Shown piece after piece: positions 1 through 41,787 of a DNA stretch of 41,787 nucleotides. The stretch is from Nitrospirales bacterium (GTDB lineage: Bacteria > Nitrospirota > Nitrospiria > Nitrospirales > UBA8639). The DNA lies in NCBI GenBank assembly GCA_029261295.1, contig JAJDBP010000013.1:1-41787 (forward strand), read 5' to 3'. The first letter of the stretch is position 1. The number at the start of each line of letters is the position of its first letter. The position numbers and the translations under genes were made by a program. A model generated the notes under the pieces. The model had not been told where the DNA came from. It saw nothing but the letters and a program-made list of their open reading frames with translations, and searched no databases.

Positions 1-1
1 T

Positions 2-505
2 CAATTAGAACATATTGCCAAACTGATTAAAGTGCGAGATAGCAATATTAAGCGACAAATCTTTTTCTGTGCGACCGGAGGATTTGATACCCATTCCGAT
101 CAAGAACCAAAGCATTCCGGCCTCTTGGGGGGGGTCAGTGAAGCGATGGCCGCCTTTTACCAAGAAACCGTCGCGCAAGGTGTCGCGAACCAGGTCACCT
201 CGTTTACGCAATCTGATTTTAATCGAACCTTCCAGCCGAATCCGACGTTTGGTTCAGATCATGCGTGGGGAGGACACCATGTCGTGCTTGGAGGGAGTGT
301 CAACAGCGGCTTCTTTGGCGAATTTCCCAATTTAGAAGTCAATGGGCCGAGCTCAACCGATTCACGTGGACGTTGGATTCCCACCATTGGTATGGATCAA
401 TATGGGGCAACCTTAGCGACATGGTTTGGATTACCGGGCGCAGATCTCAATACGGTGTTTCCAAACCTAGGCAATTTCCCAACGGCCAATCTTGGTTTTG
501 TGTAA
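2..505 (+). CDS. DUF1501 family protein, C-terminal part (5' end outside window)
   Basis: The reading frame is already open at base 2 and runs to TAA at 503-505, so only the last 167 residues are present. The stretch QIFFCATGGFDTHSDQ and the ending with YGATLATWFGLP and FPNLGNF are typical of DUF1501 proteins, secreted sulfatase/phosphatase-fold proteins that usually carry a Tat signal at the missing N-terminus. In many bacteria a DUF1501 gene lies next to a DUF1800 gene; that neighbour would be to the left, outside the window. The biochemical role of the family is not established. The GTG at 32 is internal and is not the start. About 400 bases without a gene follow. Confidence 0.85.
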   Translation, partial: QLEHIAKLIKVRDSNIKRQIFFCATGGFDTHSDQEPKHSGLLGGVSEAMAAFYQETVAQGVANQVTSFTQSDFNRTFQPNPTFGSDHAWGGHHVVLGGSVNSGFFGEFPNLEVNGPSSTDSRGRWIPTIGMDQYGATLATWFGLPGADLNTVFPNLGNFPTANLGFV

Positions 506-908
506 AAACAAGTCTTCCTATTTTTCGGATGACCAACCGGGGTAATGCGCACCAGGTTGTTGTCAGGGTTGCGACAAACTGCCAGGCATTTCTGGATACC
601 CTCACTCATGTGGTGGATCGTTTTTCTAATGCTGTCATGCCTACCGTTTGGTGACCAATGATTGCCAAATGAAAAAAGGTAGATCCTAGAATGCTAAGCA
701 ACCTTAGGCAACTATCAAGGAAAAATACGGGTCAAGTCTATTGTTGTCTATTAATCTGGAGCCCTACTTTGCAAAGAAAAAGAATGTCGCGTAAATACTC
801 ATTCTAATTGTGTGAATTCCCCACTATTTTTTTCCGCCCAACCTGGGCTTCTAGCAATGCCTATTTAACGGTCCCGGTCTGTACCAGCTCTCCACTCTGC
901 CATTTTCC
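506..908. other. gene-free stretch between DUF1501 gene and exonuclease III
   Basis: About 400 bases between the two convergent genes. I see no convincing coding frame, tRNA or strong terminator hairpin. The short open frames crossing it lack similarity to anything I recognise. Confidence 0.5.
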
Positions 909-1667
909 CTATAGCTCTATTCCAACGGGACAATGGTCTGAGTCGTAGATTTCATTTAGGATAAAGGCGTTTTTAATCTTTGACATGAATTGCGCAGAAA
1001 TCAAAAAATAATCGATTCTCCAGCCAACATTTTTCTCTCTGGCATTCATCCTATAGCTCCACCACGAGTACTTCTCTTCTTCCGGATAAAAGTGTCTGAA
1101 AGAGTCGACGAATCCACTCTTGTGATACTTGTCCATTCCGTCAATTTCTTGCTGTGTGTACCCGGCTGTCGGGTTATAGTTGGCCTTGTCATTTTTTAGA
1201 TCGATTGGTTTGTGGGCGACATTCAGATCACCGCACCACAGCACAGGTTTCTTAGCTTCCAACCCTTTCAGATACGCCAACATATCGTGATCCCACTGTT
1301 GCCGATACGGTAGGCGTTTTAATTCGTTCTGGGAATTCGGTACATAGGTATTGACCAGGAAGTAGTCTTTGAACTCTGTCGTCAATACCCGTCCTTCTTG
1401 ATCGTGTTCTGGGATCCCGATTCCTTTGGTTACGCGAACCGGTTTCGTTTTTGCCAGAATAGCTGTCCCTGAATATCCATTTTTTATGGCGGAGTTCGTA
1501 TACATATGATAGCCGGAAATACCTTGTAATGCTTCCAATACCTGATCATCTTGGGCTTTGGTTTCTTGAAGACAGAGCACGTCAGGGTTCATGGCTTGAA
1601 GAGAGGCCGCAAATTCTTTTTTGATGGCGGCCCGAATTCCGTTCACGTTCCAAGATATCAGTTTCAT
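909..1667 (-). CDS. xth: exodeoxyribonuclease III (AP endonuclease)
   Basis: 252-residue exonuclease III of the EEP (endonuclease/exonuclease/phosphatase) fold. It cuts DNA at abasic sites and removes 3' blocking groups during base excision repair. Visible motifs in order: the N-terminal WNVNGIRA with metal-region Asn, LQETK with the metal-binding Glu35, NTYVPNSQ, WCGDLNVAH with the catalytic Asp/Asn pair, and the C-terminal SDHCPV with the catalytic His. I chose ATG 1667 because the family begins MKLISWN; the frame stays open 19 codons upstream to a weak start that adds nonsense residues. The full length matches the family. It stands alone, with repeat copy A beginning about 190 bases upstream of its start. 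Confidence 0.95.
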   Translation of the reverse strand: MKLISWNVNGIRAAIKKEFAASLQAMNPDVLCLQETKAQDDQVLEALQGISGYHMYTNSAIKNGYSGTAILAKTKPVRVTKGIGIPEHDQEGRVLTTEFKDYFLVNTYVPNSQNELKRLPYRQQWDHDMLAYLKGLEAKKPVLWCGDLNVAHKPIDLKNDKANYNPTAGYTQQEIDGMDKYHKSGFVDSFRHFYPEEEKYSWWSYRMNAREKNVGWRIDYFLISAQFMSKIKNAFILNEIYDSDHCPVGIEL

Positions 1668-1724
1668 ATTTTTTCTTATTCTCAAGAGAATGTTTATGTT
1701 GTTACTCGAATTCGACAAACACAA

Positions 1725-2923
1725 TCAACAGAGACGTCTTTACTAAGAGGTTTCTGAATTACGGGTTATGTCTGTTGTTGACGATTAACCTATCCGCCCA
1801 ATTGCTGGAAAAGAGGAAAGTTAGATAATAAGGCATCCTCTTTATAGAAATTTCTGACTTATTTTTCTCCTTCTCCCTTTCGCATACGTAGTTGTGATCA
1901 GGTGTAAATCTGGGTCATCAACGAGTCTCAAGCCATGCTATCCATCCCATTGAAAAAAGTACAGAATTATTGTTCCTGAATGTTTGTCGGTGGGGGACGG
2001 GCAGTAGAGCTGGGGCTTTGGCTCGCAGCCGAGGTCATTTTTTTTCGGCAAAAGGACCCAGAACCATGTTAGCTGTGCCATGACCTTTCGGGTTTGCTGC
2101 GCGGTTCACCGACATCGGAAGCGTTCAAACTCGCTCCGGTCACACACTGCTCGCCTTCTCTCCCCGGTGCCGGTTGCAAGGCATAGTCATGTCACAAGGC
2201 CAAGGAGACCTAAAGAAGGAAAATGACCGAACACAAAGGTATGGCTGTTCGTGACGACCCCAACGATAAGCGCTCGGTGAGAAACAGGATGCACAGATTT
2301 CCATGACATGGATTGCACCGAGGTAACCCAACTTGCTCTGCTCAAACGGTGCTTGGCCAATGGTTGGCTTCGATCCTGCATTTCGGCTGTACCCAAGGCG
2401 AGATTTGTAAAACTTAAAATCCATCTAGCCATATAAAGCTTTCTTTTCTCCCTGATGATAATGCCCCTTTTTGGAGCACTCCCGAACAATTCATGGAGGC
2501 AAAATTCCTCATACTGTACCCTGCTCATCCTCGTCTTCCGGCTCTACTATTGGAGTTACAGTCATATTCGCGTGTCCCACGAGTAGGCATTTCTTTTGCT
2601 CTAACATTAGACGGAGATGTCATTCTCTATTACTCGCATCATAAGAGTGTGATCTCTATGGGAGAGTGGCTGTGGGTATCTTACCCTAAAATTCTCCAAC
2701 CTTATTTAGAGTGCTTTTTTTTGTTCTGAATCAGTGGGACCAACAGGATGGTTGCGTTCCCCTCGAAACCAAAGAAGGGGATCATGGGAGTTTACCCACT
2801 ATATGAATATGGGGTCGTAGGCAGATATGTTGGTGGGGATGTTGGTATGACTGACACCTAGCGGCGACATTGTGTGTAGAAGAAAAACTCTTACTAAACA
2901 TGGAAGAGGAGGTTGTTTCTATC
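1725..2923. other. long gene-free stretch with decayed sequence
   Basis: About 1.2 kb between exonuclease III and PPK2. It holds one copy of a dispersed repeat (1853-1998). On the minus strand around 2030-2120 there is protein-like but stop-interrupted sequence (reading NRAANPKGHGTANMVLGPF). The longer open frames at 2140-2528 and 2493-2729 have no recognisable domain or convincing ribosome binding site, so I do not call them genes. The region looks like old, degraded mobile or repeat DNA. Confidence 0.5.
1853..1998 (+). repeat. dispersed repeat A, copy 1
   Basis: This stretch aligns along its whole length with 9788-9935 in the same orientation. Shared words include TCTGACTT at the left end, CATGCTATCCA in the middle and TACAGAATTATTGT near the right end. 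By eye about three quarters of positions agree over its last 110 bases. It lies about 190 bases upstream of the minus-strand exonuclease III start. Its nature is unknown. Confidence 0.75.
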
Positions 2924-3817
2924 ATGCCCGTTACGAAGAAACTGAAGGCCGTGCCCATTCCAAAAGTGTCTCAGCCGTTAACACAGGAAGATCTCACCAA
3001 ACTGTCGTCTAAGCAGGGACTCATTAAACTCCTCAAATCAAAAAATATTAATCCCAAGAGTGCTTTAGGAACGTTGCGCTATGAAGCAGAATTACGACAA
3101 CTGCAAATCGAATTAGTGAAGTTGCAACGAGATGTCCAACTTACAGGGCGACGGGTGGCCATTATCTTTGAAGGGCGTGATGCGGCAGGCAAAGGGGGCG
3201 CGATTCGACGATTTACCGAACATCTCAATCCACGCTCCATGCGAGTGGTTGCCCTCCCCAAACCTACTGAAGTGGAAAAAGGGCAATGGTATTTTCAGCG
3301 ATACGTGAAGAATCTTCCCAACCCTGGGGAGATCGCTTTCTTTGATCGGAGCTGGTACAACCGCGCGGTTGTCGAGCCTGTGATGAAATTTTGCAAAAAA
3401 TCTCAGTACGAAGTCTTCATGCAACAGGTTCCTGAATTTGAACATATGCTCTATGAAGATAACATTGAAATCATTAAATTTTGGTTCTCTATTTCGAAAG
3501 GCGAACAAGAACGCCGTTTTAAACGCCGCGTCACGAATCCTTTGAAACAGTGGAAAATCAGCCCGGTTGACGATGAAGCCCAAGCCCATTGGGATGTCTA
3601 CACGATGTATAAAGAAGAAATGTTTAGCAAGACACACACTTCCTACGCCCCTTGGGCCATTGTTAAAGCCAACAACAAAATGAAGGCCAGGCTGGAGGCC
3701 ATTCGCCATGTGCTGAGTGCCCTTCCATATGAAGGAAAGAGCGAAGCGAAAGTGAACCTTCATCCTGATCCTGGTATTGTGTTGCGATTTCATCGTAAGA
3801 GCAAAGTCGTAGATTAG
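2924..3817 (+). CDS. ppk2: polyphosphate kinase 2 (PPK2 family)
   Basis: 297-residue PPK2 family enzyme, which moves phosphate between polyphosphate and nucleotides, usually making GTP or ATP from NDP and polyP. The Walker A loop reads EGRDAAGKGG (about residues 83-92), followed by the Walker B-like FFDRSWYNR (about 139-147) and the Arg/Lys-rich lid EQERRFKRR. These are diagnostic for the single-domain PPK2 type. I chose ATG 2924 because GAGGAGG ends 11 bases before it; in-frame starts at 2870 (TTG) and 2900 (ATG) have poorer sites. The gene stands alone, with a Usp gene 318 bases downstream. Class (NDP or NMP preference) cannot be assigned from motifs alone. Confidence 0.93.
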   Translation: MPVTKKLKAVPIPKVSQPLTQEDLTKLSSKQGLIKLLKSKNINPKSALGTLRYEAELRQLQIELVKLQRDVQLTGRRVAIIFEGRDAAGKGGAIRRFTEHLNPRSMRVVALPKPTEVEKGQWYFQRYVKNLPNPGEIAFFDRSWYNRAVVEPVMKFCKKSQYEVFMQQVPEFEHMLYEDNIEIIKFWFSISKGEQERRFKRRVTNPLKQWKISPVDDEAQAHWDVYTMYKEEMFSKTHTSYAPWAIVKANNKMKARLEAIRHVLSALPYEGKSEAKVNLHPDPGIVLRFHRKSKVVD

Positions 3818-4135
3818 GGTTCCCGAATCGAAAGGTTAAATTGGGAGGGACGATTAATGACGATGTCGTCCCTAGGCGCATAGGAGTGGGGTTCATCTCA
3901 GGCAAATCGAGGAAACCTTTCATCTGGTCTTTCTCCGTGTCATTTTCAGTATTTTTCTGTAGGTCGTTCTTGTTCAATCCTCAATATTTTCCTGTCGAAT
4001 TACATCGAGAGGGCGATTTTTGGCTGCAATGATCGATTTATTTGCTCAGGGGGCATTTCAAAGAATGGTCACTGTCACATGGGAAATCCTAGTGAATACC
4101 CACTCCCCAAACTTTTGCGTGAGAGAGGTGAGATC
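3818..4135. other. intergenic stretch with an 8-bp inverted repeat
   Basis: Between the ppk2 stop and the Usp start. AGGGACGA at 3846-3853 pairs with TCGTCCCT at 3866-3873 across a 12-base loop. It sits 29 bases after the ppk2 stop, where a terminator could lie, but no T tract follows, so intrinsic termination is unproven. No gene is visible here. Confidence 0.35.
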
Positions 4136-5047
4136 ATGAAGGTTTTATGCGCTGTGGATGGGTCAAAATATTCTATGAAGGCCATCGAATCTTTGGGAGC
4201 TCTGTTTCATCAATCTCTTAGAGAAGTCATTCTCGTTCATGTGATGGATACCAGTCTTTTAGAATCAGGCCTCAAGAAAGAGGGAATCCCCAAAGGGAAG
4301 TCCAAAAAAATTCTCACAGCGTTAGAGGCCCACGGGAAAAAAATTCTTAAGGCTTCGGAAGCGTTCGCCACTCAGGCCCTTAATACAAAAGCAGGGAAGG
4401 TTGTAGTGAAAATCCGCTCTGTTTTGGCTAAAGGACATGCCGCCTATGCCATTGTTAAGGAAGCAGAAAAACGAAAGCCTCATCTCATGGTTCTGGGCTC
4501 GAGAGGATTTCATGACATTCAAGGCTATTTCATGGGGAGTGTGTCGCGAAAGGTGTTAGCTCATGCGCCCTGTCCAGTATTTATTGCGAAGGATGCACTT
4601 CACACACCAGTTTCTGTGGTTCTTGCCGTAGATGGTTCCACGGCCTCTACGCGTGCGGCGAACTACCTGAAATCATGGATCTCTCCTGATTTGGTCTCTG
4701 TTCATATTCTTTCGGTCGTTCCCAAAGCCTCCAGGGGGCTAGGCTCAAGCGCTCGTACAAAACCCTACACCAAAGCCTTAACTGAAGCCTTTCAAAAACA
4801 AGCCCAAGAAACCAACGCGCAAGTTCGAATGCTTTTATTGAAGAAGAAATTCGATGTGAGCTCGGAGGTGATCACAGGAAATCCTCGAGAGACTATTTTG
4901 GACTGTCTGGTCAACCATGAATCTGGTCTGGCGATATTGGGAGCAAAGGGCTTAACAGGTCCTGAACGTTTTCTAATGGGGAGTGTGTCGGAATGGGTAG
5001 CTGCGTATTCTGGCTGTTCGATTTTGGTCGTACGACCACAGAGTTAA
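4136..5047 (+). CDS. universal stress protein, two tandem UspA domains
   Basis: 303 residues made of two UspA domains in tandem, a nucleotide-binding fold used in stress responses in the cytoplasm. Domain 1 starts with MKVLCAVDGSKYS and ends with the ATP-loop pattern GSRGFHDIQG...GSVSRKV (about 121-140). Domain 2 starts near VVLAVDGSTAS and ends GAKGLTGPERFLMGSVSEW. Both retain the G-x2-G-x9-G-S pattern linked to ATP binding. ATG 4136 follows GAGAGAGGTGAG and fits the family N-terminus; the frame is open upstream but adds 19 unrelated residues. The nearest neighbours are ppk2 upstream and a K+ channel downstream. Such pairs often serve energy-stress survival, but no shared operon is evident. 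Confidence 0.93.
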   Translation: MKVLCAVDGSKYSMKAIESLGALFHQSLREVILVHVMDTSLLESGLKKEGIPKGKSKKILTALEAHGKKILKASEAFATQALNTKAGKVVVKIRSVLAKGHAAYAIVKEAEKRKPHLMVLGSRGFHDIQGYFMGSVSRKVLAHAPCPVFIAKDALHTPVSVVLAVDGSTASTRAANYLKSWISPDLVSVHILSVVPKASRGLGSSARTKPYTKALTEAFQKQAQETNAQVRMLLLKKKFDVSSEVITGNPRETILDCLVNHESGLAILGAKGLTGPERFLMGSVSEWVAAYSGCSILVVRPQS

Positions 5048-5458
5048 GTGGAAGATTTTGGAACCGTGGCTCTTCAATTGGTATTGTCAAATTAAACAGA
5101 TTTGGCCAGGCTGTTGCTGCTAACTATCTGTCCAAAAAGGTTTGAGGACATTGAGTTCTGCTTAAGATCTTTAAGCGAAAGGTGTTTTCACTCACAGGTC
5201 CGCTGACTGTTGATGAGTGCGGCTCAACTACCTTCTTCCCTCTTCAGACTCACCTCGCAGGAGATATCTCGCCGCCATGAGCTGCACGGAGCTGTTGTCC
5301 CACAAACCGCCGACCGGTATTATCCACTTGGATAAAATGGCTCTCACTCCATTCATGGAGCCAAAAAAAGCTGATCCCTGATAATACTGGATTAGCACCC
5401 AACGTATGATCTGTTTTTGCGCCCTATTGGCTTAATAATAAATTTTCCTTCCCAATGA
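5048..5458. other. gene-free stretch before the channel gene
   Basis: About 410 bases with no supported gene. A short palindrome (CTCCAT/ATGGAG inside GGCTC...GAGCC) lies near 5339-5362 and is followed on the plus strand by an A tract, not a T tract. It does not look like a terminator for the Usp gene. Confidence 0.4.
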
Positions 5459-6226
5459 TTGCCTACATACAGAGATTTCTTGCACAACCTCTATTATGGA
5501 ACAAGTACTAAATCGGTCTATTTCCGTTTTGGGCTTATTGCTTTCGATTTCATTACCATAAGTTTTTTTATTGTAACCTCAATGGTGGAGTTATCTTCTT
5601 GGATTATCACCATTGACGTTATTATTGCCATTGTCCTGAGTTTGGATTTTTTCGCCAGATTTTTCCTTGCCGGTAATCGCCTAAATTTTCTTATTCAGCC
5701 GATTTCCCTTTTAGACATTGTTGTCATTCTCGCACTTCTTGCCGCGGCATTCATTGAAAATCTTGGATTCTTACGGGTTTTTCGGTCCCTCAGATTATTG
5801 CGGTCTTATCATCTCTTAAGAGATCTCCGAAGTCAGTATAGGTTTTTTGCTCGAAATGAAGAGGTGATTCACAGCGTCATTAATCTCTTTGTGTTTATTT
5901 TTGTGGTTACCGCTCTGGTCTATGTGTTTCAGCATGAGGTTAATCCATTAATTGGCAGTTATACTGATGCGCTGTATTTTACTGTGACAACCTTAACGAC
6001 CACTGGCTTTGGGGATATTACCCTGACTGGGGACATCGGGCGACTATTAGCGGTGGTGATCATGGTGTTAGGTGTTGCGTTGTTTCTTCATCTCCTGCAG
6101 GCTGTGTTTAGGCCTGCCAAGGTAGAATATGGCTGCCCGGACTGTGGGCTTAAACGGCATGACCCCGATGCCGTGCATTGCAAACACTGCGGTAAAACCA
6201 TACATATTGAAACGGAAGGTTTGTAG
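5459..6226 (+). CDS. voltage-gated-type potassium channel with C-terminal zinc ribbon
   Basis: 255-residue inner-membrane ion channel of the six-TM ion_trans type. Hydrophobic segments span about 24-44, 49-71, 83-100, 138-157 and 196-214. An S4-like helix has Arg at 106, 109, 112 and 115, every third residue. The pore loop reads TLTTTGFGDI (179-188), a K+-channel filter with Phe in place of the usual Tyr in GYGD. The C-terminus adds a Cys4 zinc ribbon (C226, C229, C241, C244). A stop at 5456 forces the start to 5459 or later, and TTG 5459 is the earliest choice; no good ribosome site is seen, so the start is uncertain. An ATG at 5455 is out of frame. Confidence 0.85.
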   Translation: MPTYRDFLHNLYYGTSTKSVYFRFGLIAFDFITISFFIVTSMVELSSWIITIDVIIAIVLSLDFFARFFLAGNRLNFLIQPISLLDIVVILALLAAAFIENLGFLRVFRSLRLLRSYHLLRDLRSQYRFFARNEEVIHSVINLFVFIFVVTALVYVFQHEVNPLIGSYTDALYFTVTTLTTTGFGDITLTGDIGRLLAVVIMVLGVALFLHLLQAVFRPAKVEYGCPDCGLKRHDPDAVHCKHCGKTIHIETEGL

Positions 6227-6823
6227 TCATACCACGCCTACAAAAGTGGAAGGTCCTGTCTCACGCGACTCCACACGATTAACCCAATTAATGAAGTCCT
6301 TGGTGGGAACATTAATCTGCTACCGAGCCCTCGTTAGTTGATTCTCATGTGTTGTTGCCGGATTGTCTAAGCAAGTCCCCAAGCACGTGTTGTGCAATGG
6401 GGCCTTATTGCACAACCTTGACCTTCAAACGCTTTTCTTCTGCAAGCCTACTGACTGGGAATCAGCGCCTTTGACCTACAAGAATCTTTTCCTCACTCAA
6501 GGTTTTTCAAAATTTTGATGAGAAGGCCAAGGTTGCTGTCCATAAGTTGCGGAAGTTTCAGTGGGAAAGCATGCCCATCTTTTGGTTGTGAACTATCACC
6601 CACTATGAAGTAATGGGACATCCTCAACAGCGAAGGAATGAATGGGGCTAGAGTCAAAATCCTATTCCTTTGAGTAGAAGGACAGCCCGTTAAGAGTTTC
6701 CTCAAATGTATTTGTTCTCTCTCCTTTCAATCACAAACTTGACCTGTTTTTTGCAGTAGGAAACTCGCGACGTTCTTGACAGCAGGGTTCTCGAATGTTC
6801 GAGAGTCAGTTCAGAAGCTCGAG
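6227..6823. other. gene-free stretch between channel and Omp85 genes
   Basis: About 600 bases between two convergent genes. It contains the perfect hairpin at 6389-6416 and otherwise nothing I can support as coding. Confidence 0.5.
6389..6416. other. perfect 10-bp hairpin
   Basis: GTTGTGCAAT at 6389-6398 is followed by an 8-base loop and its exact reverse complement at 6407-6416. No T tract follows on either strand. It sits between convergent genes, so it could stop transcripts from either side with help or be a protein-binding palindrome. Confidence 0.5.
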
Positions 6824-8209
6824 TCAAAAGGGTAGGCCGAAGCCTGCAGAGAAATTGAAACCGTCCTCTGAGAACCCGAAATCCGCGCGAAAGATTGCGT
6901 GTCGCTCCATGGTGAAGCGTCCGCTAAACCCATAGCTGTGGCGCACGCGTTCCTGGAAGAGCTCGATTCCGTTCTCTGCGACACTCCCGACTTCGTAGAA
7001 GGCTGCCAGCCCAAGGCGCTCGATTCGAAGATGCCGCCAGATCGTGAATCCGCGAGGGAAGACCCAGACGCGATATTCCGTGGCCGCTTCCCAGGCTGCA
7101 TCGTCTCGCCATCGACCGGCGATATATCCGCGCAGTAACCGGTTGCCGCCGAGCGTCGGTCTGGCGAAGAACGGCAGGTCGCCGGAGCTAAGTTGGCTCT
7201 CCACGTGAAGGGCAATGGTGTCGGTCGGTGAGTGTTCTTCATCCTGGCTTCCTCCGTTATGAAAAAGTCCTGGGACGGGGATCAGCTGGTCGCCAAAGAG
7301 TCGATAGATGACACCCCGATTCCAATCTTTCTGGAGCAGCGCGGAATCGACTCTCACACCTAGGACTGTTCCCCGGTAGGGGTTGCGTTGGCTATCGCGG
7401 GTGTCCCAACGAATTCCGCTGCCTAACCAACCAAGACCATAGGGATCCGCCTCGGCGAAGAGCCGGGGAAACTGTTTGTTGGTTTGCCCTGCGTCCCCAA
7501 CTTCCCCTTTGCTGAGCCAGTGGTGTTCACCTCGGATACCGAGCTCAAGGACGACGTCTTCGAACGTTCCCTCGAGTGACTGTGAGATACCCAGGTCGAG
7601 AAAGGCGATTTGGTCAGTATAGCTTGTCTCTTCGCGTTCCTTGGTCGAAGGGCCGATCCCAAAGAAGCGGCGAGTCAGTGTTTTACGATATCCCCCGCTC
7701 ACCCCGACGAAGCTGCGTTCTTCCTGAAGCACACCACCCGTGGGGACTTCCAGATGCTTCAGCCAGCGTTGCCAACGGAACACATAATTCTGTTGGCCCT
7801 TGGTCGTGTAGGAGAGGAACACGCCCATGAATTCGCGACGACGTTGGGCTCGAAAATCGATGTCAGTGAATGCCATGCCTAATCCCGCACCGACATCGGA
7901 GTTGGCGAAGAAGATGGGAAATAAGAAGCTTGAGACTAGGAAGCGCTCAAAGAACCCGCCGGGTTTGATTCGGCCTTCGGGAATATATCGCCAGCGTTCG
8001 GGCTTTGCGACCATCGCTGCCTTGTCTATGCTGGGGATTCGGCCGTTATTTTCCATTCCGCGATAGGGGTCGTAAGTCGTTTTCTTCTCGTCTCTGCCCG
8101 AATCGGGATCGCTATTCTCGGCCATGACCGGAAGCGCGAAAAGGACGAGAAGTAGCATGAGCCAGAAAATGCAGTAGCAGACCCAACGGATTTGACGACA
8201 ATTCATCAT
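6824..8209 (-). CDS. Omp85/BamA-type outer-membrane barrel protein without POTRA domains
   Basis: 461-residue exported protein with an N-terminal hydrophobic signal (about 8-30, ending PVMAEN) and a long region of alternating beta strands. Near the C-terminus the run LGGNRLLRGY followed by AGRWRD matches the conserved Omp85 lid-lock segment (LGG..LRGY..GR.RD). The last residue is Phe, as in many barrels. The region between signal and barrel is only about 100 residues, with no visible POTRA repeats, so it is not BamA or TamA itself. Similar short proteins are annotated as D15/surface-antigen family. Its substrate is unknown. Base composition looks GC-richer than the flanking DNA. It stands alone, convergent with the channel gene. 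Confidence 0.78.
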   Translation of the reverse strand: MMNCRQIRWVCYCIFWLMLLLVLFALPVMAENSDPDSGRDEKKTTYDPYRGMENNGRIPSIDKAAMVAKPERWRYIPEGRIKPGGFFERFLVSSFLFPIFFANSDVGAGLGMAFTDIDFRAQRRREFMGVFLSYTTKGQQNYVFRWQRWLKHLEVPTGGVLQEERSFVGVSGGYRKTLTRRFFGIGPSTKEREETSYTDQIAFLDLGISQSLEGTFEDVVLELGIRGEHHWLSKGEVGDAGQTNKQFPRLFAEADPYGLGWLGSGIRWDTRDSQRNPYRGTVLGVRVDSALLQKDWNRGVIYRLFGDQLIPVPGLFHNGGSQDEEHSPTDTIALHVESQLSSGDLPFFARPTLGGNRLLRGYIAGRWRDDAAWEAATEYRVWVFPRGFTIWRHLRIERLGLAAFYEVGSVAENGIELFQERVRHSYGFSGRFTMERHAIFRADFGFSEDGFNFSAGFGLPF

Positions 8210-8325
8210 GCTATATGAGGAAAATGTTATGTGTCTGTCGTGACAATCGCCTTCGCAGACAAACGGCAGAGATCATTTTTTCCGATTAGGAATGGGTTGA
8301 GGTTAGATCAAGTGTTATTTGGAAT

Positions 8326-8374
8326 GGGCTCACGCCCTTCCCTGAGTAAGTTCACCTGAGCGGGAAACGAGCCC
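8326..8374. terminator. imperfect hairpin directly after helicase stop
   Basis: GGGCTC at 8326-8331 pairs with GAGCCC at 8369-8374, with a second paired block TTCCC/GGGAA inside. The structure abuts the helicase stop codon at 8375-8377 on the minus strand. A T tract is lacking, so it may stabilise the mRNA 3' end or terminate weakly. Confidence 0.4.
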
Positions 8375-9640
8375 TCAGGCCATTTTTTTTCTCTTTTGAG
8401 GCTTTCTTTTTTTATTTTTTTTCCTTTTCGCCTCCTCTTCCTCCTCCATTTCTTTTAGCAACTCCTCCAAGCTGGGTTCCCCGCTGGGATGTGTCACCGT
8501 AAAGGCGTAATCCTTTTTCGTGAGTTCGATGACATCAATCTCTTGATCTAAAAACTCTTGAATCTCCTCAAGCCGTGGCTTTTCTTCTTTGCTGCAGAAC
8601 GAAATCGCCATGCCCTTTTTGACCCCACGCCCGGTTCTTCCCACACGATGCACGTAGTTTTCTGCCTTATCCGGTAAGTCATAGTTCAGCACATAATGCA
8701 CATCAGGAATGTCGATGCCGCGGGCGCTGACATCTGTGGCGATTAAAACCTGACAGGCTCCTAATTTAAAGGCCTTCATCACCTCAGCTCGGTCACCTTG
8801 ATCCTTTTCCCCATGAATGGTTAGCGTTTCTAGCCCGACGCGACCCATCGCCTTGGCGACCCGTTCAGCGCGCACTCGCGTCCGGACAAACACGATCACC
8901 CGGCTCTCAGGATTATCGGCTAGAAATCGTTCCAGAAAAAACCGTTTATCATCCATTTCCACAAACATCACATAGTGCGAGACATTTTTGGAAACACGAT
9001 TGTCCGGCGAGACTTGAATCCGGATAGCCGATTTTCGCACCTGAGAATAGGCCAATTTTTTGATGTCGGCATTGATTGTTGCTGAGAAAAAGAGCGTTTG
9101 ATGTTGGTGTGGTAGCTTTGTTTTGATCGAATGAATATCTCCAATAAATCCGAGATCGAGCATGTGATCGGCTTCATCCAACACCAGGGTTTGCACTCGG
9201 TTCAGCAGAACATACCCCTGACTGATCAGATCAAACAGTCGGCCGGGTGTCGTAATGAGCACATCGATGCCCTTCTGAAGTTTTTTTATCTGCGGGTCCT
9301 GCTCCACGCCGCCATACATGGCAAACACCTTGACCTTGGTCTGTTTGGAAAGCTGGGCAAAGACCTCTCCGATTTGCATCGCGAGTTCGTGCGTCGGCAC
9401 CATGACAATACATTGGATACCATTGGATCGCTGGCTCCTTTTCCACTGGTCGATCTGATTGATGATCGGGATGGCAAATGCTGCCGTTTTCCCCGTTCCT
9501 GTTTGGGCGATAGCCAGGACATCTTCCCCTGCCATGATCGAAGGCATAGCTTTAAATTGGATGTCCGTTGTTTTGATAAACCCGAGTCGGGACAGGTTAT
9601 TTTTCAAAGCATCGGAAATGGGATATTTCTCAAACTTCAT
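8375..9640 (-). CDS. DEAD-box ATP-dependent RNA helicase
   Basis: 421-residue superfamily 2 RNA helicase that unwinds RNA duplexes, typically in ribosome assembly or mRNA turnover. The motifs run in the standard order: Q motif around F21 and Q28, Walker A AQTGTGKT (45-52), PTHELA (motif Ia, His where Arg is usual), TPGR, DEAD, SAT, VFVRTR, ATDVSARGID and HRVGRTGR. The C-terminus is a highly charged Glu then Lys/Arg-rich tail, probably an RNA-binding extension, as in RhlE/CshA-like proteins. ATG 9640 gives the normal family start. It is monocistronic, and repeat A copy 2 begins about 150 bases upstream. The exact subfamily is not decided. Confidence 0.95.
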   Translation of the reverse strand: MKFEKYPISDALKNNLSRLGFIKTTDIQFKAMPSIMAGEDVLAIAQTGTGKTAAFAIPIINQIDQWKRSQRSNGIQCIVMVPTHELAMQIGEVFAQLSKQTKVKVFAMYGGVEQDPQIKKLQKGIDVLITTPGRLFDLISQGYVLLNRVQTLVLDEADHMLDLGFIGDIHSIKTKLPHQHQTLFFSATINADIKKLAYSQVRKSAIRIQVSPDNRVSKNVSHYVMFVEMDDKRFFLERFLADNPESRVIVFVRTRVRAERVAKAMGRVGLETLTIHGEKDQGDRAEVMKAFKLGACQVLIATDVSARGIDIPDVHYVLNYDLPDKAENYVHRVGRTGRGVKKGMAISFCSKEEKPRLEEIQEFLDQEIDVIELTKKDYAFTVTHPSGEPSLEELLKEMEEEEEAKRKKNKKRKPQKRKKMA

Positions 9641-10200
9641 GGTGTCTCAATACGTCTTTCTTCCATTAATTCCGGCACAACAGGGCTGGATGATTCTGAT
9701 CTCGGACTGTGCCCCAGTTTACTTGGAAATGATGAGACAGGCAAAAAAATGAACGTTCCACCATTCATGAGTCTCATTGAATGCACATCTGACTTTTAGC
9801 CCCCTCCGATCCCATTCGGCCCAGTTGTCGTAATCAGGTGCGGATCTGGTTCATCAATGATCCTGTTGACATGCTATCCAATCTATTAAAATATCGTACA
9901 GAATTATTGTGGATGAAGCTTTGTTGGCGGGGAGAGGGCTGTTTTGGAAGTAGATTGGAAAATGAATAGAATGCAAAAGGAAGGGGTTGGACTAAAGGCT
10001 GATTGTGTTATTCACTTTGGTCTTGCTTACGATGCCGACTCTAACGTTTTTGAACCCAAGGCTTGTGTCTCTTCTTATATATGTCTGAGTCGGGGTTCGC
10101 CCAGAAAGCGAATGAAAACGTATGAAAATTTTCCGTCCTCTGAAGGGTGAACCACCTTGCTTCTATTCTCTTTCAAGATGAAGAAGGGGCCTGCCGACAC
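9641..10200. other. gene-free stretch holding repeat A copy 2
   Basis: About 560 bases between the helicase start and the malic enzyme stop. It holds the dispersed repeat at 9788-9935. A 68-codon open frame at 9944-10150 has no recognisable domain and no convincing ribosome site, so I do not call it. Confidence 0.5.
9788..9935 (+). repeat. dispersed repeat A, copy 2
   Basis: Aligns with 1853-1998 in the same orientation; both begin TCTGACTT and share TACAGAATTATTGT near the end. It lies about 150 bases upstream of the minus-strand helicase start, a placement like that of copy 1 relative to exonuclease III. Confidence 0.75.
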
Positions 10201-11619
10201 TCAATTTTTTTGATGGGCAGATACGGCTTGAAATTTTTCTTCTGTTTCGAAATATTCGTCCTCTAGGTCTTTTTGTGCCACACCACTGGCCATGGCGGCT
10301 CTGGCGACGGCCTTGGTGACTGCTTCGTGAACGGTCGGATCTAAGGGACTGGGAACAATTTCGCCTTTAGGTGTTGTTTCGACGATGGCCTGCACTGCAG
10401 CCAGCAGCATCGCATCATTAATTTCTGTAGAATACGATTCCAATGCCCCTTTGAATATTCCAGGATAGGCTAACAAGTTGTTGACGTATCGGCCATCAGC
10501 ATAAAAGGCGGCTCCAGCTTGGAGCGCTTGTTCTTCAGTGATTTCAGGCACAGGATTCGTTAACGCCAGGATGATCTGTTGTGGTTTCACCATCGATGGG
10601 TCAATGAGCCCTTCGACACCTGTTGTTGATATCACCACGTCACATTGTGCCATGACCTCTTTTAAGGTCACGCTGTTTTGGCGAAATGCTTCGAGTCGAT
10701 CGACCGCGGCCTGATTCTTATCACAACACCACACCGGACGTTTGATATAGGCCATGATCAGTTTGGCAATGGCGCTTCCTGCGGCCCCCAGGCCAATTTG
10801 TCCGATTTGTATGTGCTCCAGATCGATATTCACGATGCGACAGGCATTGATGACCGCCGCCAGACACACGACAGCTGTGCCTTTTTGGTCATCATGCATG
10901 ACCGGCATATTCAGGTGTTCAATCAAGGCTGTTTCAATTTCAAAACATTCCGGCGCTGAAATATCTTCCAAATGAATGGCGCCAAATCCTGGTGAAATCC
11001 GTATGGCCGTTTCGATAAATTCCTGCGGGTCCATGGTATCAATGGGGATGGGAATCATATTGTAGCCGGTGAATTTTTTAAACAGCGCCGCCTTGCCTTC
11101 CATCACCGGCATGGCTGCCACCGGACCGATATTCCCCAACCCGAGGGTGCGACTCCCATTCGTCAGGAGGGCCACCGTGTTGTGAATCCATGTGTAATTG
11201 TTGGCCTCACTTGGATCTTTTTCAATGAGCCGGCAGACCTCAGCCACGCCCGGCGTGTACACCGCTTGCATGTCGCTGATTGTCTCAATTTGCGTATTGA
11301 CTTCCATCTTGATTTTTCCACCCTGATGGCGTTCGAGCACTTCATCAATAATTTGTTGAACTTTGGTCTGCTTTAAGGCTCGAATGGCTTTGAGAATTCG
11401 TGCAAAGTGTTCGCGATCTTGAGCAATGACGGTCACATCTCGCCAGATGTAATATTTTCCTAGTTTCTGTGTTTTGACATCCCCAATACTTCCACCTTCG
11501 TTCGCAATGGTGGTCAAAAAATCTGCTAAGACTCCAACTTGGTTGTCACTTTTGTAGCGGATCATTCGAATGAAGTCAGTTTTTACGCTCCTGGATTCCA
11601 TGACGGCTTGTTCTGGCAT
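10201..11619 (-). CDS. malic enzyme with N-terminal ACT domain (copy 1)
   Basis: 472 residues. Malic enzymes convert malate to pyruvate and CO2 while reducing NAD(P)+. An ACT domain (about 14-90, including IRYKSDNQVGVLADF) is an amino-acid or ligand-sensing module. The malic N-domain carries YTPGVAEVCR and GKAALFKKFTGY with the catalytic Tyr and Lys, plus the metal site region ECFEIE and HDDQKGTA. The NAD(P) domain has [15 protein letters not shown] or NAD preference cannot be read safely. ATG 11619 is preceded by AGGAGGA 12 bases upstream. A close paralogue lies at 39533-40924, with roughly four residues in five identical by eye. The gene is monocistronic. Confidence 0.93.
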   Translation of the reverse strand: MPEQAVMESRSVKTDFIRMIRYKSDNQVGVLADFLTTIANEGGSIGDVKTQKLGKYYIWRDVTVIAQDREHFARILKAIRALKQTKVQQIIDEVLERHQGGKIKMEVNTQIETISDMQAVYTPGVAEVCRLIEKDPSEANNYTWIHNTVALLTNGSRTLGLGNIGPVAAMPVMEGKAALFKKFTGYNMIPIPIDTMDPQEFIETAIRISPGFGAIHLEDISAPECFEIETALIEHLNMPVMHDDQKGTAVVCLAAVINACRIVNIDLEHIQIGQIGLGAAGSAIAKLIMAYIKRPVWCCDKNQAAVDRLEAFRQNSVTLKEVMAQCDVVISTTGVEGLIDPSMVKPQQIILALTNPVPEITEEQALQAGAAFYADGRYVNNLLAYPGIFKGALESYSTEINDAMLLAAVQAIVETTPKGEIVPSPLDPTVHEAVTKAVARAAMASGVAQKDLEDEYFETEEKFQAVSAHQKN

Positions 11620-11903
11620 TTTTTGTATCTTTCCTCCTGCTATCGGTTATCGGTTGAAAAATAACCGTTCTTCAGTATCTCCCCTGGATTAGATCAGGTC
11701 AAATAGATAGAGAGAGGTGTCTTGCCAAAACGGTAGAGGAGTGAGAGATGTTGAATCGTCGGTCGAGTCTCGTGAAGACGCGAGGGCCTAGTCGGGGTTT
11801 GGCTTGTCTTCGTGTACCTTTAGGGCGTTCGCGAGGGCATAGAATCGTTTGATATGATGACACACGATCTCGTGCAGAAAATCAGTGTATCTTAAGGCTG
11901 AAT

Positions 11904-12509
11904 ATGAATGGCATAAAAACCCTGCTCATCAGTCTATGTCTGTTGCTGTCGGGCTGTAGCACCTACCAACCTCGTAATCCGGATAATATTTGCCATATTT
12001 TTCGCGGTGACACCGACTGGTATGAAGCTGCCCGAGATGCTCAAGGCCAGTGGGGGACGCCGATGTTTGTAATGATGGCCATCATGCACCAGGAGTCTAG
12101 GTTTGTGGATGATGCACAACCAGACCGTCCTTGGTTCTTAGGTATAGTTCCTTTGCCGAGAGATTCTTCTGCGTATGGGTATGCGCAAGCGCAGGATCCT
12201 GTGTGGGAAGAATATATTGAGGCCCGCCATAACTCGGGGGCTGATCGTGATAACTTCGAAGACTCGATCGATTTTATTGGTTGGTATACCAATGGCACCC
12301 AGAAGCGGCTCAAGGTTTCCAAGTGGGATGCCTATGGGCAATATCTCGCCTACCATGAAGGTCGTGGCGGGTATGAGAGAAAGACCTATGAAGCCAAGCC
12401 GTGGCTCAAAAATGTGGCCAAAAAAGTGAAGCGGCGTGCCATGCGATATAACAAACAGTTGAAAGCTTGCAAGGTTGAATTAGACGATCGAGTGGATGGG
12501 TGGTTCTGA
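11904..12509 (+). CDS. lipoprotein with SLT-type lytic transglycosylase domain
   Basis: 201-residue predicted outer-membrane lipoprotein. The signal ends in a canonical lipobox LSGC with Cys18 as the lipidated residue. The mature part has the lysozyme-like hallmarks of SLT transglycosylases: catalytic Glu64 in HQESRF, then GYAQ (about 91-94) and YHEG (150-153). Such enzymes cleave the peptidoglycan glycan strand with formation of 1,6-anhydromuramic acid. It is about the size of the small end of the family. ATG 11904 gives a clean signal peptide. It is followed by the methionine genes on the same strand after a 126-base gap, with no sign of functional linkage. Confidence 0.85.
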   Translation: MNGIKTLLISLCLLLSGCSTYQPRNPDNICHIFRGDTDWYEAARDAQGQWGTPMFVMMAIMHQESRFVDDAQPDRPWFLGIVPLPRDSSAYGYAQAQDPVWEEYIEARHNSGADRDNFEDSIDFIGWYTNGTQKRLKVSKWDAYGQYLAYHEGRGGYERKTYEAKPWLKNVAKKVKRRAMRYNKQLKACKVELDDRVDGWF

Positions 12510-12635
12510 CATTCTTTCTTGTCAGTTCCCTGGCTGTGTGCCCGTTTATTGACCCTCCCGTGAATCCTTGTTACTTTTCTGCCCACTCAAAAACTCGTTT
12601 AATAATTCCATTCAACCAAGTACAGGAGAGTTGAA

Positions 12636-13937
12636 ATGAGCGACAGCAAGCCTCAAGGTCTTGGCACGAGGGCCGTTCACGCGGGTCAGGTACCTGATCC
12701 TACGACGAATGCTCGTGCAGTGCCGATTTACGCGACCACGTCTTACGTTTTTAATGACACCGATCACGCAGCCAATCTGTTTGCCTTGGCCGAGTTTGGA
12801 AACGTCTATTCTCGGATCATGAATCCAACGAACGATGTGCTTGAGAAGCGTCTCGCAGCGATGGACGGGGGAGCTGCCGCCTTGAGTTTCGCGTCTGGCC
12901 AGGCCGCAACCATGGCTGCTTTGTTGACAATTTGTCACTCGGGCCAGAATTTCCTTTCATCTACGAGCCTCTACGGTGGGACCGTAACGCTCTTTACGAC
13001 GACCCTTAAGAATCTAGGGATAGAAGTCCGGTTTTTTGATTCGGCCAAACCAGAGCAGATTGCGGAGCTTGCCGATGAGAACACCCGTTGCGTGTTTTTC
13101 GAGAGTATCGGTAACCCGAAAAATGACGTCCCCGACTTCAAAAAGATTACGGATGCGGCACATGCCCTGCACCTTCCAGCGATCTGTGACAACACGGTCA
13201 TGACGCCAATTCTTTTACGGCCAATCGAGCACGGAGTTGATGTTGTCGTCTATTCCACGACGAAGTTCATTGGGGGCCATGGGGTGCATGTTGGCGGTGC
13301 GGTTGTGGATTGTGCGACTTTTCCGTGGGCTGATGATCCGAAGCGCTGGCCAGAATTTTGTACGCCTTCACCTTCGTATCACGGGATTGTCTTTGAAGAG
13401 GCGTTACGTCCGATGGGTAATATCGCCTACATTCTCCATATGCGGACGCATTGGCTTCGTGATACGGGTGCGGCGATGAGTCCTTTTGCCTCTTTTCTCA
13501 CTCTGCAGGGACTTGAGACATTGCATTTACGCATGCCGCGTCATTGCGAAAACGCCTTGGCCGTTGCGAAATTTCTGGAAGCGCATGACCTTGTCGAATG
13601 GGTGAACTATCCAGGTCTTCCGAGTCATTCGCATCACGCGATGGCGAAGAAGTATCTGAGTGCTGGCGCCGGTGCCGTGCTCGGCTTTGGCATCAAAGGT
13701 GGAGAAGCTGCCGGCAAAAAATTTATCAACAACGTCAAATTGGCCAGCCACCTTGCCAATATAGGTGACGCGAAGACGCTCGTGATTCATCCGGCTTCTA
13801 CGACTCATCAACAACTCACGGCAGAAGAGCAGGTGAAAGCCGGTGTCACGCCGGAATATATTCGTGTTTCTGTTGGAATTGAAGACGCTGCCGATATTAT
13901 CGCCGATCTGGATCAAGCGTTACAGGCAAGTCGTTAG
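12636..13937 (+). CDS. metY: O-acetylhomoserine aminocarboxypropyltransferase (sulfhydrylase)
   Basis: 433-residue PLP enzyme of the Cys/Met metabolism family. It condenses O-acetylhomoserine with sulfide to give homocysteine. SYVFNDTDHAANLFAL and GNVYSRIMNPTNDVLEKR near the N-terminus are characteristic of the MetY branch, and its length exceeds the roughly 390 residues of MetB/MetC. The PLP Lys is K210 in STTKFIGGHG, and Asp185 in CDNTV contacts the pyridine ring. ATG 12636 follows CAGGAGAG at good spacing. The metX-metW fusion starts 28 bases downstream, so the two genes almost certainly form an operon that makes and consumes O-acetylhomoserine. The pair looks GC-richer than its surroundings. 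Confidence 0.95.
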   Translation: MSDSKPQGLGTRAVHAGQVPDPTTNARAVPIYATTSYVFNDTDHAANLFALAEFGNVYSRIMNPTNDVLEKRLAAMDGGAAALSFASGQAATMAALLTICHSGQNFLSSTSLYGGTVTLFTTTLKNLGIEVRFFDSAKPEQIAELADENTRCVFFESIGNPKNDVPDFKKITDAAHALHLPAICDNTVMTPILLRPIEHGVDVVVYSTTKFIGGHGVHVGGAVVDCATFPWADDPKRWPEFCTPSPSYHGIVFEEALRPMGNIAYILHMRTHWLRDTGAAMSPFASFLTLQGLETLHLRMPRHCENALAVAKFLEAHDLVEWVNYPGLPSHSHHAMAKKYLSAGAGAVLGFGIKGGEAAGKKFINNVKLASHLANIGDAKTLVIHPASTTHQQLTAEEQVKAGVTPEYIRVSVGIEDAADIIADLDQALQASR

Positions 13938-13964
13938 TCGACCTGAGCCTTCAAAGGCGATGTT

Positions 13965-15770
13965 GTGAGCTTGCAATCTAATTCTGATTCCCAACAATTT
14001 GGGGCTCCACTAAGCCATGCGCAGACTTGGATTTCGAATGACGTCTTAAAGCTTGAGAATGGTGGCCGTCTCGAACAGATCACCGTTTGTTACGAGACAT
14101 GGGGGGTGCTTAACCAGGAGGGCAACAATGCTGTCCTTATTTGCCATGCATTGAGTGGGGATTCGCACGTTGTTCGACATGACGCGAGCGATAGCCCTGG
14201 GTGGTGGGAGATTATTGTCGGGCCAGGTAAACCGATCGATACTGATCGGTATTTTGTGATCTGTTCGAACCTGCTTGGTGGTTGTCGGGGGACGACCGGT
14301 CCTAACTTCGAGAATCCGGAAATCGGGCAACCCTACGGTGCCGATTTTCCTGTCGTGACGGTACGTGACATGGTTGAGGTCCAGCGCCGCCTTGTTGTAC
14401 GACTTGGGATCTCTCGGTTGCATTCAGTTGTTGGTGGATCGCTGGGCGGGCTACAGGTGCTGACCTGGGCCATCGACCATCAAGAAATGGTCGCCTCGAG
14501 TATCGTGCTTGCTGCCTCAGCGCGACTGAGTTCACAGGGCATTGCGTTTGATGTCGTCGGCCGCAACGCCATCCGCCACGATCCGCACTTTGCGGGAGGT
14601 CAGTACTACGATGGGCCAGCTCCCGAAGGAGGACTAGCTCTTGCCCGTATGCTGGCGCACATCACCTACCTCTCCGATGAATTGATGCGAGCCAAGTTCG
14701 ACCCCACCCGTTTGCAGCCGAGAGCCGTGGACTCAGCCTTCGAGAGCACCTTTTCGGTTGGGTCTTACCTCGCTCACCAGGGTGATCGCTTCGTTGAGCG
14801 TTTCGATGCGAATAGTTACGTGACGCTCTCTACTGCCATGGACCTTTTTGATCTTGGTGACAATGCGGAAGAACTGGCAAGGTCACTTGCACCCTCCACA
14901 TGCCGCTGGCTCTTTGTCAGCTTTTCCAGCGATTGGTTGTACCCGGCATCGGCGTCGCGTGAGCTCGTTGATGCCCTAGTCGCGCAGTCTAAATCTGTCA
15001 GCAGCTGCGAGATTGACAGCCCAGCCGGCCACGACTCTTTTCTCTTAGCTGAAACCATGGAACGCGGCGGCCGAATGATTCGTGCGTTCCTGGACAATGA
15101 TGATGCTATAAACGCACCAATTTACGAGAAGAACCCGTCTCGTATTGATGAACCCACGAGCATCTTCTACTCCCAGCGTCTCGACTACGAGATGATCCTT
15201 TGCCTGATGCCTAAGGATGCGAGTGTCGTGGATCTTGGTTCAGGGAATGGGGAACTTCTCTCCATTCTTCGTGACCGGGGATACGCCCCACTTCTGGGGG
15301 TTGAAGGTGATCAGGGTCAGGTGGTGTGTTGTATTGAACGCGGGCTTTCTGTCATTCATGCTGATCTTGATCAGGGCCTTTCGGCCATACCGGACCAGAG
15401 TTTCGAGGTCGCCCTCTTGTCGCAGACCTTACAGTCCATTGTAGATGTGGCGGGTGTACTTGATGAAGTTGTCCGAATTGGGCAGCGCGCCATCGTGAGT
15501 TTCCCCAATTTTGCCCATGCCCCCATGCGTAAGATGTTTCTCCAAGAGGGACGACTTCCTAAGGAAGAGGGGCTTTATGCATACGATTGGCACGACACAC
15601 CCAATCGCCGGTTCCCATCTATTCTGGATTTTCAGGAGTTGTGTGAGAAACGAAGGATACGCATCTTGGAAGCCATTTATTTCAATTCCTCAACGGGCGA
15701 GGAGATCGTTGACGACCCAAACCTGAATGCTGACGTTGCCGTCGTTGCCCTCTCACGTGCAAGCTCTTGA
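13965..15770 (+). CDS. metXW: homoserine O-acetyltransferase fused to MetW
   Basis: 601 residues in two parts. Residues 1 to about 380 are MetX, an alpha/beta hydrolase that acetylates homoserine. The nucleophile is Ser159 in GGSLGG, with Asp323 in SSDWLYP and His356 in AGHDS completing the triad; NLLGGCRGTTGP is the family signature. After a linker, residues about 405-601 are MetW, a methyltransferase-fold protein with the SAM-type motif VVDLGSGNGE (421-430), FPNFAH and HDTPNRRF. MetX and MetW are normally separate adjacent genes, and MetW stimulates MetX in some bacteria, so the fusion fixes their ratio. The start is GTG 13965 with a weak AAGGCGA site. It sits 28 bases after metY. Confidence 0.93.
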   Translation: MSLQSNSDSQQFGAPLSHAQTWISNDVLKLENGGRLEQITVCYETWGVLNQEGNNAVLICHALSGDSHVVRHDASDSPGWWEIIVGPGKPIDTDRYFVICSNLLGGCRGTTGPNFENPEIGQPYGADFPVVTVRDMVEVQRRLVVRLGISRLHSVVGGSLGGLQVLTWAIDHQEMVASSIVLAASARLSSQGIAFDVVGRNAIRHDPHFAGGQYYDGPAPEGGLALARMLAHITYLSDELMRAKFDPTRLQPRAVDSAFESTFSVGSYLAHQGDRFVERFDANSYVTLSTAMDLFDLGDNAEELARSLAPSTCRWLFVSFSSDWLYPASASRELVDALVAQSKSVSSCEIDSPAGHDSFLLAETMERGGRMIRAFLDNDDAINAPIYEKNPSRIDEPTSIFYSQRLDYEMILCLMPKDASVVDLGSGNGELLSILRDRGYAPLLGVEGDQGQVVCCIERGLSVIHADLDQGLSAIPDQSFEVALLSQTLQSIVDVAGVLDEVVRIGQRAIVSFPNFAHAPMRKMFLQEGRLPKEEGLYAYDWHDTPNRRFPSILDFQELCEKRRIRILEAIYFNSSTGEEIVDDPNLNADVAVVALSRASS

Positions 15771-15864
15771 GCTTTGCCTTACTGCAGTTGCATTAGAACA
15801 GTGTCTATCTAGAAAAGTAAGAGGCTTTCCCCAAAAAACGCAATTGGATAAAGGAAGATTCTGA

Positions 15865-16497
15865 ATGGATGCAGGTTTTTGGCTGTCACGCTGGGAAAAA
15901 CGAGAAATTGGGTTTCACCAAGAAGACCTCAATCGGTTTCTGAAACAGTATTGGTCTACCCTGGAGTTGTCCAAAGGGAGCACGGTACTCGTGCCACTCT
16001 GTGGTAAATCCAAAGATATGCTGTGGCTCGTGGAGCAGGGCCATCATGTGGTGGGTGTCGAATTAAGTGAAGCCGCTGTGCTGGAATTTTTTGAAGAATG
16101 GAAGGTGCAGCCTCAGGTTGATCAGCAGGGTTGTTTTACACGGTATTCCGGGGGAAATATTGAGCTTCTGGTGGGAGACTTTTTTGCTCTCACTGCTGAA
16201 GACTTGCAGAAAGTTGTAGGTGTGTATGATCGAGCAGCATTGGTTGCTCTGCCGCCGGACATGCGTGGGAATTATGCCAATTTGTTGGCAGAGAAATTAC
16301 CCGGAAGTGCGAAGACTTTACTGATTACCTTCGAATACCAACCAGGTGCAATTAAGGGTCCACCTTTTTCAATTGAAATTGACGCTGTGAAGAGTCTGTT
16401 TGAGAGTGAATGTGCCATTAACATACTTGATAGCCAGGCCTTCGATTTTCGTGGCATCGATGCCATTGAACATACTTTTCGGCTTGTTTATCTTTAA
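15865..16497 (+). CDS. tpm: thiopurine S-methyltransferase family protein
   Basis: 210-residue SAM-dependent methyltransferase of the TPMT family, which in bacteria can methylate selenium, tellurium or thiol compounds. The N-terminal pattern W..REIGFHQEDLNRFL is diagnostic, followed by the SAM motif VLVPLCGKSKDMLWL, VGVELSE and the family segment YDRAALVALPPDMR. Length is typical. ATG 15865 lies 8 bases after AAGGAAG. It is 94 bases behind the metXW gene on the same strand. The natural substrate cannot be told from sequence. Confidence 0.93.
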   Translation: MDAGFWLSRWEKREIGFHQEDLNRFLKQYWSTLELSKGSTVLVPLCGKSKDMLWLVEQGHHVVGVELSEAAVLEFFEEWKVQPQVDQQGCFTRYSGGNIELLVGDFFALTAEDLQKVVGVYDRAALVALPPDMRGNYANLLAEKLPGSAKTLLITFEYQPGAIKGPPFSIEIDAVKSLFESECAINILDSQAFDFRGIDAIEHTFRLVYL

Positions 16498-16576
16498 TCC
16501 TCTTTCAGGTTTTCTTTTTTAAGAAAGAAATTCTAGCAACTCTTCTTGCGTTTATCTGGTTAGTTTCGGAAATATT

Positions 16577-17548
16577 CTACCAGGCGTAGGCTTCGGGGGC
16601 GGGACCGCCGGGGCCGGGGAAGATGTCGTCAAGGCGCCTCAAAAGATCTTTGGAGAGGGTGAGTTCGAGGGCGCGCATGGAGCTATTCAATTGGTCCAAG
16701 GTTCGCGGACCAATGATAGGTGCGGTGACGACTGGTTGATGTAGTAACCAGGCGAGAGCGATGTGCGCTGGGGCTTCGCCAGTCTCGCGACAAAGTTTCT
16801 CATAGGCCTCTAAGCGCGGACGATATTTCTCTACTTCTTTTTGACGGTCTTCATCGGCCCGCCGTCCTGTGGCGGTTGGTTGCAGGGCTCCGGCCAAAAG
16901 CCCCCGTGCGACGGGGCTCCAGGGAATGAGGCCGATTCCATAAGCTTCGCAAGCGGGGATGACTTCTAATTCAATCATGCGGTCATTTAGATTATACAGA
17001 CTTTGTTCAGATACGAGTCCGAGAAAATGTCGTTGCTTGGCTATTTCTTGGGATTGGGCCAGATGCCAGCCCGCAAAGTTACTACTACCCACATACAAGA
17101 CTTTGCCTTCTCGATAGAGTTGCTCCATGGCTTGCCAAATTTCTTCCCCAGGAGTTTGCCGATCGACATGATGCATTTGATACAGATCAATGTGATCTGT
17201 TTGTAAACGTCGAAGGCTGTCTTCGCAGGCCCGTTTAATATGTAACGCAGAGAGCCGAGATTGATTGGGCCATTCCCCCATACGGCCGAATACTTTGGTG
17301 GCCAGTACGACTTTTTCCCTTCGCCCCCCACCTTGGGAGAACCATTTCCCTAGAATGTTCTCTGTTATCCCTTCGCCCATTTCCCATCCATATACATCAG
17401 CCGTATCGAAAAAGTTGAGGCCTAGCTCTAACGCTTGGTCCATGATGGCAAAACTTTCTGACTCAGAGGCCAATGGTCCAAAGTTCATGGTGCCCAAACA
17501 GAAGCGACTGACTTTGAGTCCGGACCGCCCAAGGTGCACATATTTCAT
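16577..17548 (-). CDS. aldo/keto reductase
   Basis: 323-residue NADPH-dependent oxidoreductase with the (beta/alpha)8 AKR fold. The tetrad is visible as Asp48 and Tyr53 in FFDTADVYG, Lys85 in LATKVFG and His126 or His127 in YQMHHVD. The N-terminus KYVHLGRSGLKVS and the C-terminal IIGPRTLDQL fit the YajO/YghZ-like AKR group. ATG 17548 follows AAAGGAAG; the frame is open for 57 further codons upstream, but that stretch has no family similarity. It is divergent from the zinc alcohol dehydrogenase gene, sharing a roughly 200-base promoter region. Both may handle aldehydes, but the substrate is not known. Confidence 0.92.
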   Translation of the reverse strand: MKYVHLGRSGLKVSRFCLGTMNFGPLASESESFAIMDQALELGLNFFDTADVYGWEMGEGITENILGKWFSQGGGRREKVVLATKVFGRMGEWPNQSRLSALHIKRACEDSLRRLQTDHIDLYQMHHVDRQTPGEEIWQAMEQLYREGKVLYVGSSNFAGWHLAQSQEIAKQRHFLGLVSEQSLYNLNDRMIELEVIPACEAYGIGLIPWSPVARGLLAGALQPTATGRRADEDRQKEVEKYRPRLEAYEKLCRETGEAPAHIALAWLLHQPVVTAPIIGPRTLDQLNSSMRALELTLSKDLLRRLDDIFPGPGGPAPEAYAW

Positions 17549-17744
17549 ACGTTTCTTCCTTTCCCCAAAAATAGATTGAAGCATTAACGAATGATGGAGT
17601 TCAAGATTTTCGGTGTATGGATGTGTTGTAGAAGGATTGTCGTTCTTCATCGACGGGGATGAGGGTGATATGTCATGATGAAACGTATCATTGAATTTGA
17701 CGTCCACGTGACTAGCCACTGCCCGGTGGAGGAGGAGACCAAGA

Positions 17745-18791
17745 ATGTTGTCAACAAAAGGCTATGCGGCTCAGCAAGCTGGGGCGGTCCTTGCCCCGTT
17801 TTCTTTTGAACGACGGGAAGTGGGCCCCAAAGACATTCTTGTGCAGATTCAGTATTGCGGGATTTGCCATTCCGATATTCACCAAGCACGAGATGAATGG
17901 GGTGGGTCCATTTTCCCCATGGTGCCAGGTCATGAGATTGTTGGTAGGGTTGCGCAAATTGGGGCAGAAGTTAAGAAATTTAAAATTGGCGATTCAGTGG
18001 GCGTTGGATGTTTTGTGGATTCCTGCCAAGTCTGTACCTCATGCACCAAAGGGCTTGAGCAGTATTGTGAAACCGGTATGGTGTTTACCTACAACGGAAC
18101 GGATAAAAGCGGGCAGGCCACGTATGGTGGGTATTCCAACCAAATTGTGGTTGATCATGACTATGCGTTAACGATTCCCAATGGGCTGGAGCTTGAAGGT
18201 GTGGCACCTTTGTTGTGTGCCGGAATCACTACGTATTCGCCGTTGAGACAATGGGGGGTCGGTAAAGGACATTCCCTGGCGGTTGTCGGGCTGGGAGGGC
18301 TAGGTCATATGGCGGTAAAAATTGGACTAGCCTTAGGGGCTGAAGTCACGGTTTTGAGTCGTACGGACTCGAAGCGGGACATTGCGAAACAACTGGGTGC
18401 AACTGATTATGCGGCAACTTCTCAAGAGGGTACTTTTGCCCGTTTAGCCCGGACGTTTGATTTTGTGATTGATACGATTTCCGCCCCTCATGATTTAGAT
18501 GGCCATCTTGAACTCTTGAAAACTGATGGAACCTATATTTTGGTTGGGGCTTCGCCTGAATCTCTTTCGGTCAACGGATTTTCCCTTATTCTTAGGCGTC
18601 GGCGATTAGTGGGCTCGTTGATTGGGGGTATTCGAGAAACCCAAGAAATGCTTGATTTTTGTGGAGAGCACCGTTTGACATCTGATGTAGAAGTGATTCC
18701 CATCTCTCAGGTCAACGAGGCCTATGAACGTGTCATCAAAGGTGATGTGCGATTTCGGTTTGTTATCGACATGGCCACGTTGGAGAATTGA
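17745..18791 (+). CDS. zinc-dependent NAD(P) alcohol dehydrogenase (YahK-like)
   Basis: 348-residue medium-chain dehydrogenase that interconverts alcohols and aldehydes. Catalytic zinc ligands are Cys41 in GICHSDIH and His63/Glu64 in PGHEIVG. The structural zinc site has four Cys at 94, 97, 100 and 108. GLGGLGHMAVK is the nucleotide-binding loop. The CHSDIHQARDEWGG region and overall length resemble the cinnamyl-alcohol/YahK group, often NADPH-dependent with broad aldehyde range. ATG 17745 is preceded by GGAGGAGGAG, a strong ribosome site. It is divergent from the aldo/keto reductase. Confidence 0.93.
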   Translation: MLSTKGYAAQQAGAVLAPFSFERREVGPKDILVQIQYCGICHSDIHQARDEWGGSIFPMVPGHEIVGRVAQIGAEVKKFKIGDSVGVGCFVDSCQVCTSCTKGLEQYCETGMVFTYNGTDKSGQATYGGYSNQIVVDHDYALTIPNGLELEGVAPLLCAGITTYSPLRQWGVGKGHSLAVVGLGGLGHMAVKIGLALGAEVTVLSRTDSKRDIAKQLGATDYAATSQEGTFARLARTFDFVIDTISAPHDLDGHLELLKTDGTYILVGASPESLSVNGFSLILRRRRLVGSLIGGIRETQEMLDFCGEHRLTSDVEVIPISQVNEAYERVIKGDVRFRFVIDMATLEN

Positions 18792-18829
18792 CCAAGGTTG
18801 AGGGCAAAGTCGTATAGCTCTGGGAGTCG

Positions 18830-19144
18830 TTAACTGGGCGGAATCAGAGGCCCTGCCCATTGGCCTTTGATTCGTTGAACGTCCACCAAATTATTTGGGG
18901 GGCCAAGATCAGCCATCAATTTTGTATCAATCCGGCCATGACCCACCAAAAGCAATTGCGGTTCCCCAACCCCCGGTGGTTTATACCAATACCATCCAGG
19001 ACAATTGGGAACGTCGTCATTCCATTGAGGGATAACGTGACGCAAATCTCGCTCTAATCGGTCTCGAACGACCTGGGCCTCATGCGTTCCTATTAGAGAG
19101 GCCAGACTTTGATATATTACCTCGACATGCGCATATAAGGTCAT
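18830..19144 (-). CDS. hypothetical protein, 104 residues
   Basis: I do not recognise a family. The protein is soluble, with a Trp/Pro-rich middle (NCPGWYWYKPPGVGE) and an Arg/Asp-rich N-terminal helix. No signal peptide or membrane segment is evident. ATG 19144 is preceded by AAAAGGAACTGCAGG on the minus strand, a usable ribosome site. It follows the cupin gene by 51 bases on the same strand, so they are probably co-transcribed. The coding call rests on the ribosome site, the tandem arrangement and plausible composition. Confidence 0.6.
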   Translation of the reverse strand: MTLYAHVEVIYQSLASLIGTHEAQVVRDRLERDLRHVIPQWNDDVPNCPGWYWYKPPGVGEPQLLLVGHGRIDTKLMADLGPPNNLVDVQRIKGQWAGPLIPPS

Positions 19145-19195
19145 AACCTGCAGTTCCTTTTTCTGTGTTGGTTGATGTGGATCATGTCTGACTTT

Positions 19196-19558
19196 TCACG
19201 TATCAGGATCACGATGCACCGTCTGCGGCGAAAATGCTGGAACGCAGATGGCGAGATATTCCGCTCCTTCTGGTGTACTGTATCGGACCCATTCCCCTGG
19301 GTGACTGATGACTGCCTGTCCTGTGTGGACTTCGAGAGTCCCTTGTTTGTGCTCCACTTGAATCCTGCCTTTTAGCACAACCTTGGTTTCTGCAAACTCA
19401 GGTTGTTGCCCATTCTCGCTCCAGCCAGGTGGGCAGATGATTCGCGCAACACTCACTGTGTCATCTTGTGTTGCCACCCGGCCAGCATATTCCTCAATAA
19501 TTTTGGGCTTCGTTCCAACTGGCGGAATGATACTGGGTTGTGTGATAAGAGTTGGCAT
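19196..19558 (-). CDS. cupin-domain protein
   Basis: 120-residue small beta-barrel protein with the features of a single cupin domain. PPGWSENGQQPEFAETKVVLKG covers the first cupin motif area, although the usual His pair is replaced by Glu/Gln, and the second motif area reads HTGQAVISHPGEWVRYS. Metal binding is therefore uncertain. ATG 19558 follows AAAGGAAA; 14 extra codons upstream are open but unneeded. It is likely first in a two-gene unit with the hypothetical gene at 18830-19144. Function unknown. Confidence 0.8.
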   Translation of the reverse strand: MPTLITQPSIIPPVGTKPKIIEEYAGRVATQDDTVSVARIICPPGWSENGQQPEFAETKVVLKGRIQVEHKQGTLEVHTGQAVISHPGEWVRYSTPEGAEYLAICVPAFSPQTVHRDPDT

Positions 19559-19745
19559 CGTACAATTTCCTTTCTCGTGTCTAGAGGTAACTGATTTCAT
19601 TTGAATTTTTCAATTGTCTATTTTCTCAATGAATGGCACAAAGGATTTTAGTAATAATGCGAAACATTTTTCTGTCCCACACCTGTATTGCTAAACCGGC
19701 AATTAGGCTATGTTCTCTCCAAGGCTCAATTGAAAAAGGCATCTT

Positions 19746-21416
19746 ATGCTGATTCACGGATTACATTTTAACAATATTAAGGGTGACATTTTTGGTGGCG
19801 TGGTGGCCGCGGTGATTGCGGTGCCTCTTGCCCTGGCATTTGGGGTGGCTTCCGGGGCTGGCGCAGAAGCTGGGCTCTATGGCGCCATTTTTGTGGGGTT
19901 TTTTGCTGCAATATTTGGTGGAACTCCGGCGCAGGCATCCGGTCCGACTGGCCCAATGACGGTGGTGTTTGCCGGGCTGTTGATAGAAATGGGGAGTCAC
20001 CCAGAGTTGATTTTTACCACCGTGATTTTAGGCGGTGTGGGTTTGGTGGTGTTAGGGGTTTTAGGGATTGGACGCTATATCAGTTTGATGCCCTATCCGG
20101 TGATCTCAGGTTTTATGAGTGGTATTGGAGCGATCATTATCATCTTGCAAATTGGCCCCTTATTTGGGCACGCCGCCAAGCCCGGTGGAGTTATTCCTAA
20201 TGTGGTCGGTATTGGGGAATTTGTGACCGAACCCCTCATGCATGCTGTCATTCTAGCGGGAATTGCCTTAATCATTACCTATTTTACTCCAAAATCTATT
20301 GGTCGAATTGTGCCTCCTCCCTTACTCGCCTTACTTGTATGTACACCGGCAGCCATGTGGTTTTTTCCTAATGCACCAGTCATTGGACCTGTACCATCAA
20401 ATTTCCCCCCTTTTCTTTTTCCAACCATAGAGATCGGGTTTTTGCCTCTGATGATTAAAGGGGCCTGTGTGCTTGCTCTGCTTGGAGCCATTGACAGTTT
20501 GCTGACGTCCTTGGTGTGCGACAACATGACTCGCACTCAACATAAATCCAATCGCGAACTAATTGGGCAGGGTATTGGCAATATGGTGGCTGGGTGTTTT
20601 GGTGGGTTGCCAGGTGCCGGAGCAACTCTGCGATCAGTCGCGAATATTCGATCGGGGGGACGCACCCCCATTTCAGGTGCCTTAATGGGCCTGGTGTTAT
20701 TAGCGACATTACTATGGTTGGGCCCGTTGGCCGAACAAATCCCGCTTGCGGTTCTTGCGGGTATTTTATTGAAGGTCGGCGCGGATATCATCGATTGGCG
20801 ATTTTTGCGGCATATTTGGGAAGCCCCGAGGGCTGATGTCGGAATCATGCTGGTGGTGTTTGTCATTACGGTTGCGGTGGATTTAATTACGGCAGTGGGA
20901 GTAGGGGTAGTGTTAGCGAGTTTGCTCTTTGTGAAGGAAATGGCGGATTTGCAATTAGCGAATATGAAGGTCATTACCGAGGTGCATGAAGAATCGCCGT
21001 TGACTCCAGACGAAGCTGCCGTCATGGAGCGTAATATTGGAAAGATTGTGTTGATCCATGTGGACGGCCCGATGAGTTTTGGTTCGGCCAAAAATATGGT
21101 ACGCCGCCTTGAAACCGTTCCAGCGCTTCGCTCGTTCACCAGTTGTATCCTAGATTTATCGGATGTGCCTGTGATCGATGGAACGGCGGCTTTAGCTATT
21201 GATGATATGCTGCGGATTATTCGTGCCCATAAACAACATTTGTTTTTTGTGGGCATGCAACCGCATGTGACCGAGGCTCTTGACGGGTTTGGAGTCTTAG
21301 GGCATATCCGGCCCGGTCATCGGTATGCCGAACGACTAGATGCCTTGAAGCATGCTGCCGAAGCAGCCGGATCAACTCACCCAGAAGATATTTCGTCGAG
21401 CGAAGAGGGAGCGTAA
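19746..21416 (+). CDS. SulP family anion permease with STAS domain
   Basis: 556-residue inner-membrane transporter of the SLC26/SulP family. The N-terminal two thirds hold about a dozen hydrophobic helices, beginning GDIFGGVVAAVIAVPLALAFG with the family's conserved Pro-Leu-Ala-Leu-Ala-Phe. ASGPTGPMTVV and GAIDSLLTSLVCD with the downstream Arg/His-Asn segment are core transport motifs. The C-terminus is a cytoplasmic STAS domain (from about 440, HVDGPMSFGSA to LDLSDVPVIDGTAALAI). Substrates in the family include sulfate, bicarbonate and other anions, and this one is not determinable. It looks monocistronic, or weakly linked to the SemiSWEET gene 67 bases downstream. Confidence 0.93.
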   Translation: MLIHGLHFNNIKGDIFGGVVAAVIAVPLALAFGVASGAGAEAGLYGAIFVGFFAAIFGGTPAQASGPTGPMTVVFAGLLIEMGSHPELIFTTVILGGVGLVVLGVLGIGRYISLMPYPVISGFMSGIGAIIIILQIGPLFGHAAKPGGVIPNVVGIGEFVTEPLMHAVILAGIALIITYFTPKSIGRIVPPPLLALLVCTPAAMWFFPNAPVIGPVPSNFPPFLFPTIEIGFLPLMIKGACVLALLGAIDSLLTSLVCDNMTRTQHKSNRELIGQGIGNMVAGCFGGLPGAGATLRSVANIRSGGRTPISGALMGLVLLATLLWLGPLAEQIPLAVLAGILLKVGADIIDWRFLRHIWEAPRADVGIMLVVFVITVAVDLITAVGVGVVLASLLFVKEMADLQLANMKVITEVHEESPLTPDEAAVMERNIGKIVLIHVDGPMSFGSAKNMVRRLETVPALRSFTSCILDLSDVPVIDGTAALAIDDMLRIIRAHKQHLFFVGMQPHVTEALDGFGVLGHIRPGHRYAERLDALKHAAEAAGSTHPEDISSSEEGA

Positions 21417-21483
21417 CGGATAAGTCGTTCCCCCCACCTATTAAGTAATAGTCAGCAATTATCAGGGATGAGGAAAAGCTTTT

Positions 21484-21738
21484 ATGGATTTGGTCACGAT
21501 AATGGGATTTGTAGCGGGGATTTGTACAACGTCCGCATTTCTCCCTCAGGTTCTCAAAATTCAGAAAACAAAGCAGACCAAGGATATTTCTTTGATCATG
21601 TATTCCGTGTTAACCACCGGCATCGTGTTGTGGTGTACCTATGCCCTGATTAATCGGGATTGGCCATTGGCCATTGCCAATGCCGTGACTTTAGTTCTGG
21701 CTGGTTGGATTCTTTTCTTGAAAATCAGATATGGGTAA
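21484..21738 (+). CDS. SemiSWEET sugar-type transporter
   Basis: 84 residues with three transmembrane helices, the size and layout of a bacterial SemiSWEET, which works as a homodimer moving small sugars across the inner membrane. The first helix carries the PQ-loop signature FLPQVLKIQKTKQTKDIS, and the third reads PLAIANAVTLVLAGWILFL with the Asn conserved in the family. ATG 21484 fits the usual start, after GATGAGGAAAAG. It follows the SulP gene on the same strand by 67 bases. Substrate not inferable. Confidence 0.93.
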   Translation: MDLVTIMGFVAGICTTSAFLPQVLKIQKTKQTKDISLIMYSVLTTGIVLWCTYALINRDWPLAIANAVTLVLAGWILFLKIRYG

Positions 21739-22193
21739 TCTGTAGAATTTCTGGAACCTTGGTTTTTGTTATGGCTTCTTTCCGGGAGCCGAAGGCTCCA
21801 AAAATGCTTGTATTTCAACGGGTCAGATTGAGATGATGAAGCTTTCCATACTTTCTGCCATTTTTGTCTTTCCCTCACTTCTACAGGTTTTAAGCCAGGT
21901 TGATCGTCCAGAAATCTAGGTTCGGCTAGATCTGGATTTCCAGAGTGAGTTCCTTTGGGTGCCCATTCCACGGGAGAGCATACTCATAATGGGTGTTCTT
22001 GGTTAGGCTAGTTTTTTCAAAAAGCTGTTTTTTTATTCCCAATACAGTATTCTGCTCTAGTCTTATCCCCCTCTCTTTTTTTGTCATAGGCCACAGATTT
22101 TCATTCATCCCCTATAAAAAAATCATGTGAATGTCATGGCTTTCATTTTCTTATTAATTCCAATAACTATTTCTACATTGATGGGAGGTTCCC
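21739..22193. other. gene-free stretch with a short hairpin
   Basis: About 455 bases. GGAGCC at 21785-21790 and GGCTCC at 21794-21799 form a perfect 6-bp stem with a GAA loop 46 bases after the SemiSWEET stop. It is followed by AAAAA, not T, so termination is doubtful. Minus-strand open frames here have no recognisable content. Confidence 0.4.
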
Positions 22194-23129
22194 ATGGAGC
22201 GTAACTCAATTTATGGAGACACATATCTCCCCAAAAAAGGAGAATGCCGATGTTCGCTGAAGTTTTTAGCTATAACTCTATTGACCTGCAATCTAGCTAT
22301 TATTTCCGCTTCCGATGTGTTGGCTCTCTCCATTACTCGGGCCTTTATGGGCGGAAACCCTCAGGCTACGGCTATTGGAGGGGGTAATTTAATTGATATT
22401 TTTAATGTGGCAGCAGATATGTGGGAACAAGCGGTTTTAGATTCCCATAATTTGACGCTTCATTATGGATGGTCTCCCTCTGGAACCACCCACCAGCTGG
22501 TTCATCAAGATGGGGTGCCTACCCGTGAAACGGAGGGTATTATTCTTTTTAGTAATAAGCAGGATTCGGGGACGTTTCAATATTATTTAGATCCCACACC
22601 GCATTTGAACGAAGAGTACCAAACGTATACGGAGCTGTTTCAAGACCTTGGAGGGGGAAGGATTAATACGGGTCGAATATTCGGTAATGCTATAGGGACT
22701 GCGGCCACTCCAGGGTATACCGATTTATTAACAACGGCTTTGCATGAGATTGGCCATGCTTTAGGCATCAGTGGGGCTCATTCGAGTTTTATCGCCGAAA
22801 AAGATGATGGCGATATCGATATTCATGATCCTCGTCCCTTTGTTGGCACGACAATTCCTTTGGCCTCAAACTTTTCTGGCATAACGAGTCATATTGATAT
22901 TGCCTTTGGGCCGGTTATGGCAAGTAGTGCACATAATACCCGGCAATTATTATCTGAAGTAGATATTGTTCTTAATGCGGAGTTGAGCGAGTTTCGTCAT
23001 CTCAATCTTAATCCCATTTATACTACACCGGAGCCGAATGCCCTAATTTTATTTGGAACTGGCTTATTGGGAATTGGTATTACATTCTGGAAACACAAAC
23101 AGAAGGAGATGGAAAACGGTAAGAGCTAA
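22194..23129 (+). CDS. PEP-CTERM metalloprotease (metzincin-like)
   Basis: 311-residue exported protein. The N-terminus has a hydrophobic signal (about 23-44). The zinc site reads HEIGHALGISGAH (184-196): HExxH plus Gly191 as in metzincins, but the expected third His position (194) is Gly, with His196 two residues later. VMAS at 241-244 suits a Met-turn. The C-terminus has PEP (279-281), a hydrophobic segment (284-299) and a basic tail, the PEP-CTERM signal recognised by an exosortase for surface or exopolysaccharide-linked sorting. The gene therefore implies an exosortase system elsewhere. ATG 22194 follows GGGAGG. The body looks AT-richer than neighbours. Confidence 0.87.
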   Translation: MERNSIYGDTYLPKKGECRCSLKFLAITLLTCNLAIISASDVLALSITRAFMGGNPQATAIGGGNLIDIFNVAADMWEQAVLDSHNLTLHYGWSPSGTTHQLVHQDGVPTRETEGIILFSNKQDSGTFQYYLDPTPHLNEEYQTYTELFQDLGGGRINTGRIFGNAIGTAATPGYTDLLTTALHEIGHALGISGAHSSFIAEKDDGDIDIHDPRPFVGTTIPLASNFSGITSHIDIAFGPVMASSAHNTRQLLSEVDIVLNAELSEFRHLNLNPIYTTPEPNALILFGTGLLGIGITFWKHKQKEMENGKS

Positions 23130-23265
23130 TGCTAGTTGGGAGATTTTTTCACTATGAGAAGTTGGAGTGGCTAGCTTTTTCCATTTTGGATGCCATTCCT
23201 GTAGATGGATATGCCCTTCCTCATGCAAAGGGAACTCTTTGAAGTTAAGCCTATTGGTAATTTTC

Positions 23266-24018
23266 CTAATATCCTTCCCGTTTAAGACAGAAATTAGAAA
23301 GAGTCAATCCATCTCTCTCGCAAGTTCTTGCTAATAAATGGTGATGGGCTAATGAATCGGTCGCCGCCTCGACTTGAAGTTCTTGGCAGAGTTGGATGGT
23401 GTATATTAACGATGCGGCCGTTTTAATCAACGCCCACCCATACTCAAATGTCGTTGCCCCTTCTCCTTGAAGCCGTTGCCGACTTAAGGTTTGCATGGCT
23501 TTCACGTCAAATAGTCTCATCGCCCAGGTCATATCATTAAATTGAAGCCATTCAGGGGTAGGGGGGGCTTCAGTTGCAGTGGGTGTTCCCTTCTCTGGAT
23601 GGGGAAAGAGTCCTCGTTGGAAGCGAAGATCATGCAGCAACGAGTGCTGAAAGAGGTTGCGCCATATTGGGTCAGCTAGGTCAGAATTGACTGAAGTCAC
23701 GATTTCTTGAGGCATTGCGCCACTGAGGTTATGCCCTTGAATGATTCGGCCGTTTCCTAGGAATTCAGGATGATAGTCGCCCATGCGATCAGGGTATGCC
23801 GTGGTACCCATCATGGGAGTAAGTTGGAGGGCCATAAAATCACGGAAGTGCACGATTGGGAATTCCTCGAGTAAGCGGAGAAGGGTCTGGTCATGGCAAA
23901 GGTGGAAGGGGTAGTAGAGGGCATTTCTTTGGGGTAAAGGGTTCTTGTGTTTCACTCTAAAATCTTTCGTGTAGCCGGAAAAAAGAAGATGATGGCGTAG
24001 GATGGACGGTTTAGCCAA
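23266..24018 (-). CDS. conserved-looking hypothetical protein, 250 residues
   Basis: I do not recognise the family. The protein is rich in His and aromatic residues (for example HHLLFSGY, YYPFHLCHDQTLL, HSLLHDLRFQRG, AHHHLLA), with no signal peptide or clear membrane helix. A C-terminal half of helical character follows a Pro/Thr-rich linker near 145-155. The first possible start is TTG 24018; no strong ribosome site is seen, so the start may lie further in. Uninterrupted coding over 750 bases with natural composition argues it is real. It is convergent with the metalloprotease gene. Confidence 0.65.
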   Translation of the reverse strand: MAKPSILRHHLLFSGYTKDFRVKHKNPLPQRNALYYPFHLCHDQTLLRLLEEFPIVHFRDFMALQLTPMMGTTAYPDRMGDYHPEFLGNGRIIQGHNLSGAMPQEIVTSVNSDLADPIWRNLFQHSLLHDLRFQRGLFPHPEKGTPTATEAPPTPEWLQFNDMTWAMRLFDVKAMQTLSRQRLQGEGATTFEYGWALIKTAASLIYTIQLCQELQVEAATDSLAHHHLLARTCERDGLTLSNFCLKREGY

Positions 24019-24293
24019 TAACTATCAACAGGGAAAAGGTCATGTAATACTTCAGTAACTGTTAGGTGGATTCTTATCATTTTTCATTGCTTGAGTGGCA
24101 CTGGAAAGTAAAGAGTGTGAATGCTATATTTCCATTACTATAAAGGGTTTTATTGAATATTATAATATGAAATGTGAAGTTAAAGTTGAAGCATAGCTTT
24201 ATTTATTTCCCATCTTATTCGAGGAAAATTTCATGGAATTGTAAGTAATTCTTGAGAGGAATCATCGAAGATTTAAAGAAGCCAATTTAGTTT
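24019..24293. other. AT-rich intergenic stretch
   Basis: About 275 bases, clearly AT-rich (runs such as ATTGAATATTATAATATG near 24152-24170). I see no gene. It lies upstream of the 23266-24018 gene and could hold its promoter. Confidence 0.35.
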
Positions 24294-24521
24294 TTACTCT
24301 AAGATTAGATGAGTGAGGTAGGGAGCGAGTAGATATCCGACGATGGATAGGATCATTCCCAGTGCGGCTCCAAGCAACCCGCTGATATACACCCCTAAAA
24401 TGGGAAATAAAAATACGACCAGAATCATGATTTTGGCGATGTCTTTGTGCTCTTCATAAAATTTTTGACGTTGAGTACTCTTAAGTGAGTCGATCAATGA
24501 TAATTGGGAAGGGAAGGGCAT
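24294..24521 (-). CDS. small membrane protein, 75 residues
   Basis: I do not recognise a family. Residues about 1-28 are polar (STQRQKFYEEHKDIAK), followed by two hydrophobic helices (about 30-48 and 51-71) separated by a short turn, so it is a probable two-pass inner-membrane protein. ATG 24521 begins the only sensible frame, but the upstream bases are pyrimidine-rich with no ribosome site. It lies 93 bases downstream of the Cys-rich small gene on the same strand. Confidence 0.5.
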   Translation of the reverse strand: MPFPSQLSLIDSLKSTQRQKFYEEHKDIAKIMILVVFLFPILGVYISGLLGAALGMILSIVGYLLAPYLTHLILE

Positions 24522-24614
24522 GGAGATTAGAAAGGCACAAGGAGTAGGTGAAGACTCTATAGTAAAGAGCGATTTTTATCAGTCAGGCACCCTTGAATAG
24601 GGGCTATCTGGCTC

Positions 24615-24782
24615 CTACATTTCTTCTCCCCCCTCAAGGCATTCGGTACATTCATCCATTTTAGGGTCACCGTGTTTACTGCAATAATGTTGGGCGCATT
24701 GCCCGCAGGTCATAAAACTCATCCTGACCCATCCATCATTTCCGCATACATAACAATTTTTTTCTCGTTTGGCTTTTGGCAT
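24615..24782 (-). CDS. Cys-rich zinc-finger-like microprotein, 55 residues
   Basis: A short gene of 56 codons including the TAG stop. The protein starts MPKAKREKNCYVCG and contains seven Cys and two His in pairs: C10/C13, C26/C29, H32/C34, H37 and C45/C48. This is the layout of a compact double zinc-binding finger. ATG 24780-24782 is preceded on the minus strand by AAAGGAAA with good spacing. Its length and Cys spacing make chance unlikely. It is divergent from the zinc-ribbon/helicase pair about 400 bases to the right. Function unknown; a DNA, RNA or protein contact is plausible. Confidence 0.78.
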   Translation of the reverse strand: MPKAKREKNCYVCGNDGWVRMSFMTCGQCAQHYCSKHGDPKMDECTECLEGGEEM

Positions 24783-24983
24783 CCGTTGTTTCCTTTAAGG
24801 TGATCGTGTCAGCAAATTTCCACAGTCTTGTGGGAGGAGTTCCTGCTTTTAGCGATAAGAAAAGGCTGATGTTCCCCAAGGTTTTAGATGGGGGTTTATA
24901 TTGGGAAACATTACGAAATAGGTGTTGTCGTGGAAGCAGGGAGCGGAGCCTACTATATGAGTCCAGCTTCTGGCAAACCGGAA

Positions 24984-25014
24984 AGGCAGATTTGTGGATA
25001 AACCAAATCTGCCT
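24984..25014. other. perfect 11-bp hairpin
   Basis: AGGCAGATTTG at 24984-24994 and CAAATCTGCCT at 25004-25014 are exact reverse complements around a 9-base loop. No T tract follows on the plus strand. It sits in the roughly 400-base gap between the divergent Cys-rich microprotein gene and the zinc-ribbon gene, otherwise empty, so it may be a regulatory palindrome or a structured leader. Confidence 0.55.
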
Positions 25015-25186
25015 GAAAAGGTATTGCATGGAGTCAAATTTTCTTCCCAGGATAAGCGTTTGGAATTTGATTGCCAAGTTGACCTCATTTTGGGTATCTC
25101 TATACTTTACCTGGGGGTTATGTTGTGTCTGAATGTTCAGCCCGGCGAGTGAACACCTTTTGATTCCACAAAGAAAGGAACCCGGT

Positions 25187-25411
25187 ATGGCTTGTGCTCG
25201 ATGTGGCGGACTGATTGTGAAGGAGTCTGTGTATGACAGGGAGGGGAGCAGCCAGGTTATTCAAATGGATCGCTGTCTCCAATGCGGGCATATTGAAGAT
25301 CCCGTGAGTGCACGTAATCGTGCGCAGATAAGCCAATCTCCGAATCAGAAAGGGAAGGTTCGACGCGATCCCGAACATCCATACCCTCCGATTCAATTAG
25401 CTAAAGGGTAG
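25187..25411 (+). CDS. small zinc-ribbon protein
   Basis: 74 residues. Two CxxC knuckles, C3/C6 (CARCGG) and C30/C33 (CLQCGH), form a one-zinc ribbon in the first half; the second half is a Gln/Lys/Pro-rich tail without structure. ATG 25187 follows AAGAAAGGAACCC. The frame is open further left, but the added residues have no ribbon character. It ends one base before the ATG of the helicase gene, so the two are translationally coupled and likely work together. It may be a nucleic-acid-binding or protein-contact subunit; no family is recognised beyond the ribbon. Confidence 0.8.
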   Translation: MACARCGGLIVKESVYDREGSSQVIQMDRCLQCGHIEDPVSARNRAQISQSPNQKGKVRRDPEHPYPPIQLAKG

Positions 25412-25412
25412 G

Positions 25413-27023
25413 ATGCAGCTTCGTCGGCATCAACGGGAATTAGAAAAAATTTGCCAAGAAGTACTGAATGGGCGAGGTCTGAAAGACATCGTCTGTGCGG
25501 TCACACCCGGTGGAGGAAAGAGCCTGCTGCCACAGATTCTTGCGGCACGGTTGATTCCCACGGTCGCGGACGGCCTGTGTTGGATTGTCCCACGCAGCGT
25601 CTTGCAAGATCAGGGTGCTCGCGGTTTCCAGAATCCTAGCCATCGAGCCCTTGTCGACCATAGGTTGGAGGCCATGATGGCCACTAATCAAGCCAATCCA
25701 ACCAGGGGTTGTGCTGCCTATGTCACCACCTATCAAGCCTTAGCCGCGGATACTCGCAAAGCCAACGTCAAAGAATTTCGAAGAAAGCGGTATATACTCG
25801 TCCTGGATGAACCGCATCATCTTGAGGAAGCTGGTATGTGGCATGAGGCTATTCAGCCCCTCTATGATCAGGCTGTTCTGAGGGTATTGATGAGTGGAAC
25901 ATTCGAGCGTGGGGACCGAACGCCGATCGCCTTTCTGCCATATATAGACTCTGATCGTGGAGACCGAATTGATTGGGATTGCACGGATTCCCGTGCGGTG
26001 ATTCGCTATACCTTAGCGGATGCTCTGAGTGAGCATGCCTGCATTGATCTTACCGTTCATTACGCAAACTGCCAGGCCACATGGTTGGATGCTGAGGGAG
26101 TTGAGCATCATGTTGAAAGCTTAGCGCAGGCCGGGAAGCAATCGGCTGCGGCACTTCTCACTGCGCTAAAAACTGAAGCAGCGCTTGAGCTTTTGGGTAC
26201 TGGGGTGAAGGATTGGAAAGTTCACCGTGTGACCCACCCACGATCGAAGCTCTTGGTGGTAGCCGCTAATATAGAACAAGCGCAAAAGTATACGGCCTGG
26301 CTTCAGTCACGCGGTGTGCCTGGCCAAATTGCCACGAGTGAAGATTCCACAGCAGCTTATCAGGCAATCAAGGCTTTTAAACGGCAGGGTCCTGGTGCCG
26401 TAGATTGCCTGATTACTGTCGCGATGGCGTATGAAGGCCTAGATGTGCCGGCGATCACCCATCTCATTTGTTTAACCCATATACGAACGAAACCCTGGAT
26501 TGAGCAGGTTGTCCATCGGGCGACACGCATGGATCCATTAGCTGGACCCTACGATGATCAACGTGCGTATATTTATGCTCCAGATGATCGGCCTTTCAGG
26601 GAATGTTTGGACTTCATCTTGGCGCAACGCCATACAGCGCTTGTGGGTGCTTCGCCATCAACATCGGTACTTGGTGAAGAGGTGTTCCCGAACCCCCAGG
26701 GGTTGTTTCACATGACTGATCGGGCGGAATCAAGTATTCAGCCGCTGCGATCAGGTGTTCTTGGCATGAGTAATCAAGCCTTGTGGGCCAATCTCGAGGT
26801 GCCCTCACAATCAGAAATCCATCAGGAGACACCAAAAGAACGACTTGATCGTTTACGGAAACAAATCGAAAAACATGTTCGCACGCATGAACAATCTCGA
26901 AGGCTTGCTCATGGGACAGTGAACCGCGCAGTCTATTCCCAATTTCGAAAATCTCGCACCGCCATGACGGAACCCGAACTTCATCGAGTCATCAAGTGGG
27001 TGAATAAGGCGTATCCTCTCTAG
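25413..27023 (+). CDS. SF2 DEAD/DEAH-type helicase (type III R / phage helicase-like)
   Basis: 536 residues. Helicase motifs in order: a Gln-containing N-terminus LRRHQREL, Walker A TPGGGKS (31-37), TTYQAL (motif Ib area), motif II LDEPHH (DEPH instead of DEAH, 132-135), SGTFER (161-166), motif V AYEGLDVP (339-346) and motif VI QVVHRATR (365-372). The layout resembles helicases of restriction systems and phages. After about 430 the C-terminal part has a charged helix and ends with a small domain (FRKSRTAMTEPELHRVIKWV) of the type seen in phage-related proteins. ATG 25413 directly follows the zinc-ribbon stop. No nuclease or methylase gene is adjacent. Role unknown. Confidence 0.85.
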   Translation: MQLRRHQRELEKICQEVLNGRGLKDIVCAVTPGGGKSLLPQILAARLIPTVADGLCWIVPRSVLQDQGARGFQNPSHRALVDHRLEAMMATNQANPTRGCAAYVTTYQALAADTRKANVKEFRRKRYILVLDEPHHLEEAGMWHEAIQPLYDQAVLRVLMSGTFERGDRTPIAFLPYIDSDRGDRIDWDCTDSRAVIRYTLADALSEHACIDLTVHYANCQATWLDAEGVEHHVESLAQAGKQSAAALLTALKTEAALELLGTGVKDWKVHRVTHPRSKLLVVAANIEQAQKYTAWLQSRGVPGQIATSEDSTAAYQAIKAFKRQGPGAVDCLITVAMAYEGLDVPAITHLICLTHIRTKPWIEQVVHRATRMDPLAGPYDDQRAYIYAPDDRPFRECLDFILAQRHTALVGASPSTSVLGEEVFPNPQGLFHMTDRAESSIQPLRSGVLGMSNQALWANLEVPSQSEIHQETPKERLDRLRKQIEKHVRTHEQSRRLAHGTVNRAVYSQFRKSRTAMTEPELHRVIKWVNKAYPL

Positions 27024-27095
27024 TCTTGAAGATCTTTTCATTGTATTGACGTCTCGTCAGATCGTCGGAATCTCTCACAAGAAATAGCGCAACCC

Positions 27096-28271
27096 ATGAG
27101 TCATGAAGTTTACTATGAAGGTTCGCCATTTTTTTCCTATGGATTTCGTCCGTTCTTTCTCAGTGCGGCACTTTTTGCTGGCATTGCTGTGCCTCTTTGG
27201 GTGTTCATCCTGACTGGGATAGACGAAGTGACCTTCCATTATCCTCCTCGTGAATGGCATGTGCATGAAATGGTGTTTGGCTTTCTGCCTTGTGTCATCA
27301 CTGGGTTCATACTGACAGCCCTTCCTAATTGGACCGATCGTTCTCCTCTTAGAGGACTTCCTCTCGTCCTTCTTGTGCTGTTGTGGGGAACAGGACGTCT
27401 TGTTATCGCCATCCCGTGGTTTCCGCCTCTTTCCGTGGCCATTATTGACGGCGCGTTTCTGGTCGTGGTGGCGAGTGTGGTATTTCGAGAAATTGCCATC
27501 GGACGAGTTTGGAATCGACTACCAATAGGAATTCTTCTTAGTGTCTACGCCAGTGCGAATATCCTTTTTCACGTGTTGTTGCTCAATGATAAACCCACGG
27601 ATCTTGCTGAACGAATGGCCCTGTCTCTTGTCATGATCTTGCTTGCCCTGATCGGTGGACGCATTACTCCGAGTTTTACCGAAGATTATTTTCTTGAAAG
27701 GTCTATCCTCAAACCGTCAGTACCGTTTTCTCTTTTCGATGGGCTTTCGATTATGATCATCGTCGTCGCGGCTATCAGCTGGATACTCAATCCTCAAGGC
27801 CAGGTGACCGGGTGGCTATTTTTGGCAGGTGGTGCCATCAATCTGATCCGTCTCACTCGTTGGCAGGGATGGGTCACCTGGCGTGAGCCATTGGTGCTCA
27901 TCCTGCATGTGGGGTATGGCTGGTTGGGGGTGTCACTGTTGCTTCTGGGAGGAGCCATTCTTGCCATAGGCTTACCGGTAGAGGATGCTATACATGCACT
28001 GACCACTGGAGCGGTTGGTGTGATGACGTTGGCGGTCATGACCCGAGCAAGCTTGGGCCATACCGGACGGGCCAAGCTTGCTGGTTCTTTAACCATTATC
28101 ATTTTTCTGTTAGTAAATTTGGGTGCAGTACTACGAGTCTTCGGACCGAGCCTAGCCTTGTCGGGCGATAGCATTCTTGCGTTGGCTGGAGGTAGTTGGA
28201 GTGGGGCCTATCTGTTGTTCGCCATCGGCTATGGGCACATTCTCTTTGGAGGAAATCTAGCGGACGAGTGA
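27096..28271 (+). CDS. NnrS family membrane protein
   Basis: 391-residue polytopic inner-membrane protein with about twelve hydrophobic segments. The start PFFSYGFRPFFLSAALFAG and the motif EWHVHEMVFGF near 52-62 are hallmarks of NnrS, a heme- and copper-linked protein that relieves nitric-oxide stress in denitrifiers and other bacteria. His residues in the N-terminal helices are candidate metal ligands. ATG 27096 fits the family. It lies 72 bases after the helicase and 65 bases before the RbgA gene, all on the same strand. Its presence suggests exposure to NO or nitrite metabolism; no NO reductase is in the window. Confidence 0.92.
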   Translation: MSHEVYYEGSPFFSYGFRPFFLSAALFAGIAVPLWVFILTGIDEVTFHYPPREWHVHEMVFGFLPCVITGFILTALPNWTDRSPLRGLPLVLLVLLWGTGRLVIAIPWFPPLSVAIIDGAFLVVVASVVFREIAIGRVWNRLPIGILLSVYASANILFHVLLLNDKPTDLAERMALSLVMILLALIGGRITPSFTEDYFLERSILKPSVPFSLFDGLSIMIIVVAAISWILNPQGQVTGWLFLAGGAINLIRLTRWQGWVTWREPLVLILHVGYGWLGVSLLLLGGAILAIGLPVEDAIHALTTGAVGVMTLAVMTRASLGHTGRAKLAGSLTIIIFLLVNLGAVLRVFGPSLALSGDSILALAGGSWSGAYLLFAIGYGHILFGGNLADE

Positions 28272-28336
28272 TTGAACCGATACTTGATCAGGTCACGAAT
28301 GGAAACGATTATTTTCAGATAAAGGATACAAGCACG

Positions 28337-29194
28337 ATGGCTATACAATGGTTCCCAGGTCATATGAATACCGCTCGGAGAGAAGCCGAGAAAAAGATGG
28401 AAACGATTGATGTCGTCATCGAGCTGCTTGATGCACGGATGCCGGAAGCTAGCAGTAATCCCATGATTACTGAACTGCGTCTGCATCGTCAGCGACCGTG
28501 TTTGAAGGTGCTCAATAAGGCGGATCTGGCGGACCCTGCGGTGACGAAAGCTTGGCTTACTATGTATAACCAGCAGGAAGGGGTTAATGCCGTGGCTCTT
28601 TCCTGTAACAAGCCCGGGCAGGCTGCAAAGGTGCCCAATCTTTGTCAGCCCTTGGCTCCCCATCGAAATAGCTCAACTAAGCCACTTCGCATGCTCATCA
28701 TGGGCATTCCCAACGTTGGCAAATCTACGTTCATGAATATGCTGATCAACCGTCGTCTCGCCAAAGTAGGGAACGAACCTGCTGTCACGAGAATGCAGCA
28801 ACGTCATACCTTGAATGATCGAATGACGCTCATTGACTCACCTGGCCTCTTGTGGCCAAAAATTGAAGATCCGATCGTGGGTTTTAAGCTGGCCACCATC
28901 TATGCGGTGACGGCCAAGATTATAGTCGACGAAGAAGTCGCAGAGTTTCTTGCGAATATTCTTCTCGCGCGTTACCCGGAGTTGCTTGCAAAACGATATG
29001 GGTACAAGGGAGACGACCCGAATTGTGACGATCTTCTCGCGGTTATTGCTACCAAACGGGGTTGTCTTTCAAAGGGAAGGGGTGGGGGGCCGGATAGAGA
29101 AAAAGCCGCTAAGATTCTGCTCCACGAATATCGTAATGGCATCTTGGGTCGCACTAGTCTGGAAGAGCCGGAATGTGGTGAGCCTCTGGCCTAA
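28337..29194 (+). CDS. rbgA: ribosome biogenesis GTPase RbgA (YlqF)
   Basis: 285-residue circularly permuted GTPase needed for late assembly of the 50S ribosomal subunit. The permuted order is visible: G4 NKAD (60-63) and G5-like SCN come before G1 GIPNVGKST (123-131), then G3 DSPG (167-170). It opens with MAIQWFPGHMNTA, the standard family N-terminus, and has the C-terminal ANTAR-like helical part. ATG 28337 is preceded by AAAGGA at long spacing; the frame is open upstream into the NnrS gene, but those residues do not belong. It may be read through from the NnrS gene. Confidence 0.94.
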   Translation: MAIQWFPGHMNTARREAEKKMETIDVVIELLDARMPEASSNPMITELRLHRQRPCLKVLNKADLADPAVTKAWLTMYNQQEGVNAVALSCNKPGQAAKVPNLCQPLAPHRNSSTKPLRMLIMGIPNVGKSTFMNMLINRRLAKVGNEPAVTRMQQRHTLNDRMTLIDSPGLLWPKIEDPIVGFKLATIYAVTAKIIVDEEVAEFLANILLARYPELLAKRYGYKGDDPNCDDLLAVIATKRGCLSKGRGGGPDREKAAKILLHEYRNGILGRTSLEEPECGEPLA

Positions 29195-29269
29195 TTTCTT
29201 CTTCTATCTAACGGTTTCTAGCAAAAAGACAGGAGAAGACATTTTAGGGTTTAAAGCTGATCCGCAAAC

Positions 29270-29629
29270 TTAACTTTCCATCATCTCCAACCGCGTATCA
29301 AACTCATGGCCGCAAGACACGCATCGGATACAGTCAGATTCGACAATTGGTTCGTCATCTCTGATGCCCATGCCGCCACAATCTGGACAGCGGGCTAAGT
29401 GCAGCACTTCGTCTTGGAGGTTTTCGTACCGGGTGCCTCTTAAACAGAAGATCGGTTGGTCATCGAGCAACCACGGTTGGCAGGCTTTATTCACAACAGG
29501 TAAGACAAGATAATGATGGGCGACATAATCCTGAATCGCCTCATGGGTCGTGAGCCCATCTTTGATCAGCTTCCCAGTTTTGGCGTCATAGATGCCGTCA
29601 TCTTTTAGGACAGCTTTCGTTGGCCCCAT
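29270..29629 (-). CDS. zinc-ribbon protein, 119 residues
   Basis: Hypothetical soluble protein with Cys pairs C81/C84 (CPDCGG) and C103/C106 (CVSCGHEF), plus C100, which together suit a zinc ribbon near the C-terminus. The N-terminal part reads like a small alpha/beta domain (DDGIYDAKTGKLIKDG). ATG 29629 is preceded by AAGGAGGT, an ideal ribosome site, so I prefer it over a start 13 codons upstream. It is convergent with rbgA. I do not recognise a named family. Confidence 0.8.
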   Translation of the reverse strand: MGPTKAVLKDDGIYDAKTGKLIKDGLTTHEAIQDYVAHHYLVLPVVNKACQPWLLDDQPIFCLRGTRYENLQDEVLHLARCPDCGGMGIRDDEPIVESDCIRCVSCGHEFDTRLEMMES

Positions 29630-29816
29630 GAGATACCTCCTTGTGACAGGATGAATCTGTTTGTCCACGGATGTGCTTCGACAAGTATGCCATAATGACT
29701 TATCAAAAGAACAAAATGTGGATTAAGCTGATCTTCGCAACCATTAAAGGAAGAGGGATCTGATCTTTTGCTTCATTGATGGGAAATATCTACGACCATT
29801 TTCCTAATTAATTGAA

Positions 29817-30662
29817 TTATTCCTGTCGGAGGAATCTTGGGCGGTCGCGTAGGGCGATCATGCGAATCAAGTCGCGCACCGAAAGAATGCCGACAATTTT
29901 TCGGTTTTCGGTGACAGGGAGGTGACGAATCCATTTCTCTGCCATGAGGTCGCTGGCATCATGGATGGTCCGATTAATATCGATATCAATGAGAGGATGG
30001 TTCATGATCCGTTTGACGGTGAGTGTATTCACATCCTCCTCTTCACTCAAGACTTTCTGAACCAAATCTCGTTCGGTCACAATTCCTTTCATTTCCCCAT
30101 GCTGTTCCACTAACAAGGCGCCCACTTTTTTGGTGGCCATGTGTTGTGCCGCTTGGTGAACGGAGGCCTGGTTGTCAATGATTTCGATTGAGGTTTGCAT
30201 TAACACGCTGAGTGGGCGATACACATTATCTAATTCTCGGATCGGGCCGGACTCGGCATACACGAAATAGCGAACCAAGTCACGAATGGAGATCAGCCCG
30301 ACTATTTCTTCGCCTTCCACAACGCAGAGGTGGCGAACGCCATGTTTTTCCATAGCATGACTGGCATCCAACATAGGACGATGACTGGCAATCGTTTGCA
30401 AGGGACTCGACATGAATTGAGCAACAGGAGTGGTCGCATCGACTTGATCGGCGGCCATGACTTTGCGAACTAAGTCAGTTTCGGAAACAAGCCCAACAAT
30501 GGGTAGTTGATCTGCATCGGGTCCTTCTTCCTGAACAACCAAACATCCAATACGTTTCTCTGCCATGCAACCTGCAGCTTCCAGCGCGCTGGTTGTTCCC
30601 GTGATCACCTCAAGGTCTTGTTGCATAAACTCTTGAATGGCTACGGAAGAAAAATCACTCAT
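29817..30662 (-). CDS. protein with four CBS domains
   Basis: 281 residues made almost wholly of four CBS motifs in tandem (about 13-68, 83-133, 153-206 and 216-270), each with the G-x-hydrophobic-T/S-x-x-D-L pattern such as GLVSETDLVRK and GIVTERDLVQK. CBS pairs bind adenosine nucleotides and act as energy sensors, here probably forming two Bateman modules. No attached catalytic domain is seen, so it likely regulates another protein. ATG 30662 fits. It is monocistronic, followed to the left by the zinc-ribbon gene on the same strand after 187 bases. Confidence 0.93.
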   Translation of the reverse strand: MSDFSSVAIQEFMQQDLEVITGTTSALEAAGCMAEKRIGCLVVQEEGPDADQLPIVGLVSETDLVRKVMAADQVDATTPVAQFMSSPLQTIASHRPMLDASHAMEKHGVRHLCVVEGEEIVGLISIRDLVRYFVYAESGPIRELDNVYRPLSVLMQTSIEIIDNQASVHQAAQHMATKKVGALLVEQHGEMKGIVTERDLVQKVLSEEEDVNTLTVKRIMNHPLIDIDINRTIHDASDLMAEKWIRHLPVTENRKIVGILSVRDLIRMIALRDRPRFLRQE

Positions 30663-30808
30663 GGAGAGACCTCATTAGATGAGAGATATGCCTTGGAGAG
30701 GGCAAACGGCTAGAGTCAAAAAGGAAGAAACAGATGAACACCTTAGCCTTGTGTTTTAGGGACGACATAGGATCTATGGGGCCACTTCATGAAAATTCAT
30801 CGTGAATG

Positions 30809-31489
30809 CTATTTGACCCCGGTGCAGTATTTCATGAAGCTTTGGGAATCGTTCATGCTCCATTGTCCTCGTGGTTTCTGCTTAAGGGCCTGACACCAGC
30901 CCGTGGGGCCATATCCTGAAAAAATAGTTTTCATGGCTTGTTGCATGGCTTTTTCATCCTGATTAAGGTCGGTGCAGTTGGCTTGTAAAATCTTGCTTGA
31001 AGTTTGCATTTGTTTGTGGCCTTTGGCTGAACGCTGTTGGAAGGCTTGGAATCGCTGCTGAATAAACTCATCCAATTTTTTGGCTTCTTCTAATGAAGTC
31101 GGAAGGGGCATAGACTTTCTGGTTTCAGCATCTGCCAACAGTTGGTCAATATTCTTAGTCATGCCTTTGCAAATGGTTTTCACTTCTTTTTTGGGTGTTT
31201 TAGGTGTGACTTTTAATGGAGCCAACATCAATGTATCGAAATTATCAAAGGCCTTCGTGAGAAAAGGAAGGTAAGCGATCTGAGGCGAATCCGTTGGTTC
31301 CCCAAATCTCGCCTTCAGTTGCTTTTCTAGAATAGAAGCTAAATCAAGGTCTTGTGCTCGGGCCTGTTTGAGTAGGTTCGCATTAATATCAATGGTGACA
31401 GACTCTTTGGTATTTGCAGCCTTGGCGAGAGTGGGAGTTGAGAGCCCCAAAAAAATGCCGATCATGATAAAGAGGGGAAAGTTTCGCAT
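30809..31489 (-). CDS. secreted hypothetical protein, 226 residues
   Basis: A clear signal peptide (MRNFPLFIMIGIFLGLSTPTLAKA, cleavage near residue 24-25) precedes a helical, Lys/Gln-rich mature part. Four Cys in the mature region (in TICKGM, QANCTD, GWCQAL and KYCTG) could form two disulfides, matching a periplasmic location. No family recognised. ATG 31489 is the natural start. It lies alone on the minus strand, 146 bases upstream of the CBS gene. Confidence 0.75.
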   Translation of the reverse strand: MRNFPLFIMIGIFLGLSTPTLAKAANTKESVTIDINANLLKQARAQDLDLASILEKQLKARFGEPTDSPQIAYLPFLTKAFDNFDTLMLAPLKVTPKTPKKEVKTICKGMTKNIDQLLADAETRKSMPLPTSLEEAKKLDEFIQQRFQAFQQRSAKGHKQMQTSSKILQANCTDLNQDEKAMQQAMKTIFSGYGPTGWCQALKQKPRGQWSMNDSQSFMKYCTGVK

Positions 31490-31635
31490 AGCCTAAGCCT
31501 CCTGGAGATCGCGAATGATATACACGACTAGAATGAATAGAGAATACCTAACACTCAACTAAAGCGGTGTCAACGGATCCCTGGTGCCTATAAGGAAATT
31601 TGTGAAGGTACACACAAAATAACGTCTTGAAATTG

Positions 31636-32610
31636 TCATTGAAGCGATGGGCAATGAAAAGGCGGTCTGTTCTTCGAGAGAGACGTCACATTCCAGCGCG
31701 GAACAAGGGGAGAAATGCCAATGGCCATTGCAGCTTGCATGGCCTGTTCAACATGATCGACGAGAACGAAATCTACTCCACGGTCAAATAGGTGTTCGAG
31801 CTTTTTTTTAAGTTCGTTCTCGTGTTCCTGCCTGAGCCATGAATAATTTACCCTTACTCCAGCATCATGTAATTGAGTCATGGTCGCTTCCGTAGGGATG
31901 CCGCGAATAAAAGGTATGTAGGGTACTTCCACCAATTGGATAAACTTGGCGTCGGATTGAATGGTGGCTTCCACATACTGGCTACGAAACAATGCTCGAT
32001 CCATATTGGCAATCCAACTTGTTCTTCCGACATTTTCAGCCACCTGGCGTATGGGACGGACCGCCTCCTCCCGTGCAGCGAAAATTACTTGATTAAATCG
32101 ATCGGTCTTCGCCACGATCTTCGCAACCAATTTTCCTACATGAGGATTATTATTCTTAATATCGACGTTAATCCAAATATTCCGAGGCATGATGGCGAGG
32201 GCTTGCTCCAGGGAGGAGATGCGTTGTGGTTCGGTTTCTTCTTGGCAGGGGGCAAGGACTAATTCTTGAAGTTGCTGAAAGGTTGATTCAGAGATATGGA
32301 ATGCCTTGTCTTGTCCGTTCGCTAGATCATCGTGGGAGACGACAATCACATCATCGACGGTAGCACGCACATCAAGTTCTATTTGGTGAACACCTAGACA
32401 GATTGAGCGTTGAAAGGCCCCAATTGTGTTGATTGGACATCCTAATCGGCCTCCGCGGTGAGCGGAGATTCCTCGTTTTGGGAGATCAGCATTCAGGAAG
32501 GGAGAGAGCGGCGAGGCCACAGGGTTTGAGGTACACCCGAGGGAAGGCATCATGCTGACTAGCAGTACTGTAAATAATCGTCGCCACGATGGTAGGTTTT
32601 GAAAACGCAT
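31636..32610 (-). CDS. glycerophosphodiester phosphodiesterase-like protein
   Basis: 324 residues with an N-terminal signal and a possible lipid-type Cys26 (SLGC, not a canonical lipobox). The GDPD fold is shown by HRGG (51-54), E78/D80 in ELDVRATVDDVIVVSHDD and His93, the catalytic acid/base and metal residues. The usual PENT after HRG is PINT (59-62), changing the conserved Glu to Ile. GDPDs hydrolyse glycerophosphodiesters to glycerol-3-phosphate and an alcohol in the periplasm. Residues around 150 (INVDIKNN) match the family's ...E.K segment with Asp in place of Glu. Activity is likely but uncertain. The start of the Yip1-family gene lies 574 bases to the right, on the same strand. Confidence 0.8.
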   Translation of the reverse strand: MRFQNLPSWRRLFTVLLVSMMPSLGCTSNPVASPLSPFLNADLPKRGISAHRGGRLGCPINTIGAFQRSICLGVHQIELDVRATVDDVIVVSHDDLANGQDKAFHISESTFQQLQELVLAPCQEETEPQRISSLEQALAIMPRNIWINVDIKNNNPHVGKLVAKIVAKTDRFNQVIFAAREEAVRPIRQVAENVGRTSWIANMDRALFRSQYVEATIQSDAKFIQLVEVPYIPFIRGIPTEATMTQLHDAGVRVNYSWLRQEHENELKKKLEHLFDRGVDFVLVDHVEQAMQAAMAIGISPLVPRWNVTSLSKNRPPFHCPSLQ

Positions 32611-32641
32611 CTTTTGACTGAAAAGAACGAACCTTCTTTTG

Positions 32642-33184
32642 TTAGTTCTCTAGCATGGTCTGGGGATCTCCTCCCAGCAAGGATATAACGACGGAAAAAA
32701 TAATTGCCTGAACCACCCAGCCAATCAGGCATACGCCAACGGCGCGGTAGGTACTGTGATAATCCAAGGCTTGGCGCACCGCAATGACCATGGCTACAAG
32801 CATCCACACGCTGGCAATAAAATTCACAATTGTCCCGAGTCCTGGAATGATTCCAAAAATTCGAAGCATGCCAGGTGCGCTGGAAAAGCCGATAGTTCTG
32901 AGTAATTCCCCATGATCAGCCTGGGTTTGAGATTCGGGTAACAGTTTGGTCCCAATGAGGTAGGTTAAGAGCGCCCACACATACCAACCGATCAAGGATC
33001 CAACCGTTCCAATCACTAAGCCCGTCAGGCCGGCTTGTTGCATAAACCCAATTCCACCAGCCAGGCTTGATAATGCCACCACACCGACCGCTTGAGTCAT
33101 CGCGGTCTTGTCGGCTTCCACTTCTTCGTACAAGTTCACATCGAGCATGGATGCTCGAATCATTCGACTAACAAATGGAGTCAT
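32642..33184 (-). CDS. Yip1-family membrane protein
   Basis: 180-residue inner-membrane protein with about five hydrophobic helices. The pattern of an N-terminal amphipathic RMIRASMLDVNLYEEVEAD segment, a Gly-rich helix and a later FSSAPGMLRIFGIIPGLG segment matches the bacterial Yip1 domain (PF04893). The function of bacterial members is unknown. ATG 33184 follows GAAAGGCCACC; the frame is open 60 codons upstream, but that sequence lacks domain features. It lies 31 bases upstream of the GDPD gene on the same strand, so the two probably form an operon. Confidence 0.85.
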   Translation of the reverse strand: MTPFVSRMIRASMLDVNLYEEVEADKTAMTQAVGVVALSSLAGGIGFMQQAGLTGLVIGTVGSLIGWYVWALLTYLIGTKLLPESQTQADHGELLRTIGFSSAPGMLRIFGIIPGLGTIVNFIASVWMLVAMVIAVRQALDYHSTYRAVGVCLIGWVVQAIIFSVVISLLGGDPQTMLEN

Positions 33185-33503
33185 AAGGGTGGCCTTTCGT
33201 TCACAGGGAGGACGGAAAGAAATGTGAAAAGGATTGTGCCCGAGTGGAAGGAGAGAATCAATTGTGAAGGACTGACTGAGGATGCAGACTGAGTAAGCAT
33301 GTTTGGAAGAGAGTGGAGTCGTGGAAAAAGTAGATGGAGGTAAGGTTCTATGGATGGCTCTCAAGGGAGGACTTGTGTGTAGCTATGATGATTGCACGGA
33401 ACTTGATATCCTATGTGGGGTGGTGCCACCATTTACGTGTTAGAATATAATGAATTTTTGCAGCCCATGGGTGTTGTTATTTTTCAAGTAAAGAGGATTC
33501 CAC
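33185..33503 (+). promoter_or_regulatory. divergent promoter region with candidate -10 before secB
   Basis: About 320 bases between the Yip1-family and secB genes. TATAAT occurs at 33446-33451, 53 bases before secB. The -35 region 17 bases upstream (GTGCCA) is a poor match. Only the -10 is suggestive. Confidence 0.3.
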
Positions 33504-33962
33504 ATGACCGAAGAGCAGAAGCCAGTATTTACCATTGAAAAAATCTATGTCAAAGATTTATCCGTAGAAGTCCCTCATGCGCCCGGTATTTTTCTCGAAC
33601 GGGACGCTCCTGAGGTTCAGTTAGAATTGAATGCTAAAAATCAACATGTTGATGATGGATTGTATGAAGTCATCTTGACGGCGACGCTCACAGCCAAGCT
33701 CAAAGAGCAGGTCATGTTTTTGGTGGAAGTAGAGCAAGCTGGGGTTTTTCGTATTCGCCATATATCAGAAGAGGAAATGGCTCCAGTGTTGGGTATTGGC
33801 TGTGCGAATATTATCTTTCCGTATTTACGGGAAACGGTATCTGATGCCGTGACACGAGCAGGGTTTTCGGCCGTCATCCTGAGTCCCGTCAATTTTGAGG
33901 CAATCTATCAACAACAGCAACAAAAGACGGAAAACAATTCTATTGCAGCCAATTCTGAGTAG
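33504..33962 (+). CDS. secB: protein-export chaperone SecB
   Basis: 152-residue cytoplasmic chaperone that keeps preproteins unfolded and hands them to SecA. The N-terminal FTIEKIYVKDLSVEVPHAPGIF, the middle GLYEVILTATLTAKL and the Cys/Ile-rich GIGCANIIFPYLRETVSDAVTRAGF are diagnostic. The C-terminus has a Gln-rich tail and no zinc-binding segment. ATG 33504 is preceded by AAAGAGGATTCC. The gene is single and precedes an orphan secreted protein by 18 bases. SecB supports a Gram-negative host. Confidence 0.95.
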   Translation: MTEEQKPVFTIEKIYVKDLSVEVPHAPGIFLERDAPEVQLELNAKNQHVDDGLYEVILTATLTAKLKEQVMFLVEVEQAGVFRIRHISEEEMAPVLGIGCANIIFPYLRETVSDAVTRAGFSAVILSPVNFEAIYQQQQQKTENNSIAANSE

Positions 33963-33980
33963 GCTATGTGAGTGTGATGT

Positions 33981-34652
33981 GTGAATGTAAGACCTCACCC
34001 CAAGAAGATTTTCCGTGTATGCCTTGCGACGTCATTGTTCGTGATGATGGCCAGCTTGGGTCCGTCGGTTCACGCCGCAGACGGAAGCCTGGTGAGGTTT
34101 CAGCGCATTTCGACGCAGTTCGTCGCAGCATTGGGTCCTCCAGGTGCCTCTTCTGGGAACGGCGCGCGGTCGTGGGGTCTCTGGCCTTTGGATCCGGGTC
34201 CACGGGGAGTGCGGTTGAGCAGCTTTGAGCAGTTTGAAAAGGCGGGTGGAGTCGCCCCAGCACGTTGGACATTCGACCACACAGACTGGTGGCTGGAGGA
34301 ACACGGCCTCATCATGGAACAGCCGAGATTTCCGATCCCTCCTGGCAAATATCTGGTCACGGGTGACCGCGAGGTCAAGACCGTGCTGACCATTCATTCG
34401 GCTGACAGGGATGGAAATAGGCGCTGGGAGCTTGATGACCACGCGACGCTCTATGACGTGACGCACTTGGCGTGCCGATCCGCGCGTTATACACCGACAA
34501 CCAGTGAGAGTTTGTGCTCTCCGGCAAACGTGCAGAAGACTGCCTTTCCGGTCACTCCAGGGGGAGCAATGCCTCCAGTCGAGGGATGCAAGAAGCAAGA
34601 CTATGCGGTGCTCTTCGTGATCGCTGTGGCCGTGGAAGACGAAGGCCGGTGA
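33981..34652 (+). CDS. orphan secreted protein, 223 residues
   Basis: I do not recognise a family. GTG 33981 begins a protein with a short basic N-terminus (KKIFR), a hydrophobic signal (about 11-28) and a likely cleavage site after VHA (about 32). The mature part is Gly/Pro-rich, with Trp and Cys residues and no repeats. Composition is distinctly GC-richer than secB upstream, and it is followed by a palindromic element (34697-34753), so it may be a transferred gene. A frame overlaps on the opposite strand over most of its length. I prefer this strand because of the signal peptide and because it lies on the secB strand. Confidence 0.6.
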   Translation: MNVRPHPKKIFRVCLATSLFVMMASLGPSVHAADGSLVRFQRISTQFVAALGPPGASSGNGARSWGLWPLDPGPRGVRLSSFEQFEKAGGVAPARWTFDHTDWWLEEHGLIMEQPRFPIPPGKYLVTGDREVKTVLTIHSADRDGNRRWELDDHATLYDVTHLACRSARYTPTTSESLCSPANVQKTAFPVTPGGAMPPVEGCKKQDYAVLFVIAVAVEDEGR

Positions 34653-35049
34653 CGCTGACAAGATTTGTCGCGTATAGCGGGATGTCGCTCAACAAGCGCA
34701 TGCAGTCTGGCAAACCACTCGCGACGCGTGCGGTCTGCCACTGATGCATGGCGTGATGCAGCAAGACGGAACACCGAAAACACGACTACCAGAAATGATG
34801 TGTTCAAACGCTGCGAGTTCTGATAGCCGTGTATCGTCAACCAAGCCGTAAATCGCCCTCGTACTTCATGAGGGTATGATTACCCTAAGCAAAGTGGGGC
34901 TCCATCTAAGCACGGAGCCAGCAACCTCATCCCTGACAAATCAGTGGATGATCTCCAGGCGAATGCTCTGTTCAGGGCGCAATTTTCGTGAAGTTGCCAA
35001 GACCTCTCGGAACTCCAAATTTGAATCTTCGATGAAAGGAATGGTCGGT
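34653..35049. other. intergenic stretch holding a palindromic element
   Basis: About 400 bases between the orphan gene and the HesB-like gene. Besides the palindrome at 34697-34753 I see no supported gene. Open frames at 34514-34764 overlap it on both strands and show no domain. Confidence 0.4.
34697..34753. repeat. imperfect 57-bp palindromic element
   Basis: CGCATGCAGTCTGGCA at 34697-34712 pairs imperfectly with TGCCACTGATGCATGGCG at 34736-34753. The loop is itself GC-rich and near-palindromic (CACTCGCGACGCGTG). The preceding bases GCTCAAC fit the RYYYAAC core seen at one end of integron attC sites, but I find no matching GTTRRRY partner. Confidence 0.5.
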
Positions 35050-35361
35050 ATGATTTTTCTGACGGAACAGGCAGTGACGAAGCTCAAGGTGTTAATCCTC
35101 GAACACCCGGAAGACCCCTATGTCCGATTGAAAATGCGGGACCTCGACGAGGACCGATTGTCGTACAACATTACCCTTGAAGATAAGATTCAGCCCGATG
35201 ACGAGGTGCAGGAGGTGCAAGGATTGACCGTGGGAGTGGAAGGGCAAAGTGCCTCACGCATGCAAGGCATTACTCTGGATTACCAAGAGCCAGACGGATT
35301 TAAATTTATTCATCCTAAGGAAGAAGAAGAACCGAAGTTAGATGTGTTCAATTTGAATTGA
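35050..35361 (+). CDS. HesB/IscA-fold protein lacking all cysteines
   Basis: 103 residues that align with the A-type Fe-S carrier fold: it starts MIFLTEQAVTKLKVLI, has VRLKMRDLDEDRLSYN in the place of LRL.V..GGCSG..Y, then GLTVGVEGQSASRMQGITLDY and GFKFIHP. The three Cys that bind the cluster in IscA/ErpA (GCSG and the C-terminal CGCG) are absent, and the chain has no Cys at all. It is therefore unlikely to carry Fe-S. The C-terminus is acidic. ATG 35050 is preceded by AAAGGA; a longer frame upstream lacks domain similarity. No isc or suf genes are nearby. Confidence 0.75.
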   Translation: MIFLTEQAVTKLKVLILEHPEDPYVRLKMRDLDEDRLSYNITLEDKIQPDDEVQEVQGLTVGVEGQSASRMQGITLDYQEPDGFKFIHPKEEEEPKLDVFNLN

Positions 35362-35798
35362 CCAAACCTCATGTAGGACAGAGGCTCAAAGAAATCTCTG
35401 GCCAGAAGGCACAAGCCGTCCGTCCGCGCCTAACCATGCTCTTGTCTAGAAAAGGCAGCCAGAGCATGGCCATCGCAGAGGCCTATCGAACCCATGGATT
35501 CGCCACGCTGCCAGCGATCCCAACCGCTCGTTGTTCAGCGCTCAAGTAGAGGCGGGTTCGGTGTTTCATCGTCACACTCCATCTCTAGAAGGTAAGATGA
35601 AGTGTTGCGTTAATCAATTGAACTCACAGCCAAAAGCGGACACGAGTGTGCGTGAGCTGGTTTTAGGCATTGCTTAATGCGGGGATTCGGGGGTTAGAGA
35701 AGAAGGGGCTTCTGCCGAAGGGGAAAGGGTGAGGCTGAAACTGTTTGGGTAGTCTAAAGAGATGGGAGCCAAAGAACTACCGTACTTTCTAAACGAGA
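35362..35798. other. gene-free stretch with one copy of repeat D
   Basis: About 437 bases. It contains a 25-base sequence (35618-35642) whose exact reverse complement occurs at 41277-41301. A 63-codon frame at 35358-35549 starting on TTG has no recognisable content and is not called. Confidence 0.45.
35618..35642 (-). repeat. 25-bp repeat D, copy 1
   Basis: Exact reverse complement of 41277-41301, 25 of 25 bases. It contains CTCACAGCCAAAAGCGG. Both copies lie in gene-free DNA. Confidence 0.8.
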
Positions 35799-36779
35799 TT
35801 ATTCTTCTCTGAGGTCGCGGTTGGCTTCAATCTTGTCCAATGAACTTTTCGATACTTCATACATATCTGCTTTGAGAGGGATGCCTTCAGGAACAGCAAA
35901 CTGTAGGTCTTCCGCGCTGACGGTAGGTAAAGAAATGTCGGAAAAATGATCAGTCGTGATCAACTGGCTTCGTTGATTCTGCATAGCCTTTTTAGCCATT
36001 TCTGCCATCCGCATTGTCGACTCAATCCTCTCTCTGGTGGGTTCCACTCCCCTAGATTGGAGTACTTCAATGGCTTCTTCCTCGGTAAGCTCCAAGTCCC
36101 TTTCTTGGCCATTAGGATTGTGGGTGTGGAAGGTGTATTGCCGAATGTAAAAATTATGAACAGAAATCCAGTATGTGAACACTGCATTTTTATCACGTCC
36201 CTCCAACACGTAACACTGCTCTCCCGCGATCTCTTCCCGACCCTTCACGACCGGATCGTTCAGTTTTGAGAGTCGCAGATCTTTTTCTGGGAAGAACGCA
36301 AAAAACAACTCGGGTATGGTAGTGGTCGATCCCGTTGAAACCCCTGCCTGTGAATATAAGTTCACATCATCCTTAGGGATTTTCATATACCCTTTTGTTA
36401 TTTGACTATACACATATGCTTGGGAGCCTGCATTCCATGCCGCCCCCTGCAGGGCAGTTTTAAAAGGTGGAAAGTCATCTTCCCACGTGATGAGGTATCC
36501 ATTTGGTTTTTTCAACAAAATGGTAAAACGATGAGTTCGGTTGGAGACTTTCCCGCCCTGATTGAATTGGGTGAGTTCTGTGTCGGTATGCCCGCTAACT
36601 CGATATGTTTCTAATGACCGATAGGTGTTGATGACTTGCTTAATCAGGATTTCTGGAGTCGGTTCCTCCGCCCATGCAATAGGGAGACAAATAGCGTGAA
36701 GGAAGACGAGAGTAATTCCAATATTCCCCAACGGTAGGAATCTTACTCCCCACTTTTGATCAGCCAGAAATCGTATCAT
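35799..36779 (-). CDS. periplasmic DUF2092/LolA-like protein
   Basis: 326 residues with a basic/hydrophobic N-terminal signal ending near AWA-EEP (residue about 37). The mature part reads as alternating beta strands with a lipoprotein-carrier (LolA/RseB-like) character: TYRSLETYRVSGHTDTEL, FTILLKKPNGYLITWED, and later EEIAGEQCYVLEGRDKNAVFTYWISVHNFYIRQY. That last stretch is typical of DUF2092. A Glu-rich helix (EEEAIEVLQSRG) is inserted before the C-terminal part. It probably binds a lipid or hydrophobic ligand in the periplasm; the exact function is unknown. It stands alone, divergent from the leucine dehydrogenase gene. Confidence 0.8.
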   Translation of the reverse strand: MIRFLADQKWGVRFLPLGNIGITLVFLHAICLPIAWAEEPTPEILIKQVINTYRSLETYRVSGHTDTELTQFNQGGKVSNRTHRFTILLKKPNGYLITWEDDFPPFKTALQGAAWNAGSQAYVYSQITKGYMKIPKDDVNLYSQAGVSTGSTTTIPELFFAFFPEKDLRLSKLNDPVVKGREEIAGEQCYVLEGRDKNAVFTYWISVHNFYIRQYTFHTHNPNGQERDLELTEEEAIEVLQSRGVEPTRERIESTMRMAEMAKKAMQNQRSQLITTDHFSDISLPTVSAEDLQFAVPEGIPLKADMYEVSKSSLDKIEANRDLREE

Positions 36780-37530
36780 AGTCCTCCACTTTAAGGAGAA
36801 GAGCCGGTTCGATGGAAGCGAACACCTCTTCCCCGTCGTTCCGGATGCCCCCTTACCTATACCTGGAAAAAATTAGATAGGGGTCGAAGTAGGTGTTTAT
36901 GTACTAGGTCGGCCTAGTGGCGGAAAAACTCAAATTTAAGAGAGGCTATTGATCTACTCGAATGCTACACCTTGTGCTGAGGGGATCGAATCCAAACATC
37001 ATCCAGCCTCCCCGGCATTCAGAGCCCGGGCAGTCCAAACAGGTTCAAACCCGGCTATTCTTGGCCTAGTGATAGGGGCAGGCCTGCGCAAATGCTTTAA
37101 TGCTTTGATTCAACTTGGGCATGTCCCCTTTGCGCCTTCCCACACCGGCATCTTTTCAATAGACCGACTGAAGGTGGACGCATCCCGATGAAAAGAGGCG
37201 GCTGGCATTCAAGGTCTTTCATCGACTTGTCCTCTCCATGTCTCCCCCAAAAGGGTTCCTGCTACCCATTTCGATGAATGCAATAACATAGGCTTTCCCA
37301 CCTCACTGATTCCGTGTCAGTTGCCCTGGCTAATTTCTCTGAAAACACTGCATTAATTTGGCGCTTCTCTTCGGAGATTTTCCTTTATTCCAATTCCCAA
37401 AAATTAGTCTGGTGATAAGGCAGCATCCGCTTTAGACTGAAAGGAGTCAAATGAGAACTATTTGATGAATCGGGTAGCCGGTCAACTTTTGAGTGAGTGA
37501 AAGAATGATTCCGATAGCCACGACACCATC
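36780..37530. other. gene-free stretch holding repeat C copy 1
   Basis: About 750 bases between divergent genes, containing the roughly 210-base repeat at 37079-37288. No other supported feature. Confidence 0.5.
37079..37288 (+). repeat. dispersed repeat C, copy 1
   Basis: Aligns over about 210 bases with 41317-41527 in the same orientation. Shared words include AGGCCTGCG, TTGGGCATGTCCCCTTT, AATAGACCGACTGAAG, TGGACGCATCCC and TTTCATCG. The right ends match less well. It has no evident coding frame. It lies about 240 bases upstream of the leucine dehydrogenase start. Confidence 0.85.
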
Positions 37531-38571
37531 ATGCTCCAGGTAAAACCCCTCAAGATCAAAGGATTTGAAATCGTGGTGGTAGGAAGAGACACCTCCTCCA
37601 ATTTGCATGCAATCATTGCGGTACATTCCACTAAGTTAGGGCCCTCCTTGGGAGGCATTCGGATGTGGCCGTACTCCAGTGAGAAGGAAGCCTTACAGGA
37701 TGTACTACGATTAGCGGCGGCCATGACCAAAAAGGCTGCGATCTCGGGGTTACAGATGGGTGGCGGGAAAGCCGTGATCATTGGGGATCCCGGAACAGAT
37801 AAAACCCGATTGTTGCTTCGCTCCATGGGTGCATTCATCGACTCCCTTCAAGGGAAATATATCGCAGCCAAAGATTCAGGGATCCTACCGGAAGATTTAG
37901 ATATCGTGGCAGAACAAACCCGCCACGTGACGGGTACGACAGGTAAGCATGGGGGAAGCGGGGATCCGTCCTTGGCAACAGCCAAAGGAATTCTCGCGGG
38001 GATGCAAGCGGCCTGCAAATTCGTGTTGGGGACCAAAGATCTCAAAGGTCGGGTCGTGGCTATCCAAGGCGTTGGGCAAGTGGGATGGAATTTGGGAAAT
38101 CTTCTGACTCAACAGGGAGCCAAGCTCTTCGTGGCTGACCTCCAACCCTTACGAGTAAAACACGTACAGCGATCTTGGAAGGCTACCGGTGTGCCATTGT
38201 CCAAGATCCATCAGATTCAGGCAGACATTTTTGCACCTTGTGCCCTTGGAGGAATATTGAATGCGAAGACCATCCCGCAACTTGGAGCTAAAATCGTGGT
38301 TGGCGGTGCTAACAACCAATTTTTGAATGAGGAGCAAGATCCCTATCGCCTCATGAAGAGAAATATCCTCCATGTGCCGGATTACATCGTAAATGCAGGT
38401 GGATTGATCCATCTCTATGTGAAAGAAATTTTAGAGCAACGGCGATTAGCCCCATGGATTTTGAATATTGGAAAAACCGTTGAGCAGGTGTTGTCAGCAT
38501 CTTCCCAGAAACAGCTCCCGCCTTTGATCATGGCTAATCAAATCGCCGTGCAAAAATTAGAGCGTTCATAA
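37531..38571 (+). CDS. leucine dehydrogenase (Glu/Leu/Phe/Val dehydrogenase family)
   Basis: 346 residues, NAD-dependent oxidative deamination of branched-chain amino acids. The catalytic core LGPSLGGIRMWPY is followed by MTKKAAISGLQMGGGKAVI, with Lys68 and Lys80 at the same positions as in characterised leucine dehydrogenases. The nucleotide loop VAIQGVGQVGWNL starts about residue 172. PDYIVNAGGLIHLY is a typical C-terminal family segment. The size is close to family normal. ATG 37531 fits the family alignment, though no strong ribosome site precedes it. Phenylalanine or valine preference cannot be excluded. It stands alone. Confidence 0.92.
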   Translation: MLQVKPLKIKGFEIVVVGRDTSSNLHAIIAVHSTKLGPSLGGIRMWPYSSEKEALQDVLRLAAAMTKKAAISGLQMGGGKAVIIGDPGTDKTRLLLRSMGAFIDSLQGKYIAAKDSGILPEDLDIVAEQTRHVTGTTGKHGGSGDPSLATAKGILAGMQAACKFVLGTKDLKGRVVAIQGVGQVGWNLGNLLTQQGAKLFVADLQPLRVKHVQRSWKATGVPLSKIHQIQADIFAPCALGGILNAKTIPQLGAKIVVGGANNQFLNEEQDPYRLMKRNILHVPDYIVNAGGLIHLYVKEILEQRRLAPWILNIGKTVEQVLSASSQKQLPPLIMANQIAVQKLERS

Positions 38572-38702
38572 AAGAACCTCCGTCATCTCTAAAAGCACTT
38601 CCCCTCACCGTTACAGCCATTCAAAAGATCTGAAGGGTACTAGTAGGTTAAGAAGAGTACGGAGAATGATAGCGTGGAATACGTGAATGCCTGTTCCCGA
38701 CC

Positions 38703-38841
38703 CAGGCTGTGTGAAAACTCGGAATTTTCTAGATTCAGGGGGTGCTTCACCCCTTGCTCATACAGAGATCGTCGTATACAAGCGATCCTCGAAGGCTAAA
38801 TTTTTAGATTCAAATTTTATGCGGAGTTTTCACACAGCCTG
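38703..38841. mobile_element. 139-bp MITE-like element
   Basis: The ends are exact 18-base inverted repeats: CAGGCTGTGTGAAAACTC at 38703-38720 and its reverse complement at 38824-38841. GACC directly precedes the left end (38699-38702) and directly follows the right end (38842-38845), a 4-base target duplication. The interior is too short for a transposase and contains the small hairpin GGGGTGCTTCACCCC. This is the shape of a non-autonomous element mobilised by a transposase in trans. The family is not assigned. Confidence 0.85.
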
Positions 38842-38885
38842 GACCCAAAGCGGTCGTTTTGTTGGGTCGATTGGAATCTGCGATA

Positions 38886-39487
38886 ATGACGATTAATCGC
38901 ATCGACCAACTGTTCATGCAGGTGAAAAAAGGCAATATATTTAGCACAGTATTTGTGTCAGGTTACGGTAATTCGCCCAATGGGCATTGGCAGGAAATTT
39001 GGCACAAGGAAACAATGAACAGCTACTGGGTCGAGCAGAATGATTGGACCAAACCCAATTGTGTAAAATGGGTGGAAGCTTTAAACGAAGTCATTCAATC
39101 GATTGAGGGACCAATTTTATTGGTCACGCATAGCCTCGGGGGCAATACTGTAGTCGAGTGGAATCGAACACATTCTGGAAATGTTTTAGGCGCGTTTCTC
39201 GTGGCTTTTCCAGATGTGCAAGCGGTGGGTTTTCCTGAAGCAATATCAGGGTCCGAATCGCCCCTCTCGCGAAGCTACCATTTCCTTGTTTAACCTTGGC
39301 AAGCTTGAACGACCCTTATGCCTCGATCGATAGGACAAGATACTTTGCCGATAGGTGGGGGAGTAACCTCATTACCCTGGGTAGTCACGGACACATTAAT
39401 GTCGAATCGAATCTCGGTGCTTGGCCTGAGGGTAAACGACTGCTAACCAAATTTAAAGTTTCTTTAGGTGTCGAACCCCAGACATAG
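38886..39487 (+). pseudogene. frameshifted RBBP9/YdeN-type serine hydrolase
   Basis: The first frame (38886-39293) begins MTINRIDQLF and shows the hydrolase signature: VSGYGNSPNGHWQ, VEQNDWTKPNC and THSLGGN with the nucleophile Ser, then AFLVAFPDVQ. The expected continuation, PLAKLPFPCLTLASLNDPYAS...GSHGHINVES with the catalytic Asp and His, lies in another frame and ends at 39487. The switch falls between about 39250 and 39265, so one base is missing or extra. Family members are about 180-200 residues, matching the joined length. It starts 45 bases after the MITE. It could be a true pseudogene or a sequencing error. Confidence 0.8.
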
Positions 39488-39532
39488 TCTGACTCAATAG
39501 GTTCCAGGAAGACATCTTAATGATGTGACACC

Positions 39533-40924
39533 TTACATTTTTTCCTCAACATCGAAATATTCCTCGTCCAGATCCTTTTGCGCGATGCCACTCGTCATGG
39601 CGGCCTTGGCGACAGCCTTGGTAACAGCCCGATGAACCATGGGGTCCAGAGGACTCGGAACAATTTCACCTTGAGGCGTGGCATCGACGATAGCCTGAAC
39701 GGCGGCGAGTAGCATGGGATCGTTGATCCCCGTTGCTCGGGTTTCCAATGCCCCTTTGAAAATGCCGGGATAGGCCAGCAAGTTGTTGACGTACCGACCA
39801 TCAGAGTAGAAGGCGGCTCCCGCGTTCAACGCTTGCTCCTCGGTGATTTCTGGAACGGGGTTGGTCAACGCCAGGATAATTTGTTGCGGTCTTACCATGG
39901 ACGGGTCAATTAAGCGTTCAACTCCAGTGGTTGAAATCACGACGTCGCAACGCTCCATGATTTCTTCTAAGGTGGCACTGTTCTGACGAAATTCTTCGAG
40001 CCGATTAACAGCAGCGGGATTCTTGTCACAGCACCAAACATTCCGTTTCGTATAGGCCATGATCAACCGGGCAATGGCACTTCCGGCGGCACCAAGTCCA
40101 ACCTGACCTATTTGGACATTCGCCAAATCGCCTTTGACCATTCGGCAGGCATTGATGACCGCAGCTAAACAAACAACGGCGGTTCCATCTTGGTCATCAT
40201 GCATGACGGGAATATTCAAGCGTTTCACCAATGCAGCTTCAATTTCAAAACATTCAGGCGCCGAGATATCCTCCAAATGAATCGCTCCGAATCCTGCGGA
40301 GATTTGAATAGCCGTCTCAATAAACTCCTGCGGGTCTTTGGAGAGGATGGGAATCGGGATCATATTATAGCCGGTGAATTTACTAAATAGAGCGGCTTTA
40401 CCTTCCATTACAGGCATGGCTGCCACAGGACCGATGTCCCCCAACCCGAGGGTACGGGTTCCATTGGTCAAGAGGGCAACAGTCTGGTGAATCCAAGTGT
40501 AATTGTAGGCCTCATCGGGATCCTTCTGAATAAGCCGACACACATCCGCCACCCCTGGGGTGTACACCGCCCGCATATCGTTGACCGTCTCAATCTGGTG
40601 GTTTATTACCATCTTAATTTTTCCACCTTGATGCCGTTCAAGCACCTCATCGATAATTTGCTCAACTTTGGTCTGCGGTAAGGCTCGGATCGCTTTTATG
40701 ATCTGCGCAAAGTGTTCCCGGTCCTGAGCAATAATGGTCACATCTCGCCAGATGTAAAATTTCCCAAGCTTCCGCGTTGTGACATCACCTACACTTCCGC
40801 CTTCGCTAGCAATGGCTGTCATAAATTGCGCCAATACCCCAACGTGGTTCTCGCTCTTGTAGCGGACCATCCGGATGAATTCTGTTTTTCCCGTTCGAGA
40901 CAGGATGGGCTTATGATCTAACAT
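39533..40924 (-). CDS. malic enzyme with N-terminal ACT domain (copy 2)
   Basis: 463 residues. Same architecture as the enzyme at 10201-11619: ACT domain (about 8-85, [18 protein letters not shown]), then [34 protein letters not shown] and the dinucleotide loop [11 protein letters not shown]. Catalytic residues are conserved. ATG 40924 is chosen over an upstream TTG because GGAG lies about 10 bases before it. The divergence between copies is moderate and both look intact, so they may differ in cofactor or regulation. It is convergent with the broken hydrolase and lies left of a repeat-rich stretch. Confidence 0.93.
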
Positions 40925-41276
40925 GGTCTTTTGTCTCCATTGATTGTCAGGGCACAAGCCGTCTGTTGCATTCTCTCATGACACCGGAAAGATTAACAGG
41001 CAAGCAGATTTTAGGGTGATAATAACGTGGATGGGGGTACATGGTGAAGGGTATGGCTACGATTGACCCTTTGAAAGAGCGTCCTGACAACAGTTGTGAT
41101 AATTTTGGAACAAGATAGGGATGTAAATCCCTACGATCATAACGAGGTAGGCACTATTCTTTATGATAGAAATTTAACCTATAAAAAACAAGGGGTAAAA
41201 TAGTGCTTAGGGGGGCATAGACAGACATGATCCGCGAACTCTCGTAATTGCTGGGAGCGATAATCGTCACGGGGAA

Positions 41277-41301
41277 TGTCCGCTTTTGGCTGTGAGTTCA
41301 A
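41277..41301 (+). repeat. 25-bp repeat D, copy 2
   Basis: Exact reverse complement of 35618-35642. It ends 15 bases before repeat C copy 2, so the two may belong to one larger element. Confidence 0.8.
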
Positions 41302-41316
41302 CTGGTCGCGGCAACG

Positions 41317-41527
41317 CAGGCCTGCGGAAATGCTTTCATCTATTGATTCAGCTTGGGCATGTCCCCTTTACGACTTTACACACCAGACAGCAATCGTTCC
41401 AATAGACCGACTGAAGATGGACGCATCCCCATTCAAATAAGCGGCTTGCATTCAAGGCCTTTCATCGTCTTGCCTGTTCCATATATTCTCATGATAGGTT
41501 TCTGATACCTATTATGAGAGCCATTAC
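41317..41527 (+). repeat. dispersed repeat C, copy 2
   Basis: Aligns with 37079-37288 (see copy 1) in the same orientation; the matching core AATAGACCGACTGAAG occurs at 41401-41416. The copy is diverged, with scattered substitutions and small indels. It lies upstream of the minus-strand malic enzyme. Confidence 0.85.
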
Positions 41528-41573
41528 GTACCTTCTTGGGGGATTGGGGGCGGGCAGGTTATGAGTGTTAGCC

Positions 41574-41787
41574 TTACTGAATTTCCTCAGGGTTGCTATT
41601 TTCTTTGTCATCAGCGCCAGTTTTTGGCTCCCAAAATTCTTTTAGCGTATCCCAATTTTGTAAGAGACTTTGTTTTATATGCTCAGCTTCCATATCATTG
41701 GACGCATCCGCCATGGGACCAATTTTCAAAAACATACAATCGTCAAATTCACAGCCACCAATATCAAAAGGACCTCCACTGTACAAA
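41574..41787 (-). CDS. C-terminal fragment of hypothetical protein (5' end outside window)
   Basis: The frame is open to the right edge, so only the last 70 or so residues are seen. The segment GGPFDIGGCEFDDCMFLKIGPM with two Cys, followed by a polar acidic tail (GADDKENSNPEE), is not recognised. The fragment is too short to classify. The TTG at 41786 is probably internal, not a true start. Confidence 0.55.
   Translation of the reverse strand, partial: LYSGGPFDIGGCEFDDCMFLKIGPMADASNDMEAEHIKQSLLQNWDTLKEFWEPKTGADDKENSNPEEIQ

Follow-up and report, generated by a model that had tools for sequence, protein, structure and literature searches.

How a solitary SF2 helicase came to be encoded in a Nitrospirales chromosome directly behind a small zinc ribbon, and what the two proteins may do there, is the question raised by the locus described here. 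It lies in a window of 41,787 nucleotides (the whole stretch of DNA that was analysed; assembly GCA_029261295.1, contig JAJDBP010000013.1). The source genome belongs to the Nitrospirales, and its relatives include Nitrospirales bacterium NPIRA03, OFTM76 and UBA8639.

The gene pair and its predicted products

The features of the locus are listed in Table 1. The TAG stop codon of the ribbon gene occupies positions 25409–25411 and is followed, after a gap of one base, by the helicase ATG at 25413, exactly as the earlier note on this DNA had read it. In the 13 genomes measured, the end of the ribbon frame and the start of the helicase are no more than a few bases apart, and as this close spacing has been kept in all of them it cannot be attributed to chance; both proteins are probably made from the same message. 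An alternative in-frame ATG is present at 25133, upstream of the ribbon start at 25187, but the latter was favoured because of its conservation and of a GAAAGGA-like ribosome-binding site located upstream of the ribbon, which is conserved among the genomes compared. Calculated from unsaturated pairs only, mean pairwise dN/dS was 0.067 in the helicase and 0.107 in the ribbon, low values which support that both genes encode proteins under constraint (purifying selection).

Table 1. Features of the ribbon-helicase locus (positions in the window)
Feature	Positions	Strand	Remarks
Cys-rich protein	24615-24782	-	55 aa, MPKAKREKNCYVC...; conserved upstream flank of the site
Putative promoter block TTGACC-N16-TATACT	25079-25106	+	contains the conserved string TTTGGGTATCTCTA (25089-25102)
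Cys4 mini zinc ribbon	25187-25411	+	74 aa; two Cx2C pairs (CARC...CLQC); orthologue linked to the helicase; C-terminal tail conserved
Phage-type SF2 helicase/translocase	25413-27023	+	536 aa
Helicase C-terminal three-helix module	26835-27020	+	residues about 475-536; common to phage homologues
NnrS gene	27096-28271	+	found between helicase and RbgA only in a subset of relatives
RbgA/YlqF-type GTPase gene	28334-29194	+	conserved downstream flank of the site

A block resembling TTTGGGTATCTCTA, with small changes, is also found upstream in G040 and G039, where the ribbon is present, and in G027 and G028, where it is absent; from its sequence, the block in Table 1 may act as a promoter. The exact string TTTGGGTATCTCTA occurs once in its own genome. 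The upstream string TTTGGGTATCTSTA has one exact site in its own genome and four one-mismatch sites, versus two for a control, and a regulon under this string was ruled out by these counts. The intergenic DNA preceding the ribbon gene contains an inverted repeat, GGCAGATTTG...CAAATCTGCC (24985–25013). An Rfam scan of positions 24500–27500, this repeat included, gave no match.

All SF2 motifs are intact in the helicase (motif I TPGGGKS, motif II DEPH, SGT, VAMAYEGLD and QVVHRATR), which makes it a homologous SF2 motor to UvsW and D10 of bacteriophages T4 and T5. The DEPH form of motif II, previously regarded as unusual, turned out to be a local version of the DExH box, the residue of which varies inside the family (DEPH 16, DEFH 6, DECH 3, and others). 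Pfam models ResIII (6.8e-10), DEAD and Helicase_C, all generic SF2 models, matched over their cut-offs, and the PHROG 'DNA helicase' phrog_16 matched at 2e-24. Assignment to a well-known housekeeping family was not obtained, as no NCBIfam equivalog came close to its cut-off and a single-sequence phmmer search against the PDB gave no match. In profile comparisons HsdR had the best single score (6e-8), RadD scored 1.5e-6, and UvsW (0.0086) ranked below RadD, UvrB and HsdR. An AlphaFold2 model built from 32 sequences (mean pLDDT 83.9, pTM 0.71) had SF2 translocases and helicases as its fold neighbours, with XPB, FANCM and RadD among the best (Z 22–24 over 336–350 residues, 3.3–4.8 Å); the near-tied Z rows of this predicted structure single out no one SF2 family. 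As profile and fold matches are spread broadly over SF2 translocases and helicases, UvsW is not singled out either. The three helices of the C-terminal module alone produced no PDB fold match, which is no proof of a new fold.

The ribbon is one of about 5–14 paralogues per genome of the genus, and the mini zinc-ribbon family to which it belongs was found in 52 of the 57 genomes sampled across the order. Members of this multicopy family, with the pattern C-x2-C...C-x2-CG...DPVI..NR, are scattered over Nitrospirales genomes, with seven further loci (L046–L052) in its own genome. No function for the family was found in the libraries searched, and the ribbon had no match among annotated phage records. 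In the ribbon tree the helicase-linked ribbons grouped together (98/97), and they have a C-terminal tail of their own.

Distribution and chromosomal site in the Nitrospirales

A helicase match was detected in 17 of the 20 genomes of the same genus (g1), the orthologues being mostly about 79–87% identical, aside from a divergent copy in genome G041; the three genomes without a match are 81–84% complete, and the helicase frame is broken in the draft genome G033. The helicase is also present in two sister genera, in g7 and in two of three g10 genomes (74–77% identity). Five g9 genomes and most of the sampled Nitrospira (f2) genomes contain only a relative with 25–30% identity that belongs to a separate clade, and within the family the helicase is limited to g1, g7 and g10.

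In these three genera the gene occupies a common site, with the order Cys-rich gene (minus strand), ribbon (none in g10), helicase, sometimes NnrS, and RbgA/YlqF-type GTPase gene; a SulP transporter and a CBS protein are the other annotated neighbours in the window. The expected co-occurrence of ribbon and helicase holds across g1 and its sister genus g7, where the ribbon is immediately upstream of the helicase in every locus with visible upstream DNA, but the g10 helicase has no ribbon beside it, and G041 has kept the ribbon despite a decayed helicase. The linkage has thus been maintained without being strictly required, the ribbon being dispensable alongside the helicase in g10. In G020 the Cys-rich gene is directly beside RbgA, both ribbon and helicase being absent, and in G018 NnrS is beside RbgA with no helicase; thus, the pair sits between flanks that also occur without it.

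The syntenic site shared by the relatives supports a conserved, vertically inherited chromosomal locus and not a prophage. Membership of the window locus in a prophage was ruled out by this synteny, the housekeeping neighbours and the lack of a phage structural or lysogeny setting. Composition here resembles that of the host, so that no compositional sign of a foreign origin is seen.

The 55-aa Cys-rich protein is kept at the site in g1, g7, g8 and g10, and in two genomes of Nitrospira f2 (L095, L099) relatives of it (52–56%) are also encoded at a distance of about 1 kb from the helicase of the separate clade. Elsewhere in the window, two proteins of 472 and 474 aa, encoded on the minus strand at 10201–11619 and 39533–40957, about 28 kb apart, have similar N-termini (KT.FIRM.RYKS.N.VGVLA.F.T.IA.EGGS.GDV) and are apparently paralogues, as judged from this similarity.

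Viral relatives and a phage-like contig

Relatives of the helicase, all found by the alignment query only, are encoded by 30 viral contigs, mostly at full length and with 33–46% identity, and are closer to the window helicase than the Nitrospira f2 helicases (25–30%). No close viral relatives emerged when single-sequence patterns of P0002 or the G041 copy were used instead. In two trees, the second of which was built without the longest branches, the Nitrospirales copies grouped with copies from viruses and plasmids in a single clade (100/100) that excluded the f2 and g9 helicases; the base of this clade is a polytomy. The window helicase bears the signature of the clade, consisting of (V)TPGGGKS, DExHH, VAMAYEGLD, HIRxxPWxEQ and the tail LR..I....K.R..M...EL. 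Presence of the same tail in phage homologues justifies the earlier description of the C-terminal end as phage-like.

The viral copies share a recurrent neighbourhood. SbcC/SbcD-like proteins are encoded beside them at 19 of 31 loci in one neighbour cluster, with others recognised by PHROG, and a phrog_13782-type protein at 20 of 31, an association that is common, not universal, among the viral members. SSB and resolvase-like endonuclease genes recur nearby, and terminase or portal genes are in reach at several loci. When one phrog_13782-type protein served as a single-sequence query, the only matches were the protein itself and one further contig. Beside the host helicase, the neighbours of which are housekeeping genes, neither an SbcC/SbcD nor a phrog_13782-type gene was found, and no SbcCD or annealing gene is adjacent to it; the association was seen only at the phage copy of G041.

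At the native site of G041 the ribbon is retained (97% identical) and the helicase has decayed, with stops, residues 1–73 and 447–536 still being recognisable. Contig C202 of the same genome encodes a second, divergent pair (ribbon 36%, helicase 60%), with the ribbon again upstream of the helicase. Its structural genes include those for a major head protein, a head maturation protease, a tail sheath and baseplate proteins, and it further encodes a phrog_13782-type protein, proteins resembling SbcC and a Holliday-junction resolvase, a DnaD-like helicase loader and two methyltransferases. The C202 helicase was sister to the chromosomal Nitrospirales clade in both trees, and its ribbon had no resolved placement in the ribbon tree. 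C202 (L161–L163), a contig of a Nitrospirales genome, is thus phage-like and bears genes for a contractile tail; at its end is a repetitive ORF with SLDASLRASLL repeats (L088, 12688–13230).

Origin and possible role of the pair

We compared the helicase with known and solitary SF2 proteins. Bacteriophage T5 D10, a demonstrated branch-migration helicase (PMC5180179), is likewise a stand-alone SF2 helicase with the same motif order (profile match over residues 27–372, E 1.5e-7), and it adjoins the SbcD/SbcC-like D12/D13, neighbours of the kind seen at the viral relatives of the window helicase. However, identity is 19% over the core, D10 has 450 aa, the C-terminal module remains outside the alignment, and D10 is a phage gene whereas the window helicase is chromosomal with a ribbon upstream. 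T4 UvsW, an SF2 DNA helicase that serves phage recombination, gave the weak profile match mentioned above, and this match is confined to about 100 residues in the N-terminal motor domain. E. coli RadD (YejH), a solitary bacterial SF2 DNA repair protein, fits the predicted fold with Z 22–23 over about 335 residues (rmsd 4.2–4.8), but with 14–18% identity and with both profile and fold matches covering the motor only.

Solitary DEAD/DEAH helicases encoded on replicons of Azospirillum, Roseomonas, Lichenicola and Microvirga belong to the same clade and are about 31–36% identical over the full length, C-terminal tail included, but they are about 80–130 residues longer, lack the ribbon and have other neighbours. 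On the Azospirillum replicons L076 and L222, from two species, the helicase lies between a xyl operon and a LysR regulator, a neighbourhood common to A. lipoferum and A. ramasamyi. Azospirillum is a possible parallel case, and to judge from these sequences the helicase may have become fixed as a solitary gene on more than one occasion. The chromosomal SF2 helicases of Nitrospira (f2) and g9 have a similar size (about 520–560 aa), a similar tail and usually one copy per genome, but differ in their 25–30% identity, their separate clade (100/100), the absence of a ribbon upstream and another neighbourhood. Such a different SF2 helicase was present in nearly all Nitrospira f2 genomes sampled (e.g. 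L095–L101).

On balance we favour, with moderate confidence, the view that the window helicase is a phage-type SF2 dsDNA translocase with branch migration as its kind of activity, ordinarily one component of phage recombination/replication modules that also include an SbcC/SbcD-like nuclease. In one Nitrospirales lineage such a gene would have been captured and become fixed in the chromosome, where it stands alone and is inherited vertically. The transfer would have run from phage to host, a direction that rests on parsimony and on the prevalence of viral copies because the base of the clade is a polytomy. The opposite course, in which the helicase is a normal host repair protein of the RadD/XPB type and of bacterial ancestry that phages took from bacteria, would agree with a vertical, syntenic, single-copy gene under purifying selection, with RadD and XPB being among the best fold and profile matches, and with the solitary, syntenic state of the gene in two species of Azospirillum as well. 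Nevertheless, we consider it rather unlikely, as in the family only g1, g7 and g10 carry the helicase, the RbgA sites of G020 and G018 lack it, its closest relatives are viral and plasmid genes, and no full-length similarity to solved RadD emerged from the single-sequence phmmer search of the PDB. Replacement of RecG was ruled out, since RecG is encoded in the host genome.

The suggestion of a prophage or defence origin stands only in that the helicase is of a phage kind; the window locus is not in a prophage, and defence found no support. PADLOC analysis of the helicase and ten neighbours revealed nothing convincing and no full-length match to a defence model with its partners, and there was no enrichment near defence genes, the helicase itself giving only a partial 23-bit match. 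An uncharacterised, possibly phage-derived anti-phage module that senses or processes phage replication intermediates is accordingly an improbable reading. It would explain why a phage-type helicase is kept under selection, the weak PADLOC match being to PbeA, and why a phage-like contig in G041 bears its own pair while the native copy has decayed; against it, no nuclease or other effector is adjacent among the housekeeping neighbours, and the single site in nearly all relatives, strongly conserved and vertically inherited, is unlike patchy defence islands. That this is not a standard restriction system was correctly anticipated: the helicase has no nuclease domain, and its neighbours encode NnrS, the RbgA/YlqF-type GTPase, the SulP transporter and the CBS protein, with no nuclease or methylase among them. 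That the helicase is what remained of a Type I/III restriction translocase (HsdR/Res) after loss of its nuclease is extremely unlikely even though ResIII was the best Pfam model and HsdR the best profile score, since the ResIII model is generic for SF2 proteins, the relatives in viruses stand alone, have the same length and lack a conserved nuclease-methylase partner alongside, decay is confined to G041 (plus the broken frame of draft G033), and the helicase dN/dS is 0.067. We rejected this reading in view of the stand-alone family and the strong purifying selection.

With respect to the ribbon, a mini zinc ribbon of the host lineage, an accessory factor contacting DNA or protein is the most likely role. 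A regulatory partner of the helicase, for instance an inhibitor or an expression-linked factor, would be compatible with a captured phage-type helicase and could account for the position directly upstream, also seen in the G041 phage copy, and for the separate clade with its private tail; we hold it doubtful given the g10 helicases without a ribbon, the G041 ribbon kept at 97% without an intact helicase, and the many scattered paralogues of a family that is not helicase-specific.

If the captured phage-type helicase works as the context of its viral relatives and its predicted fold suggest, it would be active on branched DNA in replication or repair coupled to recombination, binding stalled forks, D-loops and Holliday junctions and pumping duplex DNA through its two RecA-like domains at the expense of ATP. 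Such pumping would drive branch migration, or cause forks to regress, in repair of this kind, with the C-terminal three-helix module supplying a DNA or partner contact and the upstream ribbon acting as an accessory DNA- or protein-contact factor. With RecG present, the host already has a branch-migration helicase, so this role would add to that of RecG; in E. coli, RadD partly overlaps RecG (PMC7470958). More speculatively, a phage helicase domesticated in this nitrifying lineage could have been given a host zinc-ribbon subunit and the resulting two-gene unit exchanged between host and phage, which, if true, would make the pair a host-phage exchangeable, two-component DNA-branch translocase. 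On this reading, a phage of the lineage has a divergent ribbon-helicase pair of its own in G041, the one genome with a decayed host copy.

The analysis delimits a helicase clade with a recurrent gene neighbourhood, for which the libraries searched hold no specific model. Moreover, a phage recombination helicase has apparently been fixed as a normal chromosomal gene in the Nitrospirales, which raises the testable question of whether a phage branch-migration motor is used for the bacterium's own repair, tuned by a small zinc ribbon.
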